In this document: positions 1 through 64,000 of the stretch, one piece after another | Position numbering within the stretch: the first letter of the stretch is position 1 | How the letters are laid out: each line of letters opens with the position of its first letter | Source: Methanomassiliicoccaceae archaeon | GTDB taxonomy: Archaea; Thermoplasmatota; Thermoplasmata; Methanomassiliicoccales; Methanomethylophilaceae | DNA: 64,000 bases | Direction of reading: 5' to 3' | NCBI GenBank assembly: GCA_034928305.1 | Contig: JAYFOZ010000002.1 | Location: 558,001-622,000, forward strand | Translations under genes and position numbers: made by a program | Notes under the pieces: model-generated | The model's input: the letters and a program-made list of their open reading frames with translations, nothing else | Database searches by the model: none | What the model was told of the DNA's origin: nothing

Positions 1-1290
1 CATCGGGAATATGTGCAGGACAAGGCCGGCGAATACGAATGCCAGCAGAATAGCCAGAGCTCCTGCGAGATAATACATTCCGGCACCTATGGCGCCGCCA
101 ATAATGAGCAGCTCGCCAATGAAAAGAGGAAAAGGCGGGGCTCCTGCCACTGCAAGTCCTCCTGCGGCAGTGGCGAATCCCGAAAATCTCATCTTCTGAG
201 ATACGCCCTTTATTTCGGACATGATCCTGGTTTTGTAGATTTGGGTTATATTGCCGGCGCAGAAGAATACCAGGGGCTTGCATATGGAATGGGCCATAAC
301 CTGGAACATAGCTCCGAAAAGAGCCAGGGGCGTACCTATTCCCAGACCTATGGCTATGAGGCCCATATTCTCCACGCTGGAATATGCCAGCATCCTCTTG
401 AAGTCCTTGGATACCAGTATGAAGGCCGCCGCTACCAGAAGAGACGTGATACCGAACAAAAGCAGAATGTGCCGGGCGAAGTCCGGGTTCACGATCTCCG
501 ATACGGAGTAGAACCGCATTATCCCGTACATGGCGCAGTTTAGAAGCGCTCCCGACATTATTCCGCTCACGGGACTGGGCGCCTGGCTGTGGGCGTCCGG
601 CAACCAGTTATGGAGGGGAGCAAGGCCCGCCTTCATTCCAAGGCCTATTATGAAGAGTATGGCCGCGAATTTCATAAAAATCGGATTCAGATTTGCGGCG
701 TTGGCCACGAGGGCCGGCCAATCCAGTGCTCTGTCGTCCGGTATGAATCCGGAGGATGCGGCGTAAAGCATGGCGATCCCAAAGAGTGCCAGTGTTATGC
801 CCACTGAACAGAGCATTATGTATTTCCATGATGCCTCGGTGGCACTTTTATCCTTATATAGGCCCACAAGGAAAGCCGATACTAGCGTGGTGGATCCGAT
901 GCCTATCCAAGTTAGCGCCGCCGAACGTACGGCGAAGGTTATCAGCATCGTGGAGATGAATACGAACATGGTGAAGTAGAACCATCTCATCTCCCTCGCG
1001 TTAAGGCGGCCCTCGTCCCATTCGGTCTTCAGATAATCCTTCGAATACAGCAGCGTTGCAAAGGAAACGAATGCAGTGATCAGAAGGAAGAATGCGGAAA
1101 GGCTGTCTATATACCATATCGATGTGTCCAGGACATTTCCTGTTATCGGGGAGATGCAGCAGTAGATCGCAGCGGCCAGCGAGGCGAATGCCCCCATTAT
1201 GGATATGCGGAACAGGCCCTTGGTGCCAAACGGCAGGAGGCAGAGCAGACCGGCCAAGAGGGGTACTAGGATCATTATCGTTACGATCAT
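1..1290 (-). CDS. Hydrogenase-4 / formate hydrogenlyase membrane subunit, HyfF-like (partial)
   Basis: This gene starts with ATG at 1290 and runs off the left edge, leaving 430 codons visible. The translation is a multi-spanning membrane protein of the NuoL/M/N antiporter family. Around residue 230 it has the hallmark lysine and histidine segment (GLGMKAGLAPLHNWLPDAH), and later a second conserved segment (LAYSSVENMG). This fits HyfF-type subunits, which translocate ions in membrane-bound [NiFe] hydrogenase or formate hydrogenlyase complexes. Its ATG overlaps the stop of the HyfE-like gene (ATGA), so the four genes are translationally coupled. The catalytic subunits would lie beyond the window, so whether this is a true hydrogenase or a related complex cannot be decided here. 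Confidence 0.85.
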   Translation of the reverse strand, partial: MIVTIMILVPLLAGLLCLLPFGTKGLFRISIMGAFASLAAAIYCCISPITGNVLDTSIWYIDSLSAFFLLITAFVSFATLLYSKDYLKTEWDEGRLNAREMRWFYFTMFVFISTMLITFAVRSAALTWIGIGSTTLVSAFLVGLYKDKSATEASWKYIMLCSVGITLALFGIAMLYAASSGFIPDDRALDWPALVANAANLNPIFMKFAAILFIIGLGMKAGLAPLHNWLPDAHSQAPSPVSGIMSGALLNCAMYGIMRFYSVSEIVNPDFARHILLLFGITSLLVAAAFILVSKDFKRMLAYSSVENMGLIAIGLGIGTPLALFGAMFQVMAHSICKPLVFFCAGNITQIYKTRIMSEIKGVSQKMRFSGFATAAGGLAVAGAPPFPLFIGELLIIGGAIGAGMYYLAGALAILLAFVFAGLVLHIFPM

Positions 1291-1949
1291 TCTTCTTTCA
1301 GCCTCCGCAGTAAAGTGGTATCCACCGAATCAAAGGATTTGTTGATCCTGAATGCGAATATTCCGATAATTATCATGGCCATGAGCACATCGAAGAAGGC
1401 CCCCAGCTCGACTATGAAGGGCATTCCGTTGGAGAGGGCTATAGCTCCAAGGAAAAGACCGTTCTCGACCATCAGCAGACCCACGACCTCGCTTATGGCT
1501 TTGCGGCGGGTCGCCATCATGAGCATCCCTATCAGCATTATAGAGAAGGAGAGCACCAGGGAGTTCCTCTCTGCGGTATCTAAAGTTATTATCAGCGGCT
1601 CCGACACATAATATGAAAATATTATGAGGGCGGCGGAAAGGAGAATAGACCCGGGTATTCCCAGGGACAGGGACATCTCGTCATCCGCCTTTATGCGGGA
1701 CATGATGTATTTCAGCATCCTCGGTATCAGAAGGACCTTGATCCCGAAGGTCATGGCCGCCATGATGTAAATGTGAGGCTCGTTCTGAGAATATGCGACC
1801 GTGAACTCGAAGGCCGCAAGGAACAGGGACTGCAATATGAACAACCTGATGAGAGGTTGCATCCTTACGCTTGCCATTGCCAGCACTGATGCCAGCAGCA
1901 TGCATACGGCGAAGATGTCAATGAGATTGTTGGTCAATATCTGGTCCAT
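1287..1949 (-). CDS. Hydrogenase-4 membrane subunit, HyfE-like
   Basis: A 220-residue integral membrane protein with about six hydrophobic segments, matching the HyfE family (short, NuoK-related) of group 4 hydrogenase complexes. I chose ATG 1949 because a GAGGT ribosome binding site lies 8 nt upstream; an upstream in-frame ATG at 1970 would add seven residues and overlap the hyfC-like gene further. The conserved part contains charged residues in or next to membrane helices (VVGLLMVENGLF), as expected for a proton or sodium path. It lies between the HyfC-like and HyfF-like genes in one leftward operon. No separate HyfD-like gene is present between them. Confidence 0.85.
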   Translation of the reverse strand: MDQILTNNLIDIFAVCMLLASVLAMASVRMQPLIRLFILQSLFLAAFEFTVAYSQNEPHIYIMAAMTFGIKVLLIPRMLKYIMSRIKADDEMSLSLGIPGSILLSAALIIFSYYVSEPLIITLDTAERNSLVLSFSIMLIGMLMMATRRKAISEVVGLLMVENGLFLGAIALSNGMPFIVELGAFFDVLMAMIIIGIFAFRINKSFDSVDTTLLRRLKEE

Positions 1950-1959
1950 AAAATATACC

Positions 1960-2904
1960 TCACAGAACATACAGCGATATCATTGCCATCAGGGACAGTG
2001 CGAAGGACACCGTCAGCATGTTGGGCATCCTGAATACCCTCATCTTCGCAATGGTGCTCTCGAGGAGAGCTATTCCGAAGGCGATCACAAGCATTTTTGC
2101 AATTATTACAATGACCGAAACGGCCAGGTCCAGGGGCGCCATAGTAATCGCCGTTCCCCATGGGAAGAAAAGCGTTCCCAGCAGGGCCATGAATATGGTC
2201 AACCGGAGCATGGAGGCCATCTCCATCATGGCGAGGCCTCTGCCCGAATATTCCAGAAGCATGCCCTCGTGTATCATGGTAAGTTCCAGATGGGTGTCCG
2301 GGTTATCGAAGGGCACCCTCGTGTTCTCGGCCACCATGGTTATAACGAACGACGTTCCGGCCAACAGCAGGGCCGGAGATATGGCGAATGCACCGGCCCC
2401 TATTATGGAAGAGGATATGTCGGTTATATCGAATCCCACTCCTGTTATGGCGGAAAGGGTCATTATGGAAAGTAGAAGGGCCGGCTCTATCAGAACGGAC
2501 ATCATGGCCTCCCTGCTGCTGCCCATTCCTCCGAAGGCGGAACCTCCTTCCAGCCCTCCGAGGACCATGGCGAACCTGAACATGGTGAAAATGTAGACCA
2601 TGGCGATCACGTCCGCATAGGGTGCCAGGACGCCTGTGTAAATGAACGGCGTCATTGCCGCAAGCAGGAGCATGGAAGTAATGCATATGAGAGGTATTGC
2701 GCGGAACAGGAAGGATGCGTTCTCGGATACCACGGACTCCTTCTTTATGAGTTTGCGCAGGTCGCGGTAAGGCTGGAATATGCTTGCCCCCACTCTGTTC
2801 TGCATAAGGGCCTTGAACTTGCCTATTATGCCTGCTATCAACGGAGATATCATGACCAGGGCCGCGGCCTGTATCAGCATGATCGCCAATTCCGCATAGT
2901 TCAT
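1960..2904 (-). CDS. Hydrogenase-4 membrane anchor subunit, HyfC-like (NuoH family)
   Basis: A 314-residue membrane protein of the NuoH/HycD/HyfC family, which anchors the hydrophilic electron-transfer arm to the membrane arm. Family features seen are an N-terminal helix followed by a basic and aromatic loop (RVGASIFQPYRDLRKL, about residues 37-52) and a later acidic loop (NTRVPFDNPDTHLELTMIHE, about residues 205-225) that faces the quinone or ferredoxin-side module in relatives. Its start ATG overlaps the HyfB-like stop by four bases. The length is normal for the family. Confidence 0.9.
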   Translation of the reverse strand: MNYAELAIMLIQAAALVMISPLIAGIIGKFKALMQNRVGASIFQPYRDLRKLIKKESVVSENASFLFRAIPLICITSMLLLAAMTPFIYTGVLAPYADVIAMVYIFTMFRFAMVLGGLEGGSAFGGMGSSREAMMSVLIEPALLLSIMTLSAITGVGFDITDISSSIIGAGAFAISPALLLAGTSFVITMVAENTRVPFDNPDTHLELTMIHEGMLLEYSGRGLAMMEMASMLRLTIFMALLGTLFFPWGTAITMAPLDLAVSVIVIIAKMLVIAFGIALLESTIAKMRVFRMPNMLTVSFALSLMAMISLYVL

Positions 2905-4880
2905 AGGAGTCTCACCGCCAGGAGAGCGACGACGAGCGTCGCCAGCAGGTACGCGAAATATGTCTGGATATTACCGGTCTGGGTCTTTCCTATCTTCTCC
3001 GACAGGAACAGTATTATTGCAGATAACGGCTTATACAGATACTTTACAAAAGGTTCTGTGAACTCGGTTACAACGATCTTCTCATCTTTGCCCTCGGACT
3101 CCTTAACGGTTGCCGTATCCCCGTAGAATGGATGGAACACCCTCACCAGGGGCTGGGAGAATCCTACGGACGAATACTGCATGTCGTCTTCGAGTCTCCC
3201 GCCGCAACCCCATGTGCGGGTCGACCTCTCCCTGTGCTTCTCCCCTTTAAAAATCCATAGCAGGAGTGCCAATATCGCTACTATTGTCGCTCCCAGAACA
3301 AACGGCAGGAGCTCCCCGGACATGACGCTCCTGTACCCGGGCTCGGGAAGCATTCCCGTGACGGATACTATTCCGGACGAGATGACATCCATTATAACCG
3401 TGGCGAAGAAACCCATTCCCAGGCAGAGCATGGCCAATATCGCCATAGGGAGTATGGTACCTTTCTTCATGGGGCGGGGATTCTTCATCCCCTCGGAACG
3501 AGGCCTGCCCAGAAACACGAAAGCATAGAGGCGTGCATACGATGCAGCCATCATCATGCCGCATATCCCCACGGCGGCAAGGGCGAGAGGCATAAGGAGG
3601 CTCATGCCTTTGGATTCCAGGTCGGCCCCCATAAGGGATTGGATCATCAGCCATTCGCTTACGAACCCGTTGGTGGGCGGTATGGCCGCCATGGACAGCA
3701 CGCCTACTATCGCAACGGCGGACAGAACGGGAAGGGCCTTGGAGAGCCCGCCCATCCTTCCTATGTTCTTCTCTCCTGTGCAGTCCTCGACGGTGTCGAT
3801 GGTCATCAGCATCAGGGATTTGAAGACGGCATGATTCATGGTATGGAGGACCGCCGCTATCAGAACGAGCTTGGCCAGCGCCGGAGACTCACCGAAATAT
3901 ATCATCCCGAGGGATATGCAAAGGACTACCAGGGCCATATTCTCCATGCTGGAATATGCAAGTATCTTCTTGGGCTCCTTCTGGACCAGGGATTCCATTG
4001 CCCCCCATAGGGCCGTTACGGCGGCAAGGGCCAATATGGCAAATGCTACCCAGGTCATGGCGGGAGAGGCCCCGATGTATGAGAATATGCTCTTAATGAG
4101 TATCAGTACGGCCACGTTCGAGCAGACGGTGGAGAGCAGCGCGGTGGTATGTATGGGGGCGGAAGCGTACAGATTCGGCATCCATGCGTGGAAGGGCACA
4201 AGGCCAAGCTTTGAACCGAATCCCAGGACGATCATCAATATCAGGATCATTGAAGTTCCGGCCCCCAGGGAAGAGCCGAGGTCCCTCCATTCGGAGAGTA
4301 CCTGGGTCCCGGTGACCGATGAGATGTAAAGGAAGGCGCATATGAGGAGCACGCCTCCTATGTGGGCTATCACGAAGAACAGCCATCTGGCTTTTTCGTT
4401 GTTGTCGTTTTTGGAAAGGAGGAAGGTCGTCAGCGTGACCATTTCCCAGGAAAATAGGAGAACCAGCACGCTGTCGGCCGCCATGCATGAAAAACATGCA
4501 AGGAAAAGTACGTTGAGCAAAGCGCTGTATCTGCATCCGGAATCCGATGTGGACTTGACAACGTGGACCACGATCAGCATGAATATCACGGACGAAAAGG
4601 ATATCATGGATGCGGAAAGCTGATCGATCGACAGCATATACGCTCCTGTGGCAGAGGAGATAGGCAGCGTATAGCTGAGATCGACCCCGGCGCGCCATAG
4701 GAAATATGTCGACGCCCCCGCCAAGCATGAAACAATGCATAGGCTGGCCACCACGTTGGCGACTTTGTTGGATTTCGAGAAAGTGCCCAGTATCATACCC
4801 GCTACCGCGGGTACGAATACAGCGACGAAGAATACCGCTGCCAATGCCCCATCCTGCAAATGCACGTTAAGGATATCCAT
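2901..4880 (-). CDS. Hydrogenase-4 / formate hydrogenlyase membrane subunit, HyfB-like
   Basis: A 659-residue polytopic membrane protein of the NuoL/M/N family, closest in layout to HyfB/HycC of hydrogenase-4 and formate hydrogenlyase. The central proton_antipo_M region has the expected motifs, KLGLVPFHAWMPNLYASAP near residue 225 and a later LAYSSMENMA segment. The C-terminal third includes a soluble stretch (about residues 550-620) before a last helix. It is the first gene of the visible operon. An AT-rich TATA-like element about 30 bp before the ATG suggests a leaderless transcript. The energy-coupling role is inferred from the family; the partner catalytic subunits are not in the window. 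Confidence 0.9.
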   Translation of the reverse strand: MDILNVHLQDGALAAVFFVAVFVPAVAGMILGTFSKSNKVANVVASLCIVSCLAGASTYFLWRAGVDLSYTLPISSATGAYMLSIDQLSASMISFSSVIFMLIVVHVVKSTSDSGCRYSALLNVLFLACFSCMAADSVLVLLFSWEMVTLTTFLLSKNDNNEKARWLFFVIAHIGGVLLICAFLYISSVTGTQVLSEWRDLGSSLGAGTSMILILMIVLGFGSKLGLVPFHAWMPNLYASAPIHTTALLSTVCSNVAVLILIKSIFSYIGASPAMTWVAFAILALAAVTALWGAMESLVQKEPKKILAYSSMENMALVVLCISLGMIYFGESPALAKLVLIAAVLHTMNHAVFKSLMLMTIDTVEDCTGEKNIGRMGGLSKALPVLSAVAIVGVLSMAAIPPTNGFVSEWLMIQSLMGADLESKGMSLLMPLALAAVGICGMMMAASYARLYAFVFLGRPRSEGMKNPRPMKKGTILPMAILAMLCLGMGFFATVIMDVISSGIVSVTGMLPEPGYRSVMSGELLPFVLGATIVAILALLLWIFKGEKHRERSTRTWGCGGRLEDDMQYSSVGFSQPLVRVFHPFYGDTATVKESEGKDEKIVVTEFTEPFVKYLYKPLSAIILFLSEKIGKTQTGNIQTYFAYLLATLVVALLAVRLL

Positions 4881-4905
4881 TCGAATGAACGGGCCACAGG
4901 CTCAT

Positions 4906-4917
4906 TGTATTTTAAAC
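4906..4917 (-). promoter_or_regulatory. Predicted TATA box of the hyf-like operon
   Basis: Read on the minus strand this is CGTTTAAAATAC, centred about 31 bp upstream of the HyfB-like ATG at 4880. The spacing fits an archaeal TATA box for a leaderless transcript. It rests on position and composition only. Confidence 0.45.
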
Positions 4918-5030
4918 GTTTGTTCTACCGTCTTTGATTTCCAAGCTTTCTTCGATTGTTTGTCGAACGGGTCAGATGTTCGCTCAAAGAACCCGAGAAA
5001 AATGACAGAACGTTTTTATGACGTAATATG

Positions 5031-5087
5031 TCGGACCGGTCGAAGTCGCCGCGAGAGATACGCGACCAATCGTAATCGACCGACCGA
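5031..5087. other. Strong intergenic hairpin between tRNA-Ala and the hyf-like operon
   Basis: The outer arms TCGGACCGGTCGA (5031-5043) and TCGACCGACCGA (5076-5087) are complementary with one small irregularity. Inside them GTCGC (5045-5049) pairs with GCGAC (5062-5066). The structure sits 23 bp beyond the 3' end of tRNA-Ala. It could be a transcript end for the tRNA, a protein-binding dyad or part of a small RNA. It does not have a long T tract on either strand. Confidence 0.4.
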
Positions 5088-5109
5088 TTTTAACACTCGG
5101 ATGGGAAAA

Positions 5110-5186
5110 TGGTGGACAAGGCGAGACTCGAACTCGCGACTTCTTCGTTGCGAACGAAGCGATCTACCGGGCTGATCTACTTGCCC
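5110..5186 (-). tRNA. tRNA-Ala (anticodon CGC)
   Basis: Read on the minus strand this folds as a full cloverleaf: acceptor GGGCAAG/CTTGTCC, D arm GATC/GATC, anticodon arm CTTCG-TTCGCAA-CGAAG and T arm GCGAG-TTCGAGT-CTCGC. The anticodon is CGC, reading GCG (alanine). The third acceptor pair is G:U, the universal alanine identity element. The 3' CCA is encoded (5110-5112), with discriminator A at 5113. A TATA-like TTTTATATC lies about 25 bp upstream (near 5212-5220). Confidence 0.95.
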
Positions 5187-5373
5187 ATCAGTGACTGTCA
5201 TTCAGAGGTAAGATATAAAACATTTGCAACATCGAACCGTAAATATCGTACCAGCAAAGTCTGTTTCAGTTCTTGATGCATACGGATAACAAGAATGTAT
5301 TATCCTGGTAACACTAATCTCAAATCGGTAATAATGTTATATATGGGTGGCCACATTTTAACATAGGATTTGC

Positions 5374-6177
5374 ATGGCATTCTATAATGTGACCTATAAT
5401 AAGAAGCACGATTTTGCAACCGTACATAATTATGGGTGCACGTTCCGATGTCCTATTTGCAGCTACAAGCTCCGCAGCGGTCCCAACGGAACTCCCGGCC
5501 TCGCATATCCGAGACCCGAGAAGTTTCTGAGGCCGGAGGAGATCGAGGATGCGTTGCTTTCGGTCTGCCCGTCGCGCGTCAACTTCATGGGAGGCGAGCC
5601 CACCGTTTCCAAGGACCTGCCGAGGCTCCTCGCCTTCTGCAAGAGCTCCCTCGGAGCCACCACGGCCCTCGGGCACACCAACGGATCCAATCTCTCGTTG
5701 GATAACATAGATGCGGCCAACGTCGGCCTCAAAGCCTGGGACGAGGGCTGCCACCTGCTACTGACAGGGATTACCAAGGCGAAGATCTACGGCGAGGTCA
5801 GATCGGCCGTGGGGCGCGGAATGGACGTTGCCACCAACATGATCTACATCCCCGGATGCGTCGAGACCGATCAGATCGAGGCCGCCGCCGAGCACCTATC
5901 GAATATAGGAATATCAAAATTCCACATCATGGGCTATATCCCGGTCCCGGGCCAGTCCTATCCTAGGCCGACCCTCAGGGAGATGGAGGCCGCCTGCAGG
6001 GCGGCCAGAAAATACATTCCTGACACCTACTATTCTCATCTCTCCCCGGAGGAGGTCATATCCCTCGACAGGAACGACGACCGTTTCGACGTGGAGGTCA
6101 TCCTGGGGACCGATGCCACCAGGGGAGTCGTAACGAAGGCCGATGAAGGCATTCCCGCATACCCTGTCATGAACTGA
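5374..6177 (+). CDS. Radical SAM protein of unknown function
   Basis: A 267-residue radical SAM enzyme. The [4Fe-4S] motif is CX3CX2C (GCTFRCPIC, residues 20-28), followed by the SAM-binding motif MGGEPT near residue 71. It resembles activating-enzyme-type radical SAM proteins in length and layout, with no extra C-terminal cysteine domain. A TATA box (TTATATAT, 5338-5345) lies about 30 bp before the ATG, so the transcript is probably leaderless. It stands alone; the next gene (PNPOx-like) begins 34 bp on and may be co-transcribed. The substrate cannot be inferred from the context. Confidence 0.8.
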   Translation: MAFYNVTYNKKHDFATVHNYGCTFRCPICSYKLRSGPNGTPGLAYPRPEKFLRPEEIEDALLSVCPSRVNFMGGEPTVSKDLPRLLAFCKSSLGATTALGHTNGSNLSLDNIDAANVGLKAWDEGCHLLLTGITKAKIYGEVRSAVGRGMDVATNMIYIPGCVETDQIEAAAEHLSNIGISKFHIMGYIPVPGQSYPRPTLREMEAACRAARKYIPDTYYSHLSPEEVISLDRNDDRFDVEVILGTDATRGVVTKADEGIPAYPVMN

Positions 6178-6211
6178 CGATAGTTTTACGTCAGAAACGC
6201 CATGTCCGGTC

Positions 6212-6619
6212 ATGACTATAACAGGCCTCAGCAAAGAAGTTCAGAGTGCAATGGAAGGGCAGAGGATCTATGCCCTGGCGACCGCTTCCAAAGACGGTGT
6301 CCCGAACGTCGTTCCCGTAGGTTTCCTTTTCGAGGGACCGGACGGAAATATATGGGTCATCGACAACTATATGGGCAAGACCCTGAAGAACGTTCGCGAG
6401 AACCCCGTGGCCTCGTTCTACATATGGCACGACGGAGTAAAAGAAAGCTATCAGGTCAAGTGCTCTGTGAAGATAGAGGATTCCGGCATCGATTATGAGA
6501 AAGCCGTAGCGCTGGCACATGAGAGGAAGGAGACCTATCCGGCCAAAACCCTGCTTAAGCTGACTGTGGAAGACGTCTTCTACGTCACACCGGGGGACCA
6601 CGCCGGGAAGAAGCTCTGA
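6212..6619 (+). CDS. Pyridoxamine 5'-phosphate oxidase-like flavin-binding protein
   Basis: A 135-residue single-domain protein with the split-barrel fold of the PNPOx-like family. Recognisable stretches are the N-terminal strand with TASKDGVPNVVPVGF (about residues 24-38) and NPVASFYIW near residue 65. Such small proteins bind FMN or F420, and many are reductases or scavengers of unknown substrate. It follows the radical SAM gene by 34 bp and converges on the small membrane gene at 6620. An alternative in-frame start is not needed; the ATG at 6212 gives the normal family length. Confidence 0.8.
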   Translation: MTITGLSKEVQSAMEGQRIYALATASKDGVPNVVPVGFLFEGPDGNIWVIDNYMGKTLKNVRENPVASFYIWHDGVKESYQVKCSVKIEDSGIDYEKAVALAHERKETYPAKTLLKLTVEDVFYVTPGDHAGKKL

Positions 6620-6790
6620 TCATTCTCCCTTGTCAACATACAAAGTGGCCAATCCTATCAGGCCGCCGAACGGTATGAACAGAAGATACTTGAGGGACGG
6701 GTCCAGATAATAGAATATCGAGAAAACCACGGACCCGACTATAAGGCCGAATATAGTGGCCTGTTTCAGTCTGGAGCTGCGGGTCACCAT
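6620..6790 (-). CDS. Small two-helix membrane protein downstream of purB
   Basis: A 56-residue protein that starts with ATG two bases after the purB stop codon. It has a basic N-terminus (MVTRSSRLKQ) and two hydrophobic segments, about residues 11-29 and 35-52, separated by a short polar turn (DPSLK). The close spacing shows it is in the purB operon. I do not recognise a family. Its position right behind purB and its clean hydrophobic pattern argue that it is real rather than chance. Function unknown. Confidence 0.65.
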   Translation of the reverse strand: MVTRSSRLKQATIFGLIVGSVVFSIFYYLDPSLKYLLFIPFGGLIGLATLYVDKGE

Positions 6791-6792
6791 GG

Positions 6793-8166
6793 TCACACCC
6801 TCTTGCCCAGGGCCTTCTCGGCGGCGGCGACCATGCGGTCGGTGATCTCTCCGGAACCTCCGGTATATCCTGCCGGGTCCATGACCTCTTTGATCTCTCT
6901 GGCGGTCAACACGCCTTTCAGTTCTTCAGTCTCGAGGAGCACGTCGCGGAGCTGGCGGTCGTGGTCTACGGCTACCATCGACGCCTTGCGGACGATCTCG
7001 TGGGCATCCTGCCTGCCGATACCCTTCTCGGTGAGTTTCATCATCACAGGCTCAGCCATCACAAGTCCCTTGGAAGACTCTATGTTGCGGAGCATTATGT
7101 CTGAATGGACGGTAAGTCCGTCGAATATGTAGTCGGTTTTCTTCAACATCTCGTCCATCAGTGCGAACACGTGCGGTATCGTGAACCTCTCCGCAGAGGA
7201 GTTCGACAGGTCCCTCTCGTGCCAGAGGACCTGGCATTCGAAGGTCGGCGTAACGAAACCACGCAGAACCCTCGCAAGTCCGCAGACGTTCTCCGAGTTG
7301 ATCGGGTTGCGCTTATGCGCCATGGTGGAGCTTCCGACCTGCTTGCTCTCGTCAAAGGCCTCGGACGCTTCGCCTATCTCCGACCTCTGGAGGTTCCTGA
7401 CCTCTGTGCAGTACCGTTCGAGCGAAGTGGCGATGTTCGCCATCAGGCAGATCAGCTCGGTATATCTGTCGCGGCCGACGACCTGTGTTGCGGCAGGTTC
7501 GTATTCCAGGCCGAGGTCCTTCATAACGGCCTCCTGAACCTTGAAGAAGTTCTTTCCCAGGGCCGCACCGGTCCCGACGGCGCCAGCCATCTTTCCGGCG
7601 CAGGCGCGGGGCCTTATCTCCCTCAGCCTGTCCCGGTGCCTCAGCATCTCTGCGATATATCCGGAGATCTTGAACCCGAAAGTGATGGGGATCGCGAACT
7701 GCGCGTGGGTCCTCCCTATCTCGAGCGTGTCCCTCTCCCTCTTGGCGAGCTTTGCGAATGTATAGATGAGGGAATCGACGTCTTCGTCGACGATGTCCAG
7801 GGCGGCCTTGATCTGAAGTGCGGTTGCCGTGTCGACGATATCGTTGGACGTGGCTCCCAGATGTACGTACTTGCCGGCGTTGCCGGAGCACTGTTCCGTC
7901 ATGGCCCTGATCATCGCCATCACGTCGTGCCTGGTCTCTTTCTCGATCTCCTTGACCCTTTCCGGTTTTACAAAATCGAGGTTGGCAATCCTGGTGATCT
8001 CGTCAGCATCCTCTTTGGTTATCGTGCCGAGGGATGCGTGAGCCCTTGCGAGAGCCGACTCCACATCCATCTGGTACCGAAGACGGCTGTCCTCGTAGAA
8101 TATGGACTTCATATTCTCGCGGCCGTATCTGTAGTCCAGAGGGCATAGTTCCTTCATGTGAATCAT
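6793..8166 (-). CDS. purB: Adenylosuccinate lyase
   Basis: A 457-residue member of the fumarase/aspartase superfamily. It catalyses two steps of purine synthesis: SAICAR to AICAR plus fumarate, and adenylosuccinate to AMP plus fumarate. The superfamily signature SSTMAHKRNP is present near residue 280 (flexible catalytic loop). The GATSNDIVDT segment is near residue 104 and GRTHAQFA near residue 152, the latter carrying the conserved histidine. A TATA box (TTATAAATA on the minus strand, about 8183-8191) lies some 20 to 25 bp before the ATG at 8166 and about 30 bp before an alternative ATG at 8157, so either could be a leaderless start. The length is normal. Confidence 0.95.
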   Translation of the reverse strand: MIHMKELCPLDYRYGRENMKSIFYEDSRLRYQMDVESALARAHASLGTITKEDADEITRIANLDFVKPERVKEIEKETRHDVMAMIRAMTEQCSGNAGKYVHLGATSNDIVDTATALQIKAALDIVDEDVDSLIYTFAKLAKRERDTLEIGRTHAQFAIPITFGFKISGYIAEMLRHRDRLREIRPRACAGKMAGAVGTGAALGKNFFKVQEAVMKDLGLEYEPAATQVVGRDRYTELICLMANIATSLERYCTEVRNLQRSEIGEASEAFDESKQVGSSTMAHKRNPINSENVCGLARVLRGFVTPTFECQVLWHERDLSNSSAERFTIPHVFALMDEMLKKTDYIFDGLTVHSDIMLRNIESSKGLVMAEPVMMKLTEKGIGRQDAHEIVRKASMVAVDHDRQLRDVLLETEELKGVLTAREIKEVMDPAGYTGGSGEITDRMVAAAEKALGKRV

Positions 8167-8241
8167 GTGTGTGAGTGAATCTCATTATTTATAACTGATT
8201 AAGTACGTGTTCCTGACGCGGGTTTCGTGCGAACAAGGGCG

Positions 8242-8275
8242 CTTATAAGATGAAATTAAGAGAAAATCTTATAAG
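8242..8275. promoter_or_regulatory. Mirrored TATA-box pair between purB and the coiled-coil gene
   Basis: CTTATAAGAT (8242-8251) and ATCTTATAAG (8266-8275) form a perfect 10-bp inverted repeat, and each arm contains the self-complementary core CTTATAAG. Both cores look like TATA boxes. The right one would start the rightward coiled-coil transcript near 8298. The arrangement could also be a dyad operator. Confidence 0.5.
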
Positions 8276-8305
8276 TGAATTGTTTCATAGCGCAAAACGT
8301 AAGTG

Positions 8306-8327
8306 GACCATGCTTTTACTCATGGTC
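8306..8327 (+). other. Stem-loop in the 5' leader of the coiled-coil gene
   Basis: GACCATG (8306-8312) pairs perfectly with CATGGTC (8321-8327) across an 8-nt loop. It lies 22 nt before the chosen start at 8350, inside the predicted leader. A role in translation or mRNA stability is possible but not shown. Confidence 0.4.
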
Positions 8328-8349
8328 GGTCGAACACGAGTGTGGATTT

Positions 8350-9381
8350 ATGAAAGAGGTTGATGTGGAAGTTCAGCAGAATTCTGAAGAAGTTCAGCAA
8401 GAAGAAGTCGAAAAGGTCGAGGACGATGTTTTAGAGGACGTCGTGACCGAAGAGACGGAAGTGCAGACTACGGAAGAGGATGAGAAGGAGTCTGCGGAAA
8501 GGCTCGAGACCCTCGAGGAGAAACGCAGCATTGTGAACAACGATGCCGACAAGCACAGGAAGCTCAGGGACGAATATCACGCCATGACCAAAGAGTGGAA
8601 GTCCAAGAGGGACGCTCTCAACTCTCAGGTCAGGGAACTGGTCACCGACGCGGGAAAGTGCAGGGACGAACGCGATCAGTTCAACACGCTGGTCAGGGAA
8701 GCCAAAGCTCAGAGGGACGAGTGGAACGTTAAAGTATCTGAATTCAAAGGAAAACTGACAGAACTGAGGCCAGAGAAACCTGAAGACAAGGAAAAATCCG
8801 GGCCATCGCTCGAAGAGATGAAGAGAAACCTCAGAAGGATGGAACTCGAACAGCAGACCGGCGTGCTCACAAAAGCGGCCGATGACAAGCTCGTCAAACT
8901 CATTTCGCAGTTGGCTAAACAGATAGACGAACGCGAGTCCGAGATGGAATCCTCTACCGAGCACAACGCAGAGTACAGGGAGATACAGACCATGTTCAGG
9001 GAGGCCAAGGCGACCGCCGAGGGCTTCCACACCGAAATGTCAAAGAACGCCGACCTCGCACAGTCCGCCCATGAGAAGATGATCGCACTGTACGATCAGG
9101 CTGACAGGCTCAGGAAGGAGGCCGACGCAGCCCAGGCGAAGCTGGTAGAGTATAAGCGCCTCGGCGACGAAGAGCACAGGATGCACATCGAGCTCGTAAG
9201 GTCCATACAGGACACCGACAGGGAAGCATCCGGCATCAGGAACCGCAAGTCCAATGCCCGTAAGAAGAAAGTCGAAGCCGATAATAAGAAAGAGGCCAAG
9301 GAAATCTTCGAGCGGTTCAAGAACGGGGACAAGCTCAGCACGGAGGACCTCATGGCCCTCCAGAGATCCGGCTACCTCTGA
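8350..9381 (+). CDS. Long coiled-coil protein (COG1340-like)
   Basis: A 343-residue protein that is almost entirely charged and helical. It has an acidic, Glu-rich N-terminus (about residues 1-45), a long coiled coil (about 50-325) and a short basic C-terminal region ending with a putative small helical motif (STEDLMALQRSGYL). This fits the archaeal COG1340 family of uncharacterised coiled-coil proteins. I chose ATG 8350 (MKEVDVEV) because upstream in-frame sequence reads like leader and contains a hairpin; an ATG at 8275 would add 25 unlikely residues. The gene is divergent from purB and followed by a 3' hairpin. Confidence 0.75.
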   Translation: MKEVDVEVQQNSEEVQQEEVEKVEDDVLEDVVTEETEVQTTEEDEKESAERLETLEEKRSIVNNDADKHRKLRDEYHAMTKEWKSKRDALNSQVRELVTDAGKCRDERDQFNTLVREAKAQRDEWNVKVSEFKGKLTELRPEKPEDKEKSGPSLEEMKRNLRRMELEQQTGVLTKAADDKLVKLISQLAKQIDERESEMESSTEHNAEYREIQTMFREAKATAEGFHTEMSKNADLAQSAHEKMIALYDQADRLRKEADAAQAKLVEYKRLGDEEHRMHIELVRSIQDTDREASGIRNRKSNARKKKVEADNKKEAKEIFERFKNGDKLSTEDLMALQRSGYL

Positions 9382-9388
9382 AAACATC

Positions 9389-9410
9389 TGCCTGCGGACA
9401 TCCGCAGGCA
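9389..9410 (+). terminator. 3' hairpin after the coiled-coil gene
   Basis: TGCCTGCGG (9389-9397) pairs perfectly with CCGCAGGCA (9402-9410) around an ACAT loop, 8 bases past the stop codon. It is GC-rich but is followed by ATAAAAACC rather than a T tract. It may protect the 3' end rather than act as an intrinsic terminator. Confidence 0.55.
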
Positions 9411-9469
9411 ATAAAAACCACTTATCGTATTTTACAAATATTTATATAGCACCGGAACCAATCAAGCTA

Positions 9470-9547
9470 TACGGGGATCAGGTCAGTTCTGTAGAGTGCA
9501 TCCCATCCCTTCTGACCGGCTGGCCTCTTCCCGCACTTTTAATTTTA
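9470..9547 (+). ncRNA. Candidate small structured RNA upstream of srp54
   Basis: A TATA box (TTTATATA, 9441-9448) precedes this stretch by about 25 bp. The stretch folds with an outer stem CGGGGA/TTCCCG (9472-9477 with 9528-9533) and an inner stem GGTCAG/CTGACC (9481-9486 with 9512-9517). It ends in a T-rich tract (9537-9548). srp54 has its own TATA box just before its ATG, so this could be an independent transcript. It does not carry the conserved helix 8 of 7S SRP RNA and does not fit C/D or H/ACA guides that I can see. Confidence 0.35.
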
Positions 9548-9560
9548 ATTCTCTGGAAAT

Positions 9561-9570
9561 CTATAATATA
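9561..9570 (+). promoter_or_regulatory. Predicted TATA box of srp54
   Basis: CTATAATATA is centred about 31 bp before the srp54 ATG at 9597, with no ribosome binding site between them. This fits a leaderless archaeal promoter. Confidence 0.55.
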
Positions 9571-9596
9571 TCTAAGCCCATTTAGGACTCGTTCCC

Positions 9597-10940
9597 ATGG
9601 TTCTGGAAGGTCTAGGTAAGTCGCTGAGGAACGTCCTCGGCAAGATAAGCATCGCGTCTTCTGTAGATGACGAACTGATAAAGGAGATTTCCAAAGACCT
9701 ACAGCGTGCGCTCCTGCAGGCAGACGTCAATGTGCAGCTCGTGCTGCAACTGACCGCCAAAGTTCAGGAACGCGCGCTGAACGAGAAGCCGCCGGCGGGG
9801 AAGAGCCCTAAAGAGCATGTCATCAGCATAATCTACGACGAACTGGTCTCTTTGCTCGACAACGGCGAGGGGCTGCATCTCAAACCGCAGAAGATAATGA
9901 TGGTCGGCCTGTACGGACAGGGTAAGACGACCACCTGCGGCAAACTAGCCAATTATTTCATCAAAAAAGGTTTCACGGTCGGCCTGATAGGTGCCGACGT
10001 CTACCGTCCGGCAGCCTTGGACCAGCTGAGCCAGCTCGGCCAAAAGGTAGGTGCCGAAGTATACGGGGAGCCCGGCGAGAAGAACGCTGCTAAAATCGTC
10101 AAGAACGGGATGGTCGCCTTCAAGGACAAGAAGATCGTCATCGTGGATACATCGGGGCGCCACGCGCTCGAGGACGACCTCATACAGGAACTGAAGGACA
10201 TCGATGCGGCCGCGAAGCCCGACGAGAGGGTCCTTGTTCTGGATTCACAGGTAGGACAGCAGGCAGGCCCACAGGCAGAGGCGTTCCATGCGGCCGTCGG
10301 AGTGACCGGGGTCATACTGACCAAGATGGACGGAACGGCCAAGGGAGGCGGCGCGCTTTCGGCCGTGTCCAAAACCGACGCCAGGATAGTATTTATCGGT
10401 ACGGGGGAGCACATACGCGACCTGGAACCGTTCGACGCGAACAGATTCATCTCCAGGCTTCTGGGGATGGGGGACCTGTCTTATCTGGTCCAGATCGCGA
10501 AGGACGAGTTCGGCGGTGACGAGTCGGTGGAACAGGCCAGCAAGAACATGCTGTCCGGAAAGTTCACACTTGTCGACATGTATCAGCAGATGGCCGCCGT
10601 GACTAAGATGGGGCCTTTGCAGAAGGTCATGTCGATGCTGCCGGGCATGAGCAACATGGAAGATAAGATCGATTACGAAGAGTCGCAGAAACGACTCGCT
10701 CAGTTCAGGGTGATCATGGACTCCATGACCCTTCAGGAGAAAGAGCAGCCCGCAATCATCAAGGGAAAGCGCATAGACAGGATAGCGGCCGGTGCCGGGG
10801 TCGAGCCCAGAGACGTCCGTCTGCTTCTGAAACAGTACAATCAGAGCAGAAAGATGATGGGAACCATCGGAAAGGACCGCAAGATGCGTAAAAAGCTGAT
10901 GAAGCAGTTCGGCGACATGGATGCCGACATGGGGCAGTGA
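9597..10940 (+). CDS. srp54: Signal recognition particle protein SRP54
   Basis: A 447-residue SRP GTPase that binds signal peptides on 7S RNA and docks with FtsY at the membrane. The N domain covers about residues 1-90. The G domain has the P loop (GLYGQGKTTT, near 102), the DVYRPAA motif, DTSGR (near 184) and TKMDGTAKGGG (near 243). The Met-rich M domain follows from about 300 to the end, with runs such as MTKMGPLQKVMSMLPGM. The next gene, trmY, starts 4 bp after the stop and is likely co-transcribed. Confidence 0.97.
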   Translation: MVLEGLGKSLRNVLGKISIASSVDDELIKEISKDLQRALLQADVNVQLVLQLTAKVQERALNEKPPAGKSPKEHVISIIYDELVSLLDNGEGLHLKPQKIMMVGLYGQGKTTTCGKLANYFIKKGFTVGLIGADVYRPAALDQLSQLGQKVGAEVYGEPGEKNAAKIVKNGMVAFKDKKIVIVDTSGRHALEDDLIQELKDIDAAAKPDERVLVLDSQVGQQAGPQAEAFHAAVGVTGVILTKMDGTAKGGGALSAVSKTDARIVFIGTGEHIRDLEPFDANRFISRLLGMGDLSYLVQIAKDEFGGDESVEQASKNMLSGKFTLVDMYQQMAAVTKMGPLQKVMSMLPGMSNMEDKIDYEESQKRLAQFRVIMDSMTLQEKEQPAIIKGKRIDRIAAGAGVEPRDVRLLLKQYNQSRKMMGTIGKDRKMRKKLMKQFGDMDADMGQ

Positions 10941-10944
10941 TCGT

Positions 10945-11535
10945 ATGCGTTATTTCGTCGTTACGGGGCATCGAGCATACAGCACTCCCGATTTCAAGCT
11001 TGACGACATATGCGGGGGCGCCGGAAGACTGGATGTCCTTGTCAGATGCGTCACGTCGGCGTTTTTTCTCAGTCACGATATAAGAAAGGACACAGAGGTT
11101 TACCTGATCCTCGAGGGAGGGGGCGACGCACCGAAGACCGTGCGTTTCTCAGGGGAGGAGATAAGGTATCTCAACCCGGACGAGAGGAGCACGGCGTCCC
11201 TAATCCGGAACGCGCTGCTTAAGAAGGTCCCGCAGGAGGGAGAGAAAAGGTCTTCTCCCGGCGTGTACATATCCAGGATGTCGTTCGAAGACGTTATATC
11301 GTTCCTTTCGGAGAAGGGCGAGCTCGTCTATCTCAAGGAGGACGGCACCGACGTCCGCGATTTCACATTCCCTGAAAACCCGATATTCGTGCTAGGGGAC
11401 GACAAGGACCTGACCGAAGAAGAAGAATCGTTCCTTCTGGAGCGTTCGCCGGCAAAGATATGCCTGGGGCCCCGCAGCCTCCATGCCAACCAGTGCGTGG
11501 TCGTCGTCCAGAACGAGATGGATCGAGCAGAGTGA
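10945..11535 (+). CDS. trmY: tRNA pseudouridine(54) N1-methyltransferase TrmY
   Basis: A 196-residue SPOUT-class methyltransferase that makes N1-methylpseudouridine at position 54 in the T loop of archaeal tRNAs. The N-terminus (MRYFVVTGHRA) and the C-terminal knot region (ICLGPRSLHANQCVVVVQNEMD) fit the TrmY family well. I chose ATG 10945, four bases after the srp54 stop; an earlier in-frame ATG at 10921 would overlap srp54 and is not needed. It forms an operon with srp54 and the small zinc-ribbon gene downstream. Confidence 0.92.
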   Translation: MRYFVVTGHRAYSTPDFKLDDICGGAGRLDVLVRCVTSAFFLSHDIRKDTEVYLILEGGGDAPKTVRFSGEEIRYLNPDERSTASLIRNALLKKVPQEGEKRSSPGVYISRMSFEDVISFLSEKGELVYLKEDGTDVRDFTFPENPIFVLGDDKDLTEEEESFLLERSPAKICLGPRSLHANQCVVVVQNEMDRAE

Positions 11536-11566
11536 ACCTTTATTATCTGAACCTGGATGACACATC

Positions 11567-11764
11567 ATGGCCGAAGGCGAGAGGATACCGCAGCACAGGC
11601 ACTGCATCAATTGTGGAAAGGCGTTCGTCGGTGTAGGGAACTACTGCGGCAACGAATGCAGGGATACCTCCGGCAAAGACGTCAAGAAGAAACTGAAGAT
11701 ATACGTCGCTGTGCTGGCCGTCATCATGGTCGCCACTATCGCGATAATCATCAGCGGGATCTGA
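11567..11764 (+). CDS. DUF2116-type zinc-ribbon protein with C-terminal membrane helix
   Basis: A 65-residue protein. Four cysteines (C13 and C16 in HCINCG, C27 and C31 in YCGNEC) form a zinc ribbon in the first half. The C-terminal hydrophobic segment, about residues 45-63, looks like a tail anchor. This fits the archaeal DUF2116 (COG4068) family of unknown function. It starts 31 bp after trmY and ends 2 bp before the coaD fusion gene, so it lies within the same rightward operon. Confidence 0.85.
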   Translation: MAEGERIPQHRHCINCGKAFVGVGNYCGNECRDTSGKDVKKKLKIYVAVLAVIMVATIAIIISGI

Positions 11765-11766
11765 TC

Positions 11767-12723
11767 ATGCGCTCTGCGGTTGCCGGAACATTCGATATTC
11801 TGCATGACGGGCACCGCGCTCTGCTCAGGCGAGCCTTCGAGATCGGAGACGCGGTCGCAGTCGGTATAACGTCGGACGAAATGGCCGCCAAGGGCAGAAA
11901 GATTATTCTTCCGCTGGAACTCAGGATATCTGCGCTCAGGGCGTTCCTTGCTGGAACTTCCAAGCCGTGGGAGATCTTTATCATCGACGATATCTACGGC
12001 CCGAAGGAAATGATGGACCTGGTTGATGTGCTTGTTCTGACCGAGGAGACTCTTTCCAATGGCAAGAAGATCAACGATGATCGCAGATCCCGCGGGGTGC
12101 GGCCACTGGAGTTCTCGGTAGTGCAGCTGGTCATGGCGGACGACGGGGCTAAGATATCTTCCAGTGCTATTTTAGAAGGAAGATATGGTAAAAACGGGGT
12201 CAGCAATGTGCCGGATATTGCAGTCGGATCGCTGAATCCCGTAAAGATAGAGGCCGTAAGGAGCGTGCTCGAGAAGATATACGGCAGTGTCAGGATAACT
12301 GCCGCAGATGTCGACAGCGGCGTTCCGGAACAGCCGTTCGAGTCCGACGTCAGGAAAGGGGCCATCAACAGGGCCCGCAATGCGCTGGGAGACCACACTA
12401 TGGCATTCGGCATCGAAGCAGGGGTCTTCGAGAGGGAGGAGGGTCTGTTCGACATCCAATACTGCGCCGTGCTCGACAGGAATGGCACGCTCACTGTAGG
12501 CATGGGGCCCGGATTCACATACCCAGACGACATAGCCGATCTGGTCCGCAACGGTTTTACCGTTGCCGAAGCGATCGCCGAGCTTTATGGTAACAAAGGG
12601 GTCGGCAAAAGGCAGGGCGCCATCGGAATGCTCAGCAACGGTCTGCTGGACCGTAAAACTCTGACCGAGCAGTCGGTGATCGCAGCGATGGTCCCGCGCA
12701 TTTCTTCGGACCTCGGTTATTGA
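11767..12723 (+). CDS. Fusion of phosphopantetheine adenylyltransferase and DUF84 inosine/xanthosine triphosphatase
   Basis: A 318-residue two-domain protein. Residues 1 to about 145 are an archaeal-type CoaD (4'-phosphopantetheine plus ATP to dephospho-CoA), with the nucleotidyltransferase motif GTFDILHDGH at residues 7-16 and KISSSAI near 125. Residues from about 152 to the end match the YjjX/DUF84 family that hydrolyses ITP and XTP (VGSLNPVKIEAV at the start, FGIEAGVF in the middle). The ATG at 11767 directly follows the preceding stop with a TGATC spacer. The fusion joins CoA synthesis to nucleotide-pool cleaning, and a functional link between them is unclear. Confidence 0.9.
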   Translation: MRSAVAGTFDILHDGHRALLRRAFEIGDAVAVGITSDEMAAKGRKIILPLELRISALRAFLAGTSKPWEIFIIDDIYGPKEMMDLVDVLVLTEETLSNGKKINDDRRSRGVRPLEFSVVQLVMADDGAKISSSAILEGRYGKNGVSNVPDIAVGSLNPVKIEAVRSVLEKIYGSVRITAADVDSGVPEQPFESDVRKGAINRARNALGDHTMAFGIEAGVFEREEGLFDIQYCAVLDRNGTLTVGMGPGFTYPDDIADLVRNGFTVAEAIAELYGNKGVGKRQGAIGMLSNGLLDRKTLTEQSVIAAMVPRISSDLGY

Positions 12724-12724
12724 T

Positions 12725-12734
12725 ATAAATATCC
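12725..12734 (+). promoter_or_regulatory. Predicted TATA box of the ETF-like pair
   Basis: ATATAAATAT lies about 25 bp before the ATG at 12754, directly after the coaD-DUF84 stop codon. This suggests a separate, leaderless transcript for the ETF-like genes. Confidence 0.55.
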
Positions 12735-12753
12735 TGGCGACCGTATATGGCCC

Positions 12754-13326
12754 ATGGAGTATGTTCTATCCGTGACAGGCGATCCCGCTTCGGCTTTGGG
12801 TGCCTTGCAGGCGGTCATGAAGAATGATGACACACTCATCGCGGTTGCCATAGGGGCAGAAAAACTCGATGATACGCTCAATACCTGCATATCTGCGGGC
12901 GCTTCGAGGACATACCGGCTCATGGACGAGGATTTCAAAGGCTCCGATACATGGGCATTGGCCAGGATATATGCGGCCTTCGTCCAAAAATACAGTCCCG
13001 AGATGGAATTGATGATATTCAGTCGCTACAGTTCCGCATTACCGATGCTGGCACATTTGATCGGGGTGCAGCAGTTCTGCTATGTTACCGAAATCGCAAG
13101 TGACGCGGAAGGCATCATTGTCACCCAGGACTACGGGGACGAGAGGAGGAAATGCCGCGTGCCTCGAGGATCGGTCATCTCTCTTAAAGAAAACACGCAG
13201 TTTTCATATGAAGATAAAAGTGCCAGCGCATCCAAGATCGAAAACATTGACAGGGAAGGCCTGGAACTGGCGAAGATGTCTGTCGGCTTCCGTGGTTCCC
13301 GTGTATTTGCCAGAGAGGTGTGCTGA
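12754..13326 (+). CDS. Reduced ETF beta-like protein
   Basis: A 190-residue protein related to the beta subunit of electron transfer flavoprotein (EtfB/FixA). It is much shorter than the usual 250-260 residues. The Rossmann-like core is recognisable: an alternating N-terminal half, then PMLAHLIG and YVTEIASD around residues 95-115. The family segment DGDTGQVPP that contacts AMP or FAD is replaced by SRYSSALPM, and the C-terminal recognition loop is absent. It overlaps the following EtfA-like gene by one base. Binding of a flavin or AMP is therefore uncertain. Confidence 0.75.
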   Translation: MEYVLSVTGDPASALGALQAVMKNDDTLIAVAIGAEKLDDTLNTCISAGASRTYRLMDEDFKGSDTWALARIYAAFVQKYSPEMELMIFSRYSSALPMLAHLIGVQQFCYVTEIASDAEGIIVTQDYGDERRKCRVPRGSVISLKENTQFSYEDKSASASKIENIDREGLELAKMSVGFRGSRVFAREVC

Positions 13327-14033
13327 TGGGAGGATGCGACGGATGTGCGTCGAGCGGTTCATGCCCCTCCTACAGTTCCGGCGACTCATGCAGCACCGGC
13401 TCATGCGGAGGGGAAAAGAAGCTTCCTCCGGGGATGCTGGAACATTACAATACAAACCAATCGACGGCTGACGGTACGCTTGTGTTCATAGAGGTATCGG
13501 ACAAGGAAGGCGAGCAGGTAATCGAACCCGTTTCTTTGCAGTTGCTGAATAAAGCTTCTGAAATGGGAGGGGGGCGTCTGTTCGGAGTCATGTTCGGTGG
13601 GCCGGAGCGGAAAGAAATCTACAAAAGAGTATTCTCCTACGGAGTGGACACGCTTTATCATGTCAGGGACGTCCGTCTTTCGACATTTCATCCGGAAGCC
13701 TATGCGGAATCGATTGCAAAGATATGCGAACGCATCATTCCTGCCGTCGTGCTCATAGGATCTACTGCGAGAGGTACGGAGCTGGCTCCGAGGACGGCAG
13801 CCTCAATGGGAACGGGCATCGTGACGGACTGCAGCGATCTGGCACTCGAGGGGAGAAAGCTTAGCATGTTCCGTGTTTCCAATGGTAAAAAGATACGTTA
13901 CGAGTGTGTATCATTTCCCCAAGTGGCAACAGTAAAGGAAGACGTTTTCCCATCACCCGATGTCGATGAGGGGCGCGGCGGCACCGCATTCTATTGGCAG
14001 TACCGCGGGAACAAAATCAAACAGATATTGTAA
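13326..14033 (+). CDS. Reduced ETF alpha-like protein with N-terminal cysteine cluster, no FAD domain
   Basis: A 235-residue EtfA-like protein. I chose ATG 13326, which has a GAGGTG site 5 nt upstream, over a GTG at 13320. The first 29 residues are a Gly/Ser-rich tail with five cysteines (C4, C7, C13, C22, C27) that could bind a metal or Fe-S cluster. Residues from about 45 on match the N-terminal domain of EtfA, including the conserved ARGTELAPRTAASMGTG stretch. The protein stops where the C-terminal FAD-binding domain of normal EtfA (about 310-330 residues) would begin. No remnant of that domain follows: the opposite-strand peroxiredoxin gene abuts the stop. Confidence 0.75.
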   Translation: MGGCDGCASSGSCPSYSSGDSCSTGSCGGEKKLPPGMLEHYNTNQSTADGTLVFIEVSDKEGEQVIEPVSLQLLNKASEMGGGRLFGVMFGGPERKEIYKRVFSYGVDTLYHVRDVRLSTFHPEAYAESIAKICERIIPAVVLIGSTARGTELAPRTAASMGTGIVTDCSDLALEGRKLSMFRVSNGKKIRYECVSFPQVATVKEDVFPSPDVDEGRGGTAFYWQYRGNKIKQIL

Positions 14034-14504
14034 TCATGGGCTCTTGGTAAGCGAGATCGCGCGGTCTAGGACTTCCTGTGCATGTCCGTCGACCTTCACC
14101 TTTTTCCAGGCGGCTTCGACCTTCCCGTCCCTCCCCACAATGAATGTGGAGCGGATGACTCCCTCGACCTCTTTGCCGTACATGACTTTTTTGCCCCAGG
14201 CTCCGGCGGCTTCGGTAAGGGCATGGTCGGGGTCGCTGAGGAGTTTTATTTTCAGTCCGTTTTTGTCGATAAATTTCCTGTGCGTTGCAGGGGAGTCCCT
14301 GCTGATCCCTATCACGGCGATGTTGCGCAGCATGAAGTTTACGATAAGTCCCGAAAAGTCAACAGCTTCGCGAGTGCATCCGGAAGTGTTGTCCTTCGGA
14401 TAAAAATAAATCACATGGCGTACGCCTGCGAGCGCTTTGCTATCGAATATTTCACCGTTTTCATCGGCAAGCAAGAAATCCGGAAATCTGTCTCCTATTT
14501 CCAT
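14034..14504 (-). CDS. Peroxiredoxin, BCP/PrxQ family (1-Cys form)
   Basis: A 156-residue thioredoxin-fold peroxidase that reduces hydrogen peroxide and organic hydroperoxides. The peroxidatic cysteine is C43 in the motif TSGCTRE. The resolving cysteine found five residues later in many BCP proteins is valine here (V48) and no other cysteine is visible, so this is a 1-Cys type that needs an external thiol partner. The start at 14504 lies 9 bp after pheT, so it is co-transcribed with pheT. Its stop abuts the stop of the EtfA-like gene on the other strand. Confidence 0.9.
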   Translation of the reverse strand: MEIGDRFPDFLLADENGEIFDSKALAGVRHVIYFYPKDNTSGCTREAVDFSGLIVNFMLRNIAVIGISRDSPATHRKFIDKNGLKIKLLSDPDHALTEAAGAWGKKVMYGKEVEGVIRSTFIVGRDGKVEAAWKKVKVDGHAQEVLDRAISLTKSP

Positions 14505-14513
14505 GGTATAACC

Positions 14514-16178
14514 TCAGAACATGCTGGAGCCCTTCGATATGAAAGGGCCAAGATCTAATTCTATCATGATCACCGGGTGGTTGATCTCGAAATCCGTGAT
14601 GACCTTCGGAGATACTTCTCCGAAGATGCCGACCGACTCGCCGCCAACGACTACGGACGCTCCTCTTCCCGGAACGAACGTATCGTACCCGCAGTTTTCT
14701 ATCAGGTAGCTGCATCCGATCTCCCTCAGAATGCCCTCTGTCAGGGACTTCGCTTCGGTGAAAGACGTCTTGGAAGCGGCCATGACGGCGCATAGATGGA
14801 GTCTGTTCGCGCATTCCCTTACGACGTAACCTGCTTCGAATATTTTCTGGGGAAGGTCCCTGTGGCGATTGTGTCTGAGGATCCTCATCAGGCTCGGGAA
14901 AAGATTGGCTCTGAGGCATGTATGGTCCTCGGTTATCGGATTCTTGATCTGAACGGTCTTAACTTCAGGAATTCCCGAAATGCAGAACTCGTCCGTCTCG
15001 TTGCTCAATGTCAAAGTGGTGACCTCGGTGTACCCCAGACCTATCATGATGTTCCGGATGTTGTCGGAGAAAACAGTGTCTGTAAGGCGCGAAGCGACTG
15101 TCTGGTCTAACTTGTACGGTCCTCCGAACTTCTCAAAGCCATAACCTGCGGCCACGTCTTCATAGATGTCCACATCGTGCATTATGTCCAATCTTGTGGA
15201 CGGAATGGATACGAAAACCCCGTCGCCATTCTCTTCCACGGGGGCGGCGTCGAGCCCCATTCTGCGCAGCGCCGCGACCATTCCCGTCTGCCCAAGGGCC
15301 GTTCCTAGGAATTTATCGCATTCTTTGGACGAAACGATACGGTCCGATGGTGCGAGGTCGGGCGAAACAAAACTATCTGCGCCGTCCTGCATATGTACCG
15401 CGCCGATTCTTCCTCCTCTCTCCGCCAAAGCGGTGCATACGATGTCCAAAGCTCCTTTCACGGCCTTGCGGTCGGTACCGGTGACATCTATGAACAGGTT
15501 ACGGGTTTCTGTCGTAACTGTGGTCAAAGCTCCGTTTATTATCGGTGGGAACGACAAAACTTTGCCCTCAGAATCCCTGATTATCGGATATTTCTCGGCG
15601 CCACTCAGAAGATCGGCATATTCGCGTCCCTTCTCGTGCTTTTCCAATATTTCATGCAGGTCCATCTTTTCGGTTTTAGCGAGCGGAACGAACCTGATCT
15701 TTTTCGGGTCCTCGAGGGAATAAGTGAACGGAGGTGCGACCTTGTCGAGGTCGTGGATTCCGATCGCCAGCTTGCTTCTCTTGCGTCCGATGGTAAGGTG
15801 AAGTTTCTCTTGAAGTTCCATCATGGACTTCAGCAGGCGGTCGTCTACCTCTACGTCGAAAACCGCTCCGCAAAGGAAATACGGGCGCAGAGATCTGACG
15901 TTCTGATCGATCGTGACATCGATATCGGTGTCTTCGACGTAATACTCATGCATACAGGGCTGTATGTCGAGGAAGGACCTTAGCGCCCTGGCTAGCCCCT
16001 CGACACAGTAAAGGTCAGGTCTGTTCGGGAAGAATTCGACGGACATGTCGTCGGCGCCTGTCTCGGTGTCGTGCATATCGGCGCCCAGCAACGGTATTTT
16101 CTCGACGAGCAATGACTGTGGTACTTCCTCACCTATCAGCGAACAAAGGTCGCTGTAGCTGAAGTTGATAACTGGCAT
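14514..16178 (-). CDS. pheT: Phenylalanine--tRNA ligase beta subunit
   Basis: A 554-residue protein of normal archaeal length, the beta subunit of the alpha2-beta2 PheRS that charges tRNA-Phe. The N-terminal part is the archaeal/eukaryotic type (MPVINFSYSDLCSLIGEEVP). The B3/B4 editing region lies near residues 90-250 and B5 near 290-370. The catalytic-like C-terminal domain ends with EVSPKVITDFEINHPV. The alpha subunit gene (pheS) is not in this window. The start is the only good ATG and follows hmgA by 41 bp on the same strand. Confidence 0.95.
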   Translation of the reverse strand: MPVINFSYSDLCSLIGEEVPQSLLVEKIPLLGADMHDTETGADDMSVEFFPNRPDLYCVEGLARALRSFLDIQPCMHEYYVEDTDIDVTIDQNVRSLRPYFLCGAVFDVEVDDRLLKSMMELQEKLHLTIGRKRSKLAIGIHDLDKVAPPFTYSLEDPKKIRFVPLAKTEKMDLHEILEKHEKGREYADLLSGAEKYPIIRDSEGKVLSFPPIINGALTTVTTETRNLFIDVTGTDRKAVKGALDIVCTALAERGGRIGAVHMQDGADSFVSPDLAPSDRIVSSKECDKFLGTALGQTGMVAALRRMGLDAAPVEENGDGVFVSIPSTRLDIMHDVDIYEDVAAGYGFEKFGGPYKLDQTVASRLTDTVFSDNIRNIMIGLGYTEVTTLTLSNETDEFCISGIPEVKTVQIKNPITEDHTCLRANLFPSLMRILRHNRHRDLPQKIFEAGYVVRECANRLHLCAVMAASKTSFTEAKSLTEGILREIGCSYLIENCGYDTFVPGRGASVVVGGESVGIFGEVSPKVITDFEINHPVIMIELDLGPFISKGSSMF

Positions 16179-16219
16179 ATCCGCATCATGGATAATTCCC
16201 TATAAAAGGACTTTCAGGA

Positions 16220-17374
16220 TCAGCGTCCGAGGGCGCTGTGGGCGGAACCTAGCTGTCCGGCGGCCTGTGCGGCCAGGTTCGACAGTTCTCCCGCAAGGAC
16301 TGTGGAGGCCACTATTTCAGACAGTTTCCTTGCCTTGCCGGCACCGGAACATCCGATCATAGAAAGCGCCTCTTTCTGGCATGGAAGTGAGGTCCCTCCC
16401 CCTACCGTCCCGACCTCGACGACGGGCATCCTGACCGATATGTACAGGTCCCCGTCGACGTCCTCGCACGAAGTGAACGACATGCTTGCACCCACCACCT
16501 GTGCGGGGTCCTGTCCAGTGGCTATGTAAAGCGCCGCGGCCATGTTGGCGGCGTGCGCGTTAGCGCCCATCGTAACAGCCAAAGCGCTTCCCATTAGATT
16601 CTTGCGGTAGTTTACCTCCACTATCGAACCGACGGTCGTATGGAGCCTCCTGTCGACGATTTCTCCGGGAATGAGAGCTTCGGCGACTACGGTTTTTCCG
16701 CGCCCCTTCACTATATTGATGGCTGCGGCCTTCTTGTCGCTGCACATGTTGCCGGAGACGGAGATCATCGTTGCTCCGGTTTTCTCTTCGATGAGCCTGC
16801 TTGCCGCCTCCGTGGCGATCGTGGCCATGTTCATGCCCATCGCATCGCCGGTAGCATAAACGAAACGGAGATAGAGGCTTCTCCCGTTGGGAAGCATTTC
16901 TATGTCGATCAGTTTTCCATGGGAAGTGGTTTTACCGACAGCTTCGTTTATCAGGCTCATGTTGTTTGTTATCCAATCCATGACCTCTGCGGAATGTGCC
17001 AGATTCCTTACTCTGAAGATCGGGGCTCGGGTCATAGCGTCCCAGAAAACCTTGGCCCTTATGCCGCCGCTGTCCTCTGTTACCGACATTCCGCGGGATA
17101 TCGACGCGATCAGCGCTCCCTCTGTTGTGGCCAACGGAACAAGGAATCTGCCCGCGGCATAGTCTCCGTTTATAGTGACCGGTCCTGCGAATCCCAGCGG
17201 GATCTGTGTAGACCCGATCATGTTTTCTACATTTTTGGAGGCTGCTTCCGAGCTGAAGCAGTATTTCGATATGCTCTCCATTGATGTGCCGCTGAATTCC
17301 TCCGCTGCGGCACGGCGCTCGTCCACATCGCTGTGAGAATAGCCCCTGTTTTTCAATCCCTTGGGGTCGGCCAT
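16220..17374 (-). CDS. hmgA: 3-hydroxy-3-methylglutaryl-CoA reductase (class I)
   Basis: A 384-residue class I HMG-CoA reductase, which makes mevalonate for archaeal isoprenoid lipids using NADPH. Class I motifs seen are ENMIGSTQIPLG (residues 50-61), TTEGALIAS with the catalytic glutamate (near 84), GDAMGMNM (near 180), SDKKAA with the catalytic lysine (near 215), GQDPAQ with the aspartate, and a C-terminal SAHSALGR with the catalytic histidine. There are no membrane helices, as usual for archaea. It is probably the first gene of the hmgA-pheT-peroxiredoxin unit. Confidence 0.96.
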   Translation of the reverse strand: MADPKGLKNRGYSHSDVDERRAAAEEFSGTSMESISKYCFSSEAASKNVENMIGSTQIPLGFAGPVTINGDYAAGRFLVPLATTEGALIASISRGMSVTEDSGGIRAKVFWDAMTRAPIFRVRNLAHSAEVMDWITNNMSLINEAVGKTTSHGKLIDIEMLPNGRSLYLRFVYATGDAMGMNMATIATEAASRLIEEKTGATMISVSGNMCSDKKAAAINIVKGRGKTVVAEALIPGEIVDRRLHTTVGSIVEVNYRKNLMGSALAVTMGANAHAANMAAALYIATGQDPAQVVGASMSFTSCEDVDGDLYISVRMPVVEVGTVGGGTSLPCQKEALSMIGCSGAGKARKLSEIVASTVLAGELSNLAAQAAGQLGSAHSALGR

Positions 17375-17464
17375 GATACAACCCTATCGATTGCTATTAA
17401 TAATATATTTGCGAAAGAATTTGATACTAGGTGGACGATACATCGGGGAGAGGGTGCGTCTGAG

Positions 17465-18568
17465 TTGGAATCCGATAACGTTAGGACGAGGCATGAAAAG
17501 CTCGACGCCCTCATTATAGGTTATTTTCCGCTCGTAATTTTAAGCTGTCTTCTGCTTGTGGGAATACTATCCATCGAGTTCTCGGCCGAAACTCCTTTCG
17601 ATATCCTATACTGGCTATGTGTAGGTTTTGTCGTCGGGTTTGTTGTTTTAGGCATCGTATGCGCGTTCTACATGGACCGCCCGATGATAAAGTACCGCTA
17701 TGTGTTATCGTTATTGATATTGGCCCCGGTAGTCCTTTCCGTTGCATTGTTCTACATATATGGGAAGGGTTTCGCGCCCAACCTTTTCATCAGCCGCTTC
17801 TATTTCTTCATGGGCGACGGAGATGTCACGGTAGAAACGATGCTTGCCGGGTTCTATGTGATAGAGACGACCATAATATTCGTCGCCATTTCGGTATCTT
17901 CTGTCATCTCGGCCTATTTCAGGAGATATTTTTCCAAGCTGATGCTGGGGCTTATAAGCAGAGACCCTAAAAACAAATCAAAAAAGATAGCTACCTGGCT
18001 CTTTGATGTGCCCGACATTATAGATGTGGAGGACGTCGTCCTGGATCCTGAATATGACGACGGCAAATTCAACACGGAAGTGTTCAAGGAGGTCGCTTTC
18101 GACATATTCTACATGGGGTTCATCATCTGCTCTTACATCTTCCTGAACCCATATTTCGTTAACGAGATGCCGATAGAGGAAATGATAATGGTCTCCATGC
18201 TCCTGTCTCTGTTCATAGCGGCCCTCATAATACCCTGGCACATTATCAGGGCGGTAGGGGCGAAAGCAAAGTCGCAGGCCCCAAGGGACCTTTATCTGTG
18301 GAAAGGGATGAAGGGGCGTCTCAGCATGAGCATCTTGGCTATAACGGTCTTCATGATGTTAATAACATTGCTGGCATATCTGAATATGGACTTTTCGAAG
18401 GTTCTGATAACCTATGGCAGCTACATACTGCTGGTGGGTGTTACATCGATAATCTATTCTTTCGTATATGTGAACAATTTCTATACTCAGTTTAAGAAGG
18501 GGCTAATAGACAGTTTCAACGAAGAGAAGGAAAAGAAATTGAACAGGCGCAGCGAAACGGACCTTTAA
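17465..18568 (+). CDS. Polytopic membrane protein of unknown function
   Basis: A 367-residue protein with about eight to nine hydrophobic segments. The first starts near residue 20 (LIIGYFPLVILSCLLLVG), and there is a soluble acidic stretch near residues 185-200 (DIIDVEDVVLDPEYDDG). No ATG is suitably placed. TTG 17465 follows a purine-rich GGGGAGAGGGTG leader and a TATA-like AATAATATATTT near 17398-17408, so I use it with moderate confidence; the frame is open further upstream. I do not recognise a family. It is divergent from hmgA. Confidence 0.6.
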   Translation: MESDNVRTRHEKLDALIIGYFPLVILSCLLLVGILSIEFSAETPFDILYWLCVGFVVGFVVLGIVCAFYMDRPMIKYRYVLSLLILAPVVLSVALFYIYGKGFAPNLFISRFYFFMGDGDVTVETMLAGFYVIETTIIFVAISVSSVISAYFRRYFSKLMLGLISRDPKNKSKKIATWLFDVPDIIDVEDVVLDPEYDDGKFNTEVFKEVAFDIFYMGFIICSYIFLNPYFVNEMPIEEMIMVSMLLSLFIAALIIPWHIIRAVGAKAKSQAPRDLYLWKGMKGRLSMSILAITVFMMLITLLAYLNMDFSKVLITYGSYILLVGVTSIIYSFVYVNNFYTQFKKGLIDSFNEEKEKKLNRRSETDL

Positions 18569-18613
18569 CGAGACCTCTGATATAGACCTCGCCACGCAGG
18601 CCTAGGAAGTAGA

Positions 18614-18865
18614 TCACTTGAGTTTCTGGAACTTTCCGTCCATTTTGTGAATCGATACCTTAGCTTCCTTGTTGTTGGCCTTCAGCTCTTTGACCTTCTG
18701 TTCGGCTTCGACCTTTGTGTTATAGAAACCGATGGCGCGTTTTGCTCCGTCGGCCTTCACTCTCCATTTGTTCTCGTCTTTGTCGTGAGTTATCCTATAG
18801 GTCTTCGAGTTCGACTTGGTAACCTTCTCGTCCGAATCGGGTTTTTCCGCGTTAGTTGCCGTCAT
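18614..18865 (-). CDS. DUF2188 family protein
   Basis: An 83-residue, highly charged protein. The C-terminal two thirds (TYRITHDKDENKWRVKADG, then a helix with AEQKVKELKAN, then VSIHKMDGKFQK) fit DUF2188, a small domain with two strands before and after a helix. The N-terminus is a polar tail rich in Asp, Glu and Ser. It lies 27 bp downstream of the ribosyltransferase-like gene and may share its transcript. Function unknown. Confidence 0.8.
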   Translation of the reverse strand: MTATNAEKPDSDEKVTKSNSKTYRITHDKDENKWRVKADGAKRAIGFYNTKVEAEQKVKELKANNKEAKVSIHKMDGKFQKLK

Positions 18866-18891
18866 CGGAGTGTTAATCGACTTGACCGTAT

Positions 18892-19335
18892 TTAATCGTT
18901 AGATGTGCCAATGGCAGAATCGATCAGGTCGCGGAGGCCTTCCGCGTCCCTGGCGATCCTGCCTCTGAGAGCTCCGGTTATCATAAAATTGTCAGTGCCG
19001 TACTCCGAGGTCCGCACATCGGTCTTGATGCCGAAACATTCGATGCCCGACTCAAAGGCGATTCCGAGCTCCACGCATGCACCCTCGTCGGGAACCCTCC
19101 CGTCCATGATCATTACAAGGATATCGCAACTCCTGATGGCGGCGAGGTCCGATTCAAAGACCCAGCGGTACGCATCATCTCCATAAGATTCCATTATTTT
19201 TCTGACGTTGATTTTCAGCTCCTGAGGTAGAAGGACGTCGAAGCCGTAGTTTCTCAGTTGTTCAGCAAGCTTTATGTTGAAATCGAGTTCCGCTTTGCAG
19301 AAAAGCGGGCCTGCCAGATATATCTTCGTTGCCAT
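18892..19335 (-). CDS. Nucleoside 2-deoxyribosyltransferase-like protein
   Basis: A 147-residue member of the nucleoside 2-deoxyribosyltransferase family. Relatives cleave or exchange N-glycosidic bonds of deoxynucleosides or nucleotides. The N-terminal motif KIYLAGPLF is typical. A later DILVMIMDGRVPDEGACVELG stretch (near residues 75-95) carries the catalytic-type glutamate and the binding loop. I use ATG 19335 because homologues usually start one or two residues before KIYLAGP; ATG 19344 would add three residues. It shares an AT-rich promoter element with the TPR gene on the other strand. Confidence 0.85.
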   Translation of the reverse strand: MATKIYLAGPLFCKAELDFNIKLAEQLRNYGFDVLLPQELKINVRKIMESYGDDAYRWVFESDLAAIRSCDILVMIMDGRVPDEGACVELGIAFESGIECFGIKTDVRTSEYGTDNFMITGALRGRIARDAEGLRDLIDSAIGTSND

Positions 19336-19378
19336 CCCGGGCATATCTTCCGGGAATATGAAAAACGTTGCTAAGAAG

Positions 19379-19387
19379 GATTATACC
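19379..19387. promoter_or_regulatory. Shared AT-rich promoter element between ndt-like and TPR genes
   Basis: GATTATACC is centred about 27 bp before the rightward TPR gene ATG (19410). On the minus strand GGTATAATC is about 48 bp before the leftward gene. It probably serves the TPR gene as a leaderless promoter and possibly both genes. Confidence 0.45.
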
Positions 19388-19409
19388 CTAGTTTGTCTTC
19401 GGGGGCACT

Positions 19410-20039
19410 ATGAAAGACCTCGCATATGAGGCTATGGAACGTGCCAAACGCCAGAGCTCTAGCGGAAACCCACAGGGTGCAGCGAAAACATTGGAAGAGT
19501 ATCTGGTCAAGGATCCGCACAATGCAAAACCCCGCATTCTTCTGTCCAACATATACATTTACAGCCTGAATATGTTTGATTTCGGCATTTTTCAGCTCGA
19601 CATCGTATCCGAGCTGGAGCCGGACAATGTTGATTGCCTTAAGGCCAAGGTAACCGCTCTCAGTTCAAAAAAGAAGTTCAACAAAGAGACAAACGAGCTG
19701 TACCAACATCTGGCGGAGATCGATCCCTCTGCAGATGTATTCGATGCATATGGAACTTTTTTGAGGATGCAGATGCTCGATTTCAAAAAGTCCGCAGAAT
19801 ACTACTCGAAGGCGATAGCCAAAGACCCGAAGAACAGCGATTATCGCATCAATTACGCCTCGCTTCTGCTTAACGACCTCAGAGATTATGTGTCGGCAAA
19901 GAAGGAACTTGAGACCATCATAACTCTCGACCCGGAGAATCACAACGTGAGGAAGAATCTCACCAAACTATTGAGCAATCATTTTGACTCCGACGGCAAC
20001 CTTAAGAGGGGTTTCGGCCACAAACCGAAAAAGATTTGA
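19410..20039 (+). CDS. Tetratricopeptide repeat protein
   Basis: A 209-residue soluble helical protein with about four to five TPR-like units. Regularly spaced repeats include GAAKTLEEYLVKDPHNAKPR (residues 22-41), a unit near 95-130 with SAEYYSKAIAKDPKNSDYR, and AKKELETIITLDPENHNVR (near 160). Such proteins are scaffolds for protein-protein contacts. The C-terminus is basic and possibly disordered. No neighbouring gene reveals its partner. Confidence 0.85.
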   Translation: MKDLAYEAMERAKRQSSSGNPQGAAKTLEEYLVKDPHNAKPRILLSNIYIYSLNMFDFGIFQLDIVSELEPDNVDCLKAKVTALSSKKKFNKETNELYQHLAEIDPSADVFDAYGTFLRMQMLDFKKSAEYYSKAIAKDPKNSDYRINYASLLLNDLRDYVSAKKELETIITLDPENHNVRKNLTKLLSNHFDSDGNLKRGFGHKPKKI

Positions 20040-20124
20040 CCATCTTGTAAAAAACAATTAACATTGTGAACTGATTAAAGATAAGTTCATATTTGCCAAC
20101 CGCCTAGCTGGAACGAGGTGAAAT

Positions 20125-20664
20125 ATGGAACTCAAAGGATCTAAGACAGAAGCGAATCTTAACAGCGCTTTTGCCGGAGAGAGCATGGCAAGGACAAAGT
20201 ACACCTACTATGCGTCACAGGCGAAGAAAGAAGGATATGAACAGATTGCAAACATATTCATGGAGACCGCCGAGAACGAGAAGGAGCATGCCAAGCTCTG
20301 GTTCAAGGCCCTTCATGACGATTGCATACCCGACACCGTCGCCAACCTGAAAGATGCGGCCGAGGGCGAGAACTACGAGACCAATGAAATGTATCCCGAG
20401 TTCGCCAAGGTCGCCCGCGAGGAAGGATTCAAACAGATAGCAGCACTCTTCGAAGCCGTCGGCGGCGTAGAGAAGGAGCACGAGGCCAGGTATCTGGCAC
20501 TTTTGAAGAACCTTGAGCAGGGCATCGTATTCAAGAAGGACAAGGTCGTCATGTGGAAGTGCATCAACTGCGGTTACATACATATCGCAGCAGAGGCCCC
20601 CAAGGTGTGCCCCGTATGCAAGCACCCCCAGTCATACTTCGAATTAAGAGCTATGAACTGGTGA
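20125..20664 (+). CDS. rbr: Rubrerythrin
   Basis: A 179-residue rubrerythrin, a peroxide-reducing di-iron protein of anaerobes. The N-terminal ferritin-like domain (about residues 1-140) carries two ExxH-type iron ligand motifs (ENEKEHA near 50 and VEKEHEARY near 117). The C-terminal rubredoxin domain has paired cysteine knuckles (CINCG near 149 and CPVCKHP near 165). The start has a GAGGTG site 5 nt upstream, and a TATA-like TTCATATTT lies about 40 bp before the ATG. It fits an oxygen-sensitive lifestyle. Confidence 0.95.
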
Positions 20665-20698
20665 TGCCAGGTCAAACAACTTACCCTTCGGGGGCGGT

Positions 20699-22603
20699 TC
20701 ATCTGAGCCTTATGGTTTCCAGATTCTGAGGCGCCTTCGTCTCGATGCCGAATTTCTTATAGATGGAGGATGCAAGATCGGAACACTTCCGGTCCTCGCC
20801 GTGACCTATCAGGATCTTATCCGGTCTGGGCTCCATTGTGGATATGAACTTCATCATCTGCTTGCGGTCCGAGTGTCCAGAAAAGCCGTCCACGGTCTCG
20901 CGGTTCATCTTGATCTTCAGATTGATCGACTTTCCGCGGTGGTTGAGGGTTATGTCCGTGCGCCCTCTCTGTATGGTGCGCCCGATGCTGCCTTCGCTCT
21001 GATATCCCACGAACAGCAACCAGTTCTTCTCGTTGTCCGCCCATTCTCTGAAATACTCCATTACAGGGCCTCCCGACATCATGCCGCTTGTCGCGAGCAC
21101 GATGCATGGGTCAGGGGAATGGCATATCTCTTCTCTCATACCGGAGGTCTCTACCCTCTTGAATATGGGCGAAAGGAAAGGATTCTCATCCAGCTGGAAT
21201 ATACGTGTCCTCAGCTGGCTGTTGAGGTATTCTGGATAGGCTGTGTGTATAGCCGTTGCTTCCCAGATCATTCCGTCGAGATAGACGTTCATCGTCGGGA
21301 TCTTGCCGGTGCGCATCAGTTCCTCTATGACAAGCATGACTTCCTGTGACCTTCCTACTGCAAAAACAGGGACAAGTACCTTGCCTCCGCTCTCTACGGC
21401 CTGCTTCATCAGCTTTCCCAGCTCTTCCGAGGCGTCGGCCCTGGAAGGTTGTTCGTCGTTCCTGCCGCCGTACGTTGACTCTATGACCAACGACTCCAGG
21501 CGTGGGAACTTGTTGTTGGCCGGATTGAACAGCCAGGTCTTCTCGAACTTTGTATCGCCGGTGAATGCTACGTTGTGTAAGCCGTCGCCGATGTGGAAAT
21601 GCGCTATGGACGAACCGAGTATGTGCCCGGCGTTGTACAGTGTAAGACGGACGTCGGGAGCGATGTCCGTGGTCTCGTTGTACTTGAGCGGTATCGTATG
21701 CATCATCTCGTTGCGCACGTCCTTCGCTTCATAGAGGTTCTTCCTGGCCTCGCCGAAGCCCAATTTGATATTATCCAGCTGAAGGAGCGCCATCAGGTCG
21801 CGGGTGGGCGCGGTGCAGTACACCGGTCCGTCGTATCCGTACTTGAAAAGTGCGGGAAGGGTCCCGCAGTGGTCGAGATGTGCGTGTGTGATGACAACGG
21901 CATCGAGCTCGCTGAGAGGCTGCGCCTCCGGAATGGCAAAGTACGGAGTGTCGTCGCTGCCCGGGTCGAGACCGCAGTCGATGAGGATCTTGCTCTCCCT
22001 CGTAGTGAGGAGAGATGCGGACCTTCCGACCTGTCTGAAACCTCCCATTGCGGTCACCCTTACCCACTGTTCGCCCCCGATGGTGGGGCGGGCAAGCCTT
22101 CTGGCCACCCGGCGCATCATCTCGTGCCTCTCGTCCTTGTATGCCCTGAGGTATCCGCGGACGTCAGATATGGTCTTGGACGGGATAGGGGGCGTGCGGA
22201 TGACCTTGACGTTCCATCCGGTCTCCTGTTTCAGGTTAAGTATCAGCGATCCCTCGTCGCCTTTGACGACATCGGGTTTTATGGCCTCTACCGTGGCCTC
22301 TCCCGTTTCATCGTTGAAAAATATGTCGAATATTCCTGCTTCTTCGGGTATCATCGAGCGGAGTTTCTCTTCTACTATCGATGGGTCGCCCAACGTCGAA
22401 GGGTCGGGCCTGATGTCCACCCTTTTGTGGAGGCTCTGCGCTAGATCCCTCGCGGCCTTGTTGTTGCCTGATACCTTGTCGTACTCTTTTGTATAGACGA
22501 CAACCAAGGGTCCCTCGAATTCGATTGAGGATATTTCGAGGTTCTCCGGCGCTAGCCGGGTGATCTCTTCCCTAAGGCTGTCGAACAGCCTGTCTGCGTT
22601 CAT
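20699..22603 (-). CDS. fttA: Archaeal transcription termination factor FttA (aCPSF1)
   Basis: A 634-residue KH-MBL-beta-CASP ribonuclease. FttA cleaves nascent RNA at U-rich sites and ends transcription in archaea. Two KH-like domains cover about residues 1-140. The metallo-beta-lactamase core has HxHxDH (THAHLDH, 239-245) and later GDTKFEK. The beta-CASP region follows, with ESTYGGR, PVFAVGRSQE, ATSGMMSGG and a final FSGHSDR and IGHGE. The length matches the family. It lies downstream of psmB, with a dyad and a U-rich stretch between them. Confidence 0.95.
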   Translation of the reverse strand: MNADRLFDSLREEITRLAPENLEISSIEFEGPLVVVYTKEYDKVSGNNKAARDLAQSLHKRVDIRPDPSTLGDPSIVEEKLRSMIPEEAGIFDIFFNDETGEATVEAIKPDVVKGDEGSLILNLKQETGWNVKVIRTPPIPSKTISDVRGYLRAYKDERHEMMRRVARRLARPTIGGEQWVRVTAMGGFRQVGRSASLLTTRESKILIDCGLDPGSDDTPYFAIPEAQPLSELDAVVITHAHLDHCGTLPALFKYGYDGPVYCTAPTRDLMALLQLDNIKLGFGEARKNLYEAKDVRNEMMHTIPLKYNETTDIAPDVRLTLYNAGHILGSSIAHFHIGDGLHNVAFTGDTKFEKTWLFNPANNKFPRLESLVIESTYGGRNDEQPSRADASEELGKLMKQAVESGGKVLVPVFAVGRSQEVMLVIEELMRTGKIPTMNVYLDGMIWEATAIHTAYPEYLNSQLRTRIFQLDENPFLSPIFKRVETSGMREEICHSPDPCIVLATSGMMSGGPVMEYFREWADNEKNWLLFVGYQSEGSIGRTIQRGRTDITLNHRGKSINLKIKMNRETVDGFSGHSDRKQMMKFISTMEPRPDKILIGHGEDRKCSDLASSIYKKFGIETKAPQNLETIRLR

Positions 22604-22617
22604 TTGAATCCTGCCAA

Positions 22618-22642
22618 GGCGCCGTTAGAAAACAACGGCACC
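22618..22642. promoter_or_regulatory. Dyad just upstream of fttA
   Basis: GGCGCCGTT (22618-22626) and AACGGCACC (22634-22642) pair with one G:U across a 7-nt loop, 15 bp before the fttA start. AT-rich TATA-like elements (22646-22653 and 22657-22670) lie just upstream. The dyad is either at the start of the fttA leader or an operator overlapping the start site. Confidence 0.4.
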
Positions 22643-22687
22643 AGTTATATTCTAAGTTGTTAAAAATTAAAGGTTTGTTAAGTGGGT

Positions 22688-23323
22688 TTAATTCGGGTAG
22701 CGGAACCCGAGCTTTTCGCAACGCTCGATGATCTCGGGCTGCGGGATCTCCTGATATCCGTCCTTACCGATGTACGCAATCATAAAGCCATCGCCGCTGT
22801 AGGTGTCCCTTCTCCTTGAGGAGTTGAGGGCCGTTATGGCGACGTCCATGCCTTCTTCCTTGGTCATCCCGTCCTTGAACGAGGCTTCCAGGGAACCGAG
22901 TGCGAACACTGAGCCTGAACCTACGGACATGTATCTGTCTTCGAGGTACCCTCCGGCACCATCGATGCTGTATACGTGACCTCCGGTCTTGTCGTATCCT
23001 CCGATGATGAGCCCGAGGTAGAATCCCTGGCGGATAATGTTGGCAACGAGCGTCGCTGCCGACCTGACGGATATCTGGCTGCCCTTTTTCATCGAGTAAA
23101 GGGAAATCTCTGCCGTCATGTACCTGACCATCAGCTGTGCGTCTCCGACGGAGCCGGCGATAGTCATGCCGATGTTGTCCGATAGCGGGTAGACCTTCCT
23201 AACGTCGCTGTTTGCGATCAAGTTCCCCATTGTCGCCCTCTGATCGGTGGCCAGTATCACACCGTCCTTCAGTCTTAGGCCGATCGTGGTTGTGCCTGTC
23301 TTAAGAATTTCATCCCCTGCCAT
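22688..23323 (-). CDS. psmB: Proteasome subunit beta
   Basis: A 211-residue catalytic beta subunit of the 20S proteasome, which degrades unfolded proteins. A 10-residue propeptide (MAGDEILKTG) precedes the catalytic threonine T11 (TTTIGL), exposed by self-cleavage. The conserved aspartate in ATDQRA (near 27) and the lysine in RKVYPL (near 43) complete the usual active site. The length matches archaeal family members. Only one beta gene is in the window; the alpha subunit gene is elsewhere. Confidence 0.96.
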   Translation of the reverse strand: MAGDEILKTGTTTIGLRLKDGVILATDQRATMGNLIANSDVRKVYPLSDNIGMTIAGSVGDAQLMVRYMTAEISLYSMKKGSQISVRSAATLVANIIRQGFYLGLIIGGYDKTGGHVYSIDGAGGYLEDRYMSVGSGSVFALGSLEASFKDGMTKEEGMDVAITALNSSRRRDTYSGDGFMIAYIGKDGYQEIPQPEIIERCEKLGFRYPN

Positions 23324-23496
23324 TTGTGTACCTCAGATTTTTAAAATAAGAATCAGCCGTATCGGGCTTATTGACACTCATAGTTTCGTTGATTATATAA
23401 GTTTTCATTTCTGCAACGTGCTAAAAAGATTTATCTCATGATTCAAATATTACTCATCGCCACATTGTGTGGTATTGCAGATATGAAGGGATAAAG

Positions 23497-24213
23497 ATGG
23501 AAAAAAAGGAATGGAAAGCATATATTGCAGAGATGGTCGGCACGATGGTGCTGACATTGATGGGTTGCGGTGTAGCGGTTATTTCCGGCGGAAACCTCGT
23601 CGCGACTGCTCTGGCGTTCGGTTTGGCGATCGTCGCAATGGCATACTGCATAGGGGACATTTCGGGATGCCATATCAACCCTGCGGTTTCTCTGGCGCTT
23701 CGCGTGGATGACAGGATAGACACAAAGACGATGGTTCTTTACTGGGTGTTCCAGTTCGTCGGAGGTATCGTCGGTGCAGGGCTCCTGTACTACATAGTGG
23801 TCGCGAACGGCATGGATGTCGTCATCGGCGATAACATTGTCGCGGGGCTCGGAACCAACGGATTCTTCGGACAGGGCGCTTACTCCATAACGATGGTCGG
23901 AGCGATCGTCGTCGAGATACTCCTCACCATATTCTTCACCCTGACGGTCTTGGGCGTCACGAACTCCAAGAAGACGGCCGAACAGGCCGGACTGGCCATC
24001 GGCGGAAGCCTGACGTTCGTCCACCTGCTGGGCATCGGACTCACGGGAACTTCCGTCAACCCTGCAAGGAGCGTCGGGCCCGCCATATTCCTGGCGGTTG
24101 CCGGTACGACGATCGCGCTCGAGCAGGTCTGGGTGTTCATCGCCGCTCCGCTCGTCGGCGCACTGATCGCCGGTCTGCTCTACAAGCATGTGTTCAAGCC
24201 CGAGTCTGCCTGA
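23497..24213 (+). CDS. Aquaporin / MIP family channel (AqpM-like)
   Basis: A 238-residue channel with six transmembrane helices and two half-helices. The two NPA boxes are HINPAV (near residue 63) and SVNPAR (near residue 186). Archaeal AqpM-type channels pass water and small neutral solutes. I chose ATG 23497, which follows AAGGGATAAAG; an ATG ten codons upstream would add a short polar tail. A hairpin and T tract follow the gene. Confidence 0.93.
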   Translation: MEKKEWKAYIAEMVGTMVLTLMGCGVAVISGGNLVATALAFGLAIVAMAYCIGDISGCHINPAVSLALRVDDRIDTKTMVLYWVFQFVGGIVGAGLLYYIVVANGMDVVIGDNIVAGLGTNGFFGQGAYSITMVGAIVVEILLTIFFTLTVLGVTNSKKTAEQAGLAIGGSLTFVHLLGIGLTGTSVNPARSVGPAIFLAVAGTTIALEQVWVFIAAPLVGALIAGLLYKHVFKPESA

Positions 24214-24222
24214 ACACGGCTT

Positions 24223-24255
24223 CGATGCGCATCGTGAAACTTTTTATTTTTTTTA
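24223..24255 (+). terminator. Terminator after the aquaporin gene
   Basis: CGATGCGCATCG (24223-24234) can form a short hairpin. It is followed by TTTTTATTTTTTTT, a strong T tract typical of archaeal transcript ends. Confidence 0.65.
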
Positions 24256-24364
24256 CCTATGCATAGTGTCGGACTACTATTTTTTGCGTATCTCGCACTT
24301 AAAAAAGTCCATCCCAATTGATTATTAACCAATAGGATATCACATCGGACGGAGACTGTAAAAA

Positions 24365-26602
24365 ATGGAGATCGAGGATTGGCTCGGTAGGGATAACCAA
24401 CTGGGAATTGATATTTGGCAGAAGAAATACTGTCACAGCGGAGAGTCTTTCGATATGTGGCTCGACCGCGTTTCCGAAGGTAACAGGGACATCCGTAGGA
24501 TGGTCGCGGAGAAGAAATTCCTGTTCGGCGGAAGGATACTAGCCAACCGCGGCCTTTATAAAACGGGCATAAAGGTGACTTATTCCAACTGTTACGTTCT
24601 GACGCCTCCCGAAGATTCCATCGAATCTATATTCGAGACGGCAGGAAAGCTCGCCCGAACGTTCAGCTACGGCGGGGGGGCGGGCATAGATCTCTCCAAG
24701 CTTGCACCCAGGGGTGCCAAGATTAACAACACCGCCTCCGAGACATCGGGGTCGGTGTCTTTCACGGACCTGTACTCCATGGTCACGGGCCTTATTGGCC
24801 AGCGCGGCCGCCGCGGGGCGCTCATGCTTTCGCTCTCATGCGAACATCCGGACATGGAGGAGTTCATGGGCGTGAAAACAGACCTCACCCGTGTAACGAA
24901 GGCCAATATGTCGATACGTATGACAGACGAGTTCATGCATGCGGTCAAAGACCACAAGACATACACACAGAAATTTACAAGGCCCGAAACGGGCGAGACC
25001 GTCAACAGCGACATCGATGCCAACGCATTCTTCAAAAAATTGTGCAACGCGAACTGGGACTACGGTGAGCCAGGATGCCTTTTCTGGGACCGTATATCTG
25101 ATTGGAATCTGCTCAGCGAGTTCCCGGACTATTCGTATGCGGGAACCAATCCGTGCGCCGAAGAGCCATTGCCTGCCGGAGGAAGCTGCCTGCTGGGGAG
25201 CATAAACCTCGCCGCATTCATAAAAGAAGGGCTATTCATGGAGGACGAATTCAGGGAGGCCGTGGGCATATCGGTCCGTGGTCTGAACGAAGTTCTTGAC
25301 GAAGGCCTTCCGTTGCATCCCCTTCAGGAACAGAGGGAGTCCGTCAGGGACTGGAGGCAGATCGGCCTGGGCATAATGGGGCTCGCCGACATGCTCATCA
25401 AGCTCAGGCTCAGGTACGGCTCCGAAGAGGCGGTCGAGTTCTGCGACAGGCTGGCGTTCGTAATGGCGGATGCCGCCATACGCGAATCGGCGATCATGGC
25501 CTCGGAAGACGGCATGTTCCCCAAGTGCGTGATCGAGCAGGTGCTCGCCTCGCCGTATTTCATGGAGAACACGACCCAGGAGACGAGGGACCTCGTCGCC
25601 ATGTACGGGCTCAGGAACTCACAGCTGCTGACCATCGCCCCCACAGGGACGCTCTCCACGATGTTGGGCATATCCGGAGGGATAGAACCCATATTCGCCA
25701 ACTATTATGAGCGCAGGACCGTGTCCCTTTCAAGCAAGGACGAGTACTATAGGGTATACACTCCCGTAGTGAAAGAGTTCATGGAGGAGCACGGCTACCG
25801 GGATGATTCCGAGCTTCCGGATTACTTCACAAACGCGCAGGTGATCGACTACAGGCAGCGCATAGACATGCAGGCGACCTGGCAGAAGCGTATCGATGCT
25901 TCGATAAGCTCAACGGTAAATCTGCACAAGGATTTTCCCGAGGCCGAAATAGAGGGCCTTTATCTATATGCCTGGAACAGAGGCTGCAAGGGCGTCACCG
26001 TCTTCAGGGACGGATGCAAGCGCGACAGCATACTCACTCCCAAAGAGGCCGAGGACAAGGAAAAGAGAGATAAAGAAGAGGCCGAGGCCGAGAAAAAGAG
26101 GCGCGGTTCGGTAGTCGAGGTCGCAGACAACGTTGTGGGCAAGAAGAGAAAGCTCATGACCGGGTGCGGCAGCCTGCACTGCACGGCGTTCTTCGACCCG
26201 GAGACGGGAGATCTCGTAGAAGCATATCTGAACAAAGGGTCCACGGGCGGATGCAACAATTTCATGATCGGGCTCTCCAGGATGATATCGCTCGCGGCAA
26301 GGAGCGGATGCGATGTTTACTCTATAGTGGACCAGCTGAAGAGCTGCGGTTCGTGCCCGTCTTACACGGTAAGGACGTTCACCAAGCACGATACGAGCAA
26401 AGGCTCCTGTTGCCCCATGGCGATAGGATACGCTCTCGTCGATATGTGGAAGGAGATGCAGATCGAAGTGAAGGGCGCCGACAACATACCCGCGGAGCCC
26501 ATAAGGAAGATCATCAACCCCTGTCCGAAGTGCGGTTCCGAACTGGAGTTCCAGGGAGGGTGCAATGTATGCAAATCCTGTGGCTGGACCAAGTGTGATT
26601 AA
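24365..26602 (+). CDS. nrdJ: Adenosylcobalamin-dependent (class II) ribonucleotide reductase
   Basis: A 745-residue oxygen-independent reductase that makes deoxyribonucleotides using vitamin B12. The first active-site cysteine is in SNCYVLTPPEDS (near 77). The finger-loop region NPCAEEPLPAGGSCLLGS lies near 261-278. Late conserved stretches are APTGTLSTMLGISGGIEP (near 423) and the catalytic-domain end GCKGVTVFRDG. The C-terminal tail adds a zinc ribbon (CPKCG and CKSCGWTKC) that relays reducing power. The length is normal for this long NrdJ subgroup. No B12 riboswitch is visible upstream. Confidence 0.95.
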   Translation: MEIEDWLGRDNQLGIDIWQKKYCHSGESFDMWLDRVSEGNRDIRRMVAEKKFLFGGRILANRGLYKTGIKVTYSNCYVLTPPEDSIESIFETAGKLARTFSYGGGAGIDLSKLAPRGAKINNTASETSGSVSFTDLYSMVTGLIGQRGRRGALMLSLSCEHPDMEEFMGVKTDLTRVTKANMSIRMTDEFMHAVKDHKTYTQKFTRPETGETVNSDIDANAFFKKLCNANWDYGEPGCLFWDRISDWNLLSEFPDYSYAGTNPCAEEPLPAGGSCLLGSINLAAFIKEGLFMEDEFREAVGISVRGLNEVLDEGLPLHPLQEQRESVRDWRQIGLGIMGLADMLIKLRLRYGSEEAVEFCDRLAFVMADAAIRESAIMASEDGMFPKCVIEQVLASPYFMENTTQETRDLVAMYGLRNSQLLTIAPTGTLSTMLGISGGIEPIFANYYERRTVSLSSKDEYYRVYTPVVKEFMEEHGYRDDSELPDYFTNAQVIDYRQRIDMQATWQKRIDASISSTVNLHKDFPEAEIEGLYLYAWNRGCKGVTVFRDGCKRDSILTPKEAEDKEKRDKEEAEAEKKRRGSVVEVADNVVGKKRKLMTGCGSLHCTAFFDPETGDLVEAYLNKGSTGGCNNFMIGLSRMISLAARSGCDVYSIVDQLKSCGSCPSYTVRTFTKHDTSKGSCCPMAIGYALVDMWKEMQIEVKGADNIPAEPIRKIINPCPKCGSELEFQGGCNVCKSCGWTKCD

Positions 26603-26713
26603 TACTGCGAAAACAATATTGTTCCGAGGGAGCAGCGATAAGACCTGTTCTATATCGCACCGTATAAATCCGTGCGCCTCAAATCGAGAACTCAGACAGG
26701 CCCGCGTTGAGCC

Positions 26714-27220
26714 TCAGCTCGCTCCCTCACTTTTCCACGGTTCAGAGGCGATGTTCTGTATCACCATGGCGATGCCCAGCCCTCCGACGGCTCCCGCCGC
26801 GAACCTCAGGCGGTCCAGATCATAACCTGTTGCCGTTCCGGCCGCCCACTCGGCCGCCATCACCGATAAGAGGACAAAACCCAGGTACATCGTTTTCCGG
26901 TCGGTGAACGGATATCTTCCCGCGGACCTGTATGTAAGTATGAGCCCGAGGGCGCATCCGACGAAGATCCCGATATCTCTGGCGCAGAAAGCGGTCTGCG
27001 ACCCGTTTATCACAAAGCTCCTTTCCGTTTGCTGGTGACAGAACATGTCTCCGAGGGCGTAAATGAACTGTTCTGCGCTCCAACTATGGTCCATGACGCC
27101 TGTTGTGCCGTCAAGACCTGTAAATATCCCCGGCTGATGGATCAGAGGGACTGCAACGATAAGTGCCAGTATCGTAAATAGAAAAGCGGATATCATCAGC
27201 CCGGGAATGCCAGCCCTCAT
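26714..27220 (-). CDS. DUF2085 family membrane protein
   Basis: A 168-residue membrane protein with about four helices. The family motif is clear: MFCHQQTERSF near residue 59 and AFCARDIGIFVG near 77, giving conserved Cys-His and Cys-Arg pairs at the membrane face that may bind a metal. It lies 42 bp downstream of the TadC-like gene on the same strand and may be transcribed with the tad module. Function unknown. Confidence 0.85.
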   Translation of the reverse strand: MRAGIPGLMISAFLFTILALIVAVPLIHQPGIFTGLDGTTGVMDHSWSAEQFIYALGDMFCHQQTERSFVINGSQTAFCARDIGIFVGCALGLILTYRSAGRYPFTDRKTMYLGFVLLSVMAAEWAAGTATGYDLDRLRFAAGAVGGLGIAMVIQNIASEPWKSEGAS

Positions 27221-27262
27221 CGGCTAAGGATATCCGTTTGATATTAAAAAGTAATAATGGGT

Positions 27263-28657
27263 TTAGAGCGCGACGGACATACATGCGAAGAAGACGGTCA
27301 TCGACAGCGGGAGCATCATCGAGAACCTGTACACAATATTCCTCACACCGTTTTTTCCTGTATGTGCGGCGGTCAGTATGGCCATCATTGCGCACAGTTC
27401 CACCAGATATATCGCGATCACCGCGGAAGTTCCCGTCATGTCCGCCGCCTCGGATATTTCGGACAATGGCCTCAGCATCGATACTGAAAGACCCAGCACC
27501 ATAGGTGCAAAGATCGCGGCGGTAGCAGTCATCATGTCGAACATGCTTTTCAATTTGTTCGATATTCCTTTGTTCACGGTTTCCTGGTCCTGCATCTGTC
27601 TTCCCATCGATATTGCGAGCCGTCCTGCTTCCCGGACATCCCTCAGAGACGCATCGTATACCTCGCAATAAGTGTCGGCCGTAAGAGGAGATATGGTCCC
27701 GAGGGCGGACCGTATCGCTGAACGGACATCGCCCCTGCAGAGGGTCATTTCTTTTCTGAGAATGTCCGAAATGTCGAAAGTCTCTTTTCTGGCCTCCAAC
27801 GCGCCTATCGCCGAGCTCTCGAAATTATCTCCGGATATCAGACGGTTCCCCAGTTCGAAGATGGAATCTTTAAGAAGCTTTTCCGTCTCGGCACGTTTCT
27901 TTTCCTTGACATGAGATGGATTCAGTAAAGCGAAGGTCAGAGCACCGGCAGGCACCGCCGCGAAGACCATCGTTTGAACCACGTCTCCCGTAATGTTCCA
28001 ACCGACGATCCCCAACGGGACGGATACAAGCAGAGGCATTAGACATCTCCAGTCCCTGTCACCTTCTTCTGTTCCAAACGGGTTCTTCGCATTGATCGAC
28101 AGTGTGACGCATAGAACACATGCAGGCACAATCACAAGAGTTGTTACGATCACAGGGGCCAATCCCAAAGATGCGCCGAACATGCCGCCTATCTGCAGTA
28201 TCGGAAGTATGGACATCATGATCATGGGGACCATGATGCCCAGGCCGAAGATCATCATGCAGGGGTTCGAAAGCGAAGAGCTGTACGCTTCTCCCGTTTC
28301 CTTCAGCCCGGCGAGCGAGATGTCGGTCGCATCCTTTAAAATCCTTGTTTTCTCGGAACCAGAAGACATCTCGGAGGCCGCCATAAGCATGTGGACCGAA
28401 CGTCTGAAGGTCGCCAGTTCCTTGGGCAGCTGGGCCATGAGATCGTTCAAACCTGACCTGATGTCCGGGGCAACCCTGGTGTCCGTGTCTTGGACGATGC
28501 CGGAGAACAGCTTCTTTGTATTGTCGGGACCTTCCGCCGCCACATCTCTGACGGCCGAGTCCAAAGACCCTCCGGATTCGATGACGACCGACATCATCCC
28601 GACCGCTCTCGGCCCCTCGCCCATCAGCGGTCTGAAGTCTGTTTTTTTGGATTTCAA
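27263..28657 (-). CDS. TadC-like type II/IV secretion membrane platform protein
   Basis: A 464-residue membrane protein with two T2SSF-like repeats. The first is at about residues 20-140, followed by helices near 140-190. The second is at about 260-380, followed by helices up to the C-terminus. It would form the inner-membrane platform on which the TadA ATPase acts. The start is probably TTG 28657, directly after the tadA stop and preceded by a GAGGGGGG ribosome binding site; an ATG at 28696 is possible but overlaps tadA. It forms an operon with tadA. Confidence 0.8.
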   Translation of the reverse strand: MKSKKTDFRPLMGEGPRAVGMMSVVIESGGSLDSAVRDVAAEGPDNTKKLFSGIVQDTDTRVAPDIRSGLNDLMAQLPKELATFRRSVHMLMAASEMSSGSEKTRILKDATDISLAGLKETGEAYSSSLSNPCMMIFGLGIMVPMIMMSILPILQIGGMFGASLGLAPVIVTTLVIVPACVLCVTLSINAKNPFGTEEGDRDWRCLMPLLVSVPLGIVGWNITGDVVQTMVFAAVPAGALTFALLNPSHVKEKKRAETEKLLKDSIFELGNRLISGDNFESSAIGALEARKETFDISDILRKEMTLCRGDVRSAIRSALGTISPLTADTYCEVYDASLRDVREAGRLAISMGRQMQDQETVNKGISNKLKSMFDMMTATAAIFAPMVLGLSVSMLRPLSEISEAADMTGTSAVIAIYLVELCAMMAILTAAHTGKNGVRNIVYRFSMMLPLSMTVFFACMSVAL

Positions 28658-28658
28658 T

Positions 28659-30428
28659 TCATTCGCCCCCCTCTGCCCTGCGGACCTTTGCCTCAAAGGA
28701 CCCGATCAGAATACCAGAGTCCTTGTTTGAGTTCCTGGATATGTGGTCGTTCGCCACGATTATCCATTCGGGCCCGAGGAACCTGTCGTCCTGAGCACCC
28801 TTCTCTGCCAGCAGCTTCCTGATACCGGACCTTGCGCGGATATCGTTCAGGATTTCTTTCCTGTCCATACCGCAGGAGGAGGATATCCTTTTCATCATGG
28901 GGGACGAGAACAGCCCTTCTGCATCGGAGACGTCTACAAACTCCCCTGCCCTTTCGCCGGTAGCTACGATTTCGTTGAGCATCCTCTTCTGGTTGCCCGC
29001 CCGCCTGTCCCTGAGAGAACCCAATGTTACCAGGATGTCGGTGGCCATGAAGGCTTCGGGGGCGATGCCCATGTCGTGCACCACACGATTATAGACGGAT
29101 TTTGCAGAATCCCCGTGAATTGTGCCCATTATCGAACTTCCGGCACGTCCGGTCCTCATGCTCTGATAGAGTGTTTTCGCCTCCTCGCCTCTGACCTCGC
29201 CCAGGATGATGGCCGATTCCCCCATCCTGAGAGATACTCTCAGAGCTTCGTCTGCACGGGAAAGATTGTCCCCGTCCATTTTTTCGTTTATGAGCATAGA
29301 CTGGACCTTGTAACCCATCTTCCTCATACTTTCGCCCGGGAGCTCTATCGTGTCCTCGATGGTCAGTATCCTCTGGGCCATAGGGAACTCGAACATCAGC
29401 GCCGTCAGGAGCGAGCTTTTTCCTGCACCTCTTGCTCCGCATATCAGGAATGTGCAACGGTTATCGACCAGAAACGACAGCAGCCCCGCCGTTTCGTGGT
29501 CGATCGTACCGTTTGCTATAAGCCTTGTAAGAGTCCACGGCCTGGTGGAATGTTTCCTGATCGATACCGCATCCCCGTTGGGACTCATGGGATACCCGAT
29601 CACGGTAGCCCTTGCGTCACGGCCCTTCATGTCCGTCTCCAGGACAGGCTCCGACTCGCAGAACGGAAGGCCGCTGTCCCTTTTGAGCACGCTTATCAGG
29701 TTCATCACCTCCTTGCGGTCCACCATCAGGTTCGTCCTGCAACGCAAATTAGAGTTGATGCCGGACACTCCGCTCATCGTCACATGTATGCGGTTCTTAT
29801 CGCACGGTGCATCGATGTATATGTCCTCCAACCTCGGGTCCGATAGCAGGATGTCGAATATTCCCAGCCCGACCGTGTATCTGTGAACGGTCTCGCAGAG
29901 GCCGTCGATGACCTTGTCGAGATCGATGCAGTTGCTTCCGTAGACGGCCTCGATCGTATCCGAAAGTTCCATTATCCTTCCGCGGGACTCGCTCAGGACG
30001 CTCTGCCTGTCCATTCTCCCCCCTCTTTTCCTGTATGAATCGCGGATGCCGTCGATAGCCTTGGACACGACCGCGTTTATAGAATCTGCCGAAGTGTACT
30101 CGTCCGGTGCGAGATTATATTCGGTCTCGCCTTCAGAGGAGGTACCGATGATGACGCCGGCGCCCGGAAGCCTGTATTCCGAGATGATGTCCAATTCGTC
30201 TGCCGAGCCGATCAGCCAGCAGTCCGCGTATGTGGGCTTCACCCTCATATTGGATGCCGCGATCTTGCCAATATCGGCTACAAGGCCTGCTGTGTTAGAC
30301 TCCAGTCTCACCGGTGCTCCGTACCGTGGGACCGGGCCGTTGGTTTTTTCAGCCTTTTCTTCAGCGCCGCCGAAAACCCCCGACGTTCCATAATCTTTCA
30401 TGGGTCTGCCGCTCCATATCCTCGGCAT
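28659..30428 (-). CDS. TadA-like secretion/pilus assembly ATPase
   Basis: A 589-residue type II/IV secretion ATPase. The C-terminal motor has Walker A (GARGAGKSS, near 325), an acidic Asp box (TIEDTIELPG), Walker B (IILGEVRGEEA, near 395) and the His box (MGTIHGDS, near 422). The N-terminal domain, about residues 100-290, includes the helical region seen in archaeal pilus or flagellar ATPases. The start ATG lies 3 bp after the Cys-rich gene stop. With the TadC-like gene it forms the core of a pilus or secretion apparatus. Confidence 0.92.
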   Translation of the reverse strand: MPRIWSGRPMKDYGTSGVFGGAEEKAEKTNGPVPRYGAPVRLESNTAGLVADIGKIAASNMRVKPTYADCWLIGSADELDIISEYRLPGAGVIIGTSSEGETEYNLAPDEYTSADSINAVVSKAIDGIRDSYRKRGGRMDRQSVLSESRGRIMELSDTIEAVYGSNCIDLDKVIDGLCETVHRYTVGLGIFDILLSDPRLEDIYIDAPCDKNRIHVTMSGVSGINSNLRCRTNLMVDRKEVMNLISVLKRDSGLPFCESEPVLETDMKGRDARATVIGYPMSPNGDAVSIRKHSTRPWTLTRLIANGTIDHETAGLLSFLVDNRCTFLICGARGAGKSSLLTALMFEFPMAQRILTIEDTIELPGESMRKMGYKVQSMLINEKMDGDNLSRADEALRVSLRMGESAIILGEVRGEEAKTLYQSMRTGRAGSSIMGTIHGDSAKSVYNRVVHDMGIAPEAFMATDILVTLGSLRDRRAGNQKRMLNEIVATGERAGEFVDVSDAEGLFSSPMMKRISSSCGMDRKEILNDIRARSGIRKLLAEKGAQDDRFLGPEWIIVANDHISRNSNKDSGILIGSFEAKVRRAEGGE

Positions 30429-30431
30429 GCT

Positions 30432-30959
30432 TCAGACCCCCTTGCCGCCGGCCATGGCGGAAGTTCTTTTGGAGATTTCAGAAACAGAGAGCTCGGCCTG
30501 ATCCAAGGCCCTGTATGTTTTCTGGATACAGACATCGCAGACATTGTTGGCGGCCCTGAACGACATCAGCTTCCCGCGGGCCCCCGAGAAGTCCGGAGTA
30601 GGAAAGCTGTTCCATGCTATGCCGACGATCCTATCGTATGAGTAATGACACGACCTGCACCTATGCGTTCTATCGTTATCGATAGATGAGGCGGACCTAT
30701 CGATGAAAGACAGTTTGCACAGTATTTCGACGGCGGGCCCGGATATCTCCATATCTCTGCCCGTTCTGAGGCGGATCCGCGCTACGCAACCGTTATCGGA
30801 TATGTTTGATACGATACATCTTATGCATTCCGCACTGCCCGCATCCGGTATCTTTCTGCAGCCCCTGCAATCTATGCTGAGCACATCTCCGTCGATCTCG
30901 GACATTGCCGCACCGTTCTTTCTGTTCTTTTTTTTCGGGGATTTTTGTTCCATGGCCAT
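30432..30959 (-). CDS. Cys-rich protein encoded upstream of tadA
   Basis: A 175-residue soluble protein of no family I recognise. After a basic tail (about 1-17) come cysteine pairs: CRGC (near 31), CIRC (near 45), CRSC (near 100) and CDVC (near 140), enough for two zinc sites. It ends with a helical segment. It lies 3 bp upstream of tadA in the same operon, so it is probably a regulator or an assembly factor of the pilus module. An alternative start is ATG 30953. Confidence 0.7.
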   Translation of the reverse strand: MAMEQKSPKKKNRKNGAAMSEIDGDVLSIDCRGCRKIPDAGSAECIRCIVSNISDNGCVARIRLRTGRDMEISGPAVEILCKLSFIDRSASSIDNDRTHRCRSCHYSYDRIVGIAWNSFPTPDFSGARGKLMSFRAANNVCDVCIQKTYRALDQAELSVSEISKRTSAMAGGKGV

Positions 30960-31059
30960 TTGACCGACGGATCGGGGTATTAAAATGGAAAATTACAGTT
31001 AGCATTCAGAACATGTCCGAGGGATAAGTTATAAAGGATAGGCTTACCTAGTGTCCGCT

Positions 31060-32970
31060 ATGGAAATTTTGGCTCCCGCAGGTTCCCCCGAGGGGTTGGT
31101 CGCTGCGATCAAAGGCGGATGCAACGCCGTATATCTAGGTGGTAAATCGTATGGAGCCAGAGCTTTCACGGACAACTTCACCGACCAGCAGATAGAGGGC
31201 GCAGTTATGTACGCGCATGACCACGGCGTCAAAGTATATGTCACCGTTAACACGCTCATAAAGGACTCGGAGATGGACGATGCGCTCTCGTTCGTGAGGT
31301 TCCTGTCGGACATCGATGCGGACGCGGTCTTGGTCCAGGACCTGGGACTTCTGAAGCAATTAAGCAAGGTGGACATACCCAAGCACGCTTCGACACAGAT
31401 GGGGATCCATTCGAGAGCTGGCCTGGAATGGTGCGCCTCGAATGGAATAGACAGGGCGATACTCGCACGCGAGCTCACTTTGGAGGAGATAAGAAAAATC
31501 GTCAAGGATTCGCCCGTGGAGACCGAGGTCTTTGTCCAGGGCGCATTGTGCTACTGCGTGTCCGGCGGCTGTCTCTTCTCAAGCATTATCGGCGGCAGGA
31601 GCGGCAACCGCGGACAATGCGCCCAGCCGTGCAGAAAGAAATACAAGCTCGGAGCCAGGAACGAGTACATAATGAGCTGCGCCGATATTTACGGGCTCAA
31701 TTATATTCCCATGCTGAAGGAGATCGGTATCACCTCGGCGAAGATCGAAGGCAGGATGCGGAGCCCGGCATACGCATATCTTGCTTCGAAGGTCTACTCG
31801 ATGAAGGAGAACGGAGAGGACAACAAGACGATAGCCGCCACCTCGGGGTTGCTGCATACGATATTCAACCGCGGTATATGCGACGGGTATTTCGGCGGGG
31901 TCATCTCGCCGGTGCAATCCTTATATCCCGACAATAGAGGATATTACCTGGGGACGGCAGACATCATAGACCGCTCCTTCCTGCAGTCTGACCTCAGCGA
32001 GGTCCTGAACACAAGGGACGGGATATCCATATTCAAGGGCGATGAAAAGATCGGCGGATTCAAGGTCGGCGAGACCAAGAAGGTGACGGCCCCTTTCAAA
32101 GTGCCCAACGGAAAGTACCAGATATACAGGACCTACGACCCCCGCATAGACGAGGTGAAGAACCTGATCGGGGCAGTTCCCGTTTTCACCGGAAAGACAA
32201 AGCGCAACGAACCCAAACGCAGGTCGATACCCGAAAGGGTCCACAGGAAGGAGACCAAGCCCGAGATTTCGTTCTATGTGAACTCGATAAGGAACCTTGA
32301 GGCTGTCGCAGACCACGCAGACAGGGTCTATTTTGAACTGGGCGACAGCATAGAGGAGGCCAGGGAGATATGCAGGGCGGGGAAGATAGAGTGCGTAACT
32401 CTGCTCCCGAGGTTCGACCCCACCGATATCGCCCTGGAAGACACACACGTGATGGTCAACACCGTAGGCCAATTGTATGCCAACAGGAGGTCGCCGGAGA
32501 TCTATGGCAGCACGTTCATGAATTTTTTCAACTCGTACTATCCGCTGACAGTCAATCAGACCACTCTTTCAATGGAGCTTTCAAAGAACGAGATCCGCAA
32601 TATCACCGAATATTACAGCGGCCTAGTGGAAGTAATGGTGTTCGGGCGACAAGAGCTCATGGTCACGCGCGACCCGGCCATGGGAAACGGGATAATGGAA
32701 GACGAAAAAGAATTCCAGTTCCCCGTATACAAGGACGGCAACGGGATGTCGCATCTGCTCAATTCATCGGACCTCATGCTTCTTGAACAGTTGCCGGAGC
32801 TTCAGAAGATGGGAGTGGACTCTTTCGGAATCGACCTGAGGAAGCGCCCTGCCCAGCTGGCGAAACTGGTGGCCGAGGCATATGCAAAACGCGACATATC
32901 GAAGAAGTCGAAGATCTCCGAGATGTGCGGCTCCGTTACGTACGGCCACTACCAGCGCGGGGTCAATTAA
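31060..32970 (+). CDS. Peptidase U32 family protein (tRNA/rRNA hydroxylation type)
   Basis: A 636-residue U32 protein. The N-terminal part has the family start EILAPAGSPEGLVAAIKGG and the signature EVFVQGALCYCVSGGC (near 158). It also has a cluster of cysteines around GQCAQPCRKKY (near 185), which bind an Fe-S cluster in the TrhP/RlhA relatives that hydroxylate tRNA or rRNA. A second U32-like C-terminal region extends to the end. ATG 31060 fits a leaderless transcript from TATA box AGTTATAAAGG (about 31027-31037); a GTG at 31051 is less likely. RNA hydroxylation is an inference. Confidence 0.88.
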   Translation: MEILAPAGSPEGLVAAIKGGCNAVYLGGKSYGARAFTDNFTDQQIEGAVMYAHDHGVKVYVTVNTLIKDSEMDDALSFVRFLSDIDADAVLVQDLGLLKQLSKVDIPKHASTQMGIHSRAGLEWCASNGIDRAILARELTLEEIRKIVKDSPVETEVFVQGALCYCVSGGCLFSSIIGGRSGNRGQCAQPCRKKYKLGARNEYIMSCADIYGLNYIPMLKEIGITSAKIEGRMRSPAYAYLASKVYSMKENGEDNKTIAATSGLLHTIFNRGICDGYFGGVISPVQSLYPDNRGYYLGTADIIDRSFLQSDLSEVLNTRDGISIFKGDEKIGGFKVGETKKVTAPFKVPNGKYQIYRTYDPRIDEVKNLIGAVPVFTGKTKRNEPKRRSIPERVHRKETKPEISFYVNSIRNLEAVADHADRVYFELGDSIEEAREICRAGKIECVTLLPRFDPTDIALEDTHVMVNTVGQLYANRRSPEIYGSTFMNFFNSYYPLTVNQTTLSMELSKNEIRNITEYYSGLVEVMVFGRQELMVTRDPAMGNGIMEDEKEFQFPVYKDGNGMSHLLNSSDLMLLEQLPELQKMGVDSFGIDLRKRPAQLAKLVAEAYAKRDISKKSKISEMCGSVTYGHYQRGVN

Positions 32971-33020
32971 TTTAACTGTAACTTCAGGCTTATTTCATCA
33001 CATAGACCGACCCCGGTCAT

Positions 33021-33440
33021 ATGAGGATGAACAGAAAAGGGGATATCGGTTTCATGGAGGCCATGGCGGCCGCCATGACGGTAACTTTGGTCCTTACGGC
33101 GTTCATAGGTGCAACTGCGATATACGCCTTGGAGACCGATGTCGAGAACAGGGCCCTTGACATCGATTCCCTTGCCGGCGGCATACGTATCGCGGACGGC
33201 AGGATCGAAGGGGACCTTCAGGGCGAGCTGCAATCACAGATGGATCTCAGGGGTATCAGAGGCGCCTCGGTAATGTGCACTTCGGTGCCCGATTCTGCAG
33301 GAGAACCCAGGTTCGAAGGCCGATTGTATTTCAGCGCCGGCACGTTCGAAGGCACGATGTCCACGGAAAGGAGGATCTGTTCCGTCGACCATGCCGGAGG
33401 AACGGCATTGGTAAATCTGGAGGTCAGAACATGGGCCTGA
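33021..33440 (+). CDS. Pilin-like protein with class III-like signal, first of pair
   Basis: A 139-residue secreted protein. The N-terminus carries a basic start, a KG cleavage-like site (RKGDIGFMEA) and then a hydrophobic helix of about 20 residues. An acidic residue sits six residues after the glycine, close to archaeal type IV pilin signals. The rest is a soluble domain. ATG 33027 is an alternative start. It overlaps the next pilin-like gene by 10 bp. It probably makes part of the pilus or pseudopilus handled by the TadA/TadC system 3 kb away. Confidence 0.7.
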   Translation: MRMNRKGDIGFMEAMAAAMTVTLVLTAFIGATAIYALETDVENRALDIDSLAGGIRIADGRIEGDLQGELQSQMDLRGIRGASVMCTSVPDSAGEPRFEGRLYFSAGTFEGTMSTERRICSVDHAGGTALVNLEVRTWA

Positions 33441-33868
33441 AAAACAAAAAGGGATTCACCGCGACGGTGGATGCCATGATATTCATTGTCATGATGACGA
33501 TCGCATTTTCAGCGATGTTCTCTCTTTTGGAAACGTCCGAAAAAAGCGAATTCCAGGGCGCATCCGACATATTGCCTCTGCTTCTCGAGTCCGACGTGGA
33601 GATACAGATAGAGGAGGACTGCGGTCCGGTCACGGTCAAAATGTGCGAAGCGCTGGTATACGGAATGTACACTGACTGCGATGCCGCCCGGGCGGCGGAG
33701 GAGATACTCGATTCGCATTTTCTGAGGGAAGGGGCGTACGTCCTCACGGTCCAGCACAACGGGATGTCCTATACCGTGGGGTCCGGGGCCGGAACGCCGG
33801 GCTCTTCTTTTTCTCAGAAGATCACCGGGGATAATTTCACAGCAGTGTACATTCTGACAGTGTATTGA
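33431..33868 (+). CDS. Pilin-like protein with class III-like signal, second of pair
   Basis: A 145-residue protein. It starts MGLKNKKGFTATVDAM, with a KKG cleavage-like site, an acidic residue at +6, and a hydrophobic helix (residues 15-32). A soluble domain with three cysteines follows (near 65-85). GGAGGT lies 6 nt before the ATG, inside the end of the first pilin-like gene. The pairing and shared signal suggest two pilus subunits of unequal role. Confidence 0.7.
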   Translation: MGLKNKKGFTATVDAMIFIVMMTIAFSAMFSLLETSEKSEFQGASDILPLLLESDVEIQIEEDCGPVTVKMCEALVYGMYTDCDAARAAEEILDSHFLREGAYVLTVQHNGMSYTVGSGAGTPGSSFSQKITGDNFTAVYILTVY

Positions 33869-35107
33869 TCATGCTCCGTACTTCTCCGTCCTGTTCGCAA
33901 GGTCCATGCATATGGGCACGATATCGAAACCTCTTATGCGGCCGATCGATCCCATCGCGCAACCGGACTCGCTGAATTCGGTCGCCGAGTCTACGACGAT
34001 GCCCGGAGTGTATATCGTGATGGGGACCGGGTCTCCGCTGTGGTCCATAAGGCTGCATGGTGTGCTGTGGTCGGCAGTGAACACGATGACCAGGTCCTTC
34101 GGGAAGTTGTCGCGTATGTATCCGGCCATATCATCGAGTCTCTGGATTATCTCGCACTTCAGTTTGGCGTTTCCATCGTGACCGCAGACGTCGGGGGCTT
34201 TGCAGTTCATCAGTATGAAGTCATATTTTTTCAGAGCTTCGAGCGCAAACTTCGCTTTCAGTGTGAAATCCGAATCTGTTCCCCCGGTGCACTTTGGCGG
34301 AACGTCGAGAACATCCAGTCCGCAAACGCCGCAGATGCCTTTTATCATGCCGACGCCGGCAACACATGCGGAACGCATGTCGTGGATCTCCGGAAACGGC
34401 TCGATGTTGGGGAAAGAACCTCCGCCTCTGGGAAGGAGAACGTTTGCAGGGGGAAGCCCCTCCGCTACTCTTCTCTTGTTGACGGGATGGTCTTTGAGGA
34501 CCTCGTAGCTCATCGTCACGAACTTGTTTACAACACCCGCGGTGAAAACCGCCCCGGAGCATTTAGGTTTGGATTCGAGCACCTTTGCAAGGTCATGAGG
34601 GTCAGGGTCCGATACTTCCGGGGAAAGCCCAGGTCCCCTCAGGAGCAAAGCGGCGCGGTGTTCCGTGCCCTCCTTCACAATGGCCTGCACCCCGTCTATG
34701 GTCAGGCCCTGCAGGGACTTGACCAGCTCGGTGGTATCGGGCTCCTTGATCCTTCCGGCCCTGCGGTCTATGATGTTCATGTCATCGTCTACGGTGGCGA
34801 AGTTACATCTGAAGGCTATGTCGCCCTTCTTGCTTATGAGCCCGATCCCGGCGGCCTCGAAGGGCCCCCTGCCGGTGTAGACTTCGCGCGGATCGTATCC
34901 GAGTATCGATAGGTGGGCCGTATCGCTCCCGGGCCTGACGCCGGGAGCTATGGTGTCGCATATGCCGGACATCCCGTTCTTTGCGAACCAGTCGAAATTA
35001 GGTGTTTTCGTGGCCTGCAGAGGGGTGAGCCAATCGAGCTCCCCGTTCCCGCGGTCACCGAGCCCGTCCATCACTATCAGCAATATCTTCTTTTTCTGAG
35101 CGGACAT
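33869..35107 (-). CDS. apgM: 2,3-bisphosphoglycerate-independent phosphoglycerate mutase (archaeal)
   Basis: A 412-residue alkaline-phosphatase-superfamily enzyme that converts 3- and 2-phosphoglycerate in glycolysis and gluconeogenesis. The start LIVMDGLGDR and the phosphoserine segment GSDTAHLSILGYDP (near residue 60) are typical. The C-terminal metal-binding residues are in the DVCGHDGN and TADHSTPC stretches. The length is normal for ApgM. It converges on the pilin gene (1 bp gap) and is 4 bp downstream of the flavodoxin-like gene, so likely in an operon with it. Confidence 0.94.
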   Translation of the reverse strand: MSAQKKKILLIVMDGLGDRGNGELDWLTPLQATKTPNFDWFAKNGMSGICDTIAPGVRPGSDTAHLSILGYDPREVYTGRGPFEAAGIGLISKKGDIAFRCNFATVDDDMNIIDRRAGRIKEPDTTELVKSLQGLTIDGVQAIVKEGTEHRAALLLRGPGLSPEVSDPDPHDLAKVLESKPKCSGAVFTAGVVNKFVTMSYEVLKDHPVNKRRVAEGLPPANVLLPRGGGSFPNIEPFPEIHDMRSACVAGVGMIKGICGVCGLDVLDVPPKCTGGTDSDFTLKAKFALEALKKYDFILMNCKAPDVCGHDGNAKLKCEIIQRLDDMAGYIRDNFPKDLVIVFTADHSTPCSLMDHSGDPVPITIYTPGIVVDSATEFSESGCAMGSIGRIRGFDIVPICMDLANRTEKYGA

Positions 35108-35111
35108 GGGA

Positions 35112-35687
35112 TCACTCCAGTTTTTTGAGAAGCCATGCCATGTTCTCGCCGAGAGCCTTCATTGTAGCCACGCCTTCGGCATCGTTCTCGTAGTCCCCGG
35201 GAGCTCTGGCAAGGCTCATGTTCCAGTAAGTGGAACCGGGGATCACCATCTCGTTGATCAGGAAAAAGTGATTTATGCTGTCAAAAGCGTGTATTGCACC
35301 GGCTCTTCTGACGGCAATGACCGCGGCCCCGACCTTTCTTCTGAGAGGGTTGCCGTCTTTTGTCTTGCAAGAGTAACCGATTCTGTCCATGAGGATCTTC
35401 GCCTCCGGGCTCAGGTCGGCGTAATATGTGGGCGAACCTATGATCACTCCGTCGGAAGACACCATCTTCTGGGAGAACTCGTTTAGCGGATCGTCGTCTT
35501 GGACACATCTGCCGTCCAGGTTCTTTTTGCATCTTCCGCAGGCGTGGCATGTGTGCATGTCCACTCCTCCGACCTGCACGAACTCGGTCTCGATGCCGTT
35601 CTCTTCAAGGACGGACAATACCGACATTAACATGTGCGCTGTGTTCCCATTCTTACGGGGGCTGCAATTGAATGCTGTGACTTTCAT
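35112..35687 (-). CDS. Iron-sulfur flavoprotein / flavodoxin-family reductase
   Basis: A 191-residue flavodoxin-fold protein of the NADPH-dependent FMN reductase family. The start KVTAFNCSPRKNGNTAHML holds the FMN phosphate loop. A cysteine cluster (CHACGRCKKNLDGRC, near residues 48-62) matches archaeal iron-sulfur flavoproteins that bind a 4Fe-4S cluster. The segment IIGSPTYYADLSPEAK is also typical. It is co-transcribed with apgM. The electron partner is unknown. Confidence 0.85.
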   Translation of the reverse strand: MKVTAFNCSPRKNGNTAHMLMSVLSVLEENGIETEFVQVGGVDMHTCHACGRCKKNLDGRCVQDDDPLNEFSQKMVSSDGVIIGSPTYYADLSPEAKILMDRIGYSCKTKDGNPLRRKVGAAVIAVRRAGAIHAFDSINHFFLINEMVIPGSTYWNMSLARAPGDYENDAEGVATMKALGENMAWLLKKLE

Positions 35688-35791
35688 TTGGACGTCCTGC
35701 TTTTCGCAATCGGGAGAAGCGCTTTATCTTTTAATAAATGACCCATCGACGGGCTCGTCACGTATATGTAGGGGAATTATAATCCGTAGCT

Positions 35792-36562
35792 ATGCCCATA
35801 GCCAAGCTGAACGGGGTAAGGTTCTCCTACTCCGTAACGGGGTCGGGAGACCCCTTGGTCCTCCTTGCGGGATTCGGCAGCAGCATGGATTTCTGGAAAG
35901 ATGTGATACCCGAGGCTTCCGAACGCTTTACGGTCGTCACGGTCGACAACAGGGGGTCCGGTGCTACAGAATATGACGGCCCGTTCACCATAAACGACAT
36001 GGCCGAGGACGTCGCCGAACTCCTGAAAAAGCTGTCTTTTGAAAAAGCCCACGTCCTTGGATGGTCCATGGGGTCCCAGATAGCGCAGTCCCTCGCGATC
36101 GGCTACCCTGAACGCGTTTCCACGCTGGCACTTGTTTCTTCATATCTCCGGAGGCCGGAGCGTTCCTCTTTCATGCTCAACGGTATGATCGAGGCCATAA
36201 GGGATGGGATGCCGCTGAAATACCTCAGTGTTCCGTTGAAGGCCATGTGCTTCCCCGAAAGGTATTTCATCGTCAAGAAAAGGACGGCTGCGGAGGATTT
36301 CGGATACAGCGTCGACGGCTTGGCCGACCAGATAAAAGCGGTGGACCTTTATTCGACGGAAGACAACGCACATATGATCATGGCGCCGACCCTTTCGATA
36401 CATGGTTCAGAAGACTATATGGTGCCGCCGGAGTTCGGCGATGCGCTGGCGGACAGGATACGGGACTGCACCATGATAAGACTTAGAGGCGAAGGCCACA
36501 ACATCATGCCTTCCAAGTACGTGGAAAGTTATTTTTCCTTCGCGATGTCTCACGGAAGGTAA
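35792..36562 (+). CDS. Alpha/beta hydrolase
   Basis: A 256-residue hydrolase. The nucleophile elbow is GWSMGS (serine near residue 92), the acid is probably the aspartate of HGSEDYMVP (near 209) and the histidine is in GEGHNIMPS (near 236). The oxyanion-loop GFGSSMDFW near residue 27 is conserved in this family of esterases and lactonases. No partner shows the substrate. Its last 13 bp overlap the 3' end of the convergent YkgJ-family gene. Confidence 0.88.
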   Translation: MPIAKLNGVRFSYSVTGSGDPLVLLAGFGSSMDFWKDVIPEASERFTVVTVDNRGSGATEYDGPFTINDMAEDVAELLKKLSFEKAHVLGWSMGSQIAQSLAIGYPERVSTLALVSSYLRRPERSSFMLNGMIEAIRDGMPLKYLSVPLKAMCFPERYFIVKKRTAAEDFGYSVDGLADQIKAVDLYSTEDNAHMIMAPTLSIHGSEDYMVPPEFGDALADRIRDCTMIRLRGEGHNIMPSKYVESYFSFAMSHGR

Positions 36563-37080
36563 CCGTCGGACCTGATGAGTCTAGCTTCCTCTACTTTGGA
36601 AGCGATCGTATCCCTGATATTTTTCGTGCATGGCCAGGAATCATCCATGTAATCGACGAGCTCCAAGATATCAGCGTTCTCGTTGACTATGGCCAGATAT
36701 ACGCGGCTCATGAAGGTGGAAACAAGATAGGGGAACTCCCTGCATATTTCCGGGCGGTCCTTCCAGACGGTGCATCCTTTGTCTTTGCTCAGGAATGCGC
36801 ATGGGTTCGTCTTAAGGAGCATTATCTTCCCGTCCCCGGCGACCGCCGCATATCTAGACATGAATTCTCCGAGCGGGACCCTGGCCGCGGAAGATATCCT
36901 ATCGACCTCTTCGGGGAGGATCGTTATCCGTTTTTGGTGGCAACATTTGCCGCATTCTTGGCATGGGAAAGAGGCATTGTACTGCTCACAGATGCCATAT
37001 GCAAGGTCAAGATCCTTCTTCATCATCTCAGATATCTCTGCAAGTCCCTGAAGAACGTAACGTCCCCTGTATACAGCCAT
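36550..37080 (-). CDS. YkgJ-family cysteine cluster protein
   Basis: A 176-residue protein. It has the YkgJ motif CQECGKCCHQ (near 39-48) and later cysteines in CAFL, GCTVW and ICREFP (near 90-115), which together form a zinc or iron-sulfur site. This family is of unknown function, though some members modify proteins. It starts 11 bp after the zinc-ribbon gene in the same leftward operon. Confidence 0.8.
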   Translation of the reverse strand: MAVYRGRYVLQGLAEISEMMKKDLDLAYGICEQYNASFPCQECGKCCHQKRITILPEEVDRISSAARVPLGEFMSRYAAVAGDGKIMLLKTNPCAFLSKDKGCTVWKDRPEICREFPYLVSTFMSRVYLAIVNENADILELVDYMDDSWPCTKNIRDTIASKVEEARLIRSDGYLP

Positions 37081-37091
37081 TCAAAAGCCCC

Positions 37092-37442
37092 TCAGATGTG
37101 TGCGAATCCCAGGATGAACCCCACCATGGAGAGCAGAAGCCCCGCCGCCGCGGCCACCATCAGGACCTTCTCCTTGTCGGGCTTCACAATGCGGACCGCA
37201 TTGATCGCGTAACCGCCGATAAGCAGTCCGACCGCTCCGAGAGCTATCCCGGCGAAAGCCGTAAAAAACGCCAGAACAATGGATAGCGCACCACATGCCA
37301 GAACAGCACATGCCAGCACATTCACGTTGCGTTTCTTTGCGGCCTTGAACGGCATGTCCATGCGCCAGTCGCAGTTTTCGCAGAACAATGTGTCTTCTTG
37401 ATTATCGGTTCCGCATTTCGGACAGATCATAAACACTGCCAT
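37092..37442 (-). CDS. Zinc-ribbon membrane protein
   Basis: A 116-residue protein. A double-CXXC zinc ribbon (CPKCGTDNQEDTLFCENC, residues 7-24) is followed by a basic linker and about three hydrophobic helices from residue 40. Start at M5 (MICPKCG) is also possible. It lies between the methyltransferase and YkgJ genes in a leftward operon. The layout (cytosolic zinc ribbon plus membrane helices) is common in archaea and of unknown function. Confidence 0.75.
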   Translation of the reverse strand: MAVFMICPKCGTDNQEDTLFCENCDWRMDMPFKAAKKRNVNVLACAVLACGALSIVLAFFTAFAGIALGAVGLLIGGYAINAVRIVKPDKEKVLMVAAAAGLLLSMVGFILGFAHI

Positions 37443-37479
37443 TTTCTTCCTGGATTTAACCCTATCGGAACAGGAGAAT

Positions 37480-38085
37480 TTAGGGGCCCAGACCGTCGGG
37501 TTTTATGAAATTGCACTCGGAACGGCTCCTTACGGTCCCGAAACGGGTCCTGTCGGTAACGGTTTCAAGACATCCTCTGACAAAAATGGAAAATCGCGAA
37601 GCGATCTCTTCCGGCGTCCTGTAACGGTACGATATCCCGTTTCTGACAGTGTCGCCCTCGGATGCCCGCATGTCGTCGGGCGAGAACGATCTGATATACA
37701 GCCTCCCTCCCGGACGGAGTATGCGGAAACATTCGGACGCGAACTTCTCAAGTCCGTCGTCGTCCAGGTGCTCCGTGACGTGAACGGCGTATATCCCGTC
37801 GAAAGTCCCGTCTGAAAACGGCATTTCCGTACAGTCGGAAACGATGAACCGTGCGCTGTCGCCCAGGCGTTCCTCGCATGAACTAACCGCACCGGGGGAG
37901 AAATCTATGCCTGTGACATCGAAACCCATTTCCATAAGTGCCGTGGACGTCTTTCCGTTCCCGCATCCCACGTCCAAAACAGAGCTGCCTGCGGAAAGGC
38001 CCAGGTCCGGTACCTTAGATGCCCCCCTCCATGCTCTCGGCTGCCTGCGGTACAGCTCGTCCCAAGCTTTCCTGTCCCCTTCCAT
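37480..38085 (-). CDS. SAM-dependent methyltransferase (class I)
   Basis: A 201-residue class I methyltransferase. The SAM motif I is VLDVGCGNGK (near residues 37-46), with motif II-like DVTGIDFSPG and motif IV SDCTEMPFSDGTFDGIYAV (near 85-105). A leaderless ATG at 38085 fits the TATA box at 38107-38120; an ATG 49 codons upstream would include the promoter. The substrate is unknown. It shares a bidirectional promoter with the first phenylacetate-CoA ligase gene. Confidence 0.85.
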   Translation of the reverse strand: MEGDRKAWDELYRRQPRAWRGASKVPDLGLSAGSSVLDVGCGNGKTSTALMEMGFDVTGIDFSPGAVSSCEERLGDSARFIVSDCTEMPFSDGTFDGIYAVHVTEHLDDDGLEKFASECFRILRPGGRLYIRSFSPDDMRASEGDTVRNGISYRYRTPEEIASRFSIFVRGCLETVTDRTRFGTVRSRSECNFIKPDGLGP

Positions 38086-38106
38086 ACTGGCAGTGCAACG
38101 GGCTCG

Positions 38107-38120
38107 CTCAATATAAATAA
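38107..38120. promoter_or_regulatory. Bidirectional promoter: methyltransferase / phenylacetate-CoA ligase
   Basis: CTCAATATAAATAA is AT-rich on both strands. On the minus strand TTTATATT lies about 30 bp before the methyltransferase ATG (38085). On the plus strand AATATAAATAA lies about 40 bp before the ligase ATG (38153). Confidence 0.5.
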
Positions 38121-38152
38121 AGGGATTCGATAAGGAAACGCAGTGGACTACC

Positions 38153-39451
38153 ATGTTCTGGAACTCCGAGATAGAATGTTTGCCCAGGGAAGAATTGAGG
38201 AAACTGCAGTACAGCAGTATTAAGTCCCTCATATCGAAGCTCTATTCTTCCAACGCATTTTACAAGCACAAGATGGATTCCGTAAATGTAAAACCGGACG
38301 ATATCAGATCCCTATCCGACATTTCCAAGCTTCCCTTCATGACCAAACAGGAATTCAGGGACAACTATCCGACCAAGATGTTCTCTGTTCCGAACACGGA
38401 CATCGTAAGATACCACGTCTCTTCCGGTACCACCGGTAAGCCCACGCTCGTCGGATATACGAGGAACGACCTCGATTATTGGACAGATGCGCTTGCACGC
38501 TCGCTGACGTCCATAGGGGTCGGCGAGGACGATACCCTGCAAGTCTCCTATGGGTATGGGCTGTTCACGGGAGGGCTGGGACTCCACTACGGTGCCGAGA
38601 GGGTCGGGGCCTCCGTGCTCCCTGCCAGCACCGGAAGCACCGAGCGCCAGCTCGAGCTGATGCAGGACCTGGAGGTCACTGTGATCGCATGTACCCCCTC
38701 GTACTTCATACACATGATGGACGTGGCCAAGGAGATAGGGATAGATTTCCTGAGGGACACCAAACTGAGGAAGGCGGTCCTCGGGGCCGAACCTTGGAGC
38801 GAAGGGATCAGAAAACGCATCGAGGAATCTTCCGGCATCAGAGCCTACGACATTTACGGAACGTCCGAGCTGGCCGGTCCGATGTTCACCGAATGCGAGG
38901 AGCGCAACGGCATCCACATATGCGGAGACATGGCCTATATGGAGACCATCGACCCGGACAGCGGCGAATCTCTGGAATCCGGAGAGAGAGGGGAACTCGT
39001 CATCACCATGCTGAAGAAAGAAGCATTCCCGCTCGTAAGGTACAGGATCCGCGACCTCTCCGCGGTTTATGACGACGTATGTGCATGCGGCAGGAGCTCC
39101 CCCCGCATCGCCAGGATATCAGGGAGGTCGGACGATATGCTTATCGTCCGCGGCATCAACGTATTCCCATCCCAGATCGAGTACGCGCTCATGCAGGTCC
39201 CGCAGGTGGGCAACCAATATATGATCCTGCTCACCAGGGACGGCGCTTTGGATAACATGGTTGTACAGGTCGAGATAAATCCGGAATCTTTCAGCGACAA
39301 GGTCGAAGACATGATTTCCCTGCGCTCCCACATAGAGAGCGAACTTAAAAAATACCTCAACCTTGCTGTACACGTGGAGCTCAAGGCCCCGGGAGAGCTA
39401 CCGAGGTTCGACGGTAAAGCGTCGAGAGTGAAAGACAAGAGGTCGTTATAA
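38153..39451 (+). CDS. paaK: Phenylacetate-CoA ligase (first copy)
   Basis: A 432-residue adenylate-forming ligase that activates phenylacetate or other aryl acids with ATP and CoA. The AMP/P-loop motif is VSSGTTGKPTLVGYT (near 86-100), and YGTSELAGPMFTEC near 237-250 fits the aryl-CoA ligase family. A later GRSDDMLIVRGINVFPSQIE (near 323) is also typical. The length is normal. Its stop overlaps the ATG of the ACT-domain gene by one base. A second copy lies 1.5 kb away. Confidence 0.92.
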   Translation: MFWNSEIECLPREELRKLQYSSIKSLISKLYSSNAFYKHKMDSVNVKPDDIRSLSDISKLPFMTKQEFRDNYPTKMFSVPNTDIVRYHVSSGTTGKPTLVGYTRNDLDYWTDALARSLTSIGVGEDDTLQVSYGYGLFTGGLGLHYGAERVGASVLPASTGSTERQLELMQDLEVTVIACTPSYFIHMMDVAKEIGIDFLRDTKLRKAVLGAEPWSEGIRKRIEESSGIRAYDIYGTSELAGPMFTECEERNGIHICGDMAYMETIDPDSGESLESGERGELVITMLKKEAFPLVRYRIRDLSAVYDDVCACGRSSPRIARISGRSDDMLIVRGINVFPSQIEYALMQVPQVGNQYMILLTRDGALDNMVVQVEINPESFSDKVEDMISLRSHIESELKKYLNLAVHVELKAPGELPRFDGKASRVKDKRSL

Positions 39452-39879
39452 TGCCAGAAGAGAACGTGATCATTCAGCTTTCAATTTTTGTGAACAACGA
39501 GCCGGGACGTCTGGCCGCGATAGCCAGGACGCTAAAGGAGAGCAACGTTAACATGAAGGCGTTCAACCTTGCGGAGTCCGCCGAGTTCGGGATACTGCGC
39601 GCAATCGTCGACGATCCCGAGGAGTCGTTCGAGAAGATAAAACAGAAAGGCATAATCGTCAAAAAGACCCAGGTGATAGGAATAGTCATCAATGATGCGC
39701 CCGGTTCTCTTTTCGATGCCGCCGATGTCTGCGGCCGCGAGGGAATAAACATCGAATACGGATACGCATATGCAGGAAAGAAACTCTCTGCGTTCTTCAT
39801 CCGTGTCGACGACCCCCACAGGGCCGTAGCGGCACTCAAAAAAGCAGGCATAGCCCTCGTGAAAGGAACGGATATCTGA
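39451..39879 (+). CDS. ACT-domain protein
   Basis: A 142-residue protein with two ACT domains (about residues 6-70 and 72-140). The starting motif NEPGRLAAIARTLKESNVNMKA is repeated as NDAPGSLFDAADVCGREGIN, the ligand-binding turn of ACT domains. Such tandem ACT proteins bind amino acids and are often next to phenylacetate-CoA ligases in methanogens, where they may sense aromatic amino acids. It overlaps paaK and the SelB-like gene by one base each. Confidence 0.88.
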   Translation: MPEENVIIQLSIFVNNEPGRLAAIARTLKESNVNMKAFNLAESAEFGILRAIVDDPEESFEKIKQKGIIVKKTQVIGIVINDAPGSLFDAADVCGREGINIEYGYAYAGKKLSAFFIRVDDPHRAVAALKKAGIALVKGTDI

Positions 39880-40817
39880 TGAGCAACCTCAATGTCGCTG
39901 TACTGGGCGCCAAGGATGTCGCAGGGGATATCGGGAAGAAAGGCACAGTTACCGATATCACGTTTTTCGAACTCAAGAAAGGGAATGATTCCGTCACGTT
40001 GCTGGAGCCTTCGAAATATCCGGAGAAGATGTCTTCGATATTCTACACGGTCGAGATGGCCGAATTCGCAATACTGGTCGTCGATAAGATAGATTCGTTC
40101 CTCGGCGAGACCATATTGATGGCGGATTGCGTCGGAATATCCAAAGGATGGATCGTACTCAGAAATTACATTCAGCCCGAGCAGCTGAAACCGCTGATTG
40201 CCGGAACATGCATGGAAAATTACGAATTCAAGGAGCTTGAGCCAATAACGATGAGGGACGAGCTCCTTAAGCTGGTGGCCGAGCAGAACAGGAAGCCGGG
40301 GGACGGTACAAGCGGTTCCTGCCCGGTGGACAGCCATTTCAACGTCAAGGGGGTTGGGACGGTCGTTCTCGGATCCGTCGCCGAAGGACACTTCCGAAAG
40401 CACGACAAGATGACCCTCCTGCCGCTCAAGCGGGAAGTGGTCCTGAAATCGATCCAGAAGCATGATATAGACGCAGATGACGCCGTGAAAGGCGACCACG
40501 TAGGACTCGCGCTCAGGGGCATAGAGTCCGACGATCTCGACAGGGGATTTGTGCTCACAACCGACCGCGAAGTGACGATGACGCGTAAGTTCACCGGTAA
40601 AGTAGAAATGGTGAAGTATTGGAAGAATCCGCTGAAGGACGGGATGGTCATGCATCTGGGACATTGGATGCAGATGGTCCCATGCGTTGTATCCGTCTCG
40701 GGAGAAGAAGTCACTCTCAACATGGAGTCCGATCTGATCTACAAGCCCGGCGACAAGGCGGTGCTGATGTATTTGGAAGGCGGGAAGCTCAGGGTCGCAG
40801 GTACCGTGACCCTCTGA
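39879..40817 (+). CDS. SelB-like EF-Tu-family protein with degenerate GTPase domain
   Basis: A 312-residue protein of the EF-Tu/SelB family. The N-terminal G-domain-like region (about residues 1-145) retains the fold pattern but lacks the P loop GHVDHGKT; the region reads AVLGAKDVAGDIGKKGT. It also lacks a clear NKXD. Domains 2 and 3 (about 150-312, e.g. HFNVKGVGTVVLGSVAEG near 159) are like elongation factors. It matches the SelB-like (SelBL) proteins found across archaea without a known role. It is the third gene of the paaK-ACT operon, linked by one-base overlap. Confidence 0.8.
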   Translation: MSNLNVAVLGAKDVAGDIGKKGTVTDITFFELKKGNDSVTLLEPSKYPEKMSSIFYTVEMAEFAILVVDKIDSFLGETILMADCVGISKGWIVLRNYIQPEQLKPLIAGTCMENYEFKELEPITMRDELLKLVAEQNRKPGDGTSGSCPVDSHFNVKGVGTVVLGSVAEGHFRKHDKMTLLPLKREVVLKSIQKHDIDADDAVKGDHVGLALRGIESDDLDRGFVLTTDREVTMTRKFTGKVEMVKYWKNPLKDGMVMHLGHWMQMVPCVVSVSGEEVTLNMESDLIYKPGDKAVLMYLEGGKLRVAGTVTL

Positions 40818-40877
40818 TGCCGTTTTCAAGCCTGGAGACCTAAAGCTATAAGTCGTAGCTCAATATTCGGGAAATAA

Positions 40878-40896
40878 CGTGCTAGTCGATAGCACG
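40878..40896 (+). other. Leader hairpin of the second phenylacetate-CoA ligase gene
   Basis: CGTGCTA (40878-40884) pairs perfectly with TAGCACG (40890-40896) around loop GTCGA, ending 13 nt before the ATG at 40910. A TATA-like CTATAAGT (about 40846-40853) would start a transcript near 40873. The hairpin could modulate translation. Confidence 0.45.
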
Positions 40897-40909
40897 GAGC
40901 GTGTATCGC

Positions 40910-42211
40910 ATGGCATACTGGAACAAAGAATTGGAAACCAAGCCGAAAGAAGAATTACAGAAGATGCAGCTGGCTCTGTTGAGGAACGAGCTGCGGACAA
41001 TGTACGATTCCTCCAAGTTCATACACGACAAGATGAAGTCTGTCGGTCTTCTCCCCGAGGATATCGACAGTTTCGAGAAATTCAGAAATGTCCCCTTCAT
41101 GAAAAAGACGGACCTGAGGGACAATTACCCGGACAACCTGTTCGTTAAACCCTATCACGAGCTTGTGAGGCTTCACGTTTCCTCCGGTACGACCGGGAAT
41201 CCCACCGTCGTGGGATATACGCAGAACGACCTTGACAACTGGGCCGAATCGCTGGACAGGGGAATGACGTCCTTCGGCATGTCCAGGGACGATATTCTTC
41301 AGAACTTCCATGGATACGGCCTATTCACCGGGGGCCTCGGAGTCCATTACGCTGCAGAGAGGATGGGCGTGACCGTCCTCCCGATAAGCACCGGGAATAC
41401 CGAAAGGCAGATCAAGATGATGCAGGACCTCCCCATCACCTCTTTCGCGGGAACGCCCTCTTACATGTTCCATATCGCCGATGTATGCGACCAGAAAGGC
41501 ATCGACATCAGGAGGGATACGAAGGTCCGCTATGCAATTGCAGGCGGCGAGCCCTGGTCGGAGAGCATGAGGCACAAGCTTCAGGAAAGGACCGGGATAA
41601 AGGTCCATAACTGCTACGGTGCCAGCGAGTTCTATGGGCCCATGTTCCTGGAATGCGACAAACAGGACGGATTGCATGTATGGGCCGATCTTGCGTACGT
41701 CGAGGTGCTCGATAAGAACGGCGATCAGTGCGCCGACGGGGAGAGGGGAGAGCTCGTCGTGACAATGCTCAAGAAAGAGGCGTTCCCGCTTATCCGTTAC
41801 AAGATCGGTGATATTTCCTCGCTTACGTGGGAGAAGTGCGGTTGCGGACGTACACACCCGAGACTGATGCGCATATCCGGACGTACGGACGATATGCTCA
41901 TCGTCCGCGGAGTGAATGTTTTCCCGTCGCAGATCGAGGGCGTGATCGGCGAGTTCGCGTTCCTGACACCTTTCTATAAGATAACGCTCACGAACGAGAA
42001 TTTCATGGACAGCATGACGGTCGATGTCGAGATCAGTGAAGACTCCCTGACCGAGGATACGGTATCCATAGACAAGATGGCCCGCTCTGTGGAGTCGCGC
42101 CTGAAAGATGTCCTGAACATCAAGGCGACCGTCCATCTTACGCTGCCGGGCTCCCTCGAAAGGTTCGAGGGGAAGTCCTGCCACGTGAAGGACCTGCGCA
42201 GATACGATTGA
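40910..42211 (+). CDS. paaK: Phenylacetate-CoA ligase (second copy)
   Basis: A 433-residue paralogue of the ligase at 38153, similar over its whole length. The motifs VSSGTTGNPTVVGYT (near 86), YGASEFYGPMFLEC (near 238) and GRTDDMLIVRGVNVFPSQIE are conserved. I chose ATG 40910 (MAYWNKELETK), which aligns with the start of the first copy, over GTG 40901. Two copies with small differences in the acid-binding region suggest different aryl acids (such as phenylacetate and indoleacetate). It has its own promoter and leader hairpin and converges on the FMN-reductase-like gene. Confidence 0.92.
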   Translation: MAYWNKELETKPKEELQKMQLALLRNELRTMYDSSKFIHDKMKSVGLLPEDIDSFEKFRNVPFMKKTDLRDNYPDNLFVKPYHELVRLHVSSGTTGNPTVVGYTQNDLDNWAESLDRGMTSFGMSRDDILQNFHGYGLFTGGLGVHYAAERMGVTVLPISTGNTERQIKMMQDLPITSFAGTPSYMFHIADVCDQKGIDIRRDTKVRYAIAGGEPWSESMRHKLQERTGIKVHNCYGASEFYGPMFLECDKQDGLHVWADLAYVEVLDKNGDQCADGERGELVVTMLKKEAFPLIRYKIGDISSLTWEKCGCGRTHPRLMRISGRTDDMLIVRGVNVFPSQIEGVIGEFAFLTPFYKITLTNENFMDSMTVDVEISEDSLTEDTVSIDKMARSVESRLKDVLNIKATVHLTLPGSLERFEGKSCHVKDLRRYD

Positions 42212-42748
42212 TCATCCCGTGATGCGGTTGATGAAGTCCCTCATCTTCTCGGTATAAAGGGGGCGGTTTATCTCGTCCTTGTCCGCGTACGGGACGGCGA
42301 AGGACGATAAATACGTCATATGATAGTATTCGCACATATCCAGCATCCCGCTTACCGCGTAAGATGCGACATATTCGTCGTCGCCCATGGTCATTGCCAG
42401 GGCGACCCTCTTGCCGTCGAGGGAGTCGTACATGCAATGCAGGCGTTCCAAAAACGCTTTGGTGCATGCGGTAAACTGCCACATATAGATCGGACTGGCT
42501 ATTATCAGCAGCTCGGAATCGTCAACGATATGGAATATGGGCTGCATGTCGTCCACTATGGTGCACTTGCCTTCGTTGCCTTTTTTCTGACAGACGCCGC
42601 AGTTGCTGCATCCGCGGATGTCCTTGTCAAAAAGGGTTACGACATCAACATCGCATCCTGCGTTTTTCAGCCCGGCGCTGAGATTCTTGATAAGTTCCGA
42701 AGTATAGCCGTTGCTTCTAGGTGTCCCGCTTAATATGGCGATCTTCAT
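42212..42748 (-). CDS. Flavodoxin-family NAD(P)H-dependent FMN reductase with Cys cluster
   Basis: A 178-residue flavodoxin-fold protein. The start IAILSGTPRSNGYTSELI has the FMN phosphate loop. A cysteine cluster (CSNCGVCQKKGNEGKC, near 49-64) is like that of iron-sulfur flavoproteins, and ASPIYMWQFTACTKAF is also typical. It is similar to the protein at 35112. It lies 51 bp downstream of the 4Fe-4S gene on the same strand and likely works with it. Confidence 0.85.
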   Translation of the reverse strand: MKIAILSGTPRSNGYTSELIKNLSAGLKNAGCDVDVVTLFDKDIRGCSNCGVCQKKGNEGKCTIVDDMQPIFHIVDDSELLIIASPIYMWQFTACTKAFLERLHCMYDSLDGKRVALAMTMGDDEYVASYAVSGMLDMCEYYHMTYLSSFAVPYADKDEINRPLYTEKMRDFINRITG

Positions 42749-42799
42749 CTTACGCCTCGGTTCCTGGAAGCAGGTACAACAAGATAACCGTTTGCCGGG

Positions 42800-43459
42800 T
42801 CACTCGACGCTCAGGACTTTTCCTTCCCTCGATACCGTGTATACTTTCAGAGGAATGTTCTTGCCGCTGATTTTGAGCGCTTCCCTCACCGCGCGGGTCA
42901 TGCTCCCGCAGCAGGGAACTTCCATCCTCACCAAGGTCACGGAACGGATATCGTTGCTTCTGAATATCTCGGAGAGCTTCTCGCTGTAGTCGGTTGAGTC
43001 CAGCTTGGGGCATCCGACGATCGTGATACGCCCTTTTATGAACTTCTCGTGGAAATTCTTCACTGCGAAAGCGGTGCAGTCGGCCGCTATCAGGAGGTCC
43101 CTTCCTTCGAACCAAGGAGCTTTCACCGGGACGAGCTTGATCTGTATCGGCCACTGGGATAATTCCCCCTCGGCCGTGGAGTTGCCGCCGATGGAGATCA
43201 CCGAGGGCACATCCGAACAGCTGCACGGGACGTTCTGGATACCGGGGTTCTCGACGAAGGCCGGAGCCTCCCTCACTTCGAACGATATCGCATCTTGGGG
43301 GCACGCCGGCAGACAGTTTCCAAGTCCGTCGCAGTAGTCCTCGCGTACCAACTTGGCTTTGCCGTCTACGAGCGCCAATGCCCCCTCTTGGCATGCATCG
43401 ATGCACAGTCCGCAGCCGTTGCACCTTTCTTCGTCGATCTTGATCATCTGTCTCTTCAT
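42800..43459 (-). CDS. 4Fe-4S ferredoxin-domain protein with C-terminal Cys domain
   Basis: A 219-residue protein. The N-terminus holds a ferredoxin-like pair of cysteine motifs: CNGCGLCIDAC (near 12) and a looser CDGLGNCLPAC (near 43). The C-terminal half has further cysteines in CSCS, AADCTAF, VGCPKLD and EVPCCGSM, probably ligands of another cluster. The ATG at 43459 fits a leaderless transcript from a TATA-like GTATGTATAC near 43480-43489; ATG 43447 is also possible. It probably delivers electrons in the aryl-acid region. Confidence 0.82.
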   Translation of the reverse strand: MKRQMIKIDEERCNGCGLCIDACQEGALALVDGKAKLVREDYCDGLGNCLPACPQDAISFEVREAPAFVENPGIQNVPCSCSDVPSVISIGGNSTAEGELSQWPIQIKLVPVKAPWFEGRDLLIAADCTAFAVKNFHEKFIKGRITIVGCPKLDSTDYSEKLSEIFRSNDIRSVTLVRMEVPCCGSMTRAVREALKISGKNIPLKVYTVSREGKVLSVE

Positions 43460-43523
43460 ACGGAGTAATCGACGGCACAGTATACATACCGCAAGTATTC
43501 GTTCGGAAACCATTCAGAGAAAG

Positions 43524-43606
43524 TGCGGGGGATGGGATTCGAACCCATGAACCGCTAAGGACAGGATCCTAAGTCCTGCGCCGTTGACCAGCTTGGCAAC
43601 CCCCGC
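43524..43606 (-). tRNA. tRNA-Leu (anticodon TAG)
   Basis: Read on the minus strand this is a class II tRNA of 83 nt. The acceptor is GCGGGGG/CCCCCGC, the anticodon arm CAGGA-CTTAGGA-TCCTG and the T arm ATGGG-TTCGAAT-CCCAT, with discriminator A. The anticodon TAG reads CTA leucine codons. CCA is not encoded. An AT-rich TATA-like TAAATAATAAAAA lies about 30 bp upstream. Confidence 0.95.
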
Positions 43607-43703
43607 TCAGCCGAAGTATGTAGGACTTGTTTTTATTATTTATGACTCAAGTAAGCTATTTTAATAAAACGGTAGCAATACACAGCAACACAAGAGGATG
43701 AAA

Positions 43704-45521
43704 ATGTCGGATATATTGGCAAAAGATGGAAAGCAGCTCCTTCTCGGGAACGAGGCCATCACCAGGGGCCTGTTCGAGGCGGGGGTAAAGTGCTCGTCGA
43801 CATACCCGGGCACGCCTTCCTCCGAGGTCGGGAACCTGTTGGAGACGGAGGCTGAAAGAGGAGGGATGTACTTCGAATTCTCCACGAACGAAAAGACGGC
43901 CATGGAGGTCGCGGCAGCGGCGGCATCTTCCGGAGTCCGTTCATTCGTATTCATGAAACATGTGGGACTGAACGTGGCCGCAGATCCCATGATGACGTTG
44001 GCTTATTCCGGCGTAAGGGCGGGCATGCTGATCATGACGGCCGACGACCCGTCATGCCACAGTTCTCAGAACGAGCAGGACAACAGGTACTACGCAACAC
44101 TGTCGTTGCTTCCGATGGTCGAGCCGTCAACGCCGGCCGAGGCCAAGGACATGATATCGGCGGCCTACGATATATCGGAGGCCGTTGAGCTTCCGGTCAT
44201 ATTCCGTACGACCACGAGGATGAACCACGCCCGCGGCCCCGTGGAGCTTGGACCTATCAGGGAAACGGTCGCAAAAGGACATTTCGTGAAGGACGACCCT
44301 AAGTTCGTGAACATACCTGCATATTCCAAGCCCAACAGAGTAAGGTTGCTCGAGAAGCAGAAAAAAGCTATGGAGCTTTCCGAAAGATCCCCCCTTAATT
44401 TCATAGAGGGAGAAGGTGACGTAGGGGTCATCACGTCCGGCGTCTCTTACACCTACGTCAAAGAGTTCGTATCCGGGGTCTCGGTGCTGAAGCTGGGATT
44501 CACCGCGCCCCTTCCCGAGAAAAAGATGGCGGACTTCGTCAGAGGAAAGAAGGCAGTAATCGTCGTTGAAGAACTGGAGCCCTATCTTGAGGACGCCGTC
44601 CTCCGAATCTCGGCCCAGAACGGCCTTGCAGTTCCCATTTACGGGAAAAGAAGCGGTAACTTCCCTCGGCAGTGGGAGTACTCGCCCGACGTTCTTTCGG
44701 GCATAGCGACCCTTGTCAAGGTTAAGGATTTCAGAAAACCTCTGCCGAAGGCCGACATATCTTTGCCGGGCAGGCCTCCGACCCTATGCGCAGGGTGTCC
44801 CCACCGCGGCACCTTCGCCGCGACCAAACGGGCAGTAGGCAACAGGGAGGTGGTTTATTGCTCGGACATCGGATGCTACACCCTGGGTTCCCAGGCTCCG
44901 TTCCACGCTGCCGATTTCATCATCTGCATGGGCGGAGGAGCAGGGGCCGCAGGAGGGTTCGCCCAGTCTACGGACCAGATGCCGATTGCGTTCATAGGGG
45001 ACTCTACGTTCTTCCATTCGGGAGTTCAACCCCTCATGTCCGCCCTTTTCAACGACCACAAGATCAAAATGATAATAATGGACAACCGTACGACGGCGAT
45101 GACCGGCCACCAGCCCAACCCAGGCACGGGGAGGGACTTCGGAGGCATCAAGACGGATCCGATAGACATCGAGAACCTGGTGAAGGGCATAGGCGTCAAA
45201 TTCGTGAAGACCGTGGACCCGTATGATGTGAAGGCCATGCAGAAGACGGTCAAGGAGGCCATTGAATTCGACGGGGTAGCGGTTGTAATCGCTAAATGCG
45301 CCTGTCCGCTCGAGCTCAAGAAGCAGAAGATGCTCGTAAGCAAGAGATGCGAGATCGACCAGAGCAAGTGCATCAGATGTTACACATGTCTGAAGACGAT
45401 AGCATGTCCGGCGCTTTTCAAGGGCAAAGACGGCTCCGTCAACGTAGACGATGTTCAATGTATCGGATGCGGAATGTGCGCCAACGTATGTCCAAAAAGC
45501 GCGTTGGAGGTGAAGCAATGA
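43704..45521 (+). CDS. iorA: Indolepyruvate:ferredoxin oxidoreductase alpha subunit
   Basis: A 605-residue thiamine-diphosphate enzyme that interconverts aryl-pyruvates and aryl-acetyl-CoA with ferredoxin. The N-terminal domain (AITRGLFEAGVKCSSTYPGTPS) is typical. The TPP-binding part is near 390-470 (DIGCYTLG and GGGAGAAGGFAQ). Two 4Fe-4S motifs lie at the C-terminus (CIRCYTCLKTIAC and CIGCGMCANVC). ATG 43704 has an AGAGG site 6-7 nt upstream; ATG 43698 is possible. It overlaps iorB by four bases (ATGA). Confidence 0.95.
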   Translation: MSDILAKDGKQLLLGNEAITRGLFEAGVKCSSTYPGTPSSEVGNLLETEAERGGMYFEFSTNEKTAMEVAAAAASSGVRSFVFMKHVGLNVAADPMMTLAYSGVRAGMLIMTADDPSCHSSQNEQDNRYYATLSLLPMVEPSTPAEAKDMISAAYDISEAVELPVIFRTTTRMNHARGPVELGPIRETVAKGHFVKDDPKFVNIPAYSKPNRVRLLEKQKKAMELSERSPLNFIEGEGDVGVITSGVSYTYVKEFVSGVSVLKLGFTAPLPEKKMADFVRGKKAVIVVEELEPYLEDAVLRISAQNGLAVPIYGKRSGNFPRQWEYSPDVLSGIATLVKVKDFRKPLPKADISLPGRPPTLCAGCPHRGTFAATKRAVGNREVVYCSDIGCYTLGSQAPFHAADFIICMGGGAGAAGGFAQSTDQMPIAFIGDSTFFHSGVQPLMSALFNDHKIKMIIMDNRTTAMTGHQPNPGTGRDFGGIKTDPIDIENLVKGIGVKFVKTVDPYDVKAMQKTVKEAIEFDGVAVVIAKCACPLELKKQKMLVSKRCEIDQSKCIRCYTCLKTIACPALFKGKDGSVNVDDVQCIGCGMCANVCPKSALEVKQ

Positions 45522-46120
45522 AATATACCGTACAGATCGTCGGCGTCGGAGGCCAGGGTGTTCTTTTGGCCTCTATGGTGCTCGGAAATGCGGCCATGAA
45601 GGAAGGATATGACGTGGCTATGAGCGAGATCCACGGCATGGCGCAGAGAGGCGGCAGCGTACTATCTACGGTCAGGTTCGGAAACGGCATTGCAAGTCCT
45701 CTTGAACCTATAGGGGGCGCGGACCTGTTGATGGGCTTCGAACCTGCAGAGACCTGCAGAAACTTGGTCCTGTGCAACAAGGATACGGCCATACTGATGA
45801 ATATGGAGCCTATCTTTCCGTCGTCTGTCGCGGCGGGTTTTGATATCTATCCGGACGTAGAGGAAATTGTAGAGGCCGTGAGGAAGATAACGCCGAGGCT
45901 GATAACCATCAATGCCACGGACCTCGCAGTGAAGGCGGGAAAGGCCGTGGCCGCCAACGCGGTGATGATAGGCGCCGTAGCCGCGGCCGACGGATTCCCC
46001 ATCGGGAGAGATATCTTGCTTGACGCCCTTCTGGAGACCGTTCCCGAAAGGTTCGCAGACATCAACAGGAAAGCCTTCGACCTCGGGTACGAATACTATA
46101 ATTCGAAAGGGAAAGCTTGA
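45518..46120 (+). CDS. iorB: Indolepyruvate:ferredoxin oxidoreductase beta subunit
   Basis: A 200-residue gamma-type subunit of the 2-oxoacid:ferredoxin oxidoreductase family, the partner of IorA. The start VQIVGVGGQGVLLASMVLG and the segment EIHGMAQRGGSV are typical. ATG 45518 overlaps the iorA stop and has a GGAGGTG site 5 nt upstream. With the two ligases upstream it could turn free aryl acids into amino-acid precursors. A strong terminator follows. Confidence 0.94.
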   Translation: MKYTVQIVGVGGQGVLLASMVLGNAAMKEGYDVAMSEIHGMAQRGGSVLSTVRFGNGIASPLEPIGGADLLMGFEPAETCRNLVLCNKDTAILMNMEPIFPSSVAAGFDIYPDVEEIVEAVRKITPRLITINATDLAVKAGKAVAANAVMIGAVAAADGFPIGRDILLDALLETVPERFADINRKAFDLGYEYYNSKGKA

Positions 46121-46147
46121 GCGGACCGCTCAAAAACCAATTAAAAT

Positions 46148-46186
46148 CAGGAACCGGGCCCGGGGGAGGACTCCGGGCCGTTCCTG
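46148..46186. terminator. Bidirectional terminator between iorB and the FtsZ-like gene
   Basis: CAGGAAC (46148-46154) pairs with GTTCCTG (46180-46186). Inside, GGCCCGG (46157-46163) pairs with CCGGGCC (46173-46179). The hairpin is flanked by TTTTATTT on the right and AAAATTAA-like sequence on the left, so both strands see a T tract. Confidence 0.8.
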
Positions 46187-46196
46187 CTACTTTTAT

Positions 46197-46904
46197 TTAA
46201 ACCGTCATTCCGGCGGAAGCGGTACCGCTCGGTCCGTCGCCTACCTTGGTCTCGGACAGGCCGACCTTATTGCTCTCCTCGGCTAAAGCCTCGGCGATAT
46301 GGTCCGCCTTTTTCATAACATACTCTTCGATGCCCTCGTTTACCGCATCGAAAGCCTGCTGTATCGTCATATCGGGGAACAATTCGACTATCCTGTCGTT
46401 CTCGACAGCAACCGTGCTGGGGCAGACGGACCTCAGGGCCCTCAGGCCCTCTCCGGCCACAAGGCCTCTTCCTTCCATGGACAAAGGCCTGATGGCTATG
46501 GCCATTGTGATCATGTTCAGCCCCTGTGCTATTTCCGCAACTACGGCTGCAGCACCTGAACCGGTGCCGCCGCCCATTCCCGCGATGATTATTGCAATAT
46601 CATGCCCCTTAAGAGCATCCCTGATTTCTTCGGCATGAATCCTGGCGCACTTCTTTCCCAGAATTGCGTCGCCTCGGGTGCCTATTCCCTTGGTCACATC
46701 TTTGCAGATAAAGATCCTCACGTCGGCATGGGCGTCCTCAAGCGCCGCCCTGTCCGTGTTCACAGCGATAACGTCTACCGGCCTAAGATCATCGTAGAAT
46801 CTTCCTGCCGCATTGCATCCGGCGCCACCGACACCGATTACCGCGATGCGGGGCTCCACGTATACCTCGCCATCGCCCGTCCCGATCGTAACCATTTCGT
46901 GCAT
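46197..46904 (-). CDS. Short FtsZ-family GTPase lacking the C-terminal domain
   Basis: A 235-residue tubulin/FtsZ-family protein. The GTP-binding core is intact: GVGGAGCNAAG near 24-34, then the tubulin signature GGGTGSGAA (111-119). The sequence ends with a short tail after the core helix (QQAFDAVNEGIEEYV near 180-195). It lacks the T7 loop (NxDxxD) and the C-terminal domain that make up the last third of normal FtsZ (320-400 residues). A terminator follows at once, so this is not a recent frameshift. Start M1 or M4 (46895) are both possible. It lies downstream of an RHH gene in an operon. Confidence 0.85.
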   Translation of the reverse strand: MHEMVTIGTGDGEVYVEPRIAVIGVGGAGCNAAGRFYDDLRPVDVIAVNTDRAALEDAHADVRIFICKDVTKGIGTRGDAILGKKCARIHAEEIRDALKGHDIAIIIAGMGGGTGSGAAAVVAEIAQGLNMITMAIAIRPLSMEGRGLVAGEGLRALRSVCPSTVAVENDRIVELFPDMTIQQAFDAVNEGIEEYVMKKADHIAEALAEESNKVGLSETKVGDGPSGTASAGMTV

Positions 46905-46993
46905 CCCCCATCTTTAAACCGTTTGACCAAGCACACCCGGCGGACTCGTCCCATCCCTCCGCCGGGGCGCTCGATATCCCATCCCTTTTCTCT

Positions 46994-47356
46994 TCACTTC
47001 AATTTCGAGGTATATTGCGCGGTCTTGAAAGCGTTCACCGCGGATTCCTTTTCGGTTTCCTCGGTGATCAGCTTCTTCAGAACACACGTTCTGACATACT
47101 CTTCCTCGCTAAGGCATATTCCTTGTTTCTTAAGCAAGGATAAGGCTATCAGCTGTACCTCGGGAAAGCGGACGAAGATCCCGCTTTCCTCCGCACGCCC
47201 GTCGATGTCGGTTGCGTCTCCGACGACGAACGCACGGACCGCAGCGCGTATGAAATTGGACCTCGTTCCGACCTCGGGGTGCTCAGCCACATAGTCATCC
47301 ATCAATTGGATCTCCTCGGGTCCCATCCTGAGCGTGACCTTTGTGTCGTCAGTCAT
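46994..47356 (-). CDS. Ribbon-helix-helix transcription regulator (CdrS-like context)
   Basis: A 120-residue protein. The first 45 residues form an RHH DNA-binding domain (TKVTLRMGPEEIQLMDDYV, then SNFIRAAVRAFV). The rest is a charged domain of unknown type. ATG 47356 has a GAGGTG site 6 nt upstream; the longer frame upstream is promoter sequence. Together with the FtsZ-like gene 89 bp downstream, this recalls the CdrS regulator of cell division, an RHH protein linked to ftsZ in other archaea. A palindrome and TATA box lie upstream, fitting self-regulation. Confidence 0.75.
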   Translation of the reverse strand: MTDDTKVTLRMGPEEIQLMDDYVAEHPEVGTRSNFIRAAVRAFVVGDATDIDGRAEESGIFVRFPEVQLIALSLLKKQGICLSEEEYVRTCVLKKLITEETEKESAVNAFKTAQYTSKLK

Positions 47357-47436
47357 CCATTCCACCTCACTGCAGAGCCTGTAGAGTCCCATCCCTTCTA
47401 GCTCTACGATAACATGTATGACAGGATATTTAAAAC

Positions 47437-47465
47437 TGTCGGACATTGTCTTACTTTGTCCGACA
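47437..47465. promoter_or_regulatory. Long-armed palindromic operator upstream of the RHH-ftsZ-like operon
   Basis: TGTCGGACA (47437-47445) and TGTCCGACA (47457-47465) form perfect 9-bp inverted arms separated by 11 bp, with arm centres 20 bp apart (two helical turns). It lies directly upstream of the TATA-like TTTTAAATATCC (minus strand, near 47427-47436) of the RHH gene. It is a likely binding site for the RHH protein. Confidence 0.6.
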
Positions 47466-47579
47466 AGAACACAATACGCCGAAGACAGGGCCTTTAAGAT
47501 CCCCACCAGGCTATGGCTCGATCGACAGAATACTATTTAATCAGTGTGCACTTCATATCGCCAGTATCGGGTAGTAATT

Positions 47580-50450
47580 ATGGCGCGCGACTATACTGAT
47601 GTGGAAACAAAATGGCAGGCTAAGTGGTCGGCCGCCGGAATCAACGTGGCCTCTCGCGACGAAAGGCCCAAATTCATGATAATATTCGCGTATCCCGGGG
47701 TGACCGGATACTTACATGTAGGGCATCTCCGCGGCTACACGTATGCCGATGCCATAGGCAGATACAAGAGAATCCTCGGCTACAACGTAATGTTCCCTGT
47801 AGGAACGCACGCCACAGGCAACGGCGCCATCAGCCTTGCGAAAAGGATAAAACGTAAAGATCAGGACATCATCAAATACATGAAGGACAACGGTTGCACA
47901 GACGGGCAGCTCAAGGAACTCAACGACCCGATGTCCGTCGTGGATTTCTTCAATAATGTATATGTGAACGACTACTGGAAAAGGTTTGGTTTCCTGGCCG
48001 ATTGGCGCAGATTCACATGCACCCTGTATCCCGATTACGGAATGTTCATCAAATGGCAGTTCAGAAAGCTCATGGAAGCGGGACTGCTGATCCAGAAACC
48101 ATATTACGCTCCATTTTGTCCGAATTGCGGCCCCGTAGCCATCGATGCATCGGAAACGGACATCTCCAAGGGCGGCAACGCAGAGACTCAGGAATACACT
48201 CTCCTGAAGTTCGACTTCGGAGAGATGAAACTTGTCGCGGCCACACTAAGGCCCGAGACGGTCTACGGTCAGGTCTGCTTCTGGATCAACCCTGACACGG
48301 AATACGTCAAAATCACGCACAACGGCGAGACATGGGTCGTATCCAAAACCGCTGCAGACAAGCTCGCCATGCAATTCGACGATATCCAGGTAATCGGTAC
48401 GATAAGAGGTCGCGACATGATAGGATGGACCTGTAAGGCGCCTGTTGTCGGACGCATTATTTTCATTCTTCCGGCCGCATTCTGTGACCCGGAAGTGGGC
48501 ACGGGGATGGTCACGTCCGTACCTTCCGACTCGCCCGATGACTGGATCAACCTGAAACATATCAAGGATCACCCGAATGATTACGCGAAATACGGTCTCG
48601 ACGAGAAGATCGTCTCCTCGATCAATCCGATATCCATAATAAAAATCGAAGGATACGGGGACATGCCGGCAAAAGACGTCATTGAATCCATGGGCATCAC
48701 GGGCCCTGACGATCCGAGGCTCGAAGAAGCCAAGAAGCAGGTCTACAAGGACGGCTTCCATGCAGGCCGTATGAGGGAGACCTGCGGCCCCTATGCCGGA
48801 ATGCGGGTCGACGAGGCCAAAGACAAGATCAAGCAGGCGATGATCGACTCCGGCGATGCCGAAATATTCTATGACCTCTCGGAAGAGGTCGTATGCAGGT
48901 GCGGCGAGACCGTACACGTCAAAAGGGTAGACGACCAGTGGTTCATCGACTATGGCAATCAGGAGCTTACAAGGAAGACGTCCGAGCATTGCAGGGACAT
49001 GGACATCTATCCTCCGGAATACTACGCCAACGTCCACGGCGTACTGGACTGGTTCAGGGAGCGCGCTTGTGTAAGACAGGGAAACTGGCTCGGTACGAGG
49101 TTCCCGTTCGACGATAAGTGGATCATCGAAGCCATCTCCGATTCTACATTATATCCCGCATACTACATCATCTCAGTCTATGCCAACAATGGCAACATCA
49201 AACCGGAGAACATGACGGAGAAGTTCTTCGATCATGTTATGCTCGGCAGGGGTGACGCAAAGGAGGTCGCCGCCGAGACGGGGATCAGTGTTTCTCTGCT
49301 CGGCAACATCCGCGAGGATGTGAAATACTGGTATCCTCTGGACGTCAACCTCGGAGGAAAGGAACATATGACGGTCCATTTCCCCGTCTTCCTGTTCAAT
49401 CATATGGCGATACTGCCTGAGGACATGCAGCCCAAAGGAATAATCGTCAACTGGTACATTACAGGTAAGAAGTCCAAGATATCGAAATCCAAGGGGGGCG
49501 CCCAGCCCATTCCTGGAGCGGTGGAGGCCTTCGGCGTGGATGCCATGCGCCTCTATTATTCGCACGTCGCATCGATGTTCGTCGATGTGGAGTGGAACGA
49601 AGAGATGGTGGCATCCTATAAACAGAGGCTCGACCGTATATTTTCCTTCACGGAAGACCTGATACAGATGTCCGGCAATACGTCGGACATCGACAGATGG
49701 CTGCACTCGAGGTTCCATGCCCATGTGGCCGGCATACGTGGCTCTATGGAAAGGTACGACCTCAGGCAGTTGGCCACCGCCGCATATTATGAAATGTTCA
49801 ACGACCTTAAGTGGTACGTCAGACGCGGCGGTTCGGACAAGACCGTCATAAACGATGCGCTGAGAATATGGATCCAGAGCATGATGCCGATAACTCCGCA
49901 CATGGCAGAGGAGCTTTGGGAAATGTCCGGATTCGAAGGTTTCGTTTCCGATTCGCTATATCCGGAATCCGGCGGGACCGACCCTTCGGCCGAGTACGGC
50001 GAGGACCTGATACGTTCCACCATATCGGACGTGGCACAGATAAGGAAGGTAGCATCCATAGAAGCCACCAAGATCTACATCTACACCGCAGCGTCCTGGA
50101 AGAGAAAGATCTACTCTATAGCCGCCGATATTTTAGAATCGGGCAACGGACTCACCATTCCGGGCCTGACGAAAGAATCCATGGCGGACCCGGAGATAAG
50201 GAACAACGGAAAGGCGGCATCGGAGCTCGCCAAGAAGGTCGCCACGGAGATGGTAAGGGAATCTCCCGCAAAACTGCATCTTTATTCCGACTCGGACGAA
50301 CATGCGGTCCTCTCGGAAGCATCCAGGTTCATGAGCGAGGAGATAGGGATACCGGTCATTGTGCTGAGCGCGGATGACGGCACGAAATACGACCCCAGGG
50401 GAAAATCATCCGTGGCGGTGCCCGGAAGGCCCGCCATATATCTGGAATGA
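47580..50450 (+). CDS. leuS: Leucine--tRNA ligase
   Basis: A 956-residue archaeal/eukaryotic-type LeuRS. The HIGH motif appears as HVGH (GYLHVGHLRGY, near 46) and KMSKS as KISKSKG (near 634). The CP1 editing region lies near 170-500. The anticodon-binding domain and C-terminal tail follow. ATG 47580 (MARDYTDVE) fits homologues; an ATG 12 codons upstream would add a tail. A TATA-like CTATTTAATC lies about 45 bp upstream. It converges on the UbiX-like gene with no gap. Confidence 0.95.
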   Translation: MARDYTDVETKWQAKWSAAGINVASRDERPKFMIIFAYPGVTGYLHVGHLRGYTYADAIGRYKRILGYNVMFPVGTHATGNGAISLAKRIKRKDQDIIKYMKDNGCTDGQLKELNDPMSVVDFFNNVYVNDYWKRFGFLADWRRFTCTLYPDYGMFIKWQFRKLMEAGLLIQKPYYAPFCPNCGPVAIDASETDISKGGNAETQEYTLLKFDFGEMKLVAATLRPETVYGQVCFWINPDTEYVKITHNGETWVVSKTAADKLAMQFDDIQVIGTIRGRDMIGWTCKAPVVGRIIFILPAAFCDPEVGTGMVTSVPSDSPDDWINLKHIKDHPNDYAKYGLDEKIVSSINPISIIKIEGYGDMPAKDVIESMGITGPDDPRLEEAKKQVYKDGFHAGRMRETCGPYAGMRVDEAKDKIKQAMIDSGDAEIFYDLSEEVVCRCGETVHVKRVDDQWFIDYGNQELTRKTSEHCRDMDIYPPEYYANVHGVLDWFRERACVRQGNWLGTRFPFDDKWIIEAISDSTLYPAYYIISVYANNGNIKPENMTEKFFDHVMLGRGDAKEVAAETGISVSLLGNIREDVKYWYPLDVNLGGKEHMTVHFPVFLFNHMAILPEDMQPKGIIVNWYITGKKSKISKSKGGAQPIPGAVEAFGVDAMRLYYSHVASMFVDVEWNEEMVASYKQRLDRIFSFTEDLIQMSGNTSDIDRWLHSRFHAHVAGIRGSMERYDLRQLATAAYYEMFNDLKWYVRRGGSDKTVINDALRIWIQSMMPITPHMAEELWEMSGFEGFVSDSLYPESGGTDPSAEYGEDLIRSTISDVAQIRKVASIEATKIYIYTAASWKRKIYSIAADILESGNGLTIPGLTKESMADPEIRNNGKAASELAKKVATEMVRESPAKLHLYSDSDEHAVLSEASRFMSEEIGIPVIVLSADDGTKYDPRGKSSVAVPGRPAIYLE

Positions 50451-50993
50451 TCATTTCCATCTGGCGAACATTTCGTTGTCGATTCCGGCCGAATCCATGG
50501 CCTTTCCCACAACGAAATCGACGATTTCATCCACAGTTTTGGGGTTGGAGTAAAATCCCGGGTTAGCGTCCAGTATGACAGCTCCGCAACGGGCGAGTTT
50601 CAGCTCGTTCTCTAGCATTATCTGGCTCTTCGGAGTTTCCCTGATCAGCAGAACAAGCCTGCCGTTTTCCTTTATGCGGACGCTGGCAGCCCTGGATATC
50701 AATGTGTCCGCTATGCCGTTCGCGAACTTCCCGACAGAAGATTCGCTGCAGGGAGCGACGAAAAGGCAATCGTATCTGTAGCTTCCAGAAGAAGGCGGAG
50801 CAAAAAGATCGTCGTCTTCGTAGACCTCGTTCGCCAGGCCGTAAACTTCGTCGATGGACATCCCGGCCTCCGAGGGGATTATCTTCTTTGCGGTCTTTGA
50901 AACTATCAGCATCGTCTCGCCGGGAAGATTCTGAAGCAAACGGATGCCATAAATGCTACCGGATGCGCCAGTGATCGCGACTGCGAATTTCAT
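50451..50993 (-). CDS. ubiX: Flavin prenyltransferase, UbiX-like
   Basis: A 180-residue flavoprotein of the UbiX/Pad family, which prenylates FMN to make the cofactor of UbiD-type decarboxylases. The start AVAITGASGSIYGIRLL is typical. Conserved segments are FVAPCSESSVGKFANGIADTLISRAA (split near 78-103) and VLLIRETPKSQIMLEN (near 113). Residue order and length fit UbiX. No ubiD gene is in the window. It converges on leuS. Confidence 0.9.
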   Translation of the reverse strand: MKFAVAITGASGSIYGIRLLQNLPGETMLIVSKTAKKIIPSEAGMSIDEVYGLANEVYEDDDLFAPPSSGSYRYDCLFVAPCSESSVGKFANGIADTLISRAASVRIKENGRLVLLIRETPKSQIMLENELKLARCGAVILDANPGFYSNPKTVDEIVDFVVGKAMDSAGIDNEMFARWK

Positions 50994-51030
50994 GCCTGCC
51001 GATGTACGCGGAAGATATAATACCTGACGG

Positions 51031-52038
51031 TCAGTCCATTGCCGAATTTATTGCGAGTTCGGACAGGTCCATCGAGTACTCGGCCATACGCCTAAGGCTC
51101 CCGGCGATCATACTGGAGGACGTGCCTCCGTTCTGGTCCAGATTGGCGGCCATCCTCGAAAGCAGTTCGGTGCGCTTGACAAGGCGGGTGCTCTCCTCGA
51201 TGCACTTGTTGGCCATAATCACGTCTTTGTTCAGCCAATTGATGACAGATGTGGATATCTGCTCGCACACTTCCCTTCCGATCGAAACGATTTCTTTGAC
51301 TATTTCAGCGGTGCCGGGTTCCGCAAGTAGGATATCCAGATTCTTGGCGACCAAAAGAGTGTGGTCGCCTATGCGTTCAAGTGCCCTGCTGGCCGTATTG
51401 CTTCTGGTGATCTCGCAAAGGTTCGAGCTTATCTTGCGTGCAAGGGAGAACTCCTTCTGATAGATGTTGACCTGGCGCGAGATGAGCCAATCGATACGGT
51501 CTATCTCTCTGTCCTTGTCTACCAGGCCCTCATATATGTTCTTCCTCTTGGCCTCGGCATCGTCAAGAACGTCCGTCAGAAGGTTTTTTATAAGCACCCG
51601 GAGGCGCTCTATCGATTTGGCGGGACGCATCTCTGTCTGGTCCATAAGGTCCTTTATCAGAATCCTGTTGTCGCTCTCGTCCATGATCTCGAGGCCTATG
51701 GCGGTCTGCGTGAACGAGGAAGCGACTCCGGCAACAAGACTGGATATCTGCCCGGACGACTTCAGTTCGATCGCACTGTGACCGGCTATATATGAGCCCA
51801 CCAATAATCTATAGAGATAATCTCTGTCGTTTATAGTGTCTACATCGATTGTCTTGATCGTCCGTTCAGCTGTCTTACGTGTACCTTGGGGATAGATGAC
51901 TATGCTGCCGTCCGGTTGACCCTGAAGGCTGACGGAGTCGTTTTTCTTAAGTCCTACGGAATCGGCCCAATCCTTGGGCAGCGTAACCATGAAAGATGAT
52001 CCGCCAGTGATCTGAATGCGTCTTATATCCACGAGCAT
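51031..52038 (-). CDS. AbrB-PhoU phosphate regulator
   Basis: A 335-residue archaeal-type PhoU protein. Residues 1-45 are a SpoVT/AbrB-like swapped-hairpin domain (RRIQITGGSSFMVTLPKDWADSVG) that may bind DNA. Two PhoU helical bundles follow (about 95-210 and 215-335) with typical acidic and Arg-rich segments (RALERIGDHTLLVAKNL near 250). ATG 52038 is chosen because a TATA-like GATATAGATAAG lies about 31 bp upstream, giving a leaderless transcript. It is divergent from the pst operon and probably controls it. Confidence 0.88.
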   Translation of the reverse strand: MLVDIRRIQITGGSSFMVTLPKDWADSVGLKKNDSVSLQGQPDGSIVIYPQGTRKTAERTIKTIDVDTINDRDYLYRLLVGSYIAGHSAIELKSSGQISSLVAGVASSFTQTAIGLEIMDESDNRILIKDLMDQTEMRPAKSIERLRVLIKNLLTDVLDDAEAKRKNIYEGLVDKDREIDRIDWLISRQVNIYQKEFSLARKISSNLCEITRSNTASRALERIGDHTLLVAKNLDILLAEPGTAEIVKEIVSIGREVCEQISTSVINWLNKDVIMANKCIEESTRLVKRTELLSRMAANLDQNGGTSSSMIAGSLRRMAEYSMDLSELAINSAMD

Positions 52039-52067
52039 ACTAAAGATACATCTAGATTTAAGCTTAT

Positions 52068-52104
52068 CTATATCAATATGTATATTTCTATATTGCATAT
52101 ATAG
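52068..52104. repeat. AT-rich dyad over the regulator promoter
   Basis: CTATAT-CAATAT (52068-52079) and ATATTG-CAT-ATATAG (52090-52104) form interrupted inverted arms. They overlap the predicted TATA box of the AbrB-PhoU gene and that of the candidate small RNA. It is a possible operator. Confidence 0.45.
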
Positions 52105-52127
52105 TTAAAAATAAGATATTGTTTTCA

Positions 52128-52193
52128 AGCATGTTTGGATATGGATAAACAGAAATCCAAACCCGGATCGATGGGGATCCGGTGCAATTTTTT
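52128..52193 (+). ncRNA. Candidate small RNA with two hairpins and intrinsic terminator
   Basis: A TATA-like ATATATAGTT (near 52099-52106) would start a transcript near 52128. GTTTGGAT (52133-52140) pairs perfectly with ATCCAAAC (52155-52162). CCGGATC (52163-52169) pairs with GATCCGG (52176-52182). A run of six T follows at 52188-52193. The two stems stack directly, and no ORF fits. It is oriented towards pstS and may be controlled by phosphate. Confidence 0.5.
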
Positions 52194-52284
52194 AAAGTAT
52201 CTTCCCAAAATAACAACATGAACGATTATACAGACATGATAACCTGAACTGTGCCAATTATCCCGCATTAATTGTGAAAATAGA

Positions 52285-52298
52285 ATATATCGATATAT
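52285..52298. promoter_or_regulatory. Perfect 14-bp palindrome upstream of the pst TATA box
   Basis: ATATATCGATATAT is a perfect palindrome ending about 8 bp before the TATA-like CATATAATATTTC of pstS. The position fits an operator for the AbrB-PhoU regulator. AT-rich sequence makes chance palindromes more likely, hence modest confidence. Confidence 0.45.
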
Positions 52299-52367
52299 AG
52301 ACCACCATATAATATTTCGACGAGGTATATATGCAATCCGATACTCCTATAATGTGAGGCGTAAACC

Positions 52368-53273
52368 TTGGAAGGCAAAACAATAGCACTTATGACAACC
52401 TTTTTAATTATCGGAGCCGGGATCGGCATCGGTGCCGGTTACTTCGTATGGGGGTCGGACGGAAACAACGGCTCCGAAATGGAGAACATAGCACTCAGCG
52501 TAGACGGCGTGGTGCCGTCTGCCGAGACGGTCCAGGACGGTACATACACGATCTATAGGGACCTTATCCTTGCAACGAATGGAGCGCCCACCGGCCTGGC
52601 CCAGGATTTCATAGAGTGGATCCTAAGCGCGGAAGGGCAGGCTATAGTCTCTGAGGAAGGATTCGTCGAGCTCACCGAGGGAGAGTACACGGCCATGAGC
52701 CCCGCCCCGAGCGGAACACTCAATGTCGCCGGTTCGACCACTGTCCAGCCGATGATGGTCAAATTCGTCGAGGCATATGAAGCCAAGTACCCCGGTGTGG
52801 AGATCAACGTCACCGGCGGAGGGTCAGGAGCAGGTGCAACGGCAGCCATTAACGGAACCGCAGACATAGGGATGCTCTCGAGGGACCTTAAGTCCTCCTC
52901 CCCCTCCGAGTCCGCGTTGACAGCCACGACGATCGCCAAGGACGGAGTCATAATCGTCGTAGACAAGGCCGCCGGCGTGACCGACCTGACCACCAACCAG
53001 ATCGCCAAGATCTTCAACGGCGAATACACAAACTGGAACCAAGTCGGAGGAAATGACCTCAATATCGCCCCCATAATAAGGGAGGACGGATCCGGAACCA
53101 GGGAGACGTTCGACACCAAGATGGTCGAGTCGCTCGGCATAACCGTCAGCGAATTCGGTCAGAACATGATGGGATACTCTGCCACTAACTCGACCGGCGC
53201 TATGCTTGCGCTCTGCAAGAGCATCGGCGGGTCCATCGGGTATGTCAACCTCGGCAGTCTGTCCGAGCTGTGA
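52368..53273 (+). CDS. pstS: Phosphate-binding protein PstS, circularly permuted and membrane anchored
   Basis: A 301-residue phosphate-binding protein with rearranged order. Residues 5-27 are a membrane anchor with no lipobox. Residues about 44-105 (VDGVVPSAETVQDGTYTIYR, then PTGLAQDFIEWILSAEGQ and EEGFVEL) match the C-terminal end of normal PstS. From about 116, GTLNVAGSTTVQPMM begins the normal N-terminal part. The phosphate-site motifs GSTTVQ, SGAGATAA, DIGMLSRDL and EDGSGTRETF follow in order. The protein ends at IGYVNLGSLSEL, exactly where the moved segment would usually follow. Start is TTG 52368 with a GTGAGG site; ATG 52392 is possible. Phosphate binding is likely kept. Confidence 0.9.
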   Translation: MEGKTIALMTTFLIIGAGIGIGAGYFVWGSDGNNGSEMENIALSVDGVVPSAETVQDGTYTIYRDLILATNGAPTGLAQDFIEWILSAEGQAIVSEEGFVELTEGEYTAMSPAPSGTLNVAGSTTVQPMMVKFVEAYEAKYPGVEINVTGGGSGAGATAAINGTADIGMLSRDLKSSSPSESALTATTIAKDGVIIVVDKAAGVTDLTTNQIAKIFNGEYTNWNQVGGNDLNIAPIIREDGSGTRETFDTKMVESLGITVSEFGQNMMGYSATNSTGAMLALCKSIGGSIGYVNLGSLSEL

Positions 53274-53274
53274 G

Positions 53275-53376
53275 ATGATTTACATGTATGCAACAAAAGG
53301 GGAACACAAAAAAAGAAAAGAACTGTTATTCAAACAGTCATGCATGGACGAGTTCGCCCCTGTTGCATCAAATCAT
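53275..53376 (+). other. Large imperfect hairpin between pstS and pstCA
   Basis: ATGATTT (53275-53281) pairs with AAATCAT (53370-53376), ATGCAACA (53288-53295) with TGTTGCAT (53361-53368), GGGG with CCCC (53299-53302 with 53357-53360) and AAC with GTT. Inside lies a separate hairpin, ACTGTT/AACAGT (53322-53338). The structure begins two bases after the pstS stop and ends just before the GAGGT site of pstCA. It could stabilise the pstS message and lower downstream expression. Confidence 0.65.
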
Positions 53377-53387
53377 GAGGTCTGATC

Positions 53388-55448
53388 ATGGCTTCCAGCA
53401 ATATGGCGTTCAGGTTCGAAGAGGTCGAAAAGACCGGAACGGGTTTTGAAACCCCCGACGGTAAAGGCAGGAGCATAACGACCCGTCGCTTCAATCCGGA
53501 CGCCATACCTAAACTTGTTTTGGCAGCCACGGCCGTCTCGGCCGTGGTCATAGTATTTTTTATAATAATCTACATCGCGGGCCTAAGCCTGCCGGCTTTT
53601 AGGGAAGTCGGCATATGGGAATTCGTTTCTGGAGATTTGTGGTATCCGAGCCAGGGATACTACGGGGCGCTTCCGCTGATCACAGGTACGGTATTGGTGA
53701 CGGCCGGGTCCATATTGTTCGCGGTCCCCCTGGGCGTAGGAGCTGCGATCTACCTTTCGGAGATAGCTTCGGAGAAGGTCAGAAACATATTGAAACCTGT
53801 ATGCGAAGTATTTGCGGGAATACCCAGCATTGTTTACGGATTTTTTGGAATGGTCGTCCTTTGCCCGTTCCTTTTAAATCTTTTCCCTGACCAGTTGATG
53901 TATTCTACATCCTGGATCGCAGGATCGATACTTTTGGGAATCATGGCACTCCCCACGGTCATATCTGTATCCGAAGATGCCATCCGCGCTGTGCCCGTCT
54001 CATATCGCCGCGCTTCCCTGGCGATGGGAGCCACCGGATGGGAGACCACCACCAAGGTCGTTCTTCCGGCCGCATCTTCCGGAGTTATCGCCGCGGTGAT
54101 ACTGGGTATCGGAAGGGCAATGGGCGAGACCATGGCAGTGATAATGGTCACAGGCAACTCACCTATCATCCCGGACCCCATTTTCAACATATTTTCCAAC
54201 ATCAGGACGCTGACGGCCACCATTGCATTGGAAATGCCCGAAGTGGCCTATAACAGCATTCACTATTCTTCGTTGTTCGCCGTCGCAATTCTGTTGCTTA
54301 TTTCGGTAATAATCGTAAATCTCACTGCGAACGCGATCGGAAGAAGGACGAAGAGGAAACTCGGTATAATCAAAGCCTCGGAACATTCTTTCGACCTTAA
54401 GAGCATGATAATCCGCAGGATCGACGCCGAGACCCTTAGAACGATACACAGATTGAAGCCGCTCATAAAAATGGTATTCAAGGCCGCGGTATTGTTCATG
54501 TTGGCCTCGATGATGCTCTCCCTGTTCTTCGCGAACAATCTGGCACTGATAATCGGCGGCCTTGTCGCCATAGGATATGTCCTGATATCGAAAGGGATGA
54601 AATATGTCAGTTCCACCGACAAACAAACGGCGGCGCACGCGTCACTTAAGTTACTAATGGTCTTTGTGCTGATATTGCTGGCGATCATAATCGGGGATAT
54701 CTTGATTAAGGGCCTTCCGGCGATCTCCACCGATTTCATCTTCGGAATGCCCAGCGATTCAGGGCGCGCCGGGGGCATCTGGCCCGCGATCACCGGTACC
54801 CTCGAGCTTCTGACATTCACCGCATTGATCGCACTGCCCATGGGCATCGGCGCGGGAATCTATCTGTCCCAGTATGCACGCGAAAACAAGTTCACACACA
54901 CCGTCCGTAACGCGGTAGACGCCCTAAACGGGACCCCGTCCATAGTTTTCGGACTTTTCGGTATGTCCGCCCTTGTGATGGCTCTCGGATGGGGCTACTC
55001 CGTGATCGCCGGCTCGGTCACTTTGGCGTTCATGATATTGCCGGTTATAATCAAGACCACCGAGCAGGCCGTCTCAGCCGTGCCCAAGAGCCTCATAGAA
55101 GCATCCATGGCAATGGGTTCCAGCAAATGGCAGGCGATCTACAAGGTCGTCCTTCCTGCGGCCTTAGGAGGGGTCATCACGGGAATAATCCTGAGCCTGG
55201 GGCGCGCCGCGGGAGAGACCGCGCCGATCATGTTCACCGCTGCGGTGGCATTCAAATCCCAGGTGTCGTTTTCACTTTTCGAACCTGTCATGGCCCTGCC
55301 ATACCACCTTTATTTCCTGGCAGGCGAGGTCACAGGTTCCACTACCAACCAGTACGGCACCGCGGTCGTGCTTTTGGGCATCGTCCTTTCGATGTTCCTG
55401 TTGGCATCGCTGATCAGATATCATTACTCTAAAAACACAAAATGGTGA
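53388..55448 (+). CDS. Phosphate ABC transporter permease, PstC-PstA fusion
   Basis: A 686-residue fusion of the two permeases. Residues about 40-325 are PstC-like, with the coupling-helix EAA motif in the segment [23 protein letters not shown] near 210. A linker and extra helices follow, about 325-420. Residues about 420-686 are PstA-like, with [21 protein letters not shown] near 565. The order PstC then PstA matches the usual operon, so the fusion replaces two genes. ATG 53388 has a GAGGT site 6 nt upstream. About twelve or more helices are expected. Confidence 0.92.
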
Positions 55449-56221
55449 TCATATTGAACGAAGATACAGATCTGGCTATGAATGTTAAGAACCTTAGCCT
55501 GTGGTACGGAAAAAACCAGGCGATATTCGACGTCTCGATGCCGATAAGGAGGAACAAGATCACAGCTCTCATCGGCCCCTCCGGATGCGGCAAGTCGACA
55601 CTGATACGGGTTTTCAACAGAATGAACGACCTGGTCGACGGATGCAGGGTGGAGGGACTTGTGGAATACAACGGGCAGAACATCTACGCGCCCGAGGCCA
55701 ACGTGCTGGATGTAAGGGCGCAGATCGGAATGATCTTCCAGAGCCCCAATCCCTTCCCGATGACCATAAGGGACAACATAACGTATGGACCCAAGATTCA
55801 CGGCATAAGGGACGAGAGGAAGCTCGACAAGATCGTGGAGGAATCGCTTAAGAAAGCGGCTTTGTGGGACGAGGTCAAGGACCGGCTGAGCACATATGCC
55901 ATGAAACTGTCCGGGGGCCAGCAGCAGAGGCTGTGCATCGCCCGCGCACTGTCGATCAATCCGGATGTTCTTCTCATGGACGAACCGACCTCCGCCCTGG
56001 ACCCGTTGGCCACGAAGAAGATCGAGGAACTGGCCGTCCAGCTTGCAAAAGAATACACCGTGGTCATCGTGACCCACAATATGCAACAGGCGATGCGCAT
56101 CGCCGACTACACCGCGTTCATGTACATGGGCGAACTCGCGGAGTTCGGCGAGACCGCGCAGATATTCAACGACCCCAAGAACGAGCTTACAAAGAACTAC
56201 GTGCACGGCGTCTTCAGCTGA
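55442..56221 (+). CDS. pstB: Phosphate ABC transporter ATPase PstB
   Basis: A 259-residue ABC ATPase that drives phosphate import. Walker A is GPSGCGKST (near 44), the Q loop is [12 protein letters not shown] (near 98), the signature is LSGGQQQRL (near 158) and Walker B is [12 protein letters not shown] (near 178), with the switch histidine in VTHNM. ATG 55442 overlaps the pstCA stop. A TTG at 55454 right after GGTGATC is an attractive alternative start (MNEDTDL). It is the last gene of the pst operon. Confidence 0.95.
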
Positions 56222-56284
56222 ACCGCTCTTCGACAAACCCTTTACTTTTTTTCATTAGGGATTGTGCCAGTAATAAAAATAATA

Positions 56285-56315
56285 ATAATTTCCGTCCGAT
56301 ATTTACGGAAATTAT
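56285..56315. terminator. Hairpin between convergent pstB and zinc-ribbon gene
   Basis: ATAATTTCCGT (56285-56295) pairs perfectly with ACGGAAATTAT (56305-56315) around a 9-nt loop. It lies between two convergent genes and is flanked by AT-rich sequence. It probably serves as a transcript end. Confidence 0.55.
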
Positions 56316-56331
56316 GGAAAATGTTTTGCTA

Positions 56332-56907
56332 TCAGTCTTTAAACGCGGGTTTCGTTCTGTATAAGAAATGCGACACCAGAAGTCCTACCGCAAGGAACAG
56401 AATGCCATCGATCCCTCCGAACAGCAAGACCACTGAGCCTGCGAGACAGAGTATGACCGCGATAGTGTGCCTTCTCTTTGTTACGCTCAGGACCAAACTT
56501 ATCGCCACGAGTGCCACGGAAACAGCGAACATGATGCCGAGGATGAACATGGAGTCCACGAGCGCGGACATGTCCGCGGAGGTTAGCCCGTATTCGGCCA
56601 TCATGGCTATGTAATCTGGGTCTGATTCGATGTATTCGACAAGGGCCCCGAAGCTTACGCACACGATAGCCATTATCACACCTAAAATCACGTAGCCTGC
56701 CATCAGGAAATAGATCCAGGTCAGTTTCTTTTCTGCTTTTGCCTTATCGGCATCCTGAACGCCGACGACATACCCTGCACTTTCCGGTCCGGACCTGTAC
56801 AGATAGTCGGATCCCTCCACAGGATTTCCGCACTCGGGGCAGAACGCCGAGCCCGTTTCAAGCTTGGCCCCGCAATGGGTGCAGAACTCTTGTACATTTT
56901 CTCCCAT
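56332..56907 (-). CDS. Zinc-ribbon membrane protein
   Basis: A 191-residue protein. The N-terminus holds a zinc ribbon (CTHCGAKLETGSAFCPECG, residues 9-27). A polar linker follows and then about four membrane helices from residue 63, with an acidic loop (about 90-115, EYIESDPDYIAMM). It is similar in plan to the protein at 37092 but longer. No family function is known. It is alone on its strand; a TATA-like CTAATAAATG (minus strand) lies about 25 bp upstream. Confidence 0.8.
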   Translation of the reverse strand: MGENVQEFCTHCGAKLETGSAFCPECGNPVEGSDYLYRSGPESAGYVVGVQDADKAKAEKKLTWIYFLMAGYVILGVIMAIVCVSFGALVEYIESDPDYIAMMAEYGLTSADMSALVDSMFILGIMFAVSVALVAISLVLSVTKRRHTIAVILCLAGSVVLLFGGIDGILFLAVGLLVSHFLYRTKPAFKD

Positions 56908-56999
56908 ATGTTCCCATTATCATCAACATTTATTAGATTGTTTCTCAGGTATCGGCCCGTTCCAAATGATTAATATACGGCAACATCTTAGTCCCTGTC

Positions 57000-57112
57000 A
57001 CGGAGATCGCTCTGCCGGACAGTTCCGACATGGTGCCGTGGCGGATATTTCGTCCGCAGTCCATACGGGGGCAAGTGGCCGAACGTGCGGGTTTGAAGTA
57101 TTTTGTTATTTT
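57000..57112 (+). ncRNA. Candidate GC-rich structured RNA upstream of the S19e operon
   Basis: A GC-rich island (about 57000-57092) lies in AT-rich intergenic DNA. It follows a TATA-like TAATATAC (about 56970-56978) and precedes a T-rich tract (about 57100-57112). It can form CACGG/CCGTG and GCGGA/TCCGC stems. The S19e gene has its own TATA box (TTTATA, about 57124). The pattern is typical of archaeal small RNAs, but I cannot assign it to a family. Confidence 0.35.
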
Positions 57113-57192
57113 ACTAGCAATGCTTTTATACAGTTTCACAATACCAGTGCTGTTGTCCGCATATTTACGTATCGGACGCATGAGGTACAAGC

Positions 57193-57621
57193 ATGGTAAC
57201 TGTCTATGATGTTCCCGCCGAGAAACTCATACTTAAAGCGGCTGAAAAGCTCAAGAGGAATGACAATATCTCCCCTCCTGAGTGGGCCGAGTATGCGAAG
57301 ACGGGCAGGCACACGGAAAAAGCTCCGATGCAGGAGGACTGGTGGTACACCAGGTCCGCCTCTATCCTTAGGAAGCTTTATGTTAAAGGACCGATGGGAT
57401 CTTCCAAACTCGCAGCCGAGTACGGAGGATTTGCTGACAAGGGATCGATGCCCAACAGGGCAGTCAAGGGAAGCCGCAACATCGCCAGAAAGTGCATGAT
57501 GCAGCTCGAGGCGGCAGGACTGCTGGTCTCTAAAGACAAGCAGGGAAGGGCAATCTCTCCTGCAGGACAGTCGCTCCTCGACAACGCAGCCAAAGAGGTC
57601 TACGACGAAATGAATGCATGA
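57193..57621 (+). CDS. rps19e: Ribosomal protein S19e
   Basis: A 142-residue small-subunit ribosomal protein of the archaeal/eukaryotic S19e family, needed for 40S-type head maturation. The start MVTVYDVPAEKLI, the motif WWYTRSASILRKLYVKGPMG (near 51-70) and the end SPAGQSLLDN are typical. A TATA box (near 57124) is about 65 bp upstream, and GAGGT lies 6 nt before the ATG. It is the first gene of a translation operon with PDCD5, L39e, L31e and aIF6. Confidence 0.96.
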   Translation: MVTVYDVPAEKLILKAAEKLKRNDNISPPEWAEYAKTGRHTEKAPMQEDWWYTRSASILRKLYVKGPMGSSKLAAEYGGFADKGSMPNRAVKGSRNIARKCMMQLEAAGLLVSKDKQGRAISPAGQSLLDNAAKEVYDEMNA

Positions 57622-57635
57622 GGAGGTTTGAGCAT

Positions 57636-57986
57636 ATGGATGACCCTGAATTAGAAGCTTTGAGAAGAAAGAGGATGACTGAAATGCAACAGCAGCAGTC
57701 GTTTTCCCAGCAGCAGTACGCCCAGCAACAGCAGGCAGATGAACAGAGACAGCAGTACGAAGCTCAAAAACAGGCTATTCTAAGACAGATTCTCACTCCT
57801 GAGGCCAGGGACAGGCTCGCCAACGTCAAATTGGCCGACCCCCAGCACGCCGACATGGTGGAGAATCAGCTTATCCAGCTTGCACAGTCGGGAAGACTGC
57901 AGCAGGTCATCAGCGAAGATATGCTCAAAGAACTTCTCAAGCAGATCGCCCCTAAAAAAAGGGATATCAAAATCGAGAGGAGATAA
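57636..57986 (+). CDS. PDCD5-family DNA-binding protein
   Basis: A 116-residue helical protein of the archaeal PDCD5/TFAR19 family. The N-terminal acidic start [14 protein letters not shown], a Gln-rich stretch (about residues 20-50) and the core [21 protein letters not shown] (near 55-75) are typical. I chose ATG 57636, 8 nt after GGAGGT; ATG 57618 overlaps rps19e and lacks that spacing. The family binds DNA or works in translation-linked complexes; its exact role in archaea is unclear. Confidence 0.92.
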
Positions 57987-57988
57987 AA

Positions 57989-58144
57989 ATGTCAAGCACT
58001 AAACCGCCTGCGATGAAGGCAAGGCTGAACAAGAAGATCAAACAGAACCGCCGCGTTCCGGCCTGGGTTATGATAAGGACTAGCAGACAGTTCCTCCGCC
58101 ACCCCAAGAGGAGATCGTGGCGCATTGGAAAGCTCAAGGAGTGA
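57989..58144 (+). CDS. rpl39e: Ribosomal protein L39e
   Basis: A 51-residue, very basic protein lining the ribosome exit tunnel. The sequence ([20 protein letters not shown], then [14 protein letters not shown] and HPKRRSWR) is the expected size and composition of L39e. It begins two bases after the PDCD5 stop and has GAGAGGAG upstream. Its stop lies just before the L31e start, showing tight coupling. Confidence 0.96.
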
Positions 58145-58149
58145 TTCGG

Positions 58150-58413
58150 ATGGCAGATGAAATTCAAAGGATCATCATTATCCCGCTCAGAGCGACGAAG
58201 CAGGCACCCCGCACAAAGAGGGCCAAGCGCGCCGTTAAAGAGGTCAGGGAGCACGTGATGAGGCACATGAAGGTCGACGAGGAACACGTATGGCTGGACA
58301 CCGCTCTCAACGAGAAGATCTGGGAGAACGGGATTCAGAACCCGCCCTCGAAGGTCGCCGTGAAGGCCACCAAATTTGATGACGGGCTCGTTGAAGTAAC
58401 GCTCGCAGAGTGA
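58150..58413 (+). CDS. rpl31e: Ribosomal protein L31e
   Basis: An 87-residue large-subunit protein near the exit tunnel. The motifs RIIIIPLRATKQAPRTKRAKRA (about 8-29) and HVWLDTALNEKIWENG (about 50-65) are typical. I chose ATG 58150, 8 nt after GGAG; a GTG at 58141 overlaps the L39e stop. Length is normal for archaeal L31e. Confidence 0.95.
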   Translation: MADEIQRIIIIPLRATKQAPRTKRAKRAVKEVREHVMRHMKVDEEHVWLDTALNEKIWENGIQNPPSKVAVKATKFDDGLVEVTLAE

Positions 58414-58418
58414 TAAAC

Positions 58419-59084
58419 ATGATAAGACTCTCCCGTTACGGCGGAAACTGCAATATCGGCGTGTTCGCCGCGGCGGGGGAGGACCTTGCATTAGTAGCCG
58501 GGGACGCCGAACCGGGTTTCGTGAGGGACCTGGAGATAATCCTCGGTGTCAAAACCATCCTTACGTCGGTCGCCGGATCGTTCGTCGTCGGATCGCTTAC
58601 GGCGATGAACTCCAACGGCATCGCGGTCTCGGGAATGGCCGAGCATGACGAACTTGAAAAGATCAGGTCGTTCGCCGGTAACATAGCTACAGTCCCCGGA
58701 AGATTCAACGCGGCGGGGAACAACATCCTTGTAAACGACCGCGGTGCGATCGTGAATCCGATATACACGGATGCCGCCATTAAGGAATTCTCGGATGTTT
58801 TCGGTGTCGAATGCGTCCGTTCCTCGATAGCGGGGTGCGATACCGTCGGTTCCGTTTGCGTAGTGACCAACAAGGGATGCGTCTGTCATAACGATACGAC
58901 GGACGAGGAAATACGGCTGATAGCCGAGGTCCTGAAGGTCGAATGCAAGAGGACGACGGTCAACCACGGCGTCGATTTCCTCGCATCCGGTATAATCGCC
59001 AATTCGAAAGGCGCACTCGTCGGCGACCTTACGATGCCCATCGAGATGGGAAGGATAGAAGAAGGGCTGGACCTGTACGACTGA
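58419..59084 (+). CDS. eif6: Translation initiation factor aIF6
   Basis: A 221-residue anti-association factor that binds the 50S subunit and blocks 30S joining. The start MIRLSRYGGNCNIGVFA and repeated elements with NSNGIAVSGMAEHDELEKI (near 69) and NDRGAIVNPIYTD (near 108) are typical of the five-fold repeat fold. ATG 58419 is preferred to GTG 58410, which overlaps L31e. It ends the translation operon and converges on the MBL gene with no gap. Confidence 0.94.
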   Translation: MIRLSRYGGNCNIGVFAAAGEDLALVAGDAEPGFVRDLEIILGVKTILTSVAGSFVVGSLTAMNSNGIAVSGMAEHDELEKIRSFAGNIATVPGRFNAAGNNILVNDRGAIVNPIYTDAAIKEFSDVFGVECVRSSIAGCDTVGSVCVVTNKGCVCHNDTTDEEIRLIAEVLKVECKRTTVNHGVDFLASGIIANSKGALVGDLTMPIEMGRIEEGLDLYD

Positions 59085-59729
59085 TCAACGGTCGAACACC
59101 CAGCACTCGCTGTGCTCCGGCAGCTCGTCATGAGACAGATCGATCTCGTTGCCGACATAGTCGATATTTTCGGAAGGGACCATCTTCAAAAAGTCATCTA
59201 ACGGAAGCAAAGCTATACAGAGGCCGAACACGCGATAGTGCATCGGAACTATCACTCTTGGGTCGGCCTTTGCTATAAATTCCTTCACTTCCGGGAGTTC
59301 CATGGTGTAATTGGCTCCTACGGGTACGAACAGTATGTCTGCTCCGCGGACCCGGTTCATCGTTTTTTCATCGGGCATGGCGCCGAGGTCCCCGCAATGG
59401 CATATAGATACCCCATCCATCTCGAAACGATAGATCGTATTCAGTCCTCGTTTCGTTCCGCGCTCGCCGTCATGGTATGATTGCAGGCCCTCGATCTCGA
59501 ACGGTCCGACCTTGAACTTCCCGATCTTTCCCATATAGTCCCTGTGTTCCCCGCTTATGACCCGGGATACGTTATGATCGTAATGGTCGTGGGTCATCAG
59601 AACCACGGACGCGTTTCTCGGAGAAGGTGCCTTGATACCTATCGATTTACCGTCATGAGGGTCGATTACAATGGTGCCGAGCTCGCATCCGAACTCGAAA
59701 CATGAGTGACCGTGCCATCTGATGAGCAT
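59085..59729 (-). CDS. MBL-fold metallo-hydrolase (UlaG-like)
   Basis: A 214-residue metallo-beta-lactamase-fold hydrolase. The HxHxDH-type motif appears as MTHDHYDHN (near 45-53), with HGHSCFEF near the N-terminus. Further metal ligands are likely in CHCGDLG (near 110-116) and VPMHYRVF (near 161). The UlaG-like family cleaves phosphoesters or lactones; the substrate here is unknown. Length is normal. It is alone on its strand. Confidence 0.85.
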   Translation of the reverse strand: MLIRWHGHSCFEFGCELGTIVIDPHDGKSIGIKAPSPRNASVVLMTHDHYDHNVSRVISGEHRDYMGKIGKFKVGPFEIEGLQSYHDGERGTKRGLNTIYRFEMDGVSICHCGDLGAMPDEKTMNRVRGADILFVPVGANYTMELPEVKEFIAKADPRVIVPMHYRVFGLCIALLPLDDFLKMVPSENIDYVGNEIDLSHDELPEHSECWVFDR

Positions 59730-59806
59730 ACCGATGACAGTGCACCGCTGTCTTTAATCATTTCCCAAGGGGCAAAGCGTTTATCATTGGGATTCGGTTT
59801 ACCCGT

Positions 59807-60925
59807 GTGAAGAAGACACTGGTCCTTGTTGTCGACAGGGACGACGATTTCGGCGTCAAAGGGGGAGTGGAGACCCCTGTCATCGGCGTGGAGAACTGTT
59901 CCGTGGCAGCGGCCGCCCTGGGTATAGCCGACCCAGAAGACTCCGACATAAATTCTCTTTACGCCGCGATAAATATCTACCGCGACATGCTGACCGAGGG
60001 CTCCCACGTCGAGATCGCCCTTATATGCGGCAACTCGAAGATAGGATACCGTTCAGATTCGGCCGTCATCGAGGAGCTGGACCTGGTCATACAGGAAGTG
60101 AATCCGGACAGGATCATCCTTGTAGGCGACGGCGCGGAGGACGAGTACGTCTACCCGGTCATTTCTTCGCGGGTCCCGATAGATTCCGTCAGGAAGGTCG
60201 TCGTGAAACAGTCCCCCGGGCTTGAAGGTACAGTTTACATAATAACAAAGATGCTGGAGGACCCCGTAAAGCGTAAGAGGTACATGACGCCCGTAGGGTG
60301 GCTTCTGGTGCTGATGACGTTCGTCTACATTCTGCCGATGATGTACTTCTACGGGCTGGACGCCAACAGCTTCTCCAGAATATCCGGGGTGCTGACCATC
60401 CTGGTAATAGGTGCCCTCCTGCTCGTCTATGGGTACAGCCTTGTGGACAGGGTCTCGCGTTGGCTGTCGCGCTGGGCGGCGAATCTGAGGTCCGGAAGCG
60501 TGGTCATCACGTTCTCCCTAATATCCCTGGCGCTCGCCGCGTCGGGCCTGATATTGGGGGTCCTGACAGTTCAGAACTATTATTCCCCCTCGCAGTATCA
60601 GATGATCCTCAGATTCTGCGCCGTGGCCACATGGCCTATAGTTTTTTCGATATTGGTCTTCTCCGTGGGCAGTTTCATAAACGAATATCTTTCGAAAGGG
60701 GCGGTCAAGCTCAGCTTCATAACCGGTTCCATAAACGTCCTGGGAATCGGAATGGTCATCACGGGTGCGATAGACCTTATGCTGTCCTACATAAGCATAG
60801 GCCTGAATATCACCAGCCTCATCGCCGCCGAGATAGTGATAGGAATTGTGCTCGCACTTGTCGCGACCATTGTCAGGACATATTTCAGACGCGAGATGCG
60901 TATCCCCTTGGAAGCAGGGGGCTGA
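59807..60925 (+). CDS. DUF373 family membrane protein
   Basis: A 372-residue protein of the archaeal DUF373 family. A soluble N-terminal domain (about 1-155) contains VLVVDRDDDFGVKGGVETP near the start. About seven membrane helices then follow to the C-terminus (from about 165). It starts with GTG 59807. Its function is unknown, but it is widespread in archaea. The gene lies 3 bp upstream of mptE, an unusual partner that suggests shared transcription. Confidence 0.87.
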   Translation: MKKTLVLVVDRDDDFGVKGGVETPVIGVENCSVAAAALGIADPEDSDINSLYAAINIYRDMLTEGSHVEIALICGNSKIGYRSDSAVIEELDLVIQEVNPDRIILVGDGAEDEYVYPVISSRVPIDSVRKVVVKQSPGLEGTVYIITKMLEDPVKRKRYMTPVGWLLVLMTFVYILPMMYFYGLDANSFSRISGVLTILVIGALLLVYGYSLVDRVSRWLSRWAANLRSGSVVITFSLISLALAASGLILGVLTVQNYYSPSQYQMILRFCAVATWPIVFSILVFSVGSFINEYLSKGAVKLSFITGSINVLGIGMVITGAIDLMLSYISIGLNITSLIAAEIVIGIVLALVATIVRTYFRREMRIPLEAGG

Positions 60926-60928
60926 ACG

Positions 60929-61594
60929 TTGGAATATTCGGAGTGGGAGCCCGTATACCTTGAAATAGTGAAGGACCTCGGCCTCGAGATCGACGAGGAC
61001 GAGAACTCGGTCAGGGCCATGAAGGCTCTGACGCTGAACTCCGACCTTGTGATGGACGACGTCCTCATCGACCTTATAGGGCGCAATGTCACCGTCTTCG
61101 GGGACGCGGGATCGCTTGAAGACGATATCGGAAAAACAGAACCTTGCGGGACCCTGATATCTGCAGGCTCTGCGACGGAGAGGGTGTTGGAAGCGGGGAT
61201 CGTGCCGCATATGGTGGTCACCGACCTCGACGGAAACGTGGACTCCCAGATCGAGGCCAGCGGCTCGGGCGCGGTGACGCTGGTACTGGCTCACGGCGAC
61301 AATTACGACGCGGTCGCGCGTTATGTTAGAGAGTTCAGGGGACCGCTCATACTGACGACCCAGAGCCGTCCGTTCGGAACGGTCATGAACTACGGAGGAT
61401 TCACCGACGGGGACCGTTCGGTCTGCACAGCGAGACATTTCGGCGCCAAAAGGATACTTCTCGAAGGATTCGATTTCAAAAAGCCCAGACTTAAGCCCAG
61501 GGACGATATGGAACGTTCAATGAAAAAGCTTGAATGGGCCCGGAGGATCATCTATGAGATGAACCCTCCCGATGTGGATATCGTCATGCCTTAA
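60929..61594 (+). CDS. mptE: 6-hydroxymethyl-7,8-dihydropterin pyrophosphokinase MptE
   Basis: A 221-residue DUF115-family enzyme. It transfers diphosphate from ATP to 6-hydroxymethyl-7,8-dihydropterin in methanopterin synthesis. The segments VTVFGDAGSLEDDI (near 54), VVTDLDGNVDSQ (near 96) and LAHGDNYDAV (near 114) are conserved. It starts with TTG 60929, three bases after the DUF373 stop. It supports a C1-pathway (methanogen-type) lifestyle. Confidence 0.9.
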   Translation: MEYSEWEPVYLEIVKDLGLEIDEDENSVRAMKALTLNSDLVMDDVLIDLIGRNVTVFGDAGSLEDDIGKTEPCGTLISAGSATERVLEAGIVPHMVVTDLDGNVDSQIEASGSGAVTLVLAHGDNYDAVARYVREFRGPLILTTQSRPFGTVMNYGGFTDGDRSVCTARHFGAKRILLEGFDFKKPRLKPRDDMERSMKKLEWARRIIYEMNPPDVDIVMP

Positions 61595-61680
61595 GTTCAG
61601 GTCCGGGAAATTCCTTTGCCGTGCCTATACCTATGTCTGTGGATCGCATAAAGTAAAGATTAATAAGTCAAAGTAATTGT

Positions 61681-63246
61681 GTGTCCGAGGGATTTGGCAT
61701 CAGCATTATCTGGATTATCATTATTCTGCTCGCCGTTCTGTATGTACCCATCTTTGTCTGGGTCTGGCGTTCGCCTAAGGCCGCAGAGCTCGGGCTTTCG
61801 GTCCGTGGCCCGATGGTGATGTACAGAACGAATATGGGCCAGAAGCTTATGGGAAGCATCGGGTCCCACCGCAGGCTGTGCGGTGCGTTCGCGGCGATAT
61901 CCAGTGTAATTTCGATAGTGCTGATGGCCGTGATGATATTCTTCATGGCGAATGCGGTCATCAACCTGCCTTATGCGTTCACATCCTCCGGGACCGCCTC
62001 TTTCGTGTCGGCCGGGCTCAATATGACCCAGTTCATTGTTTTCGGAGTGATCGCACTGGTCGTTTCGATGGTAATTCACGAATTCGCCCACGGCGTTCAG
62101 TCAAGGGCGAACGGCATCCGTGTCGAGTCCGCCGGACTGATGTATGCCGTGGTGCCTCTCGGTGCATTCGTCGAGATGAACGAAGAAGATACCGAGAAAG
62201 CGTCTCTTCGCAGTAAGATGAGCGTATTTTCTGCCGGAATTTCGATCAATTTCGCTGTCGCTGTCGTTTCGTTCCTCATATTTGCAGTATTGATGCTGGG
62301 CTCGGTCGGGACGGCCGCGGGCGTCTCCGACGACGGTGCAGGCGTCTACGGCGTGACCGCGGACTCACCTGCCGATGATGCGGGCATACCGGCCGGTGCG
62401 GTGATAACGATGATCGACGATGTGCCTGTTACCGCCAGCGAGTACATGGGATACTTCACTCTGTCCCTGGAGGAGGATTACGGCAGTGTTACGCATACCG
62501 TGACCTATCTCACAGAAGACGGGGAACATACCGCCGAAATGATGCTGGGCCTTTACGTGTCATTCGTGTCGTCAGATTCTCCCGCTTCATCGGCGGGACT
62601 TCCGAACAACATCATTATCAACAACATCTCAACAGGGTCGGAGTCCTATACAATTACCGGGATCAGGGATTTCAGAGACTTCATTTCGGGCTCCGAGCAG
62701 GGCCAGGAAGTGACGATATCATACACCGTTCTGAGCGACGGCTCGTCCGAAAGCAAGACGCTCACGCTTGGGAACAACAACGGCGTCGGATACATAGGGA
62801 TCGGGGTCACCTACAGCGGTATCAGCTTCCTTACTCCCGGATACATTATGGGGACGGCTTCCGATCCCACTTTCGGGTCGACGGGCCTTACCGACGGCAT
62901 ACAGACATTGCTCAGTTATCCGTTCATCGCGTGGAGCGGGTTCTCTCCCGTCCCGGAAAACTGCCAATGGTGGTTCGACGCCCCCGGAGGAGAAATTTTC
63001 TGGATCGTCGCAGCATTTTTCTACTGGATGTTCTGGGTAAACATCCTCTTGGGAATAACGAATGCCCTCCCGGCGATCCCCTTCGATGGAGGATTCCTGT
63101 TCAAAGGATGGGTCACCCAGCTGCTCAACAGGCTGAATTACAAGGATCAAAAGGCCAGGGACGCCATGGCTGAAAACGTCACGCGCGCGGTATCGGGCCT
63201 CATGATATTCTTATTAATACTAGTTATCGTTGCTATCATGTTCTAA
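61681..63246 (+). CDS. Site-2 protease family membrane metalloprotease with PDZ domains
   Basis: A 521-residue intramembrane protease of the M50 (S2P) family. The zinc motif HEFAH is near 133-137 in a helix, and the third ligand motif is probably PFDGGFLF near 465. Two PDZ-like regions lie between (about 215-300 and 300-390, e.g. ADSPADDAGIPAGAVI and SSDSPASSAGLPNNI). About six membrane helices are expected. It starts with GTG 61681; an AT-rich element lies about 20 bp before it. Such proteases cut anchored regulators. Confidence 0.9.
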   Translation: MSEGFGISIIWIIIILLAVLYVPIFVWVWRSPKAAELGLSVRGPMVMYRTNMGQKLMGSIGSHRRLCGAFAAISSVISIVLMAVMIFFMANAVINLPYAFTSSGTASFVSAGLNMTQFIVFGVIALVVSMVIHEFAHGVQSRANGIRVESAGLMYAVVPLGAFVEMNEEDTEKASLRSKMSVFSAGISINFAVAVVSFLIFAVLMLGSVGTAAGVSDDGAGVYGVTADSPADDAGIPAGAVITMIDDVPVTASEYMGYFTLSLEEDYGSVTHTVTYLTEDGEHTAEMMLGLYVSFVSSDSPASSAGLPNNIIINNISTGSESYTITGIRDFRDFISGSEQGQEVTISYTVLSDGSSESKTLTLGNNNGVGYIGIGVTYSGISFLTPGYIMGTASDPTFGSTGLTDGIQTLLSYPFIAWSGFSPVPENCQWWFDAPGGEIFWIVAAFFYWMFWVNILLGITNALPAIPFDGGFLFKGWVTQLLNRLNYKDQKARDAMAENVTRAVSGLMIFLLILVIVAIMF

Positions 63247-63258
63247 AGGGGGTGAAGA

Positions 63259-64000
63259 ATGTACGAGATCTATGGAATGGTTGACGGTCGCGCGGTCATG
63301 ATCGACGAGATAAAAGACAATGTATGGATCAACATGATCAGACCGACGGAAGAGGAGATCATCGAGGTGAGCACAAAGCTGAAAGTGAGCAGGGACTGTA
63401 TCACGGCGGCCCTGGATGACGAAGAAGGCTCCAGGCTCGAGATGCAGAACGATTATTCGCTTATATTGATCGACGCTCCTGCAACGGAGATCAGGAACCA
63501 ACGCGAGGAGTATACCACTTATCCGCTGTCCATCACCATAACGTCCAACGCAATAGTGACGGTGTGTTTGCAGAACATCTTCGCCATAAGCTCGCTGATG
63601 AACGGTAAAGTAAAGCCGATCAACACGATAAATGTTGAAAAGCACACCCGATTCGCCCTGCAGATACTGTTCAGGGTCGCTCTTCAGTACCAGAACCACC
63701 TCAAACTCATCGAGAAGAAACGTATGGCCATCGAGGCATCGATAAGGAACAGCACCCAGCGTAACGACCTGTTCGAACTGCACGAGCTGGAGTCCAACCT
63801 GGTATACTTCAAGACGTCTCTCAGCATGAACCTCTCGGTGATCGACAGGCTCAGCAAACAGTTCAAATTCATTACGGAACCCGATGACCGCGACCTAATG
63901 GACGACGTGACAATCGAGACCGATCAGGCCCTAGACATGACCATGACGTACAGCGAGATCATCAAAGGTACGCGCCAGTTGGTGGAATCCGATATCAACA
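63259..64000 (+). CDS. CorA-family divalent metal transporter (partial)
   Basis: The first 247 residues of a CorA-like magnesium or cobalt transporter, cut by the right edge. The cytoplasmic N-terminal domain is visible (YEIYGMVDGRAVMIDEI, then a middle region and long helices ending in QALDMTMTYSEII). The C-terminal membrane segment with the GMN motif should follow beyond the window. ATG 63259 follows a strong GGGGGTGAAGA site, 12 bp after the S2P stop, so it may share that transcript. Confidence 0.85.
   Translation, partial: MYEIYGMVDGRAVMIDEIKDNVWINMIRPTEEEIIEVSTKLKVSRDCITAALDDEEGSRLEMQNDYSLILIDAPATEIRNQREEYTTYPLSITITSNAIVTVCLQNIFAISSLMNGKVKPINTINVEKHTRFALQILFRVALQYQNHLKLIEKKRMAIEASIRNSTQRNDLFELHELESNLVYFKTSLSMNLSVIDRLSKQFKFITEPDDRDLMDDVTIETDQALDMTMTYSEIIKGTRQLVESDIN

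Follow-up and report, generated by a model that had tools for sequence, protein, structure and literature searches.

Two small proteins of a methanogenic archaeon as probable remains of a larger electron-transfer enzyme, with a retained cysteine tail that hints at a different job

Among the described complexes close to the locus reported here is Ldh-EtfAB of Acetobacterium woodii (LctBCD; PDB 7qh2). According to PMC9232219, residues 2-65 of LctC form a ferredoxin (Fd) domain that is vital for ferredoxin coupling, and EtfB carries DGDTAQVGP as its b-FAD motif and RXFXG as a NAD stretch. The Ldh of LctBCD-type complexes was found in bacteria only, according to a 2018 survey (PMC6085437).

We describe a reduced ETF pair in a 64,000-nucleotide stretch of DNA (the window) from a Methanomassiliicoccaceae archaeon (GenBank assembly GCA_034928305.1, contig JAYFOZ010000002.1, positions 558,001 to 622,000 of the forward strand), which GTDB places in the family Methanomethylophilaceae. 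The host genome is 1.34 Mb long and 98.9% complete. The EtfB-like gene (12754-13326, plus strand) encodes a protein of 190 aa (P0001), and the EtfA-like gene (13326-14033, plus strand) encodes one of 235 aa counted from its ATG (P0002). The two share one base, as the preliminary description of this DNA had it, with the EtfB stop TGA at 13324-13326 and the EtfA start ATG at 13326-13328. A promoter of their own is plausible: a TATA-like element read from the sequence, TATAAATA (12724-12731, plus strand), lies 30 nt 5' of the EtfB ATG, begins 1 nt past the stop of the upstream gene (gene end 12723), and would suit a nearly leaderless transcript. Of five genus members compared, the window, L033, L034 and L035 have it; in L036 it is not obvious. 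An Rfam search of the window returned only two tRNAs, neither of them near the pair.

The EtfA-like protein consists of an N-terminal cysteine-rich tail, MGGCDGCASSGSCPSYSSGDSCSTGSCGG, followed by the motif LPPGML (13422-13439, plus strand) and ETF domain I. The tail (codons 1-32; 13326-13421, plus strand) contains five cysteines, C4, C7, C13, C22 and C27. P0002 matches Pfam PF01012 (ETF) at 108.8 bits (cut-off 26.7), and the FAD-binding domain PF00766 is absent from it at E values up to 1 and is found nowhere in its own genome, where P0001 and P0002 are the only PF01012 matches. Both the five-cysteine tail and an end before the FAD domain had been noted from the sequence and stand. Confidence of the predicted model is high from roughly residue 50 onward, whereas residues 1-42 have pLDDT below 50 and are predicted to be disordered; residues 44-235 match the folds of 7koe_B (Z 26.5), 5ol2_A (Z 26.1) and 7qh2_A (Z 25.4) in the PDB.

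Of 147 genomes searched from the order Methanomassiliicoccales, 74 carry an orthologue of this EtfA, and 72 of these belong to the same family as the window. Relatives found separately under their own names are likewise all Methanomassiliicoccales, labelled as Methanomassiliicoccaceae or Methanomethylophilaceae archaea, and the four nearest are the MAGs UBA421, UBA370, UBA72 and UBA404. Among the 72 family members, 47 have a full-length EtfA with PF00766. In the remaining 25, including that of the window, the FAD domain is lost or degenerate: a homologue search for short EtfA with N-terminal cysteines, which had been proposed as a check, yields 21 short forms among the 72 tailed family orthologues, and in four further genomes the EtfA C-terminus is degenerate and has ceased to match PF00766. 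The LPPG(M/I) motif is present in 21/21 short, 43/47 full-length and 2/4 degenerate proteins, with LPPGM invariant in the 18 aligned short forms and present in most full-length relatives too. The EtfA motif RP(A/T)xxG, in contrast, is found in 45 of the 47 full-length forms and in none of the 21 short ones. In one orthologue (G038, L053:8838) a Thr stands at the position of its relatives' start Met, right after the EtfB stop, and the start codon is uncertain.

The orthologues occupy one syntenic slot. In its full-length version the order is a CTP_transf_like/NTPase_I-T fusion, LctD, EtfB, EtfA, an AhpC/TSA peroxiredoxin, and two genes that we take from their sequences to be PheT and HMG-CoA reductase. 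The LctD-like gene normally lies directly 5' of EtfB; its product matches PF01565 and PF02913 and has LctD of A. woodii Ldh-EtfAB (7qh2_C) as its best PDB match. A full-length LctD-like protein is encoded in exactly those 47 genomes with PF00766, although cut by contig ends in a few of them, and in none of the other 25. An LctBCD-like gene set thus occurs in methanogens, with the LctD-EtfB-EtfA set of L066 (6436-7983 and 4600-5664, both minus strand) and of 46 further family genomes resembling bacterial Ldh-EtfAB. No LctD-type subunit occupies the LctD slot of the window, where the upstream gene stops at 12723 and EtfB begins at 12754; across the whole genome the matches are all distant and GlcD-like (best E 1.8e-12). 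At G000:C1:157625-158425 lies a second GlcD-like protein, also distant, with an open frame of 488 aa; most of the order's 147 genomes show comparable remote matches, whether or not they carry ETF.

Descent of the locus from an Ldh-EtfAB (LctBCD)-type complex that was subsequently reduced is well supported by these comparisons, because the 47 genomes with full-length EtfA also carry the LctD-like subunit. The synteny, a tree in which full-length forms surround the short ones, and LctC as the best PDB match of the short-form profile all agree with common descent. An assembly truncation, which the preliminary description had named as a finding that would overturn its account, is ruled out: four further members of the genus share the arrangement, and the purifying selection described below also speaks against it.

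The EtfB-like protein of the window is a reduced ETF domain III lacking the flavin and NAD motifs and the C-terminal arm. It matches PF01012 at 53.3 bits (cut-off 26.7) and does not match PF00766 in a Pfam search; its predicted model has a pLDDT of 91 and matches the folds of 5ol2_B and 7qh2_B. Aligned with full-length relatives it is missing about 27 N-terminal residues and the C-terminal arm, and at the place of their DGDT(A/G)QVP b-FAD motif it has the residues SSALP (13030-13044, plus strand) together with a 5-residue gap, so that the earlier observations of a missing DGDTGQ-type motif and C-terminal part are both borne out by the alignment. The motif DG.T.Q.P is present in EtfB at 42 of 47 loci with full-length EtfA versus none of the 11 short-EtfA loci with an EtfB row; 'DGDT' alone occurs in three of these 11 rows, never as the full DG.T.QVP motif. 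At the RXFXG position the window reads EDFKG, a weak test given that R.F.G is found at only 26 of the 47 full-length-EtfA loci. EtfB profile matches at L082 and L083 were left out of these counts as spurious, on account of their poor scores and because an open reading frame in L084 resembling them is antisense to an FKBP-like gene. The EtfB of L077 (G036; approximately 8225-8870 in the EtfA orientation) is split over two frames and is either a pseudogene or the product of a sequencing error.

Binding of flavin in the usual way is unlikely judging from the sequences, since DG.T.Q.P is missing from all 11 EtfB and RP(A/T)xxG from all 21 EtfA proteins of the short type. The earlier suggestion that the pair no longer uses flavin as ETFs usually do is therefore well supported at the sequence level, PF00766 being absent and the motifs lost, but it missed the origin of the pair as the remnant of an LctBCD-type complex. 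No homologue of the same length with a measured FAD site turned up; the solved short relative is 3fet, with 165 residues. EtfAB-base folds do bind AMP or FAD in known ETFs and the EtfB model folds confidently as domain III, so the pair could still hold AMP, FAD or FMN in a remodelled pocket of EtfB and shuttle electrons between other flavoenzymes; the genome also has the second GlcD-like protein (G000:C1:157625). We consider this unlikely. The paralogue is also present in genomes without any ETF, 12 of the 25 FAD-less genomes have no detected EtfB to bind a nucleotide, and the window EtfB has lost both the b-FAD motif and the RXFXG stretch. An alanine variant of that motif lowered the flavin content of the A. 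woodii protein (PMC9232219).

The FAD-less genomes are reduced to different extents. The genus of the window retains a short EtfB; in G034 and G044 EtfA lies directly 3' of the upstream gene with no EtfB between them, and in eight genomes of genus g10 EtfA is relocated and EtfB undetected. In the 12 genomes without detected EtfB the single PF01012 match is EtfA alone, and all 25 keep the cysteine tail and EtfA domain I. All eight g10 genomes with a moved EtfA have a short LctD-like match. In the two g10 loci examined closely (L150:6095-6943 and L151:6115-6966) an LctD-like protein of 282-283 aa is encoded at the former site of EtfA; it keeps part of FAD_binding_4 and the C-terminal end and is missing the middle.

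Four genera (g6, g7, g10 and g11) each contain both full-length and FAD-less forms, and a quick tree of domain I (74 rows, full-length outgroups) has six changes between FAD-bearing and FAD-less states, with several FAD-less clades comprising more than one species. A single origin of all short forms as one clade is rejected by an AU test (p 0.00027) on 70 of the 74 rows, four long-branch rows (L094, L099, L101 and L105) being left out. The g1 and g7 short forms as one clade are also rejected (p 0.028), whereas joining g1 to g12 (p 0.25) or to the g10 short forms (p 0.42) is not. The FAD domain and LctD thus appear to have been lost several times independently, although the exact number of losses is not firm. 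Repeated reduction of this kind, ending in one and the same flavin-poor core, amounts to a natural experiment and suggests that EtfA domain I with its tail is useful without FAD.

EtfA in the genus of the window, tail included, is under strong purifying selection. By the NG86 method its dN/dS is 0.02-0.09 in six pairs of the genus, compared with 0.15-0.26 for the six EtfB pairs that yielded a value; several pairs, mostly with L036, gave none as a result of saturation. Eight full-length pairs resemble the genus in EtfA, with 0.04-0.15, and have 0.07-0.20 for EtfB, and EtfA of four other short-form pairs gives 0.06-0.19. The window EtfA is 83-87% identical to those of three congeners at dS 1.65-2.1, and over the 32 tail codons it differs from L033 by 10 synonymous and no nonsynonymous codon changes. 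The low EtfA dN/dS and the 10:0 ratio in the tail argue for a function of EtfA, with weaker constraint on EtfB.

These values bear on the possibility that the short genes are passing remnants that are being lost and serve no purpose themselves. Many genomes of the family are without any ETF, EtfB is lost or undetected in nearly half of the FAD-less genomes, four EtfA proteins have degenerate C-terminal domains, and the split EtfB of L077 has a dN/dS of 0.61 against L072, all of which would fit genes in decay. The selection on EtfA and its tail, its conservation among congeners at such high dS, and the several FAD-less clades that span more than one species make this an improbable account of the pair.

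The cysteine tail is common to the whole family. Cysteines make up 17.0% of residues in the tails of the 72 family orthologues (268/1579) versus 1.7% in the next 200 residues (248/14340), an enrichment beyond chance. At least two tail cysteines are present in 72/72 and at least three in 70/72, the mean being 3.5 in full-length EtfA and 4.1 in short forms. Since the 47 full-length relatives carry the tail as well, it predates the loss of flavin. The tail also stands where LctC has its [4Fe-4S] ferredoxin domain, because positions 33-210 of the short-form profile (A2) align to LctC 63-242, directly at the end of that domain; in the LctD-EtfB-EtfA set of these gut-type methanogens it replaces the EtfA ferredoxin domain in position. 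Loci L104 and L105, from two other families of the order, have an EtfA N-terminus with ferredoxin-type cysteines, with a Fer4 match in L104, and a Pfam search of P0002 gave no match to a Fer4-type family. The tail with LPPGML seems confined to the family of the window: when 300 genomes of the class were searched, most matches from outside the order began past the tail, and a minority began near profile position 6-9. Two other sources of the tail were considered and rejected. The Mrp-like protein of the same genome (275 aa as called) has no cysteine tail that could have been borrowed from Mrp/NBP35-type Fe-S carriers, and the tail has no other match in its own genome at E up to 10, as a mobile module would. 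A three-cysteine DNA pattern run over the genome gave 12 matches against 25 in a reversed control and no useful signal.

The number of tail cysteines (2 to 7) and their spacing (20 patterns) differ among the family orthologues, which is unlike a fixed set of cluster ligands and counts against an Fe-S or metal site. A tail acting as a sulfur or persulfide carrier linked to sulfide assimilation is another option, and at four of the eight g10 short-form loci (L082-L085) the moved EtfA adjoins genes for HcyBio (PF01837, whose name refers to the incorporation of sulfur when homocysteine is made), an FMN reductase and a protein without Pfam match that we take to be UPF0280-like, with a NIL-ferredoxin also seen in L084. 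EtfA is on the opposite strand to these neighbours in all four, the set is absent from the other four g10 loci (L089 keeps the FMN reductase only), and the syntenic forms, that of the window included, have no such neighbours; we regard a sulfur carrier of this kind as very unlikely.

We think it reasonably, if not strongly, probable that an LctBCD-type complex left this pair as its remnant, poor in flavin or free of it, and that the pair is kept for a second role centred on the cysteine-tailed EtfA base. The sequences show that in the family EtfA a short cysteine-rich tail takes the place of the N-terminal ferredoxin domain, and that several lineages, including the genus of the window, then lost LctD, the EtfA FAD shuttle domain and the EtfB flavin motif. 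The EtfA domain I base and its tail have persisted, and in the window a small EtfB still accompanies them. The two would form a heterodimer like the rigid EtfAB base, with little or no flavin and presumably no bifurcation, and their retention may reflect a flavin-independent second role of the tailed EtfA base. The tail cysteines would most likely hold an Fe-S cluster or a metal, or do thiol chemistry, while domain I may dock EtfA on a partner; among the syntenic forms we found no conserved gene for such a partner. Cofactor and function of the pair are in this sense our interpretation. A bolder version, to which we give a modest chance at best, is that methanogens of this family, by stripping a confurcating Ldh-ETF complex several times, turned the cysteine-tailed domain I into a flavin-free carrier of Fe-S, metal or sulfur of a new kind, and that the tail already had a second job in the intact complex, leaving it as the sole survivor. 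The occurrence of full-length and stripped forms within one genus makes the role of the tail directly testable.

Several known systems share parts of this design. Canonical EtfAB (human, Paracoccus, Methylophilus) has PF01012 in both subunits and a fold in common with the window pair, which differs in having no PF00766 FAD domain and a shortened, armless EtfB. The caffeyl-CoA reductase-Etf complex CarCDE (PDB 6fah; Z 24.4) resembles the window in an EtfA N-terminal cysteine-containing region before domain I, although CarE, according to PMC9232219, combines a flavin domain with a folded ferredoxin domain, unlike the window EtfA. A short EtfA alone is not new, for Ta0212 of Thermoplasma acidophilum (PDB 3fet, 165 residues), also an archaeal EtfA-type protein without the FAD domain, is already known as a structure. 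Its chain 3fet_A superimposes on the window EtfA with Z 18.0 and rmsd 2.5 over 161 aligned residues at only 21% identity; it is not among the sequence matches of the short-form profile at E 0.01, and the solved chain has no room beyond the ETF domain for a tail of the window's length. In literature searches covering few of the subscription journals, no description of a cysteine-tailed or FAD-less EtfA in Methanomassiliicoccales was found. As far as this search extends, the new elements are a tailed LctBCD-like set in methanogens, the fact that it was stripped repeatedly, and the cysteine-tailed core that was kept. A close counterpart is A. woodii Ldh-EtfAB: the full-length relatives have the same kinds of subunits (LctD, EtfB and EtfA) encoded side by side, and the short-form profile has its best PDB sequence match in LctC, whose fold also matches domain I, whereas the window has no LctD, FAD shuttle domain or DGDT motif, and carries a cysteine tail at the place of the Fd domain.

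Follow-up and report, generated by a model that had tools for sequence, protein, structure and literature searches.

A circularly permuted phosphate-binding protein PstS in a Methanomassiliicoccales archaeon, with a probable origin by tandem duplication and loss

The pstS gene found in the window (the whole 64,000-nt stretch of archaeal DNA analysed here) encodes a natural circular permutant of PstS, in which the four segments of the protein are arranged in the order C-A-B-D. We divided PstS into segments A (GSTT...SRDL), B, D (RxDGSGTR...IGYV) and C (VDGV...EGQxIV), which in canonical proteins follow one another as A-B-D-C. Taken as a whole, the data are best explained by an anchored phosphate-binding component of a Pst importer whose segment order was permuted through tandem duplication followed by loss, a reading to which we give a probability of about 0.88. 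The features of the locus are collected in Table 1.

Table 1. Features of the permuted pstS locus, in window coordinates
Feature	Position	Strand	Basis
Divergent PhoU-type regulator, N-terminal MazE/AbrB-like domain	51031..52098	-	ORF list, domain profiles
Permuted pstS CDS, order C-A-B-D, 301 aa, TTG start	52368..53273	+	ORF, segment HMMs, PF12849
N-terminal membrane anchor, hydrophobic, residues ~5-28	52380..52451	+	Sequence; low pLDDT at 1-35
Segment C (residues 40-104), C-terminal part of canonical PstS, first here	52485..52679	+	phmmer, segment HMMs, PF12849
New C-A junction linker (residues 105-115), differs among relatives	52680..52712	+	Comparison with relatives
Segment A (residues 116-176), where canonical PstS begins; carries ligand motifs GSTT, GGGSGAG and SRD	52713..52895	+	Segment HMMs, alignment
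Segment B (residues 177-226), one lobe crossing inside	52896..53045	+	Segment HMMs, model, alignment
Segment D (residues 227-300) with ligand motif RxDGSGTR; closes with IGYVNLGSLSE at old D-C loop	53046..53267	+	Segment HMMs, alignment
PstC-PstA permease fusion, 686-aa single ORF, two BPD_transp_1 stretches	53388..55448	+	ORF list, domain profiles
PstB ATPase	55442..56221	+	ORF list, domain profiles

The order of the segments was read from iterated segment HMMs, which place C at residues ~43-100, ahead of A, B and D; with segment E-values of 4e-19 to 4e-29, a chance arrangement is excluded. Two independent profiles or searches agree with this order. The PF12849 (PBP_like_2) profile matches in two pieces within one frame, its positions 209-267 upstream of its positions 5-208, and phmmer against the solved PstS of PDB 4q8r aligns query residues 116-295 to chain positions 4-175 and residues 42-102 to positions 184-245. 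Each PstS segment is thus present once, cyclically shifted, in a single chain, as the earlier note on this DNA had proposed when it described the last segment as standing first, after a membrane anchor. No PstS remnant was seen 3' of the stop codon, where the HMMs returned only sub-threshold noise, again as noted before, and a profile search of the 98.9%-complete genome gave no second PstS-family match, canonical forms included. Judged by its sequence, the protein belongs to the PstS superfamily (PF12849, E=1.1e-43; TIGR02136, E=5.2e-52), though it lacks the canonical A-B-D-C order and stays below the curated NCBIfam cut-off for TIGR02136 (176.9 vs 206.6 bits). Its best stretch spans only positions 40-222 of that profile, as expected from the permuted order; profile-based annotation therefore underscores permuted proteins such as this one.

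The neighbourhood is that of a PstS gene, with pstC, pstA, pstB and phoU all at hand, and the arrangement of a divergent phoU-like gene followed by pstS, the pstC-pstA fusion and pstB is kept in relatives. The MazE/AbrB-type domain of the PhoU homologue is of a DNA-binding type, and this protein is likely to be a local regulator.

The permuted gene is real. The earlier note had proposed a search for homologues of the same order, and three congeneric genomes from separate assemblies encode full-length C-A-B-D proteins (87, 76 and 76% identity). A canonical gene scrambled by misassembly could be imagined, since many of the genomes are of the MAG type, in which tandem genes and other repeats could collapse; however, the congeneric assemblies come from separate projects and share both the order and the full-length ORF, the flanking genes are conserved, and the permuted order is also present in other genera whose genomes form one contig (G035, G048). 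We regard such an artefact as practically discounted. The gene is under purifying selection, with dN/dS values against the three congeners of 0.22, 0.18 and 0.16 for the whole of pstS and of 0.28, 0.14 and 0.10 for the moved segment, and most likely it is functional.

An AlphaFold run supplied with 31 permuted relatives yielded pLDDT values mostly of 90-98 from residue 40 on and a pTM of 0.79, the anchor region (residues 1-35) being low. The best Foldseek match of this model was PDB 4h1x (189 columns, 2.4 A); canonical PstS structures were matched over ~180-200 columns, the nearest ones at 2.5-3.8 A. Foldseek aligns sequentially, so that no single target is able to span a permutant. Judging from these lengths and from the phmmer alignments, the 189 columns probably represent the C-A-B part shared with 4h1x, and the ~180-200 columns the A-B-D part shared with canonical PstS; jointly, the two kinds of match would place every segment as in PstS. 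The protein is accordingly predicted to form one confident domain pair with the usual two-lobe fold, the same three-dimensional fold as PstS, although the model may lean on solved relatives, 4h1x among them. A single domain pair had been supposed from the sequence before, and the matches speak against the refuting condition named then, an N-terminal segment that fails to complete the fold. The further supposition that the moved segment completes domain I holds for the part after residue 67, whereas residues ~40-67 map to domain II in the alignment to E. coli PstS. With the domain limits of the E. coli protein, which we take to be 1-84 and 258-321 for one domain and 85-257 for the other, the lobe crossings fall near residues 199/200 and 67/68 of the window protein. 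With this mapping, lobe II would contain the cut as well as the new anchor site, leaving lobe I continuous and both crossings in place. The idea of a single crossing in the permuted protein was dropped, as the mapping to E. coli PstS keeps both.

Seven ligand residues are identical to those of E. coli PstS in the alignment (T124=T10, S153=S38, R238=R135, D240=D137, S242=S139, G243=G140 and T244=T141). The phosphate site, which the earlier note had taken to be intact, is so at these positions; it departs from the E. coli site at D56, which aligns to S171. The SR motif at S171 also occurs in canonical relatives, so this substitution is not due to the permutation. One might take the serine as a hint that the protein has left phosphate transport and been repurposed as a sensor or as a binder of another oxyanion. 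We consider this very unlikely, given that the Pst operon context is retained, that the GSTT, GGGSGAG and RxDGSGTR motifs are held in common with PstS of the phosphate-bound 4gd5 type, that the gene is under purifying selection and that it is the sole PstS in its genome. From its family and its operon, the permuted PstS probably binds phosphate.

A search of 147 Methanomassiliicoccales genomes, in which most PstS loci were retrieved and classified, places this protein among a variety of forms. The classified loci include ~56 canonical ABDC proteins, ~24 C-A-B-D permuted proteins (one partial) from 10 genera, five tandem canonical fusions (ABDC-ABDC, open frames of 581-615 aa) and five tandem permuted fusions (CABD-CABD, 557-588 aa). 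Between the two copies, DNA identity is 70-79% in the tandem canonical forms and 87-100% in the tandem permuted ones. In L009 (genome G020), one of the latter, which lies in a genome assembled as one contig, the two copies do not differ over 741 nt, pointing to recent duplication or gene conversion.

These forms suggest a route. According to this model, an anchored PstS would have been duplicated in frame to give a tandem ABDC-ABDC protein, and C-A-B-D would have remained once the leading ABD and the trailing C were lost. The product would retain the usual two-lobe flytrap, with lobe I unbroken and both crossings in place, and its N-terminal anchor would now be attached at the D-C loop in lobe II instead of at lobe I; it would bind phosphate and pass it to the PstCA fusion. 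Within this archaeal order the tandem state recurs in both registers, and PstS has changed its segment order several times. The permutants of families f2 and f6 carry what duplication followed by trimming predicts: the old D-C loop (KIVxLKKxSSSPAYSPL; for example KIVTLKKDSSSPAYSPL) stands directly after the anchor, and the old C-tail motif LPSDVLExQRAKL (LPADVLATERSKL; canonical counterpart LPSDVLEQQRAKL) is found inside the C-A junction. In the genus of the window this junction is too divergent to display the old C-tail directly. The duplication-then-loss origin proposed in the earlier note thus gains support from the tandem fusions in relatives and from the old C-tail at distant C-A junctions.

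Fission of the gene and re-fusion of its two pieces, without a tandem-duplicated fusion, would be expected to lead to the same final order, and no tandem canonical form was found among the classified loci of the window's own family, f1; for this reason we infer the f1 route from what is seen in f2 and in the tandem permuted forms. Fission and re-fusion nevertheless seem quite unlikely to us: the classified loci include no split halves, tandem fusions are present in both registers, the f2/f6 junctions retain old C-tail sequence, and the anchor region, with the start region TL(E/D)xK, is common to the window protein and canonical relatives.

How often the order has changed was read from maximum-likelihood trees of the segments put in one register. 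In family f1 the permuted proteins are polyphyletic, with five order changes, and the window's genus (g1), g4 together with g6, and g12 stand separately. A single clade of f1 permutants is rejected (AU p 1.3e-5), also with segments A-B-D only and long branches dropped (p 4.7e-6). AU p-values presuppose groups fixed before any tree is inspected; the main groups were named by trait, whereas the subset uniting g1 with g4/g6 was picked with the tree already known, so that its rejection (p 0.006, and 0.0017 in the reduced data set) is indicative. In families f2 and f6 there are two order changes, and one clade is rejected (AU p 1.0e-5) because a canonical protein, L125 (G056), falls within the permuted group. 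Another canonical protein, L093 (G110), is nested among the permuted proteins of g4/g6. In their sequence trees both look like reversions to the canonical order. Several order switches are needed, and a single origin is rejected in each of the two main groups.

A single ancient permutation per family, inherited vertically and reverted repeatedly via the tandem state, would accommodate these two nested canonical proteins, and tandem forms allow either direction. Such a history appears unlikely, as canonical proteins are spread along the base of the outgroup-rooted f1 tree and the permuted groups are not united by any common junction sequence. We lean, with some reserve, towards repeated switching of register in both directions in Methanomassiliicoccales PstS, with independent C-A-B-D forms arising at one hot-spot loop, reversions, and tandems in both registers. 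Tethering is perhaps the driver; an anchor moved to lobe II, away from lobe I, might conceivably bring a benefit.

Natural circular permutations are usually visible as two end states only. In this small archaeal order the gene is found, at one and the same locus, in canonical, tandem, permuted and tandem-permuted versions and probably also in reverted ones; existing sequences therefore allow tests of the path, its direction and its selective reason. If true, repeated two-way switching would document permutation by duplication in nature with unusual completeness.

Canonical PstS (TIGR02136/PF12849; PDB 4q8r, 4gd5, 1twy) likewise has the four segments, the ligand motifs, the two-lobe type II fold (predicted in our case) and the Pst operon. 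It differs in its A-B-D-C order and in an anchor on lobe I, whereas that of the window protein is probably on lobe II. The earlier note knew of no described PstS of this kind, which is partly wrong: the nearest structure match, 4h1x (S. pneumoniae PstS 2, SP_2084), is also a permuted PstS with C before A. In 4h1x and its D-C-A-B relatives, however, the cut lies between B and D, and in the window protein between D and C, making this a different permutation. No structure with the C-A-B-D order was among the solved structures found, and no published description of a permuted PstS was found in the open literature searched (subscription papers lying outside the search).

In another family, the glucose-binding ABC protein TpMglB-2 (Tp0684) of Treponema pallidum is naturally circularly permuted and keeps its binding, and its authors, too, bring up tethering as a reason (PMC4990184). 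Unlike the window protein, which matches only PstS/LysR-type (type II) proteins, TpMglB-2 has a type I sugar-binding fold, and its permutation adds a fourth lobe crossing. Permutation by duplication has been described for saposin/swaposin and for DNA methyltransferases, and the model predicts tandem fusion intermediates (PMC3320104). To that same model, Methanomassiliicoccales PstS adds coexisting likely intermediates together with both end states, repeated switches and a shared cut. What looks new, and was not found described, is that one order combines tandem forms with repeated switches and probable reversions. Compared with what had been claimed, the protein by itself is less novel and the history of its family more interesting.

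Among the matches listed from outside Methanomassiliicoccales, where sampling was limited, no single C-A-B-D protein was confirmed. Long matches resembling this order in two bacterial phyla proved to be other forms: that in G587 is a single D-C-A-B protein, and that in G805 is a tandem ABDC-ABDC. The latter (L179), whose phylum is that of the Chloroflexaceae locus L045, is a 603-aa tandem canonical fusion outside the archaea. Proteins of the D-C-A-B order (among them L039-L042, L046 and L145-L156) come from Bacillota, from a single genome of L045's phylum and from a second Thermoplasmatota family; those of this last family (f31, L145-L156) are of the pneumococcal PstS2 type and adjoin pst genes. 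PDB 9l8j (Synechocystis Sll0540), matched by sequence and by structure, refers in its title to an evolutionary hotspot in a putative phosphate-binding protein.

A third order, B-D-C-A, is seen in one genus, in a PstS-like domain of two open frames, L142 (G120:C150, amino acids ~341-604) and L143 (G119:C125, ~365-629). No signal precedes this domain, a multi-TM region follows it, and it equals the middle slice of the tandem CABD-CABD PstS that both genomes also encode. The SGTR motif is kept and the SRD motif lost, and this domain may perhaps be a PstS-derived sensor.
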